Below the pieces are notes generated by a model, which did no database searches, had not been told where the DNA came from, and was given only the letters and a program-made list of their open reading frames with translations. Position numbers and translations under genes: made by a program. Positions 1-39,268 of a DNA stretch of 39,268 nt are shown one piece after another. How positions within the stretch are numbered: the first letter of the stretch is position 1; every line of letters begins with the position of its first letter. Origin of the DNA: Ruminococcus sp. (lineage in GTDB: Bacteria > Bacillota > Clostridia > Oscillospirales > Ruminococcaceae); contig JAFXVT010000001.1 in assembly GCA_017534835.1 (NCBI GenBank), positions 1 to 39,268 of the forward strand. Reading direction: 5' to 3'.

Positions 1-30
1 CTCAAGCGCGAAGCCAATAAAAACAAGTGA
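1..30 (+). CDS. Possible 3' end of a gene cut by the window edge
   Basis: Frame 1 reads LKREANKNK and then TGA. The basic, Lys/Asn-rich tail followed at once by a palindromic element is what the end of a plus-strand gene would look like, but nine codons cannot establish it. No function can be assigned. Confidence 0.2.
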   Translation, partial: LKREANKNK

Positions 31-37
31 TATGATC

Positions 38-401
38 AGAAACGCCGGCAGCTTTTTTGCACTGCGGCGTGGGGTTACACGTATCTATTGAGGAAAACCC
101 TTTTGAAAAAGGGTTCTTCATCAAACTCCTTTCCTAAAACTTTTAGCTCCGTTTTTACGCCACTACACCCCCGGAAACTTATCAGTAAATCCTACTGATT
201 CCGTTCCGGGGGTGTATTGGCGTAAAAACAAAGTTGGAAGTCTTTGGAAGGGGGCTCGGGGGTGGCTCCCCACAGTGTGGGGAGATGTCGCACAGCGACA
301 GAGGGGACCGCCGCTGTTGGCGGAACCTTTCTTCAGAAAGGTTTCCAACGATAAATACGTATAATCCCACGCCGTAGCGCAGAGAAGCTGCCGGCGTTTT
401 T
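38..401. repeat. Nested palindromic intergenic element with about 58-bp terminal inverted repeats
   Basis: The outer arms (38-96 and 342-401) are imperfect inverted copies of each other; each begins or ends with the AACGCCGGCAGCTT motif and contains its own small hairpin. Inside are further inverted repeats: 95-114, 151-176 with 204-229 (a 26-bp arm around CACCCCCGGAA), 181-199 (ATCAGTA/TACTGAT), 267-286 (CTCCCCACA/TGTGGGGAG), 285-299, 308-323 and 324-343. There is no convincing gene. The right arm directly follows the M16C stop codon and could terminate that transcript. It may be a MITE-like or REP-like dispersed element; copy number in the genome was not tested. Confidence 0.7.
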
Positions 402-402
402 G

Positions 403-3270
403 TTATATCGAGCTTGTGACGAAGTCGGAGCCGCAGGCTTCGATAGCTTCGGCAGAGCCGACAACACAGAGTCTGCCGGAGGTCCCGAGCGGACCGGCAG
501 CTGCGAGCAGGTCATCGGCAGTAAGTGCGAGCATACGGCGTCGGTTATCGCGGCGGCTTTCCTCGGTGATACCGCGGAAATATATCTCGTCGGCGGTGCT
601 TCCGTAGCTGCTGTCGGACATCAGCGGCTCCTTCTGAGCGATGCTGCTGATTATGTATGAGCTTATATCTGGCTTAGCTTCGCAGTAATCGCGGAGGAAA
701 GCGTTTGCGTTCGAGTAAGCTGTGATAGCTCCTGAGGGCGACGGGTCACGGTATGAGTAGAATGCAGCCTCGCCGGTGTAGTTCACGCCGAAGCCGGTTC
801 CGTAAGCTCCGCCCTTCACGCGCACCTCATTCCACAGGTACTCGTATGAGAGGATAGTGGAGAGCACGCCCCACATAGCTCTGTCGTGTTCAGGAGAGGG
901 GAGAACAGCTCCGGAATATGATACACCGGAGGGAATGATGATACCCTGCTTCTCAGGCGTGTCGAGCGTAAATCCAGTAGAATCACACGCGGACTTTTCA
1001 CCTGTCGGGAGCATTTCAGCGAGAGTTTCAAGCGGAAGCGCATCTGTTGATACGGTACCGGCAGTCAGGCGAGCCTTGCAGAAGAGCTTTGCTGCGATCG
1101 CCCTGAATTCGCCGATAAGACCGGCAAGCTCCTCGTCCGAGGGCTTGGCGATAGCGTGGAAGGTCTTGTATGCCTCATATCCGCTCAGGAGCTCATTCAT
1201 TGCTGATTCAGCTGACATTCCGGCTCTTACGCGGCGCATCGCGACTCTGTGACCGTTAGTGATGATGTACTGCTTCATATCCTCATCGCACTGGAGGAGG
1301 AGCTCGCGTATCTGCTCGGGACTTTCATAGACGGTCTCGGTGAGCAGCTCGCCGATGAGCGAAAGAGCCTTTTCGGTATTGTGGTCGAGGAAGCTCGCCT
1401 TCACGTTCAGATAAGGAGTGCAGAGCCCGGGAGTTCCCTCGCGGCTGAAAACTGCGGTATTTATGCTGAGATTTCCGAGAGTGCCGGTGATTCGCTGCTG
1501 GAGCTCTGCTCCGGAGCAGTTCACAGTCGGGAGCTCGGAAATGAGCTCGGTCATGATAGAGAGCATTTCAAGCTCGCGCTTAGAAAAGTCGGCAGCATTG
1601 AAGTAAAGGCTGACGGTGGAGATACCCTTGCTGCGTGCAGGGTGGCGGAGAATGGTGAAGCCGTTTGCTTTTTCGATGTCTGTTCTGAATTCAAGCGGGA
1701 GCTCGCTGACCTCTGAAAGCGGCAGAGTCGGGAGAGTTGCGATGCTTTCGGGCGTATCGGGAGCTGCCTGCCATTCGTCGAGCTTGCGGTTGAGCTCGAT
1801 GAGCTGTGCCTTTTCCTCTGCTGACATAGCAGAAAGCTCGGAATCCACGCGCTCCTTCTCGATTTTTTTCTGCTCGTCGCCGTAGGTGTGCGAGGGCAGC
1901 ATATACAGCGTAACAGAGCCGTTTTCGTCGAGGAGCCATTCCTCAAGGAGCTTCTCGAAATAGTCTGTGTCGAGCTGCTTGCGGAGAAAATCGAAGATGT
2001 CGTCACTGTCGAGGTACATCAGCGGATCACCGCCGTAGAGCCATGAGCTCATAGCTGCGATACCGCGCGAGAGTCCCTTCGGCTCCTCCATTTCCTTTAC
2101 ACGGAATTCGAGCCTGTCGACAGCAGCAGCGAGAGCCGGTCTGCCGATCCCGTTTCTGACGAGTCCGGATACGGTTTCGCGGACAGTTCTGAGCAGGACT
2201 GGCGCGTTCTCCATATCGGTGTTGTATATCTTCAGTGCGCCGAACGGCTGAGCTATGCCGTCCTCGATACCGAAGGAAACATCGAGACAGAGCCCGGTAT
2301 CGAGCAGAGCACGCTTGAGCGGAGCCTCATTTGATGCAGCGAGTGCCTCTCCGAGAACTATGCAGGCAGTGCTTTTTTTGTGCTCGTCCCACGATGCCAT
2401 TATCTTTCCGAGAGCGATATGGGTGTGAGCTTTTTCTTCTTCCTCGGGAGCGATCTCGTAATAGCAGGTCTTTTCGGTAGGGGCAAATGGCTTCTGAACG
2501 CCGATCGTGATGGTATCATCGCTCTTTTCGTATGCGGAGATGTAGCTGTCGATGAGGGCGAGCACAGGCTCGATGTCAACAGCTCCGTCGAGGTAGAAGT
2601 AAGAATTCGACGGGTGGTAGTAGCGCTTGTGAGCGGCAATGAACTGCTCATAGGTCAGGTCGGGGATAGCTGAGGGCTTTCCGCCGGACTCAAAGCGGTA
2701 GCAGGTATCGGGGAAGAGCATTGTCATCAGCTCCTGCTCGATACGGTTGTAGATAGAAGCTTCAACGCCCTTCATCTCGTTGAAAACGACACCCTTGTAG
2801 AGCGGCTCGTCATTTTCCGAGCGCCATTCAGTGTGGTGACCTTCCTGATAGAATATCTCGGGGACAGAGTAGATGAGCGGCTTGAAAACAGCGTCGAGAT
2901 AAACGCTCGTGAGGTTCATAAAGTCTCTGTCGTTGCGGCTCGATACGGGGAACATCGTCTTGTCTGAGAATGTCATCGCATTGAGGAAGGTGTTCATCGA
3001 GCTCTTGAGCATATACAGGAACGGCTCTTTTACGGGATAGCGCTCCGATCCGCCGAGAACGGAGTGTTCGAGGATATGAAAAACACCGGTATCGTCCGTT
3101 GGGGGAGTCTTGAACGAGACGGAGAACACCTTGTTCTCGTCGCCGTTGTCGAGCCACGCAAGGCGCGCACCGGTCTTGTTGTGTGTCATTTCGATGAGGT
3201 CGCCGGCGATGCTTCCGGCAGGGCGGATATTTGTGACGGTGAAGCCGTGGATAGTGTCGTTTATCTTCAT
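403..3270 (-). CDS. M16C family zinc metallopeptidase (presequence protease-like)
   Basis: This is a 955-residue insulinase-superfamily peptidase of the PreP/Cym1 type, which degrades unfolded peptides inside a two-halved clamshell. The inverted zinc motif HILEH lies at residues 65-69 and the third ligand region NEMKG at about 164-168, the expected spacing. The length fits the single-chain M16C family (about 950-1000). The frame is open upstream to 3381, but the start was placed at ATG 3270 because AAAGGAG lies just before it and the predicted promoter (3305-3333) lies inside the longer frame. No signal peptide is seen, so it is probably cytoplasmic. It is a single-gene unit whose 3' end abuts the palindromic element. 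Confidence 0.92.
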   Translation of the reverse strand: MKINDTIHGFTVTNIRPAGSIAGDLIEMTHNKTGARLAWLDNGDENKVFSVSFKTPPTDDTGVFHILEHSVLGGSERYPVKEPFLYMLKSSMNTFLNAMTFSDKTMFPVSSRNDRDFMNLTSVYLDAVFKPLIYSVPEIFYQEGHHTEWRSENDEPLYKGVVFNEMKGVEASIYNRIEQELMTMLFPDTCYRFESGGKPSAIPDLTYEQFIAAHKRYYHPSNSYFYLDGAVDIEPVLALIDSYISAYEKSDDTITIGVQKPFAPTEKTCYYEIAPEEEEKAHTHIALGKIMASWDEHKKSTACIVLGEALAASNEAPLKRALLDTGLCLDVSFGIEDGIAQPFGALKIYNTDMENAPVLLRTVRETVSGLVRNGIGRPALAAAVDRLEFRVKEMEEPKGLSRGIAAMSSWLYGGDPLMYLDSDDIFDFLRKQLDTDYFEKLLEEWLLDENGSVTLYMLPSHTYGDEQKKIEKERVDSELSAMSAEEKAQLIELNRKLDEWQAAPDTPESIATLPTLPLSEVSELPLEFRTDIEKANGFTILRHPARSKGISTVSLYFNAADFSKRELEMLSIMTELISELPTVNCSGAELQQRITGTLGNLSINTAVFSREGTPGLCTPYLNVKASFLDHNTEKALSLIGELLTETVYESPEQIRELLLQCDEDMKQYIITNGHRVAMRRVRAGMSAESAMNELLSGYEAYKTFHAIAKPSDEELAGLIGEFRAIAAKLFCKARLTAGTVSTDALPLETLAEMLPTGEKSACDSTGFTLDTPEKQGIIIPSGVSYSGAVLPSPEHDRAMWGVLSTILSYEYLWNEVRVKGGAYGTGFGVNYTGEAAFYSYRDPSPSGAITAYSNANAFLRDYCEAKPDISSYIISSIAQKEPLMSDSSYGSTADEIYFRGITEESRRDNRRRMLALTADDLLAAAGPLGTSGRLCVVGSAEAIEACGSDFVTSSI

Positions 3271-3304
3271 AAATAACTCCTTTTCGTGGATTTCTGACAT
3301 ATCT

Positions 3305-3333
3305 ATTTTAGCATATATAGCTTGAAATATCAA
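3305..3333 (-). promoter_or_regulatory. Sigma-A promoter of the M16C gene
   Basis: On the minus strand TTGATA (3328-3333), a 17-nt spacer and TAAAAT (3305-3310). The start of transcription would fall near 3298, 28 nt before ATG 3270. Confidence 0.65.
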
Positions 3334-3460
3334 GGGGGCTCGGCGATAAACTACCGTTTCTGTCCAGCTATGCCGCGACACGCCGCTTTTGACATATAGT
3401 GTATTAAACAGTAAGGGGGGACGCGGTGAGGATCGTTCGACTCATTGCAATCTGCTGCGC

Positions 3461-3502
3461 CGAAAAGCAAGATCCCGTGAAACGTTGAAGTTCCACGGGA
3501 TC
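3461..3502 (-). terminator. Intrinsic terminator of the acylation/dockerin operon
   Basis: A 9-bp stem GATCCCGTG/CACGGGATC (3471-3502) is followed on the minus strand by TTGCTTTTCG. It sits 11 bases after the dockerin gene stop. Confidence 0.7.
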
Positions 3503-3513
3503 TTTTCGTCATA

Positions 3514-4242
3514 TCAGTCCCACTTGGGGTCAGCGCCTGTAGAAGCGGCAGTGTAGTAAACAAGGATACGTGAAGCGTCCTTTGCGTCGATGAGAGAGTC
3601 ACCGTTTACATTTGCAGCCTTTTTGCCGGATTCCGAAAGCGAGCTCGTTCTGCCTGTAGACATTGATGAATAGTACACGAGAACAGCAGAAGCGTCCTTT
3701 GCGTCGACCTTTCCGTCCTCGTTGACGTCACCGAGGGTGAACGCATTGAGGTGGTAGGAAACAGTAGTTACGCCGTTATCCGTGACAGAATCCCAATCGC
3801 TTTCCGAGACAACATCGTCGATGACGAAGTTGTATGTGAGAGTTTTGAAGCTGTCGGGGTTATCATTGACGTCAGCGATATTGAACGTATCGTCAAACGC
3901 AGCGACTTCCTTGTCAGCAAGAGACACAGTCAGCTTGTAATTGCGGTAATCGTCAGCAGTCGTATCTCTGCCTTCGATGTCGAAGGAGTATTCTCCCGGA
4001 CCTGCTGCTTCCAGAGAGTAGTATACCTCATCCTTCCACTCGGGAGAATCAAAGGTAATGCCGATATTAGCTGCGATGCCCTCGGGTAGGGAAACTATAA
4101 CTCTGCCGTTTACATCATTTTTGTTGAAGGCGTTAAAAAGCGGAGCAATGCTCTCAGGCGCTTCTGCGAAAGCCCTGAAAGCCGGCATAAGTGCCGTAAC
4201 TGCGGCAGCTGTAAGTGCGGATACAAGTCTTTTCTTTATCAT
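3514..4242 (-). CDS. Secreted dockerin-containing protein
   Basis: A 242-residue protein with a signal peptide (MIKKRLVSALTAAAVTALM, cleavage probably after AFA), an N-terminal beta-rich region of unknown function (about 25-165) and a C-terminal type I-like dockerin. The dockerin has two calcium-binding segments, DVNEDGKVDAKDASAVLVYY and NVNGDSLIDAKDASRILVYY. Dockerins bind cohesin modules of scaffoldins or cell-surface anchors. The gene is last in the operon with the MBOAT and DHHW genes. ATG 4242 is preferred, 2 nt after the upstream TGA, with AAAGGAAC ahead of it; a GTG at 4248 is also in frame. The second calcium loop is less canonical than the first. The N-terminal region was not recognised. 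Confidence 0.85.
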   Translation of the reverse strand: MIKKRLVSALTAAAVTALMPAFRAFAEAPESIAPLFNAFNKNDVNGRVIVSLPEGIAANIGITFDSPEWKDEVYYSLEAAGPGEYSFDIEGRDTTADDYRNYKLTVSLADKEVAAFDDTFNIADVNDNPDSFKTLTYNFVIDDVVSESDWDSVTDNGVTTVSYHLNAFTLGDVNEDGKVDAKDASAVLVYYSSMSTGRTSSLSESGKKAANVNGDSLIDAKDASRILVYYTAASTGADPKWD

Positions 4243-4244
4243 TT

Positions 4245-5696
4245 TCACTGTTCCTTTCTGATGAATTTATCTGACGGGACTTCGACAGCAACAGCATGAC
4301 CGTCAGCGCATTGGGTGAATATCTCAATGCTGCCGGTGAGCTGTTCTGCCGGGATATATGCCGAGAAGCCGTTTCCGCATTCGCTGTATTCACTTGCACG
4401 GAAGGCTTCATAAGTTTTGCCGCCGGCGGTCAGGTAAACGCGCACCTCATCTCCGCTGAAGAAGCTCTCGGGGAGAGCGCCGGAAATGAATGCATAAGAG
4501 CCGTTCTGACCTATATATACCGGGATCTTTGACCAGTCAATGACAGGCTGGTTCTCTTTTTCAGTGAGATCGCCGGCGTACACAGACGGTGTGAAGAACG
4601 TCTTTGTCTCCTGCACCTCGGGAGCAGGCATAAACGGAGCAGTCTGCGCGAGACGCGGCAGATTTCTCTCGACTATCTCGACTATCACCGTGTCGGCGTT
4701 CATAAATACTGATTCGTCGAGACGATATGGCGTTATACGCGAGAATTCGGCACTTGCGAACTGTTCAGCCATATACGGGAGTATCGCTTCGCCGAACGAA
4801 TCGCGGTACATCAGAAGCTTGCCCTCACCGCCCTCACAGAGCGTGTTGATCGTGATATCATCGAGAGCCTTGAAGCGTCCCTGATACGAATACGTGAACT
4901 GATAGTCGCTGTGGACCTGCGTGTCCTTTGCGTCCTCGGCAGGAAATATCATCGCAGCGAGGTCGCCGAGACGTCCGTTTGCTTCGACAGACCAGTTCTC
5001 TGCCGGGCAGGCTTCTCTGCCGAGCGCACCCATTATCGCACAGTGTCCGGCATATGCGCCGAGATCGTTCCAATGGGTATCGGTCTTGTGGTAGAGGGGG
5101 ATGTTCGAGCCTGTATCCGCGAGAGCCGACCTCATATCGAGGTAGAAGCTGTCACCGGAGAGCTGACCTGATATGAGGTCATAGTTGTCGGGAGCATCAA
5201 CAGGCGAATAGTTGAACGGCATATGCTCAGGATAGAGCGAGTTCTTGTTAGGAATGGAGGTGAAGATGAAGCTCGCACCGTGCTGTATGCAGTATTCGTT
5301 CATAAGCCTGAGATCATGGCAGATGCCGAAGATACTGCGGCTGTTCATTGTGTGGATATTGAGGAAATCGTCAGTAGTCGGTCCGTAGTACAGCCAGCCG
5401 TCCGTGCCGTCGATGACGTCGGTATTCGGCGATGTCGCGGTGAGCGCGGTCTTTATCCGGCTGTCGGCAGTGACGAGCTGCTGACGGAATGCAAAATGCT
5501 CGGAGAAATAATCACCGAGGTCGGAGAGAATGCTGTAATTGAAGCTGCCGTCCTCATTTTTTATCTTCGGAGCCTGCGAGAGAACGCGGTTTTCCTTCGA
5601 GTCGTCAGCCTTTACGAACGGCATCAGCACTGCCGGGAGCAGGCAGACGCCTATGAAAGCTCCTGAGTAGAGCCGGTAGAGTAAATTCTTGTTCAC
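4245..5696 (-). CDS. DHHW / AlgJ-AlgX-like SGNH acetyltransferase partner
   Basis: A 483-residue protein with an N-terminal signal anchor (about 8-28) and an extracytoplasmic SGNH-like domain. It carries KTDTHWND (Asp206, His208), the DxHW motif of the DHHW/AlgX/AlgJ group, and YRDSFG (Ser300) as candidate nucleophile. In the alginate system such proteins finish O-acetyl transfer to a polysaccharide after the MBOAT protein exports the acyl group. The start is GTG 5696 with AGGAGG 7 nt upstream. It lies 12 nt after the MBOAT gene and is followed at once by the dockerin gene. The C-terminal 130 residues look like an extra beta domain. The polysaccharide substrate is unknown. Confidence 0.85.
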   Translation of the reverse strand: MNKNLLYRLYSGAFIGVCLLPAVLMPFVKADDSKENRVLSQAPKIKNEDGSFNYSILSDLGDYFSEHFAFRQQLVTADSRIKTALTATSPNTDVIDGTDGWLYYGPTTDDFLNIHTMNSRSIFGICHDLRLMNEYCIQHGASFIFTSIPNKNSLYPEHMPFNYSPVDAPDNYDLISGQLSGDSFYLDMRSALADTGSNIPLYHKTDTHWNDLGAYAGHCAIMGALGREACPAENWSVEANGRLGDLAAMIFPAEDAKDTQVHSDYQFTYSYQGRFKALDDITINTLCEGGEGKLLMYRDSFGEAILPYMAEQFASAEFSRITPYRLDESVFMNADTVIVEIVERNLPRLAQTAPFMPAPEVQETKTFFTPSVYAGDLTEKENQPVIDWSKIPVYIGQNGSYAFISGALPESFFSGDEVRVYLTAGGKTYEAFRASEYSECGNGFSAYIPAEQLTGSIEIFTQCADGHAVAVEVPSDKFIRKEQ

Positions 5697-5708
5697 ATCG
5701 GCACCTCC

Positions 5709-7115
5709 TCAGAATCTGAAATAGATGAACGGATTATACGAAGCCGACGAGAGCGTAACTGCGCATATCACGAACAGCACCGCTGCTGCCGCATACGAGC
5801 AGACCTCGCATACTGCCGCTGCTTTGCCGGACTTCTTTGCCTTTGCTGCGATAGCCGGTATCACCGGGGTCGAGAATATGACAGCCGCAGCGAGCATCAT
5901 CAGATACATCGGCGAGAGCTGAGCGAGGAACATCGCAGTCTTTTCGCTGCTGCCGTCGGGGATGAACATATGACGGATGAACCGGCACGCTGTTGTGAGG
6001 TCCTCGGCGCGGAAGAAGACGAACGCGAGTATCGTGACTGCCAAAGCGTAGATGTGTCTGAACGGGCGGAGCCATTTGTCGGTGTTTATGAGCTTGTAGG
6101 ATTCGAGCATCATAAATCCGCCGTTTATGAGTCCCCACACGATGAAGTTGAGACTTGCGCCGTGCCACAGACCCGTGCAGAAGAATACCGCGAGCTTGTT
6201 GAAAGCTGTTCTGACCTTGCCCTTGCGGTTGCCGCCGAGGGGGATATAGAGGTACTCCTTGAACCATGTGGATACTGAGATGTGCCACCTGCGCCAGAAT
6301 TCCTGCATACTCTGTGATACGTAGGGATAGTTGAAGTTCTCGCGGAACCTGAATCCGAACATAGCTCCGAGACCTATCGCCATATCGCTGTAGCCGCTGA
6401 AATCGAAGAATATCTGGAATAGATACGAAACAGCGCCGAGCCATGCGAGCGGTACTGAGAGCTCATCGGTGCTGAGCCCGTACACGTAGTCGGCAGCGAG
6501 CCCCATAGTATTCGCGATGAGCAGCTTCTTGGAAAGACCCGTGATGAAGCGGCGTATACCCTGAGCTGTCTGCTCGGGAGAGCCCTTGCGGTTGTCTATC
6601 TGGTCGGCGATATCGTAGTATTTTACGATAGGACCGGCGATAAGCTGCGGGAAGAACGTGATATACAGCGCGAGCTTGTAGGGGTTCTTCTGAATGTACT
6701 TAGGGTCCTTGTAGGAATCTATGACGTAGGACATCGCCTGGAAGGTGTAGAACGAAATGCCTATCGGGAGGGCGATGTTAGGTACCGGGAGCTTCACAAA
6801 GGGGAGCATATTCAGCGTTTCGGCTGAAAAGCCGGCGTATTTGAATATGCCGAGCATTGTGAGATTTGCAGCAACGGCGGCTGCAAGAGCCGCCTTTCGC
6901 ATTTTGTTTTCTTTTTTCATAGCAAGTCCGAACAGGTAGTTCATAATAATGGAAATTATCATCAGAACGACTGCCTTCGGCTCGCCGTAAGCATAGAACG
7001 CGATGCTGAAAATGAGCAGCAGCACATTCTTTGCTGTCATTGTAGGTATTACGCGGTAGAGTATGTATACCGCCGTGAGAAATACGAACAGGAATACGGG
7101 ACTGCTGAATACCAA
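5709..7115 (-). CDS. MBOAT family membrane-bound O-acyltransferase (AlgI/DltB-like)
   Basis: A 468-residue polytopic membrane protein. The MBOAT signature is clear: EFWRRWHIS around His278 and GLWHGAS with the conserved catalytic His318; YIPLGGNRKG lies between them. The family moves an acyl group, usually acetyl, across the membrane to an extracellular acceptor. The start is TTG 7115, chosen because TAAGGAGGAG lies directly upstream and the residues MVFSSPVFLF match family N-termini. It is translated within the operon just after the lipoprotein gene (12 nt) and before the DHHW partner (12 nt), the classic AlgI-AlgJ pairing. An Asp-Ala ligase system is not nearby, so teichoic acid D-alanylation is less likely. 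Confidence 0.9.
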   Translation of the reverse strand: MVFSSPVFLFVFLTAVYILYRVIPTMTAKNVLLLIFSIAFYAYGEPKAVVLMIISIIMNYLFGLAMKKENKMRKAALAAAVAANLTMLGIFKYAGFSAETLNMLPFVKLPVPNIALPIGISFYTFQAMSYVIDSYKDPKYIQKNPYKLALYITFFPQLIAGPIVKYYDIADQIDNRKGSPEQTAQGIRRFITGLSKKLLIANTMGLAADYVYGLSTDELSVPLAWLGAVSYLFQIFFDFSGYSDMAIGLGAMFGFRFRENFNYPYVSQSMQEFWRRWHISVSTWFKEYLYIPLGGNRKGKVRTAFNKLAVFFCTGLWHGASLNFIVWGLINGGFMMLESYKLINTDKWLRPFRHIYALAVTILAFVFFRAEDLTTACRFIRHMFIPDGSSEKTAMFLAQLSPMYLMMLAAAVIFSTPVIPAIAAKAKKSGKAAAVCEVCSYAAAAVLFVICAVTLSSASYNPFIYFRF

Positions 7116-7127
7116 AACAGCTCCTCC

Positions 7128-7892
7128 TTATACGTAGTTGATCTGGATCTCAGAAACAGTGTCGCCGTTTAATCCGAAGTATAATTCCTTGTCACCGAAA
7201 GAGTAAAGCAAATAGCTGCCGCTGTTTGTCGGCTCACCATATGCCGATATTACGCTGTCCTTGGAAGAACCGACGGTGATACCGCTGTCAAGTGAATAGT
7301 TTGAGCTGTATATGTATATATTTGCAATACATTTTACTCCGCCGCTTGAATAGCAATCAAATGATAAGTCAGAACCATACTTGTATCTGTATACTGTTCC
7401 GCCCTCGTCGCCCTTCGGGATACAAGCGGAAACTGTCTCGGGAATATCAGGATTGCTGATAACTGATGTTATTGCCTGACTCAGGTCGTTTATCCCAAAA
7501 ACAGTCTTGTTAAGCGACTGTGCTGCGGGAGCTTCGGTCTGCTGCTCAGTGGGAGTCTCTACGACCTGAGGCTCATCACCTCCGGTATTTGCATTTGTAT
7601 CGCCGTCAGTCTTTGTCTCGCCGTCTTCAGCAGCTGTTGTTTCGGTGTTCTTGGTCGTGTCTTCTTCCTTGGAGCTGTTTTCCCCGGAACCGGAAACAAC
7701 AACGGCAGTTGTCTTGCTGTTAGCCTTTGTTGTCTCGCCTGACTGAGTCGTAGCCTTCTCGTCCTGAGTGACTGTTACCTTGGGGAGCGCAACGGATACC
7801 TCCGAATCGTCTCCGACGTCCTTTCCGCACGAAACTGCTGCGAGTCCGCTCAATACTGCGATAGCTGCGATTGCAATGATCTTCTTATTCAT
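7128..7892 (-). CDS. Lipoprotein with Thr-rich linker and C-terminal beta domain
   Basis: A 254-residue protein beginning with a lipoprotein signal (IAVLSGLAAVSC, Cys22 as lipid site). A long Thr/Ser/Glu-rich linker spans about 40-125. The C-terminal domain (about 130-254) ends in GITVGSSKDSVISAYGEP followed by alternating strands, reminiscent of BamE/SmpA-like folds, although that comparison is only by eye. The GGAGG site precedes ATG 7892. It is the second gene of the acylation operon, so it may hold the complex or substrate at the outer membrane face. The exact role is unknown. Confidence 0.75.
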   Translation of the reverse strand: MNKKIIAIAAIAVLSGLAAVSCGKDVGDDSEVSVALPKVTVTQDEKATTQSGETTKANSKTTAVVVSGSGENSSKEEDTTKNTETTAAEDGETKTDGDTNANTGGDEPQVVETPTEQQTEAPAAQSLNKTVFGINDLSQAITSVISNPDIPETVSACIPKGDEGGTVYRYKYGSDLSFDCYSSGGVKCIANIYIYSSNYSLDSGITVGSSKDSVISAYGEPTNSGSYLLYSFGDKELYFGLNGDTVSEIQINYV

Positions 7893-7908
7893 ATTTACCC
7901 TCCAAAAA

Positions 7909-10380
7909 TCAATAATATCTTGCTATGATATAGGATGTTACTGTGTAGCCCTTGCCGGTAGTGTAGTTATATGCGTCATTCTGATTGTTCGGCGTTTTCA
8001 GGTATTCTTCCGTTCTTCCGCTGAATCCGTTACAGGTGTCATAGTTGAGCCACTGTCCGTTCACAAGCACCTGATTCCAGTAATGTTCGCTGTAGTATGC
8101 ACCGGTACCGTAAACGATACGAGACTGATATCCTGCCTGCTTGAAGAGAATATCGGTTATTGCTGCGAAGTAGTAGCATACTACATATCGGTTGTCCATA
8201 GAGTAGTTAGCGAAGTAAGACCAGCCTGTATTCTGGATGTCATCAAGCGATCTTGTAGCCTCCATATACTTATAGACATTGTTGCTGCGAACGTAGTTGT
8301 AGATAGCCTGCGGCGAGCTGCCGATACTAGCGATTATGCTCTTGGCTCTTATCTGTGTATCAGAGAGCGGAGCGGCGCTTCCGTCACCGAGGAGGTTGAG
8401 GTCGTCTATAACTACGTTCTTAGCCATAGCACCTGTCTCGGGATAGAGGTAATACTTCTTTCCGCCGTCCTCGATCCAGCCGGTAGCCATAGTTCCGTCT
8501 GTGTTGAAGAAGTACCATATATCGTCTATCTTCTGCCAGCCGGTCATCATCTTGCCGTCTGTGCCGAAGAGGTATTTCTTGTCGCCTATCTTGATACGTC
8601 CGGTCATCATCTGACCGTTCTCTTCGCTGAAGTAGTAGGTCGCTCCGTCTATCTCAGTGAGACCGGAAGCCATCTGACCATCTTCACCGAGGTAATACTT
8701 CTTCTCGCCGTCAACGTACCACTTGGACTTAGCCATTTTGCCGTCCTCGCCGAAGAGGTACTTCTTGTCGTCTACGATGAGACGTCCAGTGACCATCTGA
8801 CCGGTCTCGGCGCTGAAGCAGTAGGTGTCTCCGTCTATCTCAGTGAGACCGGCAGCCATCTGACCGTCTGCCCCGAAGTAATACTTCTTTCCGCCGTCCT
8901 CGTACCATACGGACTTAGCCATTTTGCCGTCTGTACCGAAGAGGTACTTCTTATCGTCGACAACGAGACGTCCGGTAACATACTGACCGTCAGAGCCGAA
9001 GCAGTAGGTATCGTCTCCGATGTTTGTGAGACCTGTAGCCATAACGCCGTCAGGTCCGAAGTAGTAGGTCTTGCCCTCGCTCTCTATCCAGCTTGACTTA
9101 GCCATTTTGCCGTCGGGGGAGAAGTAGTATTTCTTTCCGTCGACCATTATGCGTCCTGTGCGCATTTCGTTTGTGGACTCGTCGAAGTAATATGTAGCGC
9201 CTTCATAGTCAATGAAGCCGTTGGTACGCTTGCCGTCGGGACCGAAGAAGTAGCTGCCGTCATTGAATGCAGCGATGCCGGTGACCATTTTGTAATCGTC
9301 ATCGAAGTAGTAGAAGTCGCCGCTTATCTTCTGTCTGCCCTTGATGGCAACTCCGTCAGCGCCGCTGTAGTAGGTGACGCCGTCGACAGTTGTGAGACCG
9401 ACTTCCGAAGCGAGCACGCCCTTCTCGTCAAAGACATAGTGCTTGCCGTCGACAGTACACAGCCCCTTCGCGAATGAAGAATCAGCATAGAAGTAATACT
9501 TCTTGCTCTGGACTGTCTGCCAGCCTGTGAGCATAACGCCGTCGGTGCCGAATACATGGGGCACATCGCCTATCATTACAGAGCCGGAAGCTCTGCCCGT
9601 CTCAGCGCTGATGAAATAGAACTTGTCACCTATTTTTGAGAGTCCCTCAGCCGCCTTGCCGGTTTCGGGATAGTAGTAATAGCTTTTTGTACCGGCTGTC
9701 TGCCAGCCTGTGAGCTCCTTGCCGTCCTTGTCGAAGAAGTAGGGGAAGCCGTCGATAGTGACCTCACCGGCAGCGAGCTTGCCTTCGTCGGTGACGTAGT
9801 AGAAATCGTCGCCGTCCTTGAAGAAGCCAGCCTGTGCTGTGAGAGCGCCGGTCGTGCCGAAGAGGTACTGCTTGCCGTCCTTGTCAGTGAATGAGCCGAC
9901 TACCTTTCCGTCATCGGAAATGTAGTATTTTCTTCCGCAGTAATCGAGCCAGCCGTAAACGGGCTTTCCGGTCTCGGGGTCGTAGTAGCGGCGCTTTCCG
10001 TCAACAGTTCTCCAGCCTGTTTTGAGGACGCCGTTTTTCGAGAAGAGGTAGGTCTCGTCTTCTATTTTCTGCTCGCCGGTCACGAATTTGCCGTCTTCGC
10101 CGTAATAGAATATCCTGCCCTTTTCGTCTGTCTTCCAACCGGCTTCGACCTTTGTTCCCGGGGAGGAAGCAGTAGTTGTTGCAGCAGTGGTAGTCGATGC
10201 AGCTGTCGAAGTAGTGGAAGCAGCCGTCGTCGTGGTCGTTGTTGTTGTTGTTGTTGCAGCGGCGGTCGTGGTGGTCGCTGCCGTATCCTTTTCTGCCGCG
10301 TGAGCAGCAGCCGGTGCAGCCGCAAGTATCGCAGCTGAAGCCGCTAATGCGCATATCAGCGTTTTGTTGTGTTTTTTCAT
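7909..10380 (-). CDS. Cell-wall-binding repeat protein with C-terminal transglutaminase-like domain
   Basis: An 823-residue secreted protein. It has a signal peptide (about 1-29), a Thr/Ala linker (about 35-75), roughly two dozen CW_binding_1-type repeats of about 20 residues (pattern GW..-DGK.YYF...G.M.TG) from about 80 to 670, and a C-terminal domain. That domain contains Cys735 (YVVCYYFAA), His766 (SEHYWNQV) and Asp781 (LNYDTCNG), the Cys-His-Asp layout of transglutaminase-like cysteine proteases/transferases. The repeats usually bind choline, teichoic acid or glucan. AGGAGAG precedes ATG 10380. It is the first gene of the operon and has its own consensus promoter. Confidence 0.85.
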   Translation of the reverse strand: MKKHNKTLICALAASAAILAAAPAAAHAAEKDTAATTTTAAATTTTTTTTTTAASTTSTAASTTTAATTTASSPGTKVEAGWKTDEKGRIFYYGEDGKFVTGEQKIEDETYLFSKNGVLKTGWRTVDGKRRYYDPETGKPVYGWLDYCGRKYYISDDGKVVGSFTDKDGKQYLFGTTGALTAQAGFFKDGDDFYYVTDEGKLAAGEVTIDGFPYFFDKDGKELTGWQTAGTKSYYYYPETGKAAEGLSKIGDKFYFISAETGRASGSVMIGDVPHVFGTDGVMLTGWQTVQSKKYYFYADSSFAKGLCTVDGKHYVFDEKGVLASEVGLTTVDGVTYYSGADGVAIKGRQKISGDFYYFDDDYKMVTGIAAFNDGSYFFGPDGKRTNGFIDYEGATYYFDESTNEMRTGRIMVDGKKYYFSPDGKMAKSSWIESEGKTYYFGPDGVMATGLTNIGDDTYCFGSDGQYVTGRLVVDDKKYLFGTDGKMAKSVWYEDGGKKYYFGADGQMAAGLTEIDGDTYCFSAETGQMVTGRLIVDDKKYLFGEDGKMAKSKWYVDGEKKYYLGEDGQMASGLTEIDGATYYFSEENGQMMTGRIKIGDKKYLFGTDGKMMTGWQKIDDIWYFFNTDGTMATGWIEDGGKKYYLYPETGAMAKNVVIDDLNLLGDGSAAPLSDTQIRAKSIIASIGSSPQAIYNYVRSNNVYKYMEATRSLDDIQNTGWSYFANYSMDNRYVVCYYFAAITDILFKQAGYQSRIVYGTGAYYSEHYWNQVLVNGQWLNYDTCNGFSGRTEEYLKTPNNQNDAYNYTTGKGYTVTSYIIARYY

Positions 10381-10460
10381 GATCTCTCTCCTATGGCTCT
10401 GTGAGTCTGCCGCATTTTACGGTAGCGGCTCCCGTGATTATGATAAAACGTCCAATAATG

Positions 10461-10489
10461 ATTATAACAGTATACTCGCAAAAAGTCAA
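10461..10489 (-). promoter_or_regulatory. Sigma-A promoter of the acylation operon
   Basis: Minus strand TTGACT (10484-10489), 17-nt spacer, TATAAT (10461-10466). The 5' leader would be about 75 nt. Between 10490 and 10700 nothing else recognisable is seen. Confidence 0.8.
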
Positions 10490-10700
10490 AGAAACCGGAC
10501 AAAATTTGCAAATATTTTGCATTGCCGTATCATTTGCAGAGCATACATTATTATTATACTATACGAATTACCGAATGTCAATGGAACTGAATGGGAGCAG
10601 GCTGGCTTTGCGAAAATTTTGTCAATGTTGCGTAAAAAAACGTGCGGAAGGGGCGAGCTTTGGGCGAAACGCCTGTATTTAGCGACAAAACGGTAACAGT

Positions 10701-10745
10701 ATAAACAAAACAGCTGACGTTCACGAACCTGTGAGCGGCAGCTGT
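10701..10745 (-). terminator. Intrinsic terminator downstream of the esterase remnant
   Basis: Inverted repeat 10710-10745 (ACAGCTGCCGCTCAC pairing with GTGAACGTCAGCTGT), followed on the minus strand by TTTTGTTTAT. It sits 8 bases past the remnant's stop and shows that the fragment was once the end of a full gene. Confidence 0.65.
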
Positions 10746-10753
10746 AACAGAGC

Positions 10754-10984
10754 TTATTTCTCGGGTGGATAGGTCTGTTTGAGATACTCTGTGAGCATCT
10801 CGGGAATGAACTGGTAGTGGTGGGAATCATAGAGCTTGCTCGTGACATCAGCTCCGTGAGATCCAAGTCTTTCCGTGAGCTTCGCTATGCCCTCGAGAGT
10901 CGTATCGTGTCCGCGGTACATATCCTCGTAATCGGGGTCTTCCTTGTCGCCTCCGCATATGAATACGGACTTGTTCAGCTTCTG
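10754..10984 (-). pseudogene. C-terminal remnant of an alpha/beta-hydrolase esterase
   Basis: An open frame of 76 codons with no start codon, bounded upstream by TAA (10985-10987). It reads KLNKSVFICGGDKEDPDY and later SKLYDSHHYQFIPEML. This resembles the last part of PF00756-type putative esterases, in which a late His (here in SHHYQF) completes the catalytic triad. The nucleophile domain is missing and the sequence upstream (10988-11153) does not continue it. A correctly placed terminator follows. It is probably a decayed gene. Confidence 0.6.
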
Positions 10985-11067
10985 TTATGATATTTGTCAT
11001 TTATATCACTGACCACGGACTATGTCAAGTGAGAATGATTTTTGCTGCTTATGCTGTAAGAACACTA

Positions 11068-11092
11068 CCCCGGAGCTTATCCTGCTTCGGGG
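11068..11092. other. Weak hairpin downstream of the serine hydrolase gene
   Basis: Arms CCCCGGAGC and GCTTCGGGG with one mismatch. There is no T-run on the minus side, so it is at best a weak terminator for the operon ending at 11154. The rest of 10988-11153 shows no gene. Confidence 0.35.
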
Positions 11093-11153
11093 CATTTAGT
11101 CAAAAAAATGTGCTGATATCTTTTCATCTTCGGGAATGTTTCTTCACTTACTG

Positions 11154-13019
11154 TCATACTCCCCAGAATCTGAACATCTCAAAGTAGAGCATAGCGAGTA
11201 TCATAACTGCATTTGCTGCGGCAGTGACGCCGTATGCAGCCTTGCTCCACTCCCCTGAGCGCTTCGACGCAATGCAGATGACAGCGGCAGCAGCTGACGC
11301 AGCACACAGCACGATACAGATGATGTTTATCACACCGATGCCGACGCCTATCCCCTTCGGAAGACCGTATGATTCTTCCCTTGCGGAGAAAGCTGTCATC
11401 ATTACCGCACCTGCTGCGGAAAACAGTTTTATGAGCTGTCCGGCAGTTAAGACCGCACTTGTTCCTGTCATACTGTATCTGTCCCTTCGTATAGCTTTCA
11501 CCTTGTACATCAGTACGAAGAGCGCACCTATCGCGATGATAAAATACGCGGCAAGGAGCGATATTTCAGCGGGGTATGCGTTATCCCTTTCTATCTCCAT
11601 CGAGCCGCTGCCAAGTACGAAGGCTTCTGTGCCGTCTGCACGTCTGTTGTCACTTAGCAGAATATCTGTGCCGTCGATAGTGTAGAAGCCTTCACCGAGC
11701 CTTACGATGTCCGGATACATATTTGCATTTATAGGTGAAAGGTAGCTTGTGAGCTTCATTATGCCCGAGCGTGCCGAACGTGATTGAAGGTAGAAGCCGT
11801 CGAATTTCTCCGTCGACCTGTTTCCGTCAGAGAGACTGTCAACGTCGGGCGAGCCGAATACGAGCTTCGGGATACCCTCAATGACTAGGTTTGCCGAGGT
11901 CTCGTTTGTGAGCGTTACAAGTCCGACCTTTGATTCGCGGTCGAAGATCATATTTGAATGGCAGGCGATAGTTGCACCGTTGTGACCGACAGTGCGGACC
12001 TTGTATTCATTGAACCAGAAGCCGCAGCTTCCGAACGGTATATCGGTGTTTCCGTAGAACTGAGTGCCTTCAAACATCTTCTCCTGCGTTTCCTTGCGCT
12101 CGAAAAGGGGAGCATCGTCGTCCACGAAAGCCTGCGCATAGGTCGCGAGATCGCGGATAGTGCCTGCTGCCGAGCCGGAGGGATAGAGCTCGATGTACGA
12201 GATCTTTTTTCCTTCCGATTTGTATTTCGGGATCGGAGCTGTGAACGTGTAGGAGCAGAGCTTGTCACGCTGAGAGCGTACCCATTCGTTGTCGCTGAAG
12301 TCGGCGGCAATGGAGGTGTGTTCCATTCCGAGCTTGTCGAAGATGTTTTTGTGGACGTAATCGGCGTAGTCCATACCGCTTATGCATTCGATGACATACG
12401 CGCCGAGAGCCGCGCCCCAGTTGGAGTAGGAAACAACAGCTCCGGGAGGATTCACCTGAGCAGGCTCGGTTGCCTGCAAAGCCTCTGCGAGAGGTCTGAT
12501 CCTGCTGCGGTCGGGAGTGGAGAAGCTGAATGTAGTCTCGCACCAGCCGCCCGTGTGGTCCATGAGGTGCTTCATGGTTATGGGCTCATCGTAGCTGAGG
12601 TGCCGAAGGTAGCCGTCGGGGAGATAGTCCCTGATGTCAGCATCAAGGTCGAGCTCTCCCTGTTCCCAGAGCTGCATAGCGCTGACCCATATCATCGTCT
12701 TGGAAATGCTTCCCCACTCGAAGACGGAGTCCTCGCCGCAGGGAATATGCCTTTCGCGGTCGGTGTCGCCGAAGTAGCCCTCATAGACTATCTCGTCACC
12801 GCAGAAGACTATCGCCTCGAATCCAGCGTAGTATTCGATCGGCTCAGTGTCGGATTGACCGAAGTTGAGCTCGCTGTCGAACTTCTTTTCGAGGTCGCTG
12901 AACTTTACCCCCGAGGGGAGCCTGCGCTCGTCCTCAGCCATAGCATTCGGAGCTGCGAGAGCAAAAACTGTACCTGCCGCGATAATTGCGGACATAAAGC
13001 GTTTAGCAATATTTTTCAT
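11154..13019 (-). CDS. Membrane-anchored class C beta-lactamase-like serine hydrolase
   Basis: A 621-residue protein with a signal peptide (cleavage near AMA, residue 28), a serine beta-lactamase/PBP4*-type domain (about 40-390) and four predicted transmembrane helices in the last 140 residues. The three motifs are present: SISK (Ser104, Lys107), YSN (198-200) and HNG in VGHNGATIA. These enzymes act on D-Ala peptides, esters or other amides; the substrate here is unknown. ATG 13019 follows GGAGGTG; the longer frame to 13103 overlaps the previous gene and has no such site. It is last in the GntR-ABC operon, 14 nt after the second permease gene. Confidence 0.88.
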   Translation of the reverse strand: MKNIAKRFMSAIIAAGTVFALAAPNAMAEDERRLPSGVKFSDLEKKFDSELNFGQSDTEPIEYYAGFEAIVFCGDEIVYEGYFGDTDRERHIPCGEDSVFEWGSISKTMIWVSAMQLWEQGELDLDADIRDYLPDGYLRHLSYDEPITMKHLMDHTGGWCETTFSFSTPDRSRIRPLAEALQATEPAQVNPPGAVVSYSNWGAALGAYVIECISGMDYADYVHKNIFDKLGMEHTSIAADFSDNEWVRSQRDKLCSYTFTAPIPKYKSEGKKISYIELYPSGSAAGTIRDLATYAQAFVDDDAPLFERKETQEKMFEGTQFYGNTDIPFGSCGFWFNEYKVRTVGHNGATIACHSNMIFDRESKVGLVTLTNETSANLVIEGIPKLVFGSPDVDSLSDGNRSTEKFDGFYLQSRSARSGIMKLTSYLSPINANMYPDIVRLGEGFYTIDGTDILLSDNRRADGTEAFVLGSGSMEIERDNAYPAEISLLAAYFIIAIGALFVLMYKVKAIRRDRYSMTGTSAVLTAGQLIKLFSAAGAVMMTAFSAREESYGLPKGIGVGIGVINIICIVLCAASAAAAVICIASKRSGEWSKAAYGVTAAANAVMILAMLYFEMFRFWGV

Positions 13020-13033
13020 ATTTCCGCACCTCC

Positions 13034-13804
13034 TTACAGCTCGCGCGATTCGTAGTCGATGACCGAGCACGCAGCCTTGTAGAATACGAATCCGTATGCG
13101 CAAACGAGCACGAGTATGCCGAGCAGAGCTCCGTTAAACGGTGCCGATAGCGACATGAACAGCGAAACGAACACTACAAGTGCGCTGTGAAGCACCTTTA
13201 CGTCGAGCGATGAGGATTCTATCATTATAACTGCTGCAAAAGCGGCATATACGAGGCCAAGTATAAAAAGTCCTCTGGCGGTCGATTTTTTTGCGCTGTT
13301 TCTGCCGCTTTTGAAATAGGCGCCGAGCTGCATAGCGGAGAATATCATTCCGTAAGCAAACAGGGCACATATAACGAGCACGAAGAAGCCGAAATCATTC
13401 ATTTTGAGACCTAACACGGCTGACAGTGATTCGTTCAGTTCACCAGTTGCGCGGAAAAAGCCTGATAAATCGAGAAGCTGTGCTGTTTTCAGAACGATGA
13501 GCGACAGCGTCAGGTTAACTGTCAGTATCAGTGTGATGAGCCCGTATCTTGCTATGACGTTCTGCTTCCTTGTTACGGGTATGACCGCAAATGTCATCGC
13601 GCCGCCGTTTTTGTCATCAATGTCGATAAACGAGGTAACAGCCGTAAGAGAAAGTGCAAACACAAAGCCGAGTATCAGAGGAGGGAAGATGACTCCGATG
13701 ACGGCGGCAATTATGGACATTATCACATAGAACTTGCCGAGGCTGAATTTCTTAGCACGCATCGCGATGAGGTCGAGCTTCATTATGTTCAGTATGCTTT
13801 TCAT
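13034..13804 (-). CDS. ABC-2 type permease subunit
   Basis: A 256-residue protein with about six hydrophobic helices and no recognisable catalytic motif, of the ABC-2 export permease kind. GGAGGG lies before ATG 13804. The gene is 12 nt from the first permease gene. The two permeases probably form the membrane part of one transporter with the ATPase at 14514-15398. Confidence 0.8.
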   Translation of the reverse strand: MKSILNIMKLDLIAMRAKKFSLGKFYVIMSIIAAVIGVIFPPLILGFVFALSLTAVTSFIDIDDKNGGAMTFAVIPVTRKQNVIARYGLITLILTVNLTLSLIVLKTAQLLDLSGFFRATGELNESLSAVLGLKMNDFGFFVLVICALFAYGMIFSAMQLGAYFKSGRNSAKKSTARGLFILGLVYAAFAAVIMIESSSLDVKVLHSALVVFVSLFMSLSAPFNGALLGILVLVCAYGFVFYKAACSVIDYESREL

Positions 13805-13816
13805 TGCTATCCCTCC

Positions 13817-14545
13817 TCATATCTCTTTTTTGGCAGTTGCTTTTATCGTGAAGCTGCTCAGAAGCCACTCTGCTGCGATAACTGCCGCAAATGAGACGAT
13901 GATGATAAACACGCGCAGTATAGCGCTTTCGGGGAGGATTTCTGAAATTGACGGGACTGCATCGTTGTCGTTTCCGAGCATATAGCCTATTGCGGCAGCT
14001 ATCAAAGCTATCATAAACGGTACGCAGCACATCAGAGCTATCGTCTCGCCCTTTATCTCGAGTATCATATAGAAGAACAGGACGACAACGGTTATCACTG
14101 CCGTTGCGAGAGCTGCGATAACGAACAGGTCGCTGTATTTCATACCCAAGTCCGAAAGGAGGTTGAGTTTGGTTTCGTCGTAGATGTGCTCCTGAAGATA
14201 AGCAGGGTACAGACGGGCTTCGCCGACTGCTCTTGTGACGAGCAGGAGCAGCTCGCAGACGATGCCGCCTGCTATCTGCGGATAGGCTATCTCGGCAAAA
14301 AGCGCTCTTGTGACGTATCTGCGCTCTATGGGAAGCAAGCCGTATATCTTCATAAAATCGCCCTTGCGGACGTTTTCGAGCGGCGAGAAAAGCGCGAACG
14401 GGAATATCACAAAGCCGGCTGCCGCAGGAAAGCAGCCCAGCAGGCAGCCGACTGTGCACAGTGCCGCGAAGTAATATGCGTATTTTGCGCCTAATCCCTT
14501 AGTTATAGAGTAATCAAACCTTATCATTTTCAGAACGTTGTTCAT
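13817..14545 (-). CDS. ABC-2 type permease subunit
   Basis: A 242-residue polytopic protein (MNNVLKMIRFDYSI...), six or so helices. The start is placed at ATG 14545 after AAAGGAGGAC. This overlaps the end of the ATPase gene by 32 nt, which suggests translational coupling. A longer frame to 14653 would read a shadow of the ATPase gene and is rejected. It is probably the partner of the permease at 13034-13804. Confidence 0.8.
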   Translation of the reverse strand: MNNVLKMIRFDYSITKGLGAKYAYYFAALCTVGCLLGCFPAAAGFVIFPFALFSPLENVRKGDFMKIYGLLPIERRYVTRALFAEIAYPQIAGGIVCELLLLVTRAVGEARLYPAYLQEHIYDETKLNLLSDLGMKYSDLFVIAALATAVITVVVLFFYMILEIKGETIALMCCVPFMIALIAAAIGYMLGNDNDAVPSISEILPESAILRVFIIIVSFAAVIAAEWLLSSFTIKATAKKEI

Positions 14546-15398
14546 GGCTGTCCTCCTTTGCGATGTAGACCAGTATCTCGTCGATGCTCGCCTTCTCGGT
14601 CTCGAGCTCGCGCGGTATCTCGTCCATAAGGTCGGCGGAGATGAGCGCATCAAAGCCGTTTCTGTAGGCGTGGAAGCCGATGCATTTCTCCATCAGCGAG
14701 GACGATATATCCTCCTCAGCTCCGCGCAGTACGAGGTATTTTTCGTGGAGCTCGTCCTTTGTGCCCGTGAACCAGACCTTTCCGTTGTGGAGGACGGTGA
14801 TGTAGTCCGCGATACGTTCAACATCGGAGGTGATATGTGTTGAAAAGAGTACGCTCCTGTTTTCGTCGGAGATGTACTCTGAGAGTATGTCAAGGAGCTC
14901 ATCACGTGCAACTGGGTCGAGACCGCTCGTCGGCTCGTCGAGTATCATCAGCTCAGCCTTGTGCGAGAGTGCGATCGCTACCATAAGCTTCATTTTCATA
15001 CCCTTTGAGAAATCGCCCACTTTTTTGTTGTCAGGCAGACCGAAATCATTTATCCTGCGGAAGAATTCCTCGCTGCTCCAGTCCTTGTAGAATGGCGCGA
15101 GCTGCTTGTCTATCTGCTTTACGTTGAGGTGATCTGCGAGGTAGAGGCTGTCGAAAACCACGCCGAGCCGTTCCTTTATCGCAACTGAGTCATTTACGCT
15201 GTCGAGTCCGAAAACGCTTATCTTGCCGCTGTCGATGTTAGCCATATTGAGTATGGAGCGGATAGTGGTGGTCTTGCCGGAGCCGTTCTGACCTACGAAT
15301 CCCATAATATAGCCCTTAGGCAGCGAGAAGCTCACGTCCCTGAGCGCAAAGCCCTCATAGGATTTGTTCAGTCCGTTGATCTCGAGAATGATTTCCAT
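14514..15398 (-). CDS. ABC transporter ATP-binding protein
   Basis: A 294-residue ATPase with Walker A GQNGSGKTTT, a signature-like segment FSKGMKMKL in place of LSGGQ, Walker B LMILDEPTSGLD and a switch His in STHITSD. The C-terminal 70 residues form an extra domain typical of the CcmA/YtrB group of drug or peptide exporters. GGAGG precedes ATG 15398. The gene follows the GntR gene by 2 nt. The signature Lys-Gly variant (SKGM) is common in this subgroup. Confidence 0.92.
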   Translation of the reverse strand: MEIILEINGLNKSYEGFALRDVSFSLPKGYIMGFVGQNGSGKTTTIRSILNMANIDSGKISVFGLDSVNDSVAIKERLGVVFDSLYLADHLNVKQIDKQLAPFYKDWSSEEFFRRINDFGLPDNKKVGDFSKGMKMKLMVAIALSHKAELMILDEPTSGLDPVARDELLDILSEYISDENRSVLFSTHITSDVERIADYITVLHNGKVWFTGTKDELHEKYLVLRGAEEDISSSLMEKCIGFHAYRNGFDALISADLMDEIPRELETEKASIDEILVYIAKEDSHEQRSENDKV

Positions 15399-15400
15399 AG

Positions 15401-15772
15401 TTATTCCTCCAAAAATCTTCTTACCGCGCCGATTATCTCGTCGTCCGAGAGACCGGCGTTCCGTCCGTTTGTTACGACTGTCTCGATAGCCTCCTCCATC
15501 TCGCAGAGCATACGCTCACGGAGGAGCTCATTGTTGCGTGGCGCAACGAAATAGCCCTTTCCTGCGACTGAGACGATGAAGCCCTCGGCGGCAAGGTCGT
15601 TGTAGACTCTTGTTGTCGTGATGACACTGATCTTCAGATCGCGTGCAAGCTGACGTATCGAGGGGAGCTGTTCGTCCTCCCCGACCTTTCCTGCGAGTAT
15701 CTGCTCCTTGATCTGCTCCTCGATCTGCTCGTATATCGGCATCTCGGAGCTGTTTTTGATAATTATCTTCAT
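15401..15772 (-). CDS. GntR family transcriptional regulator, YtrA type
   Basis: A 123-residue regulator with an N-terminal winged helix (MPIYEQIEEQIKEQILAGKV, then LPSIRQLARDL and TTTRVYNDLAAEGF) and a short C-terminal helical tail, as in the YtrA subfamily that controls ABC transporter operons. ATG 15772 has GAGGTG upstream; a GTG at 15781 is also in frame and overlaps that site. It is the first gene of the operon and probably represses it, since a perfect 14-bp palindrome overlaps the -10 box. Confidence 0.9.
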   Translation of the reverse strand: MKIIIKNSSEMPIYEQIEEQIKEQILAGKVGEDEQLPSIRQLARDLKISVITTTRVYNDLAAEGFIVSVAGKGYFVAPRNNELLRERMLCEMEEAIETVVTNGRNAGLSDDEIIGAVRRFLEE

Positions 15773-15823
15773 TGAGTGCACCTCTGTTTATACTGTATAT
15801 AACTGTACATAAGTGTATATATC

Positions 15824-15863
15824 ACTGTATATACAGTTTAGCATATATGTATCCGTTTGTCAA
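15824..15863 (-). promoter_or_regulatory. Promoter and GntR operator of the ABC operon
   Basis: Minus strand TTGACA (15858-15863), 17-nt spacer, TAAACT (15835-15840). The perfect palindrome ACTGTATATACAGT (15824-15837) overlaps the -10 box and start point. Related TATAC/GTATA half-sites lie between 15788 and 15820, so a second site is likely. Confidence 0.7.
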
Positions 15864-15882
15864 TAGCTTTTTTGAAAAAATC

Positions 15883-15926
15883 AAAAAAAAGAGCCCTGTC
15901 CGGGGATAATATCCTCAGACAAGGCT
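15883..15926 (-). terminator. Intrinsic terminator of guaA
   Basis: Stem AGCCTTGTCTGAGGAT pairing with ATCCCCGGACAGGGCT and then C followed by eight T on the minus strand. Confidence 0.85.
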
Positions 15927-15940
15927 ATGTATTTGCCGAT

Positions 15941-17491
15941 TTACAGCCACTCCACGGTTCCGGGCGGCTTTGAAGTTATATCGTAGACTACGCGGTTCAC
16001 GTGCTCGACCTCGTTGGTGATACGATTTGATACACGTGCGAGGATATCATAGGGGATACGTGCCCAGTCGGCGGTCATAAAGTCGTCGGTGGTAACGGCA
16101 CGGATAGCGATGAGGTGGTCATATGTGCGGTGGTCGCCCATAACGCCTACAGTGCGGACATCGGGGAGGACAGCGAAGAACTGTCTGAGCTCGCTCTCTA
16201 TTCCGCTTTTGCTTATCTCATCGCGGAAAACCGCGTCTGCGTCCTGAAGTATCCTTATCTTCTCCTCGGTTATCTCGCCGAGAATGCGGACACCGAGTCC
16301 GGGACCCGGGAACGGCTGACGCCAAACGAGCTCACGCGGGATACCGAGCTTTTCGCCTACAGCGCGTACCTCGTCCTTGAAGAGATCGGCGAGGGGCTCG
16401 ATAGTGCCGGAGAACTTGATGTCATCGGGCATCTTTACCATATTGTGGTGGGTCTTGATGACAGCTGTGCTGCCCTGACCGGAGTCGTTGCCCTTTCCGG
16501 ATTCGATACGGTCAGGATAGATCGTTCCCTGTGCGAAGAAGCCTTCGGCTCCCTGCTCGCGTATCTTGTCCCAGAACACGTTGTAGAATTCTGTGCCGAT
16601 TATCTTTCTCTTCTGCTCGGGGTCGGTAACGCCCTTGAGAGCGGCGAGGAAGCGTTCCTGACAGTTGACACGTACAAAGTTCATATCAAAGAGGCGGGTG
16701 AATGTCTCCTCGACGAAATCGCCCTCGTCCTTGCGCATAAGTCCCTGGTCGACGAAAACGCAGGTGAGCTGCTTGCCGACTGCTCGCGAAAGAAGACCGG
16801 CAGCAACAGATGAGTCGACTCCGCCGGAAAGACCGAGAATGACCTTCTTATCGCCTATCTGCTCGCGGAGCTTAGCAACTGTCGAGTCGATGAAATCGTC
16901 CATCACCCAGTCGCCGGTGAAGCCGCAAACCTCATAGAGGAAGTTGTGGAGTATCTGCTTGCCGTATTCGCTGTGAGTGACCTCGGGGTGGAACTGTACG
17001 GCGTACAGCCTCTTTTCGGGACATTCAAATGCAGCGCAGGGGCAGTCGGCAGAGGTCGCCTTCACTGTGAAGCCCTCGGGGAGCTTGCTGACGAAGTCGG
17101 TATGGCTCATCCATACGGTGTTTTTTTCGGGAACTCCGCCGAAGAGAGCTCCGCCTGTCTGTGTTATCTCGATCTTGCCGTATTCGCTCTTCTCGCAGCT
17201 CTCGACAGCTCCGCCGAGAGTGTACGCCATAAGCTGGCAGCCGTAGCAGATACCGAGTATCGGTATGCCGAGGCTGAATATCTCGGGCGAGATATGCGGC
17301 GAGGTCTCGTCATAGACGCTGTTGGGACCGCCGGTGAAGATGATACCGACGGGGCTTAGCGCCTTTATCTTTTCAATAGGTGTCGTGTAGCTGAGGATCT
17401 CGCAGTAAACGCCGCATTCGCGAACTCTTCTCGCAATGAGCTGGTTGTACTGTCCGCCGAAATCCAGAACGATGCAAAGCTGGTTAGCCAT
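15941..17491 (-). CDS. guaA: GMP synthase (glutamine-hydrolysing)
   Basis: A 516-residue enzyme converting XMP to GMP with glutamine and ATP. The class I glutamine amidotransferase domain (1 to about 190) carries GICYGC (nucleophile Cys82) and HPEVTHS (His/Glu). The ATP pyrophosphatase domain follows with the PP-loop LSGGVDSSV. The C-terminal dimerisation domain ends in [11 protein letters not shown], the typical ending. The length is standard. AAGGAGG precedes ATG 17491. It is a single-gene unit with its own promoter and terminator; no purine riboswitch is apparent in the short leader. Confidence 0.97.
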
Positions 17492-17529
17492 AGGGTTCCT
17501 CCTTGTTTTTCAGCTTGGATTACCTTTTA

Positions 17530-17558
17530 ATTATGCCATTTTTTTCACTGATTTTCAA
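17530..17558 (-). promoter_or_regulatory. Sigma-A promoter of guaA
   Basis: Minus strand TTGAAA (17553-17558), 17-nt spacer, CATAAT (17530-17535), about 30 nt before the guaA start. Confidence 0.65.
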
Positions 17559-17630
17559 GGGGTTTGACTAAATTTGTCAGTATATATAAATTTTATCGCA
17601 CAATTGTATGTTGTGCTGTTGAGTGCTTTG

Positions 17631-17846
17631 CTACTTGTTGACTGCCTTGTTGTTCGTCCGTCCAAGCATATAATCGGTCGAAACGTTGTAGAAATCAGCG
17701 AGAATAAGCAGGTGCTCGACGGGGATAGTCTGAAAGCCGCGCTCATAGCGTGAATAGACTGTCTGACTGGTGTGGAGCAGCTGAGCTACCTGAGTCTGAT
17801 TCATATCCATATCCTCTCTGAGGTCTCTTAGTCTTTGAAAGTACAC
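17631..17846 (-). CDS. XRE family helix-turn-helix regulator
   Basis: A small DNA-binding protein of 71 residues (or 74 from ATG 17855) consisting of one XRE/Cro-C1 domain: LRDLREDMDMNQTQVAQLLH, SQTVYSRYERG and LADFYNVSTDYMLGR. GTG 17846 is preferred because GGAG lies 9 nt ahead of it; the same GGAG directly touches ATG 17855. It is divergent from the Ltp-repeat gene, and two near-identical operator-like inverted repeats lie between them, so it is probably the repressor of that gene and of itself. Confidence 0.85.
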   Translation of the reverse strand: MYFQRLRDLREDMDMNQTQVAQLLHTSQTVYSRYERGFQTIPVEHLLILADFYNVSTDYMLGRTNNKAVNK

Positions 17847-17887
17847 AAATATCATCTCCGGTGTTTGTAAAGTCTGCCGATTTTGTT

Positions 17888-17966
17888 GTTAGAACTAATC
17901 GGTACTATTGACTTTATCATATGCAGATGATATAATGTGTATGTTAGTACTAAAAGGTACTAACAT
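17888..17966 (+). promoter_or_regulatory. Promoter flanked by two matching operators
   Basis: Plus-strand TTGACT (17908-17913), 17-nt spacer, TATAAT (17931-17936). Operator 1 (17888-17907) reads GTTAGAACTAATCGGTACTA; operator 2 (17943-17962) reads GTTAGTACTAAAAGGTACTA. They differ at three positions. Operator 2 is the core of a perfect inverted repeat, arms ATGTTAGTAC/GTACTAACAT (17941-17966). One site ends at the -35 box and the other starts at the predicted transcription start, a layout suited to tight repression by the adjacent XRE protein. Confidence 0.8.
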
Positions 17967-17996
17967 TATCTGTATAATTGTAGAAGGAGTGATTTT

Positions 17997-18596
17997 ATGA
18001 AAAAGAAAAACAATACCCTCATCATCGTCATTGTAATTATTGCCTGCACCATATGTATGAGTTGCTGCTGTTGTTCGTCTGTGGTTATGTTTAGCGGTGA
18101 CAGTAAGGAAAAGGACGATACCAAATCCTCAAAAATAGAAACGACTGAGGAAAGCACAGAGAAACCGACAGAATTTACCGAAGAAACTACCGTTAAATCT
18201 GAGCCTGAAACAACAGCAAGTATCGAAACAACTGCTGTAAAAACAACAGTTATTGAAACAACTATTGTAACAGAAACTCCTACTACAGCTAAATCTGAAC
18301 CAACTACTACAATTGGCGAACGGAATGCATTACGTTCAGCTGAAAATTATGTTGATTTATTTGATTTTTCATATCAGGGAGTATATGATCAACTGATTTT
18401 TGAGGGCTATTCTGATTCTGAAGCCAAATATGGTGCTGATAATTGCGGTGCAGACTGGAATGAAGAAGCAGCAAATTGTGCAAAAAACTATCTTGGGATT
18501 TTTAGTTTTTCTCGTCAAGAGTTGATTGATCAATTATTATTTGATGGTTTTACGCAAAGTGAAGCAGAATACGGCGTATCGCAGGCAGGATACTGA
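17997..18596 (+). CDS. Surface protein with two Ltp-type repeats (possible superinfection exclusion)
   Basis: A 199-residue protein with a basic start and membrane segment (about 8-24) followed by SCCCCSS, a Thr/Glu-rich linker (about 40-107) and two tandem repeats (110-152 and 153-199). The repeats share the pattern AL..A..Y...F.FS...-DQL-F-GF...EA.YG and the motif GADWNEEA. This is the signature of the host-cell-surface-exposed lipoprotein family (PF07553), which includes Ltp of Streptococcus thermophilus phage TP-J34, a protein that blocks phage DNA entry. The Cys-rich stretch does not give a perfect lipobox. AAGGAG precedes ATG. Codon use is clearly more AT-rich than in neighbours, suggesting acquisition. 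Confidence 0.8.
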   Translation: MKKKNNTLIIVIVIIACTICMSCCCCSSVVMFSGDSKEKDDTKSSKIETTEESTEKPTEFTEETTVKSEPETTASIETTAVKTTVIETTIVTETPTTAKSEPTTTIGERNALRSAENYVDLFDFSYQGVYDQLIFEGYSDSEAKYGADNCGADWNEEAANCAKNYLGIFSFSRQELIDQLLFDGFTQSEAEYGVSQAGY

Positions 18597-18600
18597 TGTA

Positions 18601-18633
18601 CAAAAAAGCCGACCCTCAACAGGTCGGCTTTCC
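18601..18633. terminator. Bidirectional terminator
   Basis: Stem AAGCCGACC/GGTCGGCTT (18606-18630) with T-rich tracts on both strands, between the convergent Ltp-repeat and DUF1508 genes. Confidence 0.85.
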
Positions 18634-18646
18634 TTATCTTATGTGA

Positions 18647-19024
18647 TTATGCCTCAGCCTCAACAACGGGAGAATCTGCCGCATTCTTGCGAACGCTCTC
18701 AATACCGTTCTTTGCGCTGTCCTTCTTGACATAGCCTTCGCTTACTGCGAGGATGTCGCCGCCTGCATTCTTGAGACGGAAGCGGAATTCGCCTGCTTTA
18801 TCGGAATAGAGCTCGAACTTTGCGCCCTTTTCTTCAGCGAAGCCTTCAACTGTCTGGTCCTCAAGTGCAGCACCCGGAGCGGAAGCAGTTACGTCAGCGA
18901 TAGCAGCCTTTGCGCTGTCGAGGTCATTGAAGACCTTGCTGCCTGTAGCGATAACTTCGCCGTTTCCTGCCTTCAGGCTGAAGCTGAAGCCCTTACCGGA
19001 CTCCTTAATAACAAATTTTCCCAT
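18647..19024 (-). CDS. DUF1508 / YegP family protein
   Basis: A 125-residue protein made of two copies of the small YegP fold: GKFVIKESGKGFSFSLKAGNG (first) and AKFELYSDKAGEFRFRLKN (second), each followed by an S-x-x-Y/F helix segment. Its function is not known; some members are stress-induced or abundant. ATG 19024 follows AAAGGTG; a TTG 12 bases upstream is in frame but less likely. It is a single gene with a perfect promoter, which suggests high expression. Confidence 0.85.
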   Translation of the reverse strand: MGKFVIKESGKGFSFSLKAGNGEVIATGSKVFNDLDSAKAAIADVTASAPGAALEDQTVEGFAEEKGAKFELYSDKAGEFRFRLKNAGGDILAVSEGYVKKDSAKNGIESVRKNAADSPVVEAEA

Positions 19025-19077
19025 GTTGATCAACACCTTTCAATAATAGTCGGTAATTGTTATACAATTATGGCTTT

Positions 19078-19106
19078 ATTATACCTTTTTTTAAGTAAAA
19101 TGTCAA
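19078..19106 (-). promoter_or_regulatory. Consensus promoter of the DUF1508 gene
   Basis: Minus strand TTGACA (19101-19106), 17-nt spacer, TATAAT (19078-19083). Confidence 0.85.
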
Positions 19107-19164
19107 TAGCTATCCGTAAAAAATTACCTGAAACGCATATATTAGCTCACACTAACTAAAACGA

Positions 19165-19193
19165 TTGACATATTATTGTCAATATGGTATAAT
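19165..19193 (+). promoter_or_regulatory. Consensus promoter of the lipase-hydG operon
   Basis: TTGACA (19165-19170), 17-nt spacer, TATAAT (19188-19193). The -35 box is one arm of the inverted repeat TTGACA-N6-TGTCAA (19165-19182), which could be an operator. Transcription would start near 19200, so the long frame opening at 19176 is not the real start of the downstream gene. Confidence 0.85.
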
Positions 19194-19199
19194 AAATGT

Positions 19200-19346
19200 G
19201 TCGGAGAGTGGGATTTATTCCGCTTTCGGACTTCAAAACTGTTAGTTTTCGGGCATCAGGGTGAAAACTCTGTTATCGGAGAGCGGCTGATATTGCATAG
19301 AAATAAGCTGAATCTGCCTGCCCGTATCCCGGTGCAGGCTTTTTTT
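19200..19346 (+). promoter_or_regulatory. Structured leader with intrinsic terminator; possible variant cobalamin riboswitch
   Basis: About 147 nt lie between promoter and gene. A 14-bp hairpin with one mismatch occupies 19199-19231. Further parts pair as AAAAC/GTTTT, CATCAG/CTGAT and CTCTG/GGAGAG. The leader ends with a strong terminator: GCCTGC/GCAGGC stem (19316-19339) and seven T (19340-19346). The strings GGGTGAAAACTCTG, GCGGCTGATATTG and AAGCTGAATCTGCCTGC resemble, imperfectly, core parts of the cobalamin riboswitch (GGTGAAAATCC, CCGCCACTGTAATTG, GCCAGATACCTGCCTG). Seen: structure and terminator. Inferred: ligand class, with modest confidence. Confidence 0.5.
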
Positions 19347-19358
19347 ATGGTGAGATTT

Positions 19359-20177
19359 ATGGAAAGCTGTAAAACGAGGTACCCGATACTGCTCGTTCAC
19401 GGAATGGGCTTCCGCGACGAGCCGATATGCTACTGGGGACGTATCCCAAGAATTCTGAGAGCTCATGGTGCGGTGGTCTTTTTCGGCGGACAGGAGGCTA
19501 ATGCGTCCATTGAACGCAATGCGGAGCTGCTCCGCGGAAGAATGAGGCACATCCTCACGAAGACAGGCGCGGAGAAGCTGAACGTCATCGCTCATTCAAA
19601 GGGAGGACTGGAGGTGCGATACCTCATATCCACGCTTGGAGCCGGGGATAACATCGCATCTCTGACGACGATAAGCACACCGCACAACGGCTCTTCGGCA
19701 ATGGATAAGCTGATGAAGCTGAATTTTGCAATGAAGCTCATCGGAGCCGGGACAGACGTGTTCAAGCGTATCGGCGGAGACAAAAAGCCGGACACTTTCC
19801 GCTGCTTTGAGCAGCTCACAACAGGTCATATGAAGCGCTTCAATGAGGAAAATCCGGACGCTCCGGGAGTTCTGTACAGGAGCTGTGCTTTTCTGATGAG
19901 CTCGCCGCTGAGTGACATCATAATGTCTGTTCCTTACATCGGAGTTCTGCTCCTTAACGGCAGGAGCGACGGATTCCTCACACCTGCTGAGGTGACGCAC
20001 GGCGAGATGCGCGGAGTCTTTACAGGTGCAAAGCTGCGGGGAATGTCCCATTGCGACGAGGTCGATATGCGGCGAATGAGGTGCAGTGTGAGAAATACCG
20101 TTACAGGCGAGGTATTTGCAGATGTGCCTGAAATGTACGTGAAGCTCGTGTCGGAGCTGAAGGTGCTCGGACTGTAG
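19359..20177 (+). CDS. Alpha/beta-hydrolase lipase (triacylglycerol lipase-like)
   Basis: A 272-residue hydrolase: ILLVHGMGFRD forms the oxyanion-hole region, NVIAHSKGGLEVRY carries the nucleophile Ser in an AHSKG elbow, NGRSDGFLTPAE supplies a candidate Asp and GMSHCDEVD a candidate His. It resembles class I/PGAP1-like esterases that act on lipids; no signal peptide is seen, so it may be cytoplasmic. ATG 19359 is preferred with GGTGAG 4 nt ahead; ATG 19347 is also possible. Both lie just after the leader terminator. It heads an operon with the hydrogenase maturation genes, 35 nt before the next gene. Confidence 0.82.
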   Translation: MESCKTRYPILLVHGMGFRDEPICYWGRIPRILRAHGAVVFFGGQEANASIERNAELLRGRMRHILTKTGAEKLNVIAHSKGGLEVRYLISTLGAGDNIASLTTISTPHNGSSAMDKLMKLNFAMKLIGAGTDVFKRIGGDKKPDTFRCFEQLTTGHMKRFNEENPDAPGVLYRSCAFLMSSPLSDIIMSVPYIGVLLLNGRSDGFLTPAEVTHGEMRGVFTGAKLRGMSHCDEVDMRRMRCSVRNTVTGEVFADVPEMYVKLVSELKVLGL

Positions 20178-20212
20178 AACGGCGCTTTTGTGCCGCTGAA
20201 AGGGGAGAGATA

Positions 20213-20461
20213 ATGGAGGAGAAGAGAATAGCTGTCGCGGCTATCGTTATTGACGAACAGTCGGCGGCGATCGAGGTGAACAGCGTACTGCACGAATACA
20301 ATGACATTATCATCGGACGTATGGGGATACCGTACAAGGAGCGCGGTATATCGCTCATTTCCGTGGCTCTTGACGCTTCGCCCGACAGGATAAGCAGCCT
20401 TACCGGAAGGCTCGGTCAGATAGACGGAGTTTCGGTCAAGGCGGCAATATCCAAGAAGTGA
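20213..20461 (+). CDS. TM1266-type iron-only hydrogenase system regulator
   Basis: An 82-residue protein (RIAVAAIVIDEQSAAIEVNS... HEYNDIIIGRMGIPYKERGI) matching the small ferredoxin-like/ACT-fold family often found beside HydE, HydF and HydG and named for TM1266. It resembles the NikR C-terminal domain but has no DNA-binding part, so its mode of action is unclear. GGGGAGAG/AATGG context precedes ATG. It lies between the lipase and PNPOx-like genes, with hydG at the end of the same run. Confidence 0.85.
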   Translation: MEEKRIAVAAIVIDEQSAAIEVNSVLHEYNDIIIGRMGIPYKERGISLISVALDASPDRISSLTGRLGQIDGVSVKAAISKK

Positions 20462-20470
20462 GGTGTGGGG

Positions 20471-20938
20471 ATGAGGAGACGTGACAGGGAAATAACTGAT
20501 ATTTCAGCCATTGAGGCTTTTGTTGCGGAGGAGAAGATAATCCGTATCGCCTTTTATGATGACGGAGATATCTACATCGTTCCCGTAAACTACGGCTACA
20601 CCTTTGAGAATGGCGAGTGGACGTTCTATTTCCACGGAGCAAAAGCCGGAAGAAAGTACGAGCTTGCAAGGAGCTCGCCCGAAGTCGGGTTTGAGATAGA
20701 CGGCAGATACTGCCTGCTCGAAGGCGATGAAGCCTGCGGCTATTCAGCAAGGTTCCAGAGCGTTATCGGTACGGGACGGCTCTCGCTGATTGAGGATTTA
20801 TCAGAGAAGAGATCGGCGCTCGACTGTATGATGAAACAGCAGACAGGACGCGCAGAATGGAGCTATTCCGGGAATATGCTCGGGGCGGTAGCTGTGTACT
20901 GCATAAAAGTGGATAAAATGAGCTGCAAGGCAAAATAG
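20471..20938 (+). CDS. Pyridoxamine 5'-phosphate oxidase-like flavin protein
   Basis: A 155-residue split-barrel protein. The pattern IIRIAFYDDGDIYIVPVNYG, FYFHGAKAGRKYELA and later RFQSVIGTGRL is typical of the PNPOx-like/nitroimidazole-resistance group that binds FMN or a similar cofactor. These proteins are usually reductases or of unknown role. ATG 20471 with GAGGTG upstream is preferred; GTG 20465 is in frame. It follows the regulator gene by 9 nt. Confidence 0.85.
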   Translation: MRRRDREITDISAIEAFVAEEKIIRIAFYDDGDIYIVPVNYGYTFENGEWTFYFHGAKAGRKYELARSSPEVGFEIDGRYCLLEGDEACGYSARFQSVIGTGRLSLIEDLSEKRSALDCMMKQQTGRAEWSYSGNMLGAVAVYCIKVDKMSCKAK

Positions 20939-20956
20939 GATACAAGGAGAGTTGTT

Positions 20957-21379
20957 ATGCACAGAGTTTTTGGCACAAAGGAAAATGTCGAATATACCGA
21001 CAGGAAGGGCGCATATCTTATCCCTGTGCGCGGAGAGAAGGTCGCAGTTATGCGCACGCCGAAGGGCTATTTCCTTTTAGGCGGAGGGATAGAGGAGGGT
21101 GAGTCCGACACCGGCTGTATCTCAAGAGAATGCGTGGAAGAGGCAGGCTGTCCTGCTGTGGTGAAGGACAAGCTCTGTTCCGCAGAGACTTACTTCTGCC
21201 ACGAAGAGACAGGCTATTTTCACCCTGTACAGACCTATTACACAGGCTTGCTGCTCCCGCCTGTATCAGTTCCGGCTGAAAAGGATCATGAGCTGCTGTG
21301 GGTGGAATACAGCGAGATAAAGGGCAAGATGTTCTGGGAAATGCAGGACTGGGCATTGTCGCTCGTTTTTGAGAAATAA
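20957..21379 (+). CDS. Nudix hydrolase
   Basis: A 140-residue Nudix enzyme. The complete box is present: GGIEEGESDTGCISRECVEE, then AGC, fitting Gx5Ex7REUxEExGU. It would hydrolyse a nucleoside diphosphate derivative; the substrate cannot be told. AAGGAGAG precedes ATG. It lies between the PNPOx-like gene (18 nt) and hydG (18 nt), so it is co-transcribed with them. Confidence 0.9.
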   Translation: MHRVFGTKENVEYTDRKGAYLIPVRGEKVAVMRTPKGYFLLGGGIEEGESDTGCISRECVEEAGCPAVVKDKLCSAETYFCHEETGYFHPVQTYYTGLLLPPVSVPAEKDHELLWVEYSEIKGKMFWEMQDWALSLVFEK

Positions 21380-21397
21380 TAATTGGAGGAATCATAT

Positions 21398-22846
21398 ATG
21401 TACGACGTAAGATCGCTTAAAGCAGACGAATTCATCAACCACGAGGAAATACTCGAAACTCTCGAATATGCAGAGCAGAACAAGCACAACAAGGCTCTCA
21501 TCGAGGAGATACTTGAAAAGGCAAAGCCGAAGAAGACCGGCAGGGGAGTCGAATGTGCAGGTCTTTCCCACCGCGAAGCAAGCGTGCTCCTCGCGTGCGA
21601 CCTTCCGGAAATGACCGAGAAGATATACTCTCTTGCACGCGAGATAAAGGAGGCTTTCTACGGCGACAGGATAGTAATGTTCGCGCCGCTGTACCTCTCG
21701 AATTACTGCGTGAACCAGTGCGTATACTGTCCCTATCATATGCAGAACAAGGAGATACCGCGCAAAAAGCTCACACAGGACGAGGTCCGCGCTGAGGTGA
21801 TCGCTCTTCAGGATATGGGTCACAAGCGCCTTGCTATCGAGTCAGGCGAGGACCCGGTGAACAATCCTATCGAATACATCCTCGAATGTATCAAGACCAT
21901 CTATTCTATCAAGCACAAGAACGGCGCTATCCGCCGCGTCAATGTCAACATTGCGGCAACAACTGTTGAAAACTACCGCAAGCTCAAGGAAGCAGGTATC
22001 GGTACATATATCCTCTTCCAGGAGACCTATCACAAGGAGAGCTACGAAAAGCTTCATCCGGCAGGACCCAAGCACAACTACGCTTACCACACCGAGGCTA
22101 TGGACAGAGCTATGGAAGGCGGGATCGACGATGTTGGTCTCGGTGTTCTGTTCGGACTTGATATGTATAAGTATGAATTTGCCGGTCTGATGATGCACGC
22201 CGAGCACCTTGAGGCTGTACACGGCGTAGGTCCGCATACTATCAGTGTTCCGAGAGTAAAGCGTGCTTCCGACATCGACCCGTCTGTATTCGACAACGGT
22301 ATAGATGACGACACATTTGCAAAGATAATCGCCTGCATACGCATCGCTGTTCCCTACACAGGAATGATAATCTCTACCCGTGAAAACGAGACCTGCCGTG
22401 AAAAGGTAATGGGTCTCGGCGTATCGCAGATCTCCGGCGGATCGAGAACATCTGTCGGCGGATATGCCGGATATTCTGCCGATGAGAGACCTCACGATAC
22501 CGAGCAGTTCGACGTATCGGACCAGCGTACCCTCGACGAGGTCGTAAAGTGGCTCATGGAGGGCGGCTATATCCCGTCATTCTGCACTGCCTGCTACCGT
22601 GAGGGACGTACAGGCGACCGCTTTATGGCGCTCTGCAAGGTCGGACAGATACAGAACTGCTGCCACCCGAACGCTCTCCTTACACTTCAGGAGTACCTTC
22701 AGGACTACGCTTCTCCCGAGACACGCAAGCTCGGCGAGGCTCTCATCGACCGCGAGATACAGAATGTTCCCGACCCGAAGCGCCGCGAAAAGGCTCTCGA
22801 ATACCTCGATAAGATAAGAAACGGTGAGCGCGACTTCCGCTTCTGA
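21398..22846 (+). CDS. hydG: [FeFe]-hydrogenase H-cluster radical SAM maturase HydG
   Basis: A 482-residue radical SAM enzyme that splits tyrosine to supply CO and CN ligands to the H-cluster. The radical SAM cluster motif is CVNQCVYC (CX3CX2C) followed by PYH. The ThiH-like barrel contains ILFQETYHKESYEKLHP and QISGGSRTSVGGY. The C-terminal auxiliary cluster region has FCTACYREGRTGDRFM and QNCCHPNA, which separates HydG from ThiH. Length is normal. GGAGG lies before ATG 21398; an earlier in-frame codon at 21383 lacks this. hydE, hydF and hydrogenase genes are not in the window. The stop is only 3 nt from the convergent sigG stop. Confidence 0.95.
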   Translation: MYDVRSLKADEFINHEEILETLEYAEQNKHNKALIEEILEKAKPKKTGRGVECAGLSHREASVLLACDLPEMTEKIYSLAREIKEAFYGDRIVMFAPLYLSNYCVNQCVYCPYHMQNKEIPRKKLTQDEVRAEVIALQDMGHKRLAIESGEDPVNNPIEYILECIKTIYSIKHKNGAIRRVNVNIAATTVENYRKLKEAGIGTYILFQETYHKESYEKLHPAGPKHNYAYHTEAMDRAMEGGIDDVGLGVLFGLDMYKYEFAGLMMHAEHLEAVHGVGPHTISVPRVKRASDIDPSVFDNGIDDDTFAKIIACIRIAVPYTGMIISTRENETCREKVMGLGVSQISGGSRTSVGGYAGYSADERPHDTEQFDVSDQRTLDEVVKWLMEGGYIPSFCTACYREGRTGDRFMALCKVGQIQNCCHPNALLTLQEYLQDYASPETRKLGEALIDREIQNVPDPKRREKALEYLDKIRNGERDFRF

Positions 22847-22849
22847 GTT

Positions 22850-23626
22850 TCAGTTCACGCTGCTTTTGATTCGGCTTATCGCGCCCTTCTCAAGGCGTGA
22901 GACCTGCGCCTGCGAAATGCCGATCTCATTTGCGACCTCGACCTGAGTTTTTCCCTTGAGGAAGCGCAGATAGAGGATATTCCGCTCGCGTTCTCCGAGC
23001 TCCTTTATCGCATCGCGTATGGTGAGCTCGTCCATCCAGTTATCTATGTCATTTTTGTCGCCGATCTGGTCCATTATATACATCGTATCATCAGAGTCGG
23101 AATATACCGGCTCATACAGCGAGATAGGGTCGCTTATGCTCTCAAGGGCAATGACTACGTCAGAGCGCTTTTCGCCTATCTCCTCCGCTATCTGCTCGAT
23201 AGTGGGCTCACACTGATTTTTCAGCATCAGCCGCTCCTTCGCCTGTATCGCCTTGTATGCGAGATCGCGGAGAGAGCGGCTGACCTTTATCTGACTGCAA
23301 TCGCGCAGATGCCGGCGGAGCTCGCCTGTTATCATCGGTACGCAGTAGGTCGAGAAGCGCACCTCCTTCGTAAGGTCGAAGTTGTTTATCGCCTTTATCA
23401 GCCCGACTACGCCTATCTGGAACAGGTCATCGACCTCCTCGCCTCTGCCGGTGAACCGCTGTATCACACTGAGGACGAGGCGGAGGTTGCCCTTGATGAG
23501 CTTGTCCTTTGCCGCCTTGCTGCCGGTCGCGCGTATCTCACGCAGCAAAGCCATTTTCTCTGCTTCCTTCAGCACAGTGAGCTCAGATGTGTTGATCCCC
23601 GAAATGACCACCTTGTTGTATGCCAT
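22850..23626 (-). CDS. sigG: Sporulation sigma factor SigG
   Basis: A 258-residue sigma-70 family factor of the SigF/SigG/SigE kind. It begins MAYNKVVISGINTSELTVL, the characteristic SigG N-terminus, and has region 2 (GNLRLVLSVIQRFTGRGEE, DDLFQIGVVGLIKAI), region 3 (EPTIEQIAEEIGEK) and region 4 (RERNILYLRFLKGKTQVEVA, ISQAQVSRLEKGA). It directs late forespore transcription. GGGAGAG precedes ATG. In many Firmicutes sigG follows spoIIGA-sigE; here it stands alone between hydG and a kinase gene. Its presence suggests spore formation or relics of it. Confidence 0.93.
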   Translation of the reverse strand: MAYNKVVISGINTSELTVLKEAEKMALLREIRATGSKAAKDKLIKGNLRLVLSVIQRFTGRGEEVDDLFQIGVVGLIKAINNFDLTKEVRFSTYCVPMITGELRRHLRDCSQIKVSRSLRDLAYKAIQAKERLMLKNQCEPTIEQIAEEIGEKRSDVVIALESISDPISLYEPVYSDSDDTMYIMDQIGDKNDIDNWMDELTIRDAIKELGERERNILYLRFLKGKTQVEVANEIGISQAQVSRLEKGAISRIKSSVN

Positions 23627-23653
23627 AGTATCTCTCCCGATTGGTTTTGATAT

Positions 23654-23663
23654 TATTATTGCC
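23654..23663 (-). promoter_or_regulatory. Possible SigF/SigG-type -10 element before sigG
   Basis: On the minus strand GGCAATAATA fits the GGnnAnAhTR pattern expected for forespore sigma factors, 27 nt before the sigG start. The -35 region (GTGATT about 15-17 nt upstream) only partly matches. No good sigma-A promoter is seen for sigG. Confidence 0.45.
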
Positions 23664-23683
23664 GGTTATCACGGGAGTAATCA

Positions 23684-23700
23684 CAGGAATATTATTCCTG
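23684..23700. promoter_or_regulatory. 17-bp palindrome between sigG and the kinase gene
   Basis: CAGGAATA-T-TATTCCTG is a perfect 8-bp inverted repeat around one base. It is 8 bases before the -35 box of the kinase promoter and could be an operator; the protein is unknown. Confidence 0.4.
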
Positions 23701-23708
23701 TTCTGCTA

Positions 23709-23737
23709 TTGACAATGCAGGCAGAATGAAGTAAAAT
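23709..23737 (+). promoter_or_regulatory. Sigma-A promoter of the pyridoxamine kinase gene
   Basis: TTGACA (23709-23714), 17-nt spacer, TAAAAT (23732-23737). Confidence 0.8.
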
Positions 23738-23768
23738 AGATATATCATTGTTCTAAGGAAGATAAGAT

Positions 23769-24599
23769 ATGAAAAGAGCTGTAACTATACAGGATATATC
23801 GTGCTTCGGGAAGTGCTCGCTGACCGTTGCTCTGCCCGTTATTTCCGCAATGGGCATCGAGACCGCTGTCATCCCGACTGCCGTGCTCTCTACGCATACA
23901 GGCGGATTTGACGGCTACACCTTCCGCGACCTTACCGGCGATATACCGCAGATAGCTTCGCACTGGGAAAAGCTCGGGCTGAGCTTCGATGCGATATACA
24001 CCGGCTACCTCGGCTCTCCGGCGCAGGTGCAGATAGTCTCGGACTTTTTCGACACCTTCGGAAGAGAGGAGAATTTCATAGTTGTAGACCCCGTAATGGG
24101 CGATGCAGGCAGGCTCTACACCGGACTCACAGAGGAGCTCGTCGGCGGTATGAGGAGCCTTTGCTCCAAAGCCGACTACATTATACCGAATATGACTGAG
24201 GCTTCGTTCCTGCTCGGGATCCCGTACAGCGGCGACGCTGACGAGGAGCGCTCGAAGGATATGCTCCGGCGTCTTGCAGAACTCGGCTGCACCTATCCCG
24301 TGCTGACCGGTGTGCGCCGCGGAAATGAGCACGGAGCCATTGCATATGACTCGGCAAAAGATGAGTTCTGCTCGGCGTTCGGTCCGCATATAGACAGACA
24401 GCTCCACGGAACAGGTGATGTCTTCGCAAGCGTGTTCACCGGTGCTGTTACGCTCGGAAAGGACCTCTCCGAGGCGCTCGGGCTGGCAGTGCGTTTCACA
24501 TCCGCCTGCATAACGGCTACACTTCCGCACGCGGACGATGTGTGGTACGGGAGCTGCTTTGAGCTCTGCCTCGGCGACCTCATAAGCTGGCTTCACTGA
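23769..24599 (+). CDS. Pyridoxamine/pyridoxal kinase (ribokinase-like)
   Basis: A 276-residue kinase of the PdxK/PdxY type, phosphorylating B6 vitamers for salvage of pyridoxal phosphate. Evidence includes QDISCFGKCSLTVALPVISA at the N-terminus, VVDPVMGDAGRLY in the middle and the anion hole HGTGDVFASVF with catalytic Asp near the C-terminus. AAGGAAG precedes ATG. It is a single-gene unit with a promoter and a downstream terminator. Whether pyridoxamine or pyridoxal is preferred cannot be told from the sequence. Confidence 0.9.
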   Translation: MKRAVTIQDISCFGKCSLTVALPVISAMGIETAVIPTAVLSTHTGGFDGYTFRDLTGDIPQIASHWEKLGLSFDAIYTGYLGSPAQVQIVSDFFDTFGREENFIVVDPVMGDAGRLYTGLTEELVGGMRSLCSKADYIIPNMTEASFLLGIPYSGDADEERSKDMLRRLAELGCTYPVLTGVRRGNEHGAIAYDSAKDEFCSAFGPHIDRQLHGTGDVFASVFTGAVTLGKDLSEALGLAVRFTSACITATLPHADDVWYGSCFELCLGDLISWLH

Positions 24600-24614
24600 T
24601 AATATATATTGACT

Positions 24615-24650
24615 AAAACGGCGTCATGCTTCGGCAAGTTTCGCCGTTTT
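24615..24650 (+). terminator. Terminator of the pyridoxamine kinase gene
   Basis: Stem AAAACGGCG/CGCCGTTTT with an 18-nt loop, followed by ATCACTTTTG. Confidence 0.6.
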
Positions 24651-24664
24651 ATCACTTTTGCCTA

Positions 24665-24693
24665 TTGACATTTCACGGCGTATAGGATAAAAT
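24665..24693 (+). promoter_or_regulatory. Sigma-A promoter of the Pro/Gly/Thr-rich protein gene
   Basis: TTGACA (24665-24670), 17-nt spacer, TAAAAT (24688-24693). Confidence 0.8.
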
Positions 24694-24746
24694 AGTATAA
24701 GCAAAATATATCTGTATAAGCATTTTTCTGGAGTGTGTTGAATATA

Positions 24747-25400
24747 ATGAGCGCAATTAAAGGTTTTTTTGACAGTCTGAAAAAGTCGACGAAGGTCACC
24801 ATCCTTTCGTGCGGAAGCTTCGTTGTTCTTACGATGCTGATACTCGCATTCTTTATGATGTTCCCCATCACTCCTTCTGAGAGAGTTATGGATAACATCG
24901 GACGTGAGAATGTCTCGCATGGTGACGGACAGGAGTCCGTTCAGAGCGGAGTTCCCGGTGTTGAGACCACAGTTTCGACCACCAAGGCTACAAAGGCAGT
25001 TACGACTTCGAGAGTGACTTCCACACGTTCACGGACAAGCTTCACTATCACGATAACTACCGGCTCAGGCTTTATGTGGAACGGACGTATCCCGACAGGT
25101 GGTATACCCGGCGGAAATGAGACGACAACTACTGCGGCTGAACCGTATTCACCCTATGAGGACCCGACAGGCGGCAATAATGAGCAGGGCGTTCCCGGAA
25201 CTACAGGTGTTGTTCCCGGCATCGTCGTCGAACCGACGACCGGCGGGACCAATGTTGAGCCCGTTACCGGCGGTAATACCGATCCCGGTCCCGGAACAGG
25301 CGGCGAGCCTGAGATACCGACACCTACCGTAACTCCCGGAAACGGCGGAGGAGCTGCCGGCGGAGGAAGCTCCGGAGGCGGAGACGCAGGAACATGGTAA
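24747..25400 (+). CDS. Single-pass membrane protein with Thr/Pro/Gly-rich exterior
   Basis: A 217-residue protein not assigned to a family. It has a short cytoplasmic start, one membrane helix (about 18-38, TILSCGSFVVLTMLILAF), a Thr/Ser-rich part and a long Pro/Gly/Thr-rich tail ending GGGSSGGGDAGTW. The composition suggests an unstructured extracellular stalk. The start is uncertain: GGAG lies 12 nt before ATG 24747 and 4 nt before an in-frame TTG at 24738. A terminator-like hairpin separates it from the next gene. Confidence 0.65.
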   Translation: MSAIKGFFDSLKKSTKVTILSCGSFVVLTMLILAFFMMFPITPSERVMDNIGRENVSHGDGQESVQSGVPGVETTVSTTKATKAVTTSRVTSTRSRTSFTITITTGSGFMWNGRIPTGGIPGGNETTTTAAEPYSPYEDPTGGNNEQGVPGTTGVVPGIVVEPTTGGTNVEPVTGGNTDPGPGTGGEPEIPTPTVTPGNGGGAAGGGSSGGGDAGTW

Positions 25401-25405
25401 AATCA

Positions 25406-25450
25406 AAAGCTGACCCGAAACGATGCGTTGAAGGTCAGCTTTTATATTTA
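25406..25450 (+). terminator. Terminator or attenuator between the membrane protein and the ART-like gene
   Basis: Stem AAAGCTGACC/GGTCAGCTTT (25406-25442) followed by TATATTTA. No promoter is seen between it and the next gene at 25462, so that gene probably depends on read-through. Confidence 0.65.
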
Positions 25451-25461
25451 AGGAGGTTTTT

Positions 25462-26238
25462 ATGTCAGGACTCAGTGAAAGAGAAAAAGCTGCTCTGCGG
25501 TATTATATCGGCGATGTTTCGGGCAGCGATCCGTTCTGGAGCGATCCGAAGGCTTACGTTGTGCTGAACGCGCTGTTTTTTCCCGGTATCGCGACTGAGA
25601 GAGCACGTGCTGCCGAGGGCAAGCGGCTGAATCCGGCGATACTTGATGATACGGACAGGTTCACGGAGCTGTTTTCGGCTCTGTTTTTGGCGTTCCGGCA
25701 TTCGGCAGCGGAAACGGAGAGACACTCGTTCCGCGTCGAGAGGGAGTCTGACTTTCAGCTGTGTCAGGCTGCCGGGGCTGCACTTTCCTTTACATCGACC
25801 TCGAAAGCCGGCTTCCTCAGCGAATACCGCGACAGGCTCGGGATAGCATTGATGAGGTTCACGCTCCCTGTCGGAACGTTGTGCATAGACGTCGCAGAAG
25901 CGCTCGATTTTTACGCAAAGCCGGAGGAGGCTGAAATACTTATTCCGCCGTTTTCAGAGCTGAGCATTACCGCACTTCCGCTCACTGACAGCGAGATGCT
26001 CATCCTCGATTCGGCAGGAGCTCCGCCGGTTCGTTCGTGCGAGGTGAAGGTCGGAGGTATCAGACGGGCAGGGGAGACAGTAAAGCTGCCTGACGGCGGT
26101 GCAAAGGCGGGACAGCGTGTGTTTGCCGCTCTCAATGAAGGAAAAGAGCCGGCGAAGGAGGATACAGTACTTTTCAGTGAATGGAAAAGGGCATATACCA
26201 TCCGGCTAAACAGGCTCTTCACAGAGCTGCTCAGCTGA
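25462..26238 (+). CDS. Probable R-S-E type ADP-ribosyltransferase fold protein
   Basis: A 258-residue soluble protein with no signal peptide. The middle part shows the order of motifs used by C2/C3-like ADP-ribosyltransferases: an Arg on a strand (SFRVER, Arg91), a strand ending in STS (LSFTSTSK, Ser112-Ser114), then DVAEALDF and an E-x-E on the last strand (KPEEAEILIPP, Glu156 and Glu158) followed by FSEL. These families move ADP-ribose from NAD to a protein or other target. Here the Arg is not in the usual YRG context, so activity is not certain. AAGGAGG precedes ATG. The gene follows a terminator-like hairpin. Recognition is by eye. Confidence 0.55.
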   Translation: MSGLSEREKAALRYYIGDVSGSDPFWSDPKAYVVLNALFFPGIATERARAAEGKRLNPAILDDTDRFTELFSALFLAFRHSAAETERHSFRVERESDFQLCQAAGAALSFTSTSKAGFLSEYRDRLGIALMRFTLPVGTLCIDVAEALDFYAKPEEAEILIPPFSELSITALPLTDSEMLILDSAGAPPVRSCEVKVGGIRRAGETVKLPDGGAKAGQRVFAALNEGKEPAKEDTVLFSEWKRAYTIRLNRLFTELLS

Positions 26239-26297
26239 CTTCTGCTCAAGAAAATGCTATATTTATCAAAAAAATGGTATCTATCCGTTAAAGAAAC

Positions 26298-26306
26298 TGC
26301 TATAAT
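26298..26306 (+). promoter_or_regulatory. Extended -10 promoter of the GH5 gene
   Basis: TGCTATAAT (26298-26306), an extended -10 box. The expected -35 position has no good match. Confidence 0.5.
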
Positions 26307-26332
26307 TTAGAAAAAATGACGGAGGTACCATT

Positions 26333-27286
26333 ATGCTGAAGGACAAGGGCTTTTACAGAGGAATAAATTTCGGAGGCTGGCTTTCACAGTGCAGCTACGA
26401 GAAGGAGCATCTCGACAGTTTCATCACCGAGCAGGATTTTGCTGCCGTTTCCGCATGGGGTATCGACCATGTTCGTATCCCGTTCGATTATAACATCATC
26501 GAGAAGGATCACGGCGAATTCATCGAGGAGGGCTTCGCATATCTCGATATGGCTGTGGAGATGTGCAAAAAATACGGACTGAATCTGCTCCTCGACCTTC
26601 ACAAGACTGCCGGTTTTTCGTTCGATTACTATGCCGAGAACGAGAGCGGATTCTTTGAAAGCGAGAAGTATCAGCAGCGCTTCATCAGGCTCTGGGAAGA
26701 GCTTGCGCAGAGATACGGAAAATACCACGGATTTGTAGCGTTCGAGCTGCTCAACGAGGTAACGGACAAGTCGTATATAGATACGTGGAACGACATCGTC
26801 CGCCGCTGTGTACCTGCTATCAGGAAGTATGCTCCGGATACTCTCATTTTCGTCGGAAGCTATCACAATAATGCTGCTGATACCGTTCAGTTCCTCGATG
26901 CGCCGTTCGATGACAGGATAGTGTATAATATGCACTGCTACGAGCCGCTGAAGTTCACTCATCAGGGCGCTTACTGGACAAATGACATCGTTCCCGAGGA
27001 GCGTATCCCATTCGAGGAGAGCGGCTGCGATGAGGCTTATTTCGAGAAGCTGTTCTCAACTGCCATTGCAAAGGCAGAGCAGTACGGTGCTGACCTTTAC
27101 TGCGGTGAATACGGCGTTATCGACGTCGTGCCTGCCGCTGACACACTGAAATGGTACCGCACGATAAACTCGGTATTTGAAAAGCACGGCATCGGCAGAA
27201 GTGCATGGGCGTACAAAAAAATGGACTTCGGCATCACAGACGAGCGCCTCGGCGACGTTCGTGATGAGCTGCTGAAGCTTCTGTAA
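26333..27286 (+). CDS. Glycoside hydrolase family 5 enzyme, intracellular
   Basis: A 317-residue GH5 (cellulase A-type) TIM barrel. GINFGGWLS starts the first strand, HVRIPFDY the third, LLLDLHK the fourth, FELLNEV holds the acid/base Glu142 and YCGEYGV the nucleophile Glu259; the late Trp in SAWAYK is also typical. There is no signal peptide, dockerin or carbohydrate-binding module, so it probably acts on imported beta-oligosaccharides. GGAGG precedes ATG. It is a single gene with a strong terminator. Confidence 0.92.
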   Translation: MLKDKGFYRGINFGGWLSQCSYEKEHLDSFITEQDFAAVSAWGIDHVRIPFDYNIIEKDHGEFIEEGFAYLDMAVEMCKKYGLNLLLDLHKTAGFSFDYYAENESGFFESEKYQQRFIRLWEELAQRYGKYHGFVAFELLNEVTDKSYIDTWNDIVRRCVPAIRKYAPDTLIFVGSYHNNAADTVQFLDAPFDDRIVYNMHCYEPLKFTHQGAYWTNDIVPEERIPFEESGCDEAYFEKLFSTAIAKAEQYGADLYCGEYGVIDVVPAADTLKWYRTINSVFEKHGIGRSAWAYKKMDFGITDERLGDVRDELLKLL

Positions 27287-27332
27287 AAAAATGCGGATAA
27301 CGAGAGGAGTGCCACTCGTTATCCGCTTTTTT
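27287..27332. terminator. Bidirectional terminator between GH5 and LCP genes
   Basis: Stem GCGGATAACGAG/CTCGTTATCCGC (27293-27325) with seven T on the plus side and A-run on the other, serving both convergent genes. Confidence 0.92.
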
Positions 27333-28801
27333 TATTCTCTTGAAAAGACCGTATCCCGGAGGACGTTGTAATTTGAATCGAGGTCGACTATCAGTGCGTC
27401 GCCGCTCGGTGTACTTTCGCCGTAGTACGAGCCGTCTACCGGTATCTGGAGCGGTACACGCTCGTAGCTGAGCAGCATCGGTGCACGGAGCGAGAGCAGA
27501 TAGAGCTCGCTTGTCTCCATATTCGTCGATACGTCGGGGAGAACATTCGATGCGAGGTTCTTCATCATTATCGGGCTGAACGACTTCATCTTGTTCATCA
27601 CAAGGTCTACAACACGCCGCTGACGCTCTGTTCGCTCAAAGTCGGCATTTCCGATGTGTCTGATACGCGCGTAGGCGAGAGCCTGCTTGCCGATGAGGTG
27701 GACGTTCTTGCCGCCTCCGCTGAGGAGGTCATCGGTAACGTTATCGCCCATTATCTGATTCACCTCTGCCTGAAGGATGACGTTTATCTCGCCAGCTTCA
27801 GCGTCGGAGAGGTCAACATCTATACCGCCGACGGAATCGACGATGCTTGCGAAAGAGAGGAAGTTTATTGATACGTAATCATCTATCTTCACGCCGAAAT
27901 TGTGCTCGATAGTGTCCATAAGGAGCTCAGCGCCGCCGTAGGAGTAGGAGGCATTGAGCTTGTCCCAGCCGTAGCCGGGTATCTCGACGTAGCTGTCGCG
28001 CATAAACGATGTAACGTGTATCTTCTTTGTAGAGCTGTTTATCGAGACGAGCATCATCGTATCTGAGCGTCCGCGCTCATCGAGCGATCTGCCGTCTGTT
28101 CCGATGAGGAGCACGCTTGTAACGTAGCTGCGGTCAATGGCTCCGGAGGTGCGTTCGCGGTTCCCGGTGGGAACGTAGTTGAGCTTCTTTATGAGCGAGA
28201 GCGACGTACAGGAATACATTCCGAACAGAAGCAGCAAAAGAATGAGCAGAGTGGTGATCAGCCGGCGGAAAAATGCGCTTATCCCGCCTTTTTTTCTCTT
28301 CTTTTTCGGCTTTTGCTGCGGAGCAGGTGCAGGAGCTTGGCGGCGCTTTTTCGGAGCCGTAGCTCTTTCGGGACGGTTGACCGGCTGCGGCTGTTGATGG
28401 TATTGACCCTGCGGCTGTTCCTGATACTGCTGCTGGTAATACTGCTGCTGCGGCTGTTCCTGATACGGCTGCTGGTAATACTGCTGCTGCGGCTGCCCCT
28501 GATACGGCTGCTGGTAATACTGCTGCTGCGGCTGTTCCTGATACGGCTGCTGGTAATTCTGCTGCTGCGGCTGTCCCTGATATGGCTGCTGGTAATACTG
28601 CTGCTGCGGCTGTCCCTGATACGGCTGCTGGTAATACTGCTGCTGCGGCTGTTCCTGATACGGCTGCTGGTAATTCTGCGGCTGCTGCTGGTACTTTTCA
28701 CGGTATTGCTGACGAGCTTCCGGCGGTATCATGGTCGTGCGTGTGTTCTGATCGTCGTTCTGTTTGTGGACGGGGCGTCCGTTTCTGTATTTCTCGGACA
28801 T
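27332..28801 (-). CDS. LytR-CpsA-Psr (LCP) family glycopolymer ligase with Gln-rich repeats
   Basis: A 489-residue protein. Its N-terminal cytoplasmic part has seven tandem 13-residue repeats of the kind YYQQPYQGQPQQQ (about 43-133), then a Lys-rich patch, one membrane helix (about 187-206) and the LCP domain (about 230-400). LCP signatures are VLLIGTDGR, RSDTMMLVSI, TSFMRDSYVEIP and KLNASYSYGG. LCP enzymes attach polymers such as teichoic acid or capsule to peptidoglycan. AAAGGAG precedes ATG 28801. It is last in the rlmB unit. The Gln-rich cytoplasmic tail is unusual for the family. Confidence 0.92.
   Translation of the reverse strand: MSEKYRNGRPVHKQNDDQNTRTTMIPPEARQQYREKYQQQPQNYQQPYQEQPQQQYYQQPYQGQPQQQYYQQPYQGQPQQQNYQQPYQEQPQQQYYQQPYQGQPQQQYYQQPYQEQPQQQYYQQQYQEQPQGQYHQQPQPVNRPERATAPKKRRQAPAPAPQQKPKKKRKKGGISAFFRRLITTLLILLLLLFGMYSCTSLSLIKKLNYVPTGNRERTSGAIDRSYVTSVLLIGTDGRSLDERGRSDTMMLVSINSSTKKIHVTSFMRDSYVEIPGYGWDKLNASYSYGGAELLMDTIEHNFGVKIDDYVSINFLSFASIVDSVGGIDVDLSDAEAGEINVILQAEVNQIMGDNVTDDLLSGGGKNVHLIGKQALAYARIRHIGNADFERTERQRRVVDLVMNKMKSFSPIMMKNLASNVLPDVSTNMETSELYLLSLRAPMLLSYERVPLQIPVDGSYYGESTPSGDALIVDLDSNYNVLRDTVFSRE
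28430..28690 (-). repeat. 39-bp tandem repeat inside the LCP gene
   Basis: About seven direct copies of a 39-bp unit (starts at 28430, 28469, 28508, 28547, 28586, 28625 and 28664), encoding the 13-residue Gln-rich unit. Copies are nearly identical, so copy number may vary among strains without frameshift. Confidence 0.9.
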
Positions 28802-28830
28802 AATGTCGCTCCTTTTCTGATATATGATTC

Positions 28831-28852
28831 GGGCGCACACTCCGGTGCGCCC
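28831..28852. other. Intercistronic GC-rich hairpin
   Basis: Perfect inverted repeat GGGCGCAC/GTGCGCCC with a 6-nt loop, between the pseudo-ATPase stop and the LCP start. It has no T-run, so it is more likely an RNA-stability or processing hairpin than a terminator. Confidence 0.6.
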
Positions 28853-28858
28853 TGATGG

Positions 28859-31378
28859 TTATAGCTTCTTTCTGTTTACTGCGAGGTATGTGAGTCCCGT
28901 AACAATGAGGTTGTAAACGATCATTGCCGTGGCTGACATATAAACATAGTCAAATTCAAATGCCTTTGAGAGTATCAGCAGCATTGAGAGTGCGAGTCCG
29001 AGCAGGATAGAAGCGGTCTGGAAGATGAGTCCGAGCGTTGTTGAGGCGTGAACTATCTTGATGCCGAGTATCAGCTGTGCGAACGAGGAGAATTTACCTG
29101 TGCACGCCATTGATGCGCTCATACGGACAACGTGCTTCGTTTCTGCGTCGAAGTCCTCATAGAGCTTCTTCGGGATAACACGTATCATATCCTTAGGGAT
29201 ACCGTAGTGCGATGCGATACTTTCCTGAGTTATGAAGTGATCCTCGCTCTTGACGATGAGGCATATCTTCTTCTTGATGAGCTTTTCTGCCCATTTCTTG
29301 ACGTTCCTGTCGGGGACGATGTCGACTACGAACATCGCAGCGAGGTTGCCGGAGATCGAAAGATACAGCGGCTCGTATCCGGCAGACTGCTCGGATTCCT
29401 GAGCCTTTGTCGGCAGCCCCTCGATGTTGTGGGCTTCCATAAGCTCGCGGCTGCCGAGGAGTATGCGGCGGTTGTTGATCCAGCCGCTCATACCGCTTCC
29501 TTCCTCAGCCGAGAAGTTCTCGATGTTGTAGAGAAGTGTTTCCCTTCCGGAAATAACGTCCGCAAAGAGCTGCTGGAGCACACTTCCGGAGTAGTGGGTA
29601 AGGCTTGCTGCATCGAGCAGTGCCTCGTCTATCTTTGTGTTGGAGAATACCTTGATACCGCCGAGCCTTATCGTATTCTCGGGGAAGAGCAGGCTACTCT
29701 CGACGAGAAGCGAGTTTGCATCGTAGAGGTCATCTACGCTCTGGTAGCCGAGAAGGATACCTTTGTTTTTCAGCGTTGTTGTGGAAATGTTTTCGAGCGG
29801 TATATTCGCCACGAACGGAAGTCCTATACAAGAGCACGCACATATGAGCATACTGAAGATGGAAAAGCCGAATGCGAGCGAATCAGCTGACAGGAACGAG
29901 CCTGTGCGGAAGAATGTGAGCGCTATCGAAACTGCCGCTGAGAATATGAGACAGAGCGGAACTGATTTGCGGCAGAACGAGTCGGTAATGTCCGCCGAGT
30001 AGGAATATCTCAGGAAATCGGTGAGAAAGTCGGTCGGACGCATCGCTGCGAGTATCGGGAAATCCCCGAGAGTTCCGCGTGTAAGGCGCTCTGCACGCTC
30101 CTCGTCTCGGACGTAAACGACGGCGTGACGGTCGAAGTTCTGTGATACGAACTTGAAATTGCGCTGTGCCCTTTTGAGTATGAGCAGCTTTCCCACCGCA
30201 TTGAACAGCATTGCAAGTATCGCGACGGGCATATAAATATGTATCGTTTCCTGCCGAGCCATATCCTGCCGCATAAATGCTGTCAGAAGTGCGACAAGGC
30301 AGGAGAGCGAGGTGACTGCGGTGAGCGAATCGCTGTCCGGCTTGAATGTGAACAGGTTCTTCACGCCCTTTGTGATGACAGGAAGTGAATAGAACATCGC
30401 AAGCAGTCCGAGCACAAGATGTGCGATCAGGAACGTGCTGATGTGTGAGATATGCAGGAAGCTGAGTATCGGCAGGTCGAAGCGGCTGCACATCGTCATA
30501 TACAGGCTCAGGAACGAAGTCAGTGCGAGAACAGTGACTCTTGTTGAGATTATCTCGCGAAGCTCGTAGATGTCGCGTCCGACGTCCTGAACATCGCCGT
30601 AGTAGTTGAAATCGACGATACGCTTTGTGCGCTCAGCCTTCGCCTTCATACGTGTTATCTCTTCCGTGTCCTGCGTGATGTGGACATCGAGCTGAGATGC
30701 GTCTATCTCCTGTGTTTCGCTGAGGTTGAGGCTCGTTACCTCAGCTCTCGGAGCCGGCGTCACAGGCTTTGCAGCCTCGACTGCGTCGGGCGAGGGGACT
30801 ATATCGGTTATGTATTTCCTGCCGTCGGGAGAGTTGAATTCATCAAGTATCTCTCGCCTCGAGCGTTTTTTCTTCTTGAATTCCGGCGGAGTGTACATAT
30901 ACTCGCCTTCGGGAGTCTCTTTTGAGTATGTATAGCCGGTCTTGTTCTTCTGACCGCGTTTTTTCTTTTTATTCTGTCTTTCAGCCTCGCGCGCTCGTGT
31001 GGAATTCGCCATACGCCTTATCATCGGGGCGCCGCCAGCCTGAGGAGTATCGTCCTCGGCGGCGTAGGAATTCACGGGAGTCTCAGCCTTGACCTCAAGT
31101 CCGTCGTTTCCGGCGAAGCCTGTCCTTTTTCGTGAAATGGTCTCGGGCTTGTATTCGTCGGCAGAGGGCTTCCTTTCGGCGGGTTCATCGAACAGCTCGC
31201 GTCTCTCGTGCGAGACGGGCTGAGGCTTTGGCGGCGGAGGTTCCTTTGTGGGATCCGGCAGAGTGGAGTTTATGACCTTCTGAGCGTCCACACGGTCAAC
31301 GTGCGGAGCGCGCGAATCCTCTGGACTGTGAGAATACTCATCGAGTATCTCTTCAAGTGAAAGTTTCTGATCCGGCAT
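28859..31378 (-). CDS. P-type-ATPase-like membrane protein lacking catalytic motifs
   Basis: An 839-residue protein. Residues 1 to about 265 are charged and probably unstructured (starting LSLEEILDEYSH, with a lysine cluster at 137-146). The rest follows a P1B-type ATPase layout: helices about 281-402, a small domain (403-470), helices 473-526 and then a large cytoplasmic part and two or three final helices. IPLENISTTTLKNKGILL and GSGMSGWINNRRILLGSREL match P-type segments around the core. But DKTGT is replaced by ESSLL (Glu560), TGES and GDGxND are absent. It is therefore probably an inactive transporter-fold protein with another role. AAGGAGG precedes ATG 31378, 10 nt after rlmB. Confidence 0.75.
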   Translation of the reverse strand: MPDQKLSLEEILDEYSHSPEDSRAPHVDRVDAQKVINSTLPDPTKEPPPPKPQPVSHERRELFDEPAERKPSADEYKPETISRKRTGFAGNDGLEVKAETPVNSYAAEDDTPQAGGAPMIRRMANSTRAREAERQNKKKKRGQKNKTGYTYSKETPEGEYMYTPPEFKKKKRSRREILDEFNSPDGRKYITDIVPSPDAVEAAKPVTPAPRAEVTSLNLSETQEIDASQLDVHITQDTEEITRMKAKAERTKRIVDFNYYGDVQDVGRDIYELREIISTRVTVLALTSFLSLYMTMCSRFDLPILSFLHISHISTFLIAHLVLGLLAMFYSLPVITKGVKNLFTFKPDSDSLTAVTSLSCLVALLTAFMRQDMARQETIHIYMPVAILAMLFNAVGKLLILKRAQRNFKFVSQNFDRHAVVYVRDEERAERLTRGTLGDFPILAAMRPTDFLTDFLRYSYSADITDSFCRKSVPLCLIFSAAVSIALTFFRTGSFLSADSLAFGFSIFSMLICACSCIGLPFVANIPLENISTTTLKNKGILLGYQSVDDLYDANSLLVESSLLFPENTIRLGGIKVFSNTKIDEALLDAASLTHYSGSVLQQLFADVISGRETLLYNIENFSAEEGSGMSGWINNRRILLGSRELMEAHNIEGLPTKAQESEQSAGYEPLYLSISGNLAAMFVVDIVPDRNVKKWAEKLIKKKICLIVKSEDHFITQESIASHYGIPKDMIRVIPKKLYEDFDAETKHVVRMSASMACTGKFSSFAQLILGIKIVHASTTLGLIFQTASILLGLALSMLLILSKAFEFDYVYMSATAMIVYNLIVTGLTYLAVNRKKL

Positions 31379-31388
31379 AATGACCTCC

Positions 31389-32153
31389 TTACGCATCGGC
31401 AGAGCTGCGCTGGCGGAGCACCTCATACATAAAGATGCCGGCTGCAACAGAGGCATTGAGCGAATTTATCTTTCCGAGCATAGGCAGCTTTATCATAAAG
31501 TCACACTTTTTCTGGATGAGCTTGCTTATGCCGAAGCCCTCAGAGCCGATAACGAGTCCGCAGCTCCCGGTGAAGTCGGTCGCTGTGTAGTCACTTCCTG
31601 AGGCATCAGTTCCGTATATCCACACGCCGTTTTCCTTGAGCTCGTCAATCGCAGAGGCGAGATTCGTGACTCTTGCGACGGGGACGTAGCTCGCTGCACC
31701 TGCGGAGGTCTTGAAAACGGTCGCATTGAGTCCGGCGCTCCTGCGCTTCGGGATTATTACTCCGTCTGCACCGGAGGTCTCGGCTGTACGGATTATAGCG
31801 CCGAGATTGTGTGGGTCTTCTATCTCGTCGCAGATTATGATGAACGGCTTAGTGCCCTTCTTTTCGGAAACGGCGAGAATATCCGCGATGGACACGTATT
31901 CCGCACACGCTCCTATCGCGACAACTCCCTGATGTGAAGCGCCGCCCGAAAGCTTGGTGAGCTTTGCATCAAGAGCGTCCTTTACAACTATGCCTTTTTC
32001 CTTGGCGAGCCGGCGTATCACATTCAGACTGCCGCCGCTGCCGTCAATGTAGATCGTATCGAGGACCGCGCCCGATTTCAGCGCCTCGATAACGGGGTTT
32101 CGTCCGCATATAACTTCAGCGGTGCTCTCCCCGGTGTTGTTCTTGTTTTCCAT
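31389..32153 (-). CDS. rlmB: 23S rRNA (guanosine 2'-O) methyltransferase, TrmH/RlmB family
   Basis: A 254-residue SPOUT methyltransferase. The N-terminal substrate-binding domain begins ICGRNPVIEALKSG. The three SPOUT motifs are visible: NLGAIIRTAETSGADGVI, LVIGSEGFGIS and IKLPMLGKINSLNASVA. It methylates a 2'-OH of rRNA, probably G2251-equivalent if RlmB. The start is ATG 32153, but no ribosome-binding site is close; AAGGAGAAGGG lies about 26 nt upstream and a small GGG..CCC hairpin between could bring it nearer. It heads the three-gene minus unit. Confidence 0.9.
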   Translation of the reverse strand: MENKNNTGESTAEVICGRNPVIEALKSGAVLDTIYIDGSGGSLNVIRRLAKEKGIVVKDALDAKLTKLSGGASHQGVVAIGACAEYVSIADILAVSEKKGTKPFIIICDEIEDPHNLGAIIRTAETSGADGVIIPKRRSAGLNATVFKTSAGAASYVPVARVTNLASAIDELKENGVWIYGTDASGSDYTATDFTGSCGLVIGSEGFGISKLIQKKCDFMIKLPMLGKINSLNASVAAGIFMYEVLRQRSSADA

Positions 32154-32217
32154 ATATATAACAGGGCAAAATACCCTTCTCCTTTAGTTTATACGACCGA
32201 TAACAGGGTCACTTTAC

Positions 32218-32246
32218 ATTATAACATCTGAGATGTAAAAAAACAA
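32218..32246 (-). promoter_or_regulatory. Sigma-A promoter of the rlmB unit
   Basis: Minus strand TTGTTT (32241-32246), 17-nt spacer, TATAAT (32218-32223). Together with the next promoter this explains most of the 372-base gap 32154-32525. Confidence 0.65.
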
Positions 32247-32389
32247 GAGAATATATGTTAAAATTCTGATATGAACATATATTTATTTCTGTATAAATTT
32301 CCGCTTAACAGCGTGCTTATCGGAATTTGAGCGCCGCGAACCGGCATTTGATGATCCTGTGTTACGGTCGCTATTCTCACAGCGTGCCC

Positions 32390-32418
32390 TTGCCATTTCG
32401 GAAATTATATGGTAAACT
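32390..32418 (+). promoter_or_regulatory. Promoter of the DUF3737 gene
   Basis: TTGCCA (32390-32395), 17-nt spacer, TAAACT (32413-32418). The leader then contains a perfect hairpin CATCAGCGG/CCGCTGATG at 32455-32480. Confidence 0.6.
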
Positions 32419-32525
32419 AAATGGTAGTATTAAATAACGATCTATATGTTATTGCCATCAGCGGAAAACACGCCGCTGATGAGACAATGTCCGCTCAAAA
32501 CAATCTGACATGAGGTGTTCTGACA

Positions 32526-33368
32526 ATGAATATAATAGCTGACAAAACCTATGACAACGAGAGAGCTTTGTATAACCTCCGTGAAACGACCGTGAGGCGT
32601 TGTGTATTTGCTGGTCCGGCAGACGGCGAATCTGTACTCAAGGAGACAAGAAATATCGTCATAGACAAATGCTCGTTCTCTTTGCGCTATCCTGTCTGGC
32701 ACGCAAAAGGGTATGAACTCAGGGATTCGCGGCTCGATGATAAAACACGTGCGCCGCTTTGGTATTCCGATAACGGTATCATCGAGAATACCGAGATAAA
32801 CGGCGTAAAAGCGCTGCGCGAGTGCAATGATACCGTTATAAGGAATTGCAGGATAGATTCGATCGAATTCGGCTGGAAGACCGCAGACACAAAGATCTTT
32901 GACAGCAGTATAATCTCCGAATACATATTCCTCGATGCAAGGGATATTGAGATAGAAAGGCTCGATTTCAAGGGTAAATACTCATTCCAGTACGTCGAAG
33001 ACCTTGTTATAAGGGATTCAGTCCTCGATACGAAGGACGCTTTCTGGCATTCCAGAAATGTAACGGTAACAGATTCCGTTATCAAGGGCGAGTACCTTGC
33101 ATGGTTCTCGGAAGGACTAACTCTTATAAGGTGCAGGATCATCGGTACTCAGCCGCTTTGCTACTGCAAGGGTCTCAGACTTATCGACTGTGAGATGGAA
33201 GACTGCGACCTTTCATTTGAATACTCCGAGGTAGATGCGGTCATCAGGGGACATATCGACTCTGTAAAGAATCCGAGGTCGGGAAGGATATGCGCCGACA
33301 GTATCGGCGAGATAATATATGAGGATTCCATTATGGAAAGCAATGCCGAGATCATTACAGCGGAATGA
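32526..33368 (+). CDS. DUF3737 right-handed beta-helix protein
   Basis: A 280-residue cytoplasmic protein built of short repeating strands, with recurring patterns such as IVIDKCSFSLRYPVWHAK, TVIRNCRIDSIEFGWKTA and LVIRDSVLDTKDAFWHS. It matches the DUF3737 family of single-stranded beta-helix proteins; their biochemical role is unknown. GAGGTG precedes ATG. It is a single gene with promoter and terminator. Members are often regulated near TetR genes, and a TetR gene lies convergent to it here. Confidence 0.85.
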   Translation: MNIIADKTYDNERALYNLRETTVRRCVFAGPADGESVLKETRNIVIDKCSFSLRYPVWHAKGYELRDSRLDDKTRAPLWYSDNGIIENTEINGVKALRECNDTVIRNCRIDSIEFGWKTADTKIFDSSIISEYIFLDARDIEIERLDFKGKYSFQYVEDLVIRDSVLDTKDAFWHSRNVTVTDSVIKGEYLAWFSEGLTLIRCRIIGTQPLCYCKGLRLIDCEMEDCDLSFEYSEVDAVIRGHIDSVKNPRSGRICADSIGEIIYEDSIMESNAEIITAE

Positions 33369-33371
33369 TAC

Positions 33372-33423
33372 AAAAAGCCCCCACATCACCGGATAGACAC
33401 TATCCTTCGATGCGGGGGCTTTG
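33372..33423. terminator. Bidirectional terminator between DUF3737 and TetR genes
   Basis: Stem AAAGCCCCC/GGGGGCTTT (33374-33422) with CATC/GATG and GGATA/TATCC inside. Confidence 0.85.
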
Positions 33424-33443
33424 GTATGAGCACCTGAAGCCGT

Positions 33444-34013
33444 TCATTCCTGCACGATGAGCTTTGTTGTATTTCCGTCGAGCCATGAGACTATTTTTAT
33501 AATGTCTTCCTTCGGCTCCTTGAAATCGCTGAGCACCCATTTGGATATTACCGAAAGACTTCCCTGCACGCGGTAGCGGCTGAAATAGTCTATGTATTCG
33601 TCACTCAGCGACGTTCCCTCTTCCTTCTGCATCTGGCGGAGCAGCCCTTCCATTATACGGCTGAATTTGTCGCGCATCTGGCAGGTGCTGTTGGGACTGA
33701 AGATCATCTTGAAAACAGTGCTGTTCTCATAGATATAGCCGATGAGCTCTGCAAAGAACTCGTCCTCGTTCAGCTCCTGAAGCCTGAGGATAAGCAGTCC
33801 GAGGTCGGTGAGCACTTCGTTCTCAAGTTTGTCGTACAGGTCATAAACGTCCAGATAATGCTTGTAAAAGGTCACGCGGTTCACCTCTGCAAGGTCCGCT
33901 ATCTCCTGAACAGTCACCTTATGAAGCTCTTTTTCAGCAAGCAGCTGAGCAAGAGCGTTGCATATCGCCCTTCTTGTTTTTAGAGTGCGCCGGTCGGTCT
34001 TTTTCTCTGTCAT
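33444..34013 (-). CDS. TetR/AcrR family transcriptional regulator
   Basis: A 189-residue regulator. The HTH is clear: TRRAICNALAQLLAEKELHK, VTVQEIADLAEVNRVTFYKH, YLDVYDLYDKLE. The C-terminal region resembles the TetR_C dihydroxyacetone-type group (DhaS-like). GGAGGAG precedes ATG 34013; GTG at 34016 is also in frame. Its target may be its own promoter, which has a palindrome, or the neighbouring genes. The ligand is unknown. Confidence 0.9.
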   Translation of the reverse strand: MTEKKTDRRTLKTRRAICNALAQLLAEKELHKVTVQEIADLAEVNRVTFYKHYLDVYDLYDKLENEVLTDLGLLILRLQELNEDEFFAELIGYIYENSTVFKMIFSPNSTCQMRDKFSRIMEGLLRQMQKEEGTSLSDEYIDYFSRYRVQGSLSVISKWVLSDFKEPKEDIIKIVSWLDGNTTKLIVQE

Positions 34014-34038
34014 CACTTTCTCCTCCGTTATACGCTTT

Positions 34039-34080
34039 TATGTATACATATATTATATCAGAAATCGTCTGAAATAGCAA
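34039..34080 (-). promoter_or_regulatory. Promoter and possible operator of the TetR gene
   Basis: Minus strand TTGCTA (34075-34080), 17-nt spacer, TATAAT (34052-34057). The perfect palindrome TATGTATACATA (34039-34050) lies at the start point, and TCAGA-N5-TCTGA (34058-34072) lies in the spacer. The stretch 34081-34226 shows nothing recognisable. Confidence 0.65.
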
Positions 34081-34226
34081 GAGTACGCAGAGAAAAAGAT
34101 GCTTCATACAGCTTTTCCTGTACTTTGCAATGATTTTCCGGCTACAATTTATCTGTCAGCTGTAAAATAAACTACACGCACCGGAAGAAGTGTGATTTAA
34201 GCTACATTCCGGGCAATTATTGGATA

Positions 34227-34255
34227 TTGAATACTTCGGGAAATAATGGTATCAT
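34227..34255 (+). promoter_or_regulatory. Promoter of the duplicated-domain lipoprotein gene
   Basis: TTGAAT (34227-34232), 17-nt spacer, TATCAT (34250-34255), about 60 nt before the gene. Confidence 0.6.
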
Positions 34256-34319
34256 AAAATCACACCAAGGGGAAAGCCCAAGGGAAAATACTAAAATGGA
34301 TTTTAAGGAGATCATTATT

Positions 34320-35141
34320 ATGAGAAAGTTAAGCAGAGCAGGAATGGCAGTTACAGGTACGATCGCAGCAGCAGTCGTTGCATTATGTGTTGCAGGTTGC
34401 AGCGCAGTAAGCACCAAGAATGTTAAAACTCCCGACAGCAACGCAGCAGTCAATGCTGTTACAACAGCAGCAGTAGCAAAGAACAGCCGCACAGAGCAGA
34501 ACACCACCTGTACATCAGCTGTTGCATACAACGAGACAGCAAATACATTCACCAAGCAGGCTCAGCCGGCTGCTCAGCAGATACAGTACACAGAGGCAGC
34601 AGCTCAGTCCGCAGAGGCAGCAGTTCAGTCAGCTGCTCCGCAGTATCAGGCGGCTTCCACGGCTGAACAGGCAGCTGCTCAGAACGCTCTCGCTTATGCA
34701 GGCGGAAACGGCTGGAAGATAATCGGTTCGGAAGCAGTCAAGACCGACAACGGCAAGGCTGTATACTGCTTCACGATCGTTCCCACTGATAACCCCAACG
34801 CTCCTGCGTGGAAGTTCTATGCAGGCGAGGATTTCGCAATGACAGAGGGCGAATGGATAAACAAGCAGGAATCAATCACAAAGGAAGAATGGGAGGACTA
34901 CTACGATTCAGCCGAGCACAGATATGCTATCGCTTATCAGGAGGCTGTTCAGAATGCCATCGCATTCTCGGGTATTGAAGATGCAATGGCTGAGAGCTGT
35001 GAATTCGTAAGCTTTGATTACGACAAGCTCCAGTATGCTTTCAAGGTAGCTGTAAGACCTATAAACGATAAAAATGTTCCTCTCAGATACTATATTGCCG
35101 GCTCGGATTACGCAATGGACCTCGCTGACTGGACTAAGTGA
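34320..35141 (+). CDS. Lipoprotein with Ala/Gln-rich linker and duplicated domain
   Basis: A 273-residue lipoprotein: signal and lipobox in ALCVAGC (Cys about 27), a low-complexity Ala/Gln/Thr linker (about 40-120) and two related copies of a 60-residue domain. Copy 1 runs from NALAYAGGNGWKIIGSE to FYAGEDFAM; copy 2 from NAIAFSGIEDAMAE to YIAGSDYAM. The second copy ends the protein. The domains recall PepSY-like folds, but that is not certain. AAGGAGAT precedes ATG 34320; the frame is open further upstream without a good site. No function can be assigned. Confidence 0.75.
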   Translation: MRKLSRAGMAVTGTIAAAVVALCVAGCSAVSTKNVKTPDSNAAVNAVTTAAVAKNSRTEQNTTCTSAVAYNETANTFTKQAQPAAQQIQYTEAAAQSAEAAVQSAAPQYQAASTAEQAAAQNALAYAGGNGWKIIGSEAVKTDNGKAVYCFTIVPTDNPNAPAWKFYAGEDFAMTEGEWINKQESITKEEWEDYYDSAEHRYAIAYQEAVQNAIAFSGIEDAMAESCEFVSFDYDKLQYAFKVAVRPINDKNVPLRYYIAGSDYAMDLADWTK

Positions 35142-35178
35142 TGCCGAAAACAGCAAACGATCTGACAGCATAAACAAC

Positions 35179-35218
35179 AAACCTCTGAAGCGGTCCTGCG
35201 GAACTGCCTCAGAGGTTT
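35179..35218. terminator. Terminator between lipoprotein and murD
   Basis: Stem AAACCTCTGA/TCAGAGGTTT with a 20-nt loop, T-rich on both sides; serves both convergent genes. Confidence 0.8.
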
Positions 35219-35226
35219 GTTTGTTA

Positions 35227-36564
35227 TCAGAGTGCTTTGACGAGCGACTTGAAAACGTCACCGCGCTCCTCAAAGTTTTTGAATATGCCATAGCTTGCTG
35301 CGGCAGGGGAGAGCACGCAGCTCTTTCCTTCGGGGGTTATCTCCGAAGCGAGCTTTACAGCCTCCGGGAGGTGCGATACGTAGTGTATGCGCGTCTCGTC
35401 TTTGAGCTCGGCGGACAGCAGCATATCGAATACACGCTTTCCCGACGCTTCCATACAGATAACGTTCACGTCAGATCTTGCGATGAATGCAACAAGTGGA
35501 GTGTAATCAATGCCGCGGTCCATTCCGCCGATAAGGACCGTACCCGGCTCGGGTACGCTTTTGAGAGCCTCGATAGCAGTCGCGCAGGCGGTCGAAATGG
35601 AATCGTCATACCAGCGGATACCCTTGAAGGTGCCGAAGTATTCGAGTCTGTGTGCGAGCGGGTCAAACGTGCAGAGTGCTGAAGTGAACTGGCTCTCACT
35701 GACGTAAAAGGTAGTGATGAAATGTGCTACAGCGATGTTGTAGTGATTGTGTATGCCGAGCAGTCTGATGTTGTCTGTCGGGATCGCGTACTCCTCACCG
35801 GGGCGTGTTATCCTGCCCTCGGAAACGAAGATGTCAGCCTTCGGGTCAGTGCTTGAAATGGTATACACGTAAGCCGGGCTGCTCTCGGGAGCAATCTCTG
35901 AATTTATCAGCAGAGTATCGTGCTTTTGCTGGTGGAGATAGATGTTTTTCTTCGCGTCGTAGTATTTTTCCATCGTGCCGTAGTGGTCGAGGTGCTCCTC
36001 GTAGAGATTGAGGAATATCGCAGTCGCAGGTGAAACTGTCATGTATTCGAGCTGGTGGCACGAAAGCTCGCAGACAACGATGCTGTCGGCTGTCAGCTTT
36101 TCTGCGATGTCGAATACGGGAATGCCGATGTTACCGGCGATATAAGCGTCGAGCCCGGCTTCCTTGAGGATGTGGTATATCATCGAGGTAACGGTGCTCT
36201 TGCCCTTTGTGCCGGTGATACCGATTACCTGCTCGCGGAAAACTTCAAAGAAGACCTGAGTCTCAGATGTGACAGTGCATTTCAGGTCTGAGGGAGACGT
36301 CTCAAGGACGATACCCGGACTCTTGAAAACGATGTCGAAGCGGTCGAGACATTCCTGATAGGCGTCGCCGCAGATGAGCTCGACATCATCGCTTACGCCG
36401 GCAGCTTCGCGGTCAACGTGGTTGAGGTCGGCTATCGCGATGCAAGATGGTGAGCAGTGCTTTTTCAGCACGGAATATGTTGATCTTCCTTCTCTGCCGA
36501 AGCCGAGAATACATACGCTTCTGCCCTCTGTGAGAGCCTTTATATGTTCCGGAAAGTTATTCAA
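35227..36564 (-). CDS. murD: UDP-MurNAc-L-Ala:glutamate ligase MurD (probably MurD2 type)
   Basis: A 445-residue Mur ligase. GFGREGRSTY starts the N-terminal domain, GITGTKGKSTV is the ATP loop, NIGIPV and HLDHYG lie in the central domain and LAHRLEYFG and DDSISTACA in the C-terminal domain. Standard MurD adds D-Glu to UDP-MurNAc-L-Ala. Because the partner gene is murL, this protein may instead add L-Glu, as MurD2 does in Xanthomonas. The start is TTG 36564 with GGAG 8 nt ahead; it overlaps the murL stop by 4 nt (TTGA), so the pair is translationally coupled. Length is normal for MurD. Confidence 0.88.
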   Translation of the reverse strand: MNNFPEHIKALTEGRSVCILGFGREGRSTYSVLKKHCSPSCIAIADLNHVDREAAGVSDDVELICGDAYQECLDRFDIVFKSPGIVLETSPSDLKCTVTSETQVFFEVFREQVIGITGTKGKSTVTSMIYHILKEAGLDAYIAGNIGIPVFDIAEKLTADSIVVCELSCHQLEYMTVSPATAIFLNLYEEHLDHYGTMEKYYDAKKNIYLHQQKHDTLLINSEIAPESSPAYVYTISSTDPKADIFVSEGRITRPGEEYAIPTDNIRLLGIHNHYNIAVAHFITTFYVSESQFTSALCTFDPLAHRLEYFGTFKGIRWYDDSISTACATAIEALKSVPEPGTVLIGGMDRGIDYTPLVAFIARSDVNVICMEASGKRVFDMLLSAELKDETRIHYVSHLPEAVKLASEITPEGKSCVLSPAAASYGIFKNFEERGDVFKSLVKAL

Positions 36565-37943
36565 AGAAGTCGCTCCATTTCATTTTTCAGTATTTCCCTG
36601 AACCGGGGTGGAAGGAGGTTTGCCTCGCTGAATCTGCCGCAGTAATCAGCATTTACAGCGTCTATAGCGGATGGTTCATAGAGACCTGCGTCCTTGTATT
36701 TTTTCATAAGAAGCGGAAGCTCCTCGCCGTTGTTCTCGGCTCTGCGTATAGCGAGCGATACAGCGAGATTTACCTCGTCGATGCTTCCTACGCATTCAAA
36801 CGGCTTGTGCTCGGACTGTCCGCAGAGCTCGAAGAAATAGTCCGTCATACTTTCTTCGCCGAGGAGATCCTTGCCGAATATCTCCGTCAGCTCGGCGCGG
36901 CTGAGAAAAGGGGAGAGTATCAGGCATACGAACAGGCACTTCGGACACTCACCGCACCATATATCGGGCGATACCTTGCTTCCGAGGTTGCAGCTGCGGA
37001 ATACCGGAAGATACTTCCTGTGGCTGACGAACATCTTCGCTATCTGGAATTCAGACAGCGGACGAAGGAAGCTGAAATAGTATATGCCGGTCTTCAGGTA
37101 TTTTTCCTCATAGCTGTGGAAATCCTGTTCAAATTCAAAGCTTTTTGAATACTGGTGGTTCACGTTCTGACCTGCAACTGTGCTCTCGTTCGCACTGTCC
37201 TCGTTGGAAAGAACGATATATTTCAATCTGTTCAGATATGCTGTTATCTCCGCCGAGAACGCGACTACCGATGAAAACGGTGTGTGTCCGTTCAGATAGC
37301 CCTTGTTGTTGAGGTCAACGAGCGAACGGTCGAAACGGCGCTTTGCTGTGATAAGTGTGCTCTCAGGCAGACCTGCCGCGAGCACAGTACCCGTTATCGA
37401 GCAGCGCTTGTTTATTGCGTAGCAGCGGCATTCCATACCTGCTTTAGTGAGCGTTTCAAGTGTGAGGGCGGAGTCTTTGCCGCCGCCAATCGTGACAAGG
37501 CAGCCCGTCAGCGGTGTACGCACGGCTGCTGCCGTAAATGTACCGTCCCCGACGCACTGTATATCCATAAATGAATCAATGTCTGTATCTATCCCGTTTA
37601 CGTAGAAGAATTCACCGAGTCCGAGAAAGTAAAGCTTCTTCCACCAGCGTATCTGCTCGTCATCAAGAGAGCCGCACTCTACGCGTATTACAGGTGAGCA
37701 TACAGCCTTCCAGTAGCTTATCGCCTCTGCCATACCGAGTGAGAATGCGAGCCTTTCAAATGTTCCGTCACCTTTTACAGAGTATCCCTCGGGACGCGGA
37801 AAGCTCCAGCCGGGGTGGAATTCTGCAAGCCCGGGGATCGCAAATATATAGTCTATCTCAACTGTCTCGTCGGTTTCTGATACAGTGTACGATCTGTACT
37901 CAAAAACGGGTGCTTCTTTCCTGAATCTGTCAAACCTTTCCAT
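36561..37943 (-). CDS. murL: UDP-MurNAc-L-alanyl-L-glutamate epimerase MurL
   Basis: A 460-residue protein that matches MurL throughout: LYFLGLGEFFYVNG, the PP-loop-like GGGKDSALTLE (153-158 core), NGHTPFSS, VLSNEDSANE, VNHQYSKSFEFEQDF, FLRPLSEFQIA, the cysteine cluster WCGECPKC (330-336) and HKPFECVG. MurL, known from Xanthomonas oryzae, converts the terminal L-Glu of UDP-MurNAc-L-Ala-L-Glu to D-Glu using ATP and Mg, replacing glutamate racemase. ATG 37943 with GGAGG 5 nt upstream is preferred. It overlaps the regulator gene before it by 14 nt and the murD gene after it by 4 nt. Confidence 0.92.
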   Translation of the reverse strand: MERFDRFRKEAPVFEYRSYTVSETDETVEIDYIFAIPGLAEFHPGWSFPRPEGYSVKGDGTFERLAFSLGMAEAISYWKAVCSPVIRVECGSLDDEQIRWWKKLYFLGLGEFFYVNGIDTDIDSFMDIQCVGDGTFTAAAVRTPLTGCLVTIGGGKDSALTLETLTKAGMECRCYAINKRCSITGTVLAAGLPESTLITAKRRFDRSLVDLNNKGYLNGHTPFSSVVAFSAEITAYLNRLKYIVLSNEDSANESTVAGQNVNHQYSKSFEFEQDFHSYEEKYLKTGIYYFSFLRPLSEFQIAKMFVSHRKYLPVFRSCNLGSKVSPDIWCGECPKCLFVCLILSPFLSRAELTEIFGKDLLGEESMTDYFFELCGQSEHKPFECVGSIDEVNLAVSLAIRRAENNGEELPLLMKKYKDAGLYEPSAIDAVNADYCGRFSEANLLPPRFREILKNEMERLL

Positions 37944-38319
37944 TCTGTCCTCCGACAAGCTTCAGATAGTGCGCCTTGAGCAGAGTATAGGTCTCGTCAG
38001 AGAGGTCGTGCTCAACTTTGCAAGCGTCCTCAAGAGCCTGATCCTTTTTTACTCCGAGCAGCATAAAGAACTCCGAAAGAGTGCTGTGGCGGTCGTATAT
38101 CCTCTCGGCTACAGACCTGCCTGCATCCGTGAGGGTGATGTGGTTGTTACCGTCGACAGATACGAGTCCCTCTTCCTTCATCTTTTTGAGGATAATAGAT
38201 ACCGTCGGACGAGAGTAACCGAGGTAGGAGCAGATGTCTATAGCGTGGACATCCGGCTGTGCCTTTGACAGTATAAGTATTGTTTCAAGGTAGTTTTCAA
38301 CCGCTTCTGTTATTGCCAT
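37930..38319 (-). CDS. DtxR/MntR family metal-dependent regulator
   Basis: A 129-residue regulator with a winged helix (TEAVENYLETILILSKAQ, HAIDICSYLGYSRPTVSIIL) and the metal-binding dimerisation domain (AERIYDRHSTLSEFF, ACKVEHDLSDET). It has no SH3-like third domain, as in MntR and short IdeR relatives. Metal ligands Glu/His in the RHSTLSEF and VEHDLS segments are present. GGGAG precedes ATG 38319. Its gene overlaps murL by 14 nt and is first in the operon, so metal level and wall synthesis may be linked, or the arrangement may be accidental. Confidence 0.9.
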   Translation of the reverse strand: MAITEAVENYLETILILSKAQPDVHAIDICSYLGYSRPTVSIILKKMKEEGLVSVDGNNHITLTDAGRSVAERIYDRHSTLSEFFMLLGVKKDQALEDACKVEHDLSDETYTLLKAHYLKLVGGQNGKV

Positions 38320-38356
38320 TGTTATATCTCCCTTCGGGGCATAATAATTGATTATA

Positions 38357-38385
38357 ATTATACCATATATTTTTGTAAATAGCAA
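38357..38385 (-). promoter_or_regulatory. Promoter of the dtxR-murL-murD operon
   Basis: Minus strand TTGCTA (38380-38385), 17-nt spacer, TATAAT (38357-38362). An AT-rich inverted repeat ATAATT-N6-AATTAT overlaps the region just downstream and could be an operator. Confidence 0.7.
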
Positions 38386-38426
38386 GTGGCACAGCGAAAT
38401 AATTCTCATATGCCGCGAAACACCGC

Positions 38427-38864
38427 TTATTTGCTGATACGGTCTGTCTCCTCGTCAATATTGTCTGCAAAAATATGATATATCTCCGGATAATTGCGCT
38501 TGGTGCGGACCGGATTGAGTTCATTATCCGTGAAGCAGTGAGAGGACTTTCCGACAGCGCATACCTCTCCTGTCGCTTTGTTCCTGACAGTGTATTCTAC
38601 AGCGAGCTTCACTCCGTTGAATGCTGTTATGCGCAGTGATGATGTGAGTGTATCACCGAAACGGAGCGGACGAAGATAGCTGCAATCGACCGATAATACC
38701 GGCATCAGTATCCCCCTCGCTTCTATCTCCGGAAAAGGCATTCCGGCTTCGCTGAGGAAATGTATGCGCGTTTCCTCAAATATCCTTATGTAGTTTGAAT
38801 GGTGCATTATTCCCATTTTATCTGTTTCGTAATAGTAAACATCGCGTTCATACGGCTTCAGCAT
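38427..38864 (-). CDS. Acyl-CoA thioesterase, 4HBT/YbgC family
   Basis: A 145-residue hot-dog fold enzyme. The motif VYYYETDKMGIMHHSNYI carries the catalytic Asp, and LRPLRFGDTL, followed by the strand AVEYTVRN, is typical. It would hydrolyse an acyl-CoA or acyl-ACP; the exact acyl group is unknown. ATG 38864 with GGAGATG ahead is preferred; the longer frame begins in the promoter. It is a single gene. Confidence 0.88.
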   Translation of the reverse strand: MLKPYERDVYYYETDKMGIMHHSNYIRIFEETRIHFLSEAGMPFPEIEARGILMPVLSVDCSYLRPLRFGDTLTSSLRITAFNGVKLAVEYTVRNKATGEVCAVGKSSHCFTDNELNPVRTKRNYPEIYHIFADNIDEETDRISK

Positions 38865-38889
38865 ATTATCATCTCCGGGTTTTTTATAT

Positions 38890-38918
38890 ATTATACCATT
38901 TTCAGAGCAAGATTGCAA
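38890..38918 (-). promoter_or_regulatory. Promoter of the thioesterase gene
   Basis: Minus strand TTGCAA (38913-38918), 17-nt spacer, TATAAT (38890-38895). The -10 box lies inside the longer open frame, confirming ATG 38864. Confidence 0.7.
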
Positions 38919-38965
38919 CTACTAAGAATAATAGATTGTTAAATGATAAAAATATCTTTTCTCTA

Positions 38966-38994
38966 TTGACACAGCTCTTCCGTTCTGATATAAT
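38966..38994 (+). promoter_or_regulatory. Consensus promoter of tRNA-Trp
   Basis: TTGACA (38966-38971), 17-nt spacer, TATAAT (38989-38994), 30 nt before the tRNA. Confidence 0.85.
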
Positions 38995-39024
38995 ATTATT
39001 GTTGTAAACAACACAACAGCTTAT

Positions 39025-39100
39025 AGGGGTATAGCTCAGTTGGTAGAGCAGCGGTCTCCAAAACCGCGTGCCGAGGGTTCAAGTCCTTCTGCCCCTGCCA
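39025..39100 (+). tRNA. trnW: tRNA-Trp (anticodon CCA)
   Basis: The full cloverleaf can be drawn: acceptor AGGGGTA/TGCCCCT, D-arm GCTC/GAGC with TTGG loop, anticodon stem GCGGT/ACCGC with loop CTCCAAA (anticodon CCA), 5-nt variable loop, T-arm GAGGG-TTCAAGT-CCTTC, and encoded GCCA end. Total 76 nt. Confidence 0.96.
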
Positions 39101-39102
39101 GA

Positions 39103-39133
39103 AAATGCCGTAAACTCGCCGTTTACGGCATTT
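39103..39133 (+). terminator. Terminator of tRNA-Trp
   Basis: Perfect stem AAATGCCGTAAAC/GTTTACGGCATTT with a 5-nt loop, right after the tRNA CCA end. Confidence 0.85.
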
Positions 39134-39155
39134 GCCATTTATGAACGGCTGTTCA

Positions 39156-39177
39156 TTTCTAACACTTTTCTAACACT
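39156..39177 (+). repeat. Tandem 11-bp repeat next to tRNA-Trp
   Basis: Two adjacent copies of TTTCTAACACT (39156-39166 and 39167-39177). Short direct repeats beside a tRNA and an integrase end can be integrase arm sites. Confidence 0.5.
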
Positions 39178-39189
39178 TGGATATTTTGT

Positions 39190-39229
39190 GCGTCCTGTGC
39201 GGAACTGTCAAAAGTTCTGTGCAGGACTT
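39190..39229. other. Imperfect stem-loop near the right edge
   Basis: Arms GTCCTGTGCGGAACT and AGTTCTGTGCAGGAC match at 12 of 15 positions around a 6-nt loop, and TTATTTTATT follows on the plus strand. It lies just past the stop of the edge gene at 39233 and could be its terminator. Confidence 0.45.
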
Positions 39230-39232
39230 ATT

Positions 39233-39268
39233 TTATTCGCTGATTGCAAGCAGCTGTGCCATTTTTGC
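39233..39268 (-). CDS. C-terminal end of a gene cut by the window edge (possible integrase)
   Basis: On the minus strand the last codons read AKMAQLLAISE and TAA. The setting, convergent to a tRNA with short direct repeats between, would suit a tyrosine integrase of an integrative element. The eleven residues are not enough to identify the family. Confidence 0.25.
   Translation of the reverse strand, partial: AKMAQLLAISE

Follow-up and report, generated by a model that had tools for sequence, protein, structure and literature searches.

A MurL-MurD2-type gene pair behind a DtxR-type regulator gene as the probable D-glutamate route to peptidoglycan in a Ruminococcus flavefaciens-clade genome

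The MurL-MurD2 route is a rare one, and its two reactions and the accompanying conversion of ATP to AMP are set out in a review (PMC8788868). Two review texts available place the pathway in some Gamma- and Alphaproteobacteria and in rare actinobacteria, and credit cyanobacteria, one fungal plant pathogen and an amoeba with orthologues of low similarity; as far as those texts extend, Bacillota do not appear in their distribution lists, and MurL is described as a protein without known domains. For Xanthomonas MurD2, PMC8788868 gives E197 and R358 as the determinants of L-Glu use, reports that mutation of Pro433 and Phe435 left stereospecificity unchanged, and mentions a D-Glu-using streptococcal MurD that also carries the arginine. 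Roseburia intestinalis, in turn, is reported in another paper (PMC7478625) as appearing to be without murI.

Here we examine a window of 39,268 nucleotides, the whole stretch of DNA analysed, whose place is in the Ruminococcus flavefaciens clade and whose minus strand carries three overlapping genes: dtxR, for a DtxR/MntR-type metalloregulator of 129 residues (38319-37930, ATG at 38319), murL (37943-36561, ATG at 37943, 460 residues, GGAGG just 5' of the start) and murD (36564-35227, TTG start, 445 residues), a predicted UDP-MurNAc-L-Ala:L-glutamate ligase gene designated murD2. An alternative murL start, the TTG upstream at 37958, would add five residues. We propose, with a probability of about 0.88, that the dtxR-murL-murD2 unit supplies the second stem-peptide residue of peptidoglycan via MurL and MurD2. 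By the reactions described in the Xanthomonas papers, MurD2 would attach ordinary L-Glu to the wall precursor and MurL would then flip the attached residue to D-Glu in place, turning ATP into AMP through carboxylate activation as proposed for Xanthomonas MurL, and both free D-Glu and glutamate racemase would be dispensable. That the Ruminococcus pair carries out both reactions is a well-supported prediction, and attachment followed by an in-place flip seems to apply because the usual D-Glu-making enzyme is absent.

The murL-murD pair and its 4-nt overlap (TTGA), both claimed in an earlier note on this DNA, are borne out by the coordinates, as is the 14-nt overlap between dtxR and murL. The span which that note assigned to the operon, 35227 to 38385, is correct at the murD end, its other limit being the first base of a -35-like TTGCTA and not a gene start. 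This hexamer belongs to a promoter-like site upstream of dtxR (38357-38385, minus strand; TTGCTA-17-TATAAT with TG before the -10) that matches the consensus at 10 of 12 positions, in a scan that returned 10 sites against 5.4 +/- 2.3 in shuffled sequences. A TTG-(15 to 19)-TGnTATAAT arrangement is present in 16 of 19 clade upstream regions among the matches listed, the window's own counted, and dtxR, murL and murD are therefore likely co-transcribed as one unit. Directly 3' of murD lies a strong, terminator-like hairpin (35169-35223, minus strand), the predicted outer pairs of which run into the murD end; for a stretch of 91 nt the folding energy is -39.3 kcal/mol, with z at -6.0 and none of 200 shuffles as low, and a simple terminator scan did not list this hairpin among its sites.

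Scanned as the longer frame that opens at ATG 38409, further upstream, the dtxR product contains both Fe_dep_repress (PF01325) and Fe_dep_repr_C (PF02742) above cut-off, and it aligns with E. coli MntR and with IdeR. The putative metal ligands (Glu11, His, Cys, Glu and His), which we take to occupy MntR/DtxR ligand positions, are invariant in all 19 aligned DtxR proteins; one ligand position deviates, being Asn in place of the D8 of MntR and the M10 of DtxR. With both domains and ligand-like residues in common, the clade proteins differ from described DtxR/MntR regulators in a short C-terminus, at 125-130 residues. The metal control of this step that the earlier note suggested is conjectural, any role of the regulator here being one that we infer, and it is about as likely as not that dtxR lies beside murL-murD by chance or by history and takes no part in their regulation, a view compatible with the pathway itself. 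The linkage claimed earlier stands within the R. flavefaciens clade, where the order dtxR-murL-murD is kept in 19/19 loci with upstream DNA (among the 80 loci named here, of at least 576 matches), and the probable co-transcription from the promoter-like site speaks against mere chance. On the other side, the linkage is confined to the clade: dtxR was found upstream of murL in none of the 60 named loci outside it among the matches listed, 57 of which have 1 kb or more of upstream sequence, and the other 17 loci of the order gave no dtxR match at E below 1. Nor is the overlap general, since the clade junction ranges from -14 to +68 nt and a conserved dtxR-murL overlap was accordingly rejected (the gap count for order loci leaves out L101, whose murL is in two pieces). 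A DtxR operator palindrome was likewise rejected, the search yielding just a 7-nt TATAATT/AATTATA palindrome at the -10.

The window MurL is a MurL homologue whose function, judged by homology and context, is likely MurL-like. It matches NCBIfam NF041275 (MurL) at 2e-72 and 244 bits over 341 positions; this narrow equivalog model, named for Xanthomonadales, has a cut-off of 700, so the protein is no member of that equivalog. Against a profile of 48 sequences (A2; the window plus 47 of the 80 named MurLs), X. sacchari MurL aligned in hhalign with 100% probability, E 1.1e-60, over 391 columns at 33% identity, whereas a control protein reached E 0.74, which places the match beyond chance. The alignment contains residues common to both proteins, tblastn with MurL gave 36% over query residues 74-390, and the window's own genome holds a single MurL match.

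The window MurD exceeds the cut-off of the canonical model TIGR01087 (1.5e-96, 324 bits; cut-off 212) and is equally far from both MurD types, with 26.9% identity to X. sacchari MurD2 and 27.6% to E. coli MurD, so its predicted MurD2 function rests on residues and on its partner. These figures favour an alternative in which MurD is an ordinary D-Glu ligase, D-Glu is taken up or made by a racemase or transaminase that escaped recognition, and MurL does another job; we consider this quite improbable, as marker residues and phylogeny both go with MurL. Glu190 and Arg350 occupy the positions of E. coli D182 and K348, and Arg is found at the latter in 88/88 other readable MurL-linked MurDs among the matches listed (87 distinct; L011 and L118 represent one gene, and L120 drops out because its MurD residues, at a contig end, cannot be read), compared with Lys in 32/32 and Arg in 0/32 canonical MurDs of the order, the 30 main ones of which are its best-scoring and not a random draw. 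Position 416 behaves likewise, with Tyr in MurL-linked and Phe in canonical enzymes. The first determinant is less strict, being Asp instead of Glu in 18 of those 88, and in four genomes where murL stands apart the separate MurD keeps the Glu/Arg pair. K319 was rejected as a MurD2 marker, Ile occurring there in 30/32 canonical MurDs too. The Pro433/Phe435-type residues of X. oryzae MurD2 are replaced by Ala (414) and Tyr (416) in the window, and since their mutation leaves stereospecificity unchanged we do not regard them as defining for MurD2. Finally, a tree of 139 rows, some genes appearing twice and canonical MurDs L176 and L177 left out, sets all 35 canonical rows apart from all others with support 0.987, X. 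sacchari MurD2 falling on the others' side.

The earlier note had proposed that the pair replaces glutamate racemase in a Firmicute and that racemase, transaminase and a second MurD be sought; in the window's own genome (99.86% complete, 67 contigs) the Asp/Glu-racemase family PF01177 has no match, one MurD-family protein is over cut-off beside four weaker partial matches, and one class-IV aminotransferase is present. The last could in principle serve an ordinary D-Glu ligase, but it is IlvE-type over cut-off and scores 52 bits against the 320 of the D-amino-acid transaminase model, and with PF01177 unmatched as well, a MurI or a D-amino-acid transaminase encoded at another site was rejected. 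Across 197 genomes of the order, 18 have MurL and 166 have PF01177, and PF01177 is absent from 15/18 MurL carriers compared with 16/179 others (Fisher p 1.6e-11); within the window's own family, none of the six MurL genomes (of 14) has PF01177 and the other eight all do. The three MurL carriers with PF01177 were rejected as MurI carriers, their proteins being of asp_race type over the NCBIfam cut-off. This near mutual exclusion backs the replacement claim, which the Glu/Arg pair and natural gene fusions further support: of the 80 named loci, 74 have a same-strand murD downstream of murL, as do 17 of the 18 loci of the order (window counted, one cut by a contig end), and at three order loci the two form a single frame of 851-900 residues.

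PF01177, tested in the named genomes for 50 of the 80 loci, gave 32 matches in 18/50 among the matches listed; NCBIfam typing covered 25 of the 32 plus one identical protein, leaving out six (three in G229, one each in G235, G238 and G215). MurI over cut-off occurred in one of 17 clade genomes tested (G202) and may be contamination, GC of 50-52% not separating the contigs, and in another MurL carrier, G224, a protein resembling MurI scores under the cut-off. The MurL-bearing isolates G219, G222 and G229, and also G248, possess a canonical MurD too, so in some carriers the MurL-MurD pair is not the only route, and in G219 and G222, where the only PF01177 protein is of asp_race type, D-Glu may come from elsewhere, as the ordinary-ligase alternative would have it; G232 has MurL and no MurD match. 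Such two-MurD genomes could assign one MurD per purpose, yet a role of the pair in supplying D-Glu residues to some special polymer or peptide, and not to bulk peptidoglycan, is very improbable for the window genome, where the pair's MurD is the sole one over cut-off, PF01177 is missing and the neighbouring genes, as judged from ten large window frames scanned, form no biosynthetic cluster. MurL occurs in other Bacillota as well (Lachnospiraceae, Oscillospiraceae and Erysipelotrichaceae, among the matches listed); a wide spread across the phylum was rejected, 398 evenly drawn genomes giving one strong match, the window's own genome, alongside four partial matches that score weakly, at 22-33 bits.

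We further suggest that MurL probably belongs among the PP-loop enzymes (N-type ATP pyrophosphatases) as a relative of QueC, and that it bears a probable Cys4 metal site. In 36 chosen sequences (profile A4) the GGGKDS loop is invariant or nearly so and the alignment includes invariant Cys. Searched against the PDB, this profile returned 12 sequences at E up to 10, ten of them named enzymes (TtuA, MnmA, GuaA and QueC) that we take to be of the PP-loop class, the others being the uncharacterised MJ0690 and one unrelated protein; two TtuA sequences fell below 0.001 and the eight further named ones at 0.12-1.7. The SGGxDS-type loop and this profile similarity both fit the PP-loop superfamily, the profile matches being short and weak. 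Similarity to QueC is also weak, with Pfam QueC matching 4/48 members (best 0.0095) and direct hhalign comparison giving 7-8% probability at E 0.004-0.005, against 0.06% for the control. A search of 79 order genomes at E 1e-20 found no QueC homologue, and E. coli QueC and seven phage QueCs were therefore compared: the four C-terminal Cys of E. coli QueC align with MurL C318, C330, C333 and C336. MurL shares the GG-K-DS loop with QueC, TtuA, MnmA and GuaA, but at 460 residues it is twice as long as QueC (231), with an N-terminal part of its own and numerous invariant residues private to MurL. QueC likewise activates a carboxylate using ATP, and the PP-loop reading looks like a fit to the reported ATP-to-AMP reaction. 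A literature search found no paper treating MurL together with QueC. A bolder conjecture, which we hold to be unlikely, is that in bacteria of the R. flavefaciens type the entry to peptidoglycan synthesis is metal-gated, a DtxR-type sensor encoded on the same transcript controlling the sole MurD and MurL, and MurL being a metal-bearing, QueC-like PP-loop epimerase that works via an adenylated peptide carboxylate; if so, metal supply would set the wall-precursor rate through both transcription and enzyme loading.

The PP-loop reading would give MurL a mechanism and residues to mutate, and the pair looks like the only D-Glu route of a gut (rumen-type) Ruminococcus clade, for which a literature search on glutamate racemase, R. 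flavefaciens and peptidoglycan found no paper; it is also a candidate answer to missing-murI puzzles of the Roseburia intestinalis kind. Judged from sequence, this is probably the known MurL-MurD2 pathway in a phylum absent from the distribution lists of the two review texts available. Xanthomonas oryzae MurD2-MurL (XOO_1320/XOO_1319) and its relatives have the same two adjacent genes, no MurI match and the Glu/Arg pair in MurD, and in X. sacchari murL likewise precedes murD, with a 20-nt overlap compared with 4 nt here. Conversely, the Ruminococcus locus belongs to Bacillota, has dtxR in front and three order relatives with fusions, carries Ala not Pro at MurD position 414 and Tyr not Phe at 416, and encodes a MurL under the NCBIfam cut-off. 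With the canonical MurI-MurD route it shares a MurD of the same broad family, while its genome is without PF01177 and its MurD has Arg/Tyr where 32/32 canonical MurDs of the order have Lys/Phe.

The murL-murD pair of the window very probably represents the already known MurD2-MurL pathway, here apparently the sole D-glutamate route of a Ruminococcus clade, that of R. flavefaciens, and the pathway is recurrent in other Bacillota. A check of the window genome (2.56 Mb, 99.86% complete, 4.89% contamination) for a glutamate racemase, a transaminase or a second murD reveals no match to the Asp/Glu-racemase family PF01177, a single class-IV aminotransferase scoring above the cut-off of the NCBIfam branched-chain type II model, and one MurD above cut-off alongside one MurL. 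The latter, described in the earlier note as a long and specific match, indeed aligns with the NCBIfam MurL model across 341 positions (2e-72, under the model's strict cut-off), and a 48-sequence MurL profile aligns with Xanthomonas sacchari MurL, from a plasmid record, at 1.1e-60 over 391 columns.

The MurD partner carries Glu190 and Arg350, by alignment to E. coli murD, at the positions of D182 and K348, which are occupied by E197 and R358 in X. oryzae MurD2; according to the review PMC8788868, reversion of both determinants yields a D-Glu ligase. Besides the window, 88 MurL-linked MurDs (87 distinct) could be read, from 15/17 loci of the order and 73/80 named loci, the latter being the best 80 of at least 576 stretches encoding MurL relatives, retrieved by a contig scan with an alignment of the order's 18 MurLs, the window's among them. 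All 88 feature the arginine, together with Glu (70) or Asp (18) at the first determinant and Tyr at position 416; the order's 32 canonical MurDs (its 30 top scorers, each of a genome with no MurL match, plus a second copy in G129 and one of MurL carrier G119) have Lys and, at position 416, Phe throughout, with Asn in 31 and Asp in one at the first determinant. In a tree of 139 MurD rows all 35 canonical rows split from all others with 0.987 support, and X. sacchari MurD2 falls on the MurL side. Where murL stands apart, MurD encoded elsewhere keeps Glu and Arg in four genomes (G230, G231, G241 and G247), and the genome of G232 gives no MurD match.

In the order, 18 of 197 genomes carry MurL and 166 carry PF01177, the latter being absent from 15/18 MurL carriers vs. 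16/179 MurL-less genomes (Fisher p 1.6e-11, a guide only since the genomes are related and the counts thus not independent); the window's own family shows a clean exchange, with six genomes featuring MurL only and eight PF01177 only. The three PF01177-positive carriers (G037, G153 and G175) were considered as possible holders of a glutamate racemase, but their proteins are of the aspartate-racemase (asp_race)/cysteate-racemase type over cut-off. Among the 80 named carriers, PF01177 is absent in 32 of the 50 tested; the remaining 18 give 32 hits, of which 26 were classified, one by identity. One, in an R. flavefaciens-clade assembly with murL (G202; L161 333-1163), is a glutamate racemase over the cut-off of the MurI model TIGR00067, reflecting either contamination or a second route. 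Another, in MurL carrier G224 (L167 272-1096), is MurI-like at 108 bits vs. a cut-off of 147 and is perhaps a decaying or reused racemase; judged by eye, the stretches that normally bear the catalytic cysteines seem changed in it. The rest of the classified hits are of asp_race type, belong to other families or are unassigned.

A second route may be what the pair provides in Mordavella massiliensis An582 (G219), Eubacterium sp. ER2 (G222) and Clostridiales bacterium 1_7_47_FAA (G229), each of which encodes both a MurL-linked and a canonical MurD, the latter (L176, L177 and L178, in the genomes of loci L090, L087 and L100) located between mraY- and ftsW-like frames, as judged by eye. The sole PF01177 protein of G219 and of G222 is of asp_race/cysteate-racemase type over cut-off. 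MurL-linked and canonical-type MurDs also occur together in G119 (L146, L147), with no PF01177 match. Together, the missing PF01177 match, Glu190/Arg350 and the near-exclusive PF01177/MurL split make the earlier proposal, that a MurL-MurD2 pair replaces glutamate racemase in a Firmicute, a sound finding at the level of sequence prediction.

In the window, dtxR, murL and murD follow one another on the minus strand (38319-35227) and are likely co-transcribed. Gene coordinates bear out the noted overlaps of 14 nt (dtxR/murL) and 4 nt (murL/murD): murL starts at an ATG at 37943 with GGAGG just 5', and the TTG start of murD lies within the TTGA of the murL stop. Upstream of dtxR, preceded by a thioesterase-type gene, is a promoter-like TTGCTA-17-TATAAT with TG ahead of the -10, and TTG-(15 to 19)-TGnTATAAT is present in 16/19 clade upstream regions, the window included. 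A hairpin (folding z -6.0) lies 3' of murD, past which are found a lipoprotein-like plus-strand frame, judged by eye, and a TetR-type regulator. Elsewhere in the window are a GH5 cellulase-family gene (26333-27286, plus), which fits a plant-fibre-degrading Ruminococcus, and a protein that combines a transglutaminase-like domain with nine cell-wall repeats of the choline-binding type (7909-10380, minus).

The pairing extends to 74/80 named loci, where murD lies 3' of murL on the same strand and within 250 nt except in L101, where murL is split in two; L129 ends 129 nt past murL with no downstream murD, and in L102, L103, L106, L108 and L121 other frames follow murL and no MurD was found. A start codon allowing the 4-nt overlap is seen in 24 of 73 pairs examined, and 3/18 order loci encode MurL-MurD in a single frame (L014 160-2748, 862 aa; L022 1474-4176, 900 aa; L024 178-2733, 851 aa). 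The closest of the best 80 relatives are R. flavefaciens and other Ruminococcus (MurL identity 69-84%), from rumen, gut and faecal samples according to their titles. A pair 51% like the Ruminococcus one occurs in a record titled Alistipes sp. (L091), perhaps a mis-binned contig, and another in an unverified Bacteriophage sp. record of human faecal origin (MT836755.1; L204 3890-6518), which may be bacterial DNA. Pseudonocardia plasmids encode MurL homologues annotated as hypothetical (L149 3854-5254, L202 2354-3748, L203 2372-3781), with no adjoining MurD annotation in the stretches shown.

The linkage to a DtxR-type gene, also noted earlier, holds within the clade but not outside it: dtxR lies 5' of murL in 19/19 clade loci holding upstream DNA (L101 is cut), and tblastn found none in the other 60 named loci, 57 of which have at least 1 kb upstream. 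Nor is the 14-nt overlap fixed, the clade junctions ranging from that overlap to a 68-nt gap, with L062 set aside; there the dtxR frame (2190-2554) stops at codon 42 and murL and murD are matched full length. The protein can be aligned with MntR of E. coli (4e-13) and with IdeR, an iron-dependent regulator (3e-10), and its ligand-like Asn8, Glu11, His, Cys, Glu and His are invariant in 19/19 aligned sequences, which places the protein under constraint. Operator searches gave no recognisable site; metal control of wall synthesis via DtxR is a hypothesis, and the metalloregulator link to murL-murD is unproven but testable.

As for published accounts, the open PMC papers searched include two works on MurL (PMC8788868, PMC5808125), neither of which lists Bacillota in the passages covered, and Roseburia intestinalis is described as apparently lacking murI (PMC7478625); the search being confined to open PMC papers, we make no claim that the Firmicute occurrence is unpublished. 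The MurL reviews ascribe to the enzyme one-way epimerisation with ATP-to-AMP use and no known domain (PMC8788868, PMC5808125).

MurL is probably a PP-loop enzyme, which would activate a carboxylate, and the chances are about even that it holds a Cys4 metal site. Across 36 sequences of Bacillota, Xanthomonas and Pseudonocardia origin, 39 residues never vary, among them the PP-loop residues G154, G155, D157 and S158 and cysteines 318, 330, 333, 336 and 384. PDB searches found no MurL structure; at E up to 10, the 36-MurL profile retrieves 12 sequences from the PDB, of which ten are PP-loop enzymes by name (TtuA leading with 1.7e-4; MnmA, GuaA and QueC weak), the others being the uncharacterised MJ0690 and one unrelated, and the 48-sequence profile matches just TtuA (8e-4) and one unrelated chain. 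In Pfam, DUF6395 is matched by 46/48 members and QueC, weakly, by 4/48. In the comparison with E. coli QueC, the C-terminal Cys motif of QueC aligns with MurL C318-C336 at a low probability of 8%, and an eight-sequence QueC profile aligns over just the PP-loop (7%), against 0.06% for an unrelated control. Against the MurD2 reading, the window MurD is just 26.9% identical to X. sacchari MurD2 vs. 27.6% to E. coli MurD, and the Arg of the second determinant is also reported for a D-Glu-using streptococcal MurD (PMC8788868); given both, the MurD2 trait could be shared by common descent or have arisen twice.
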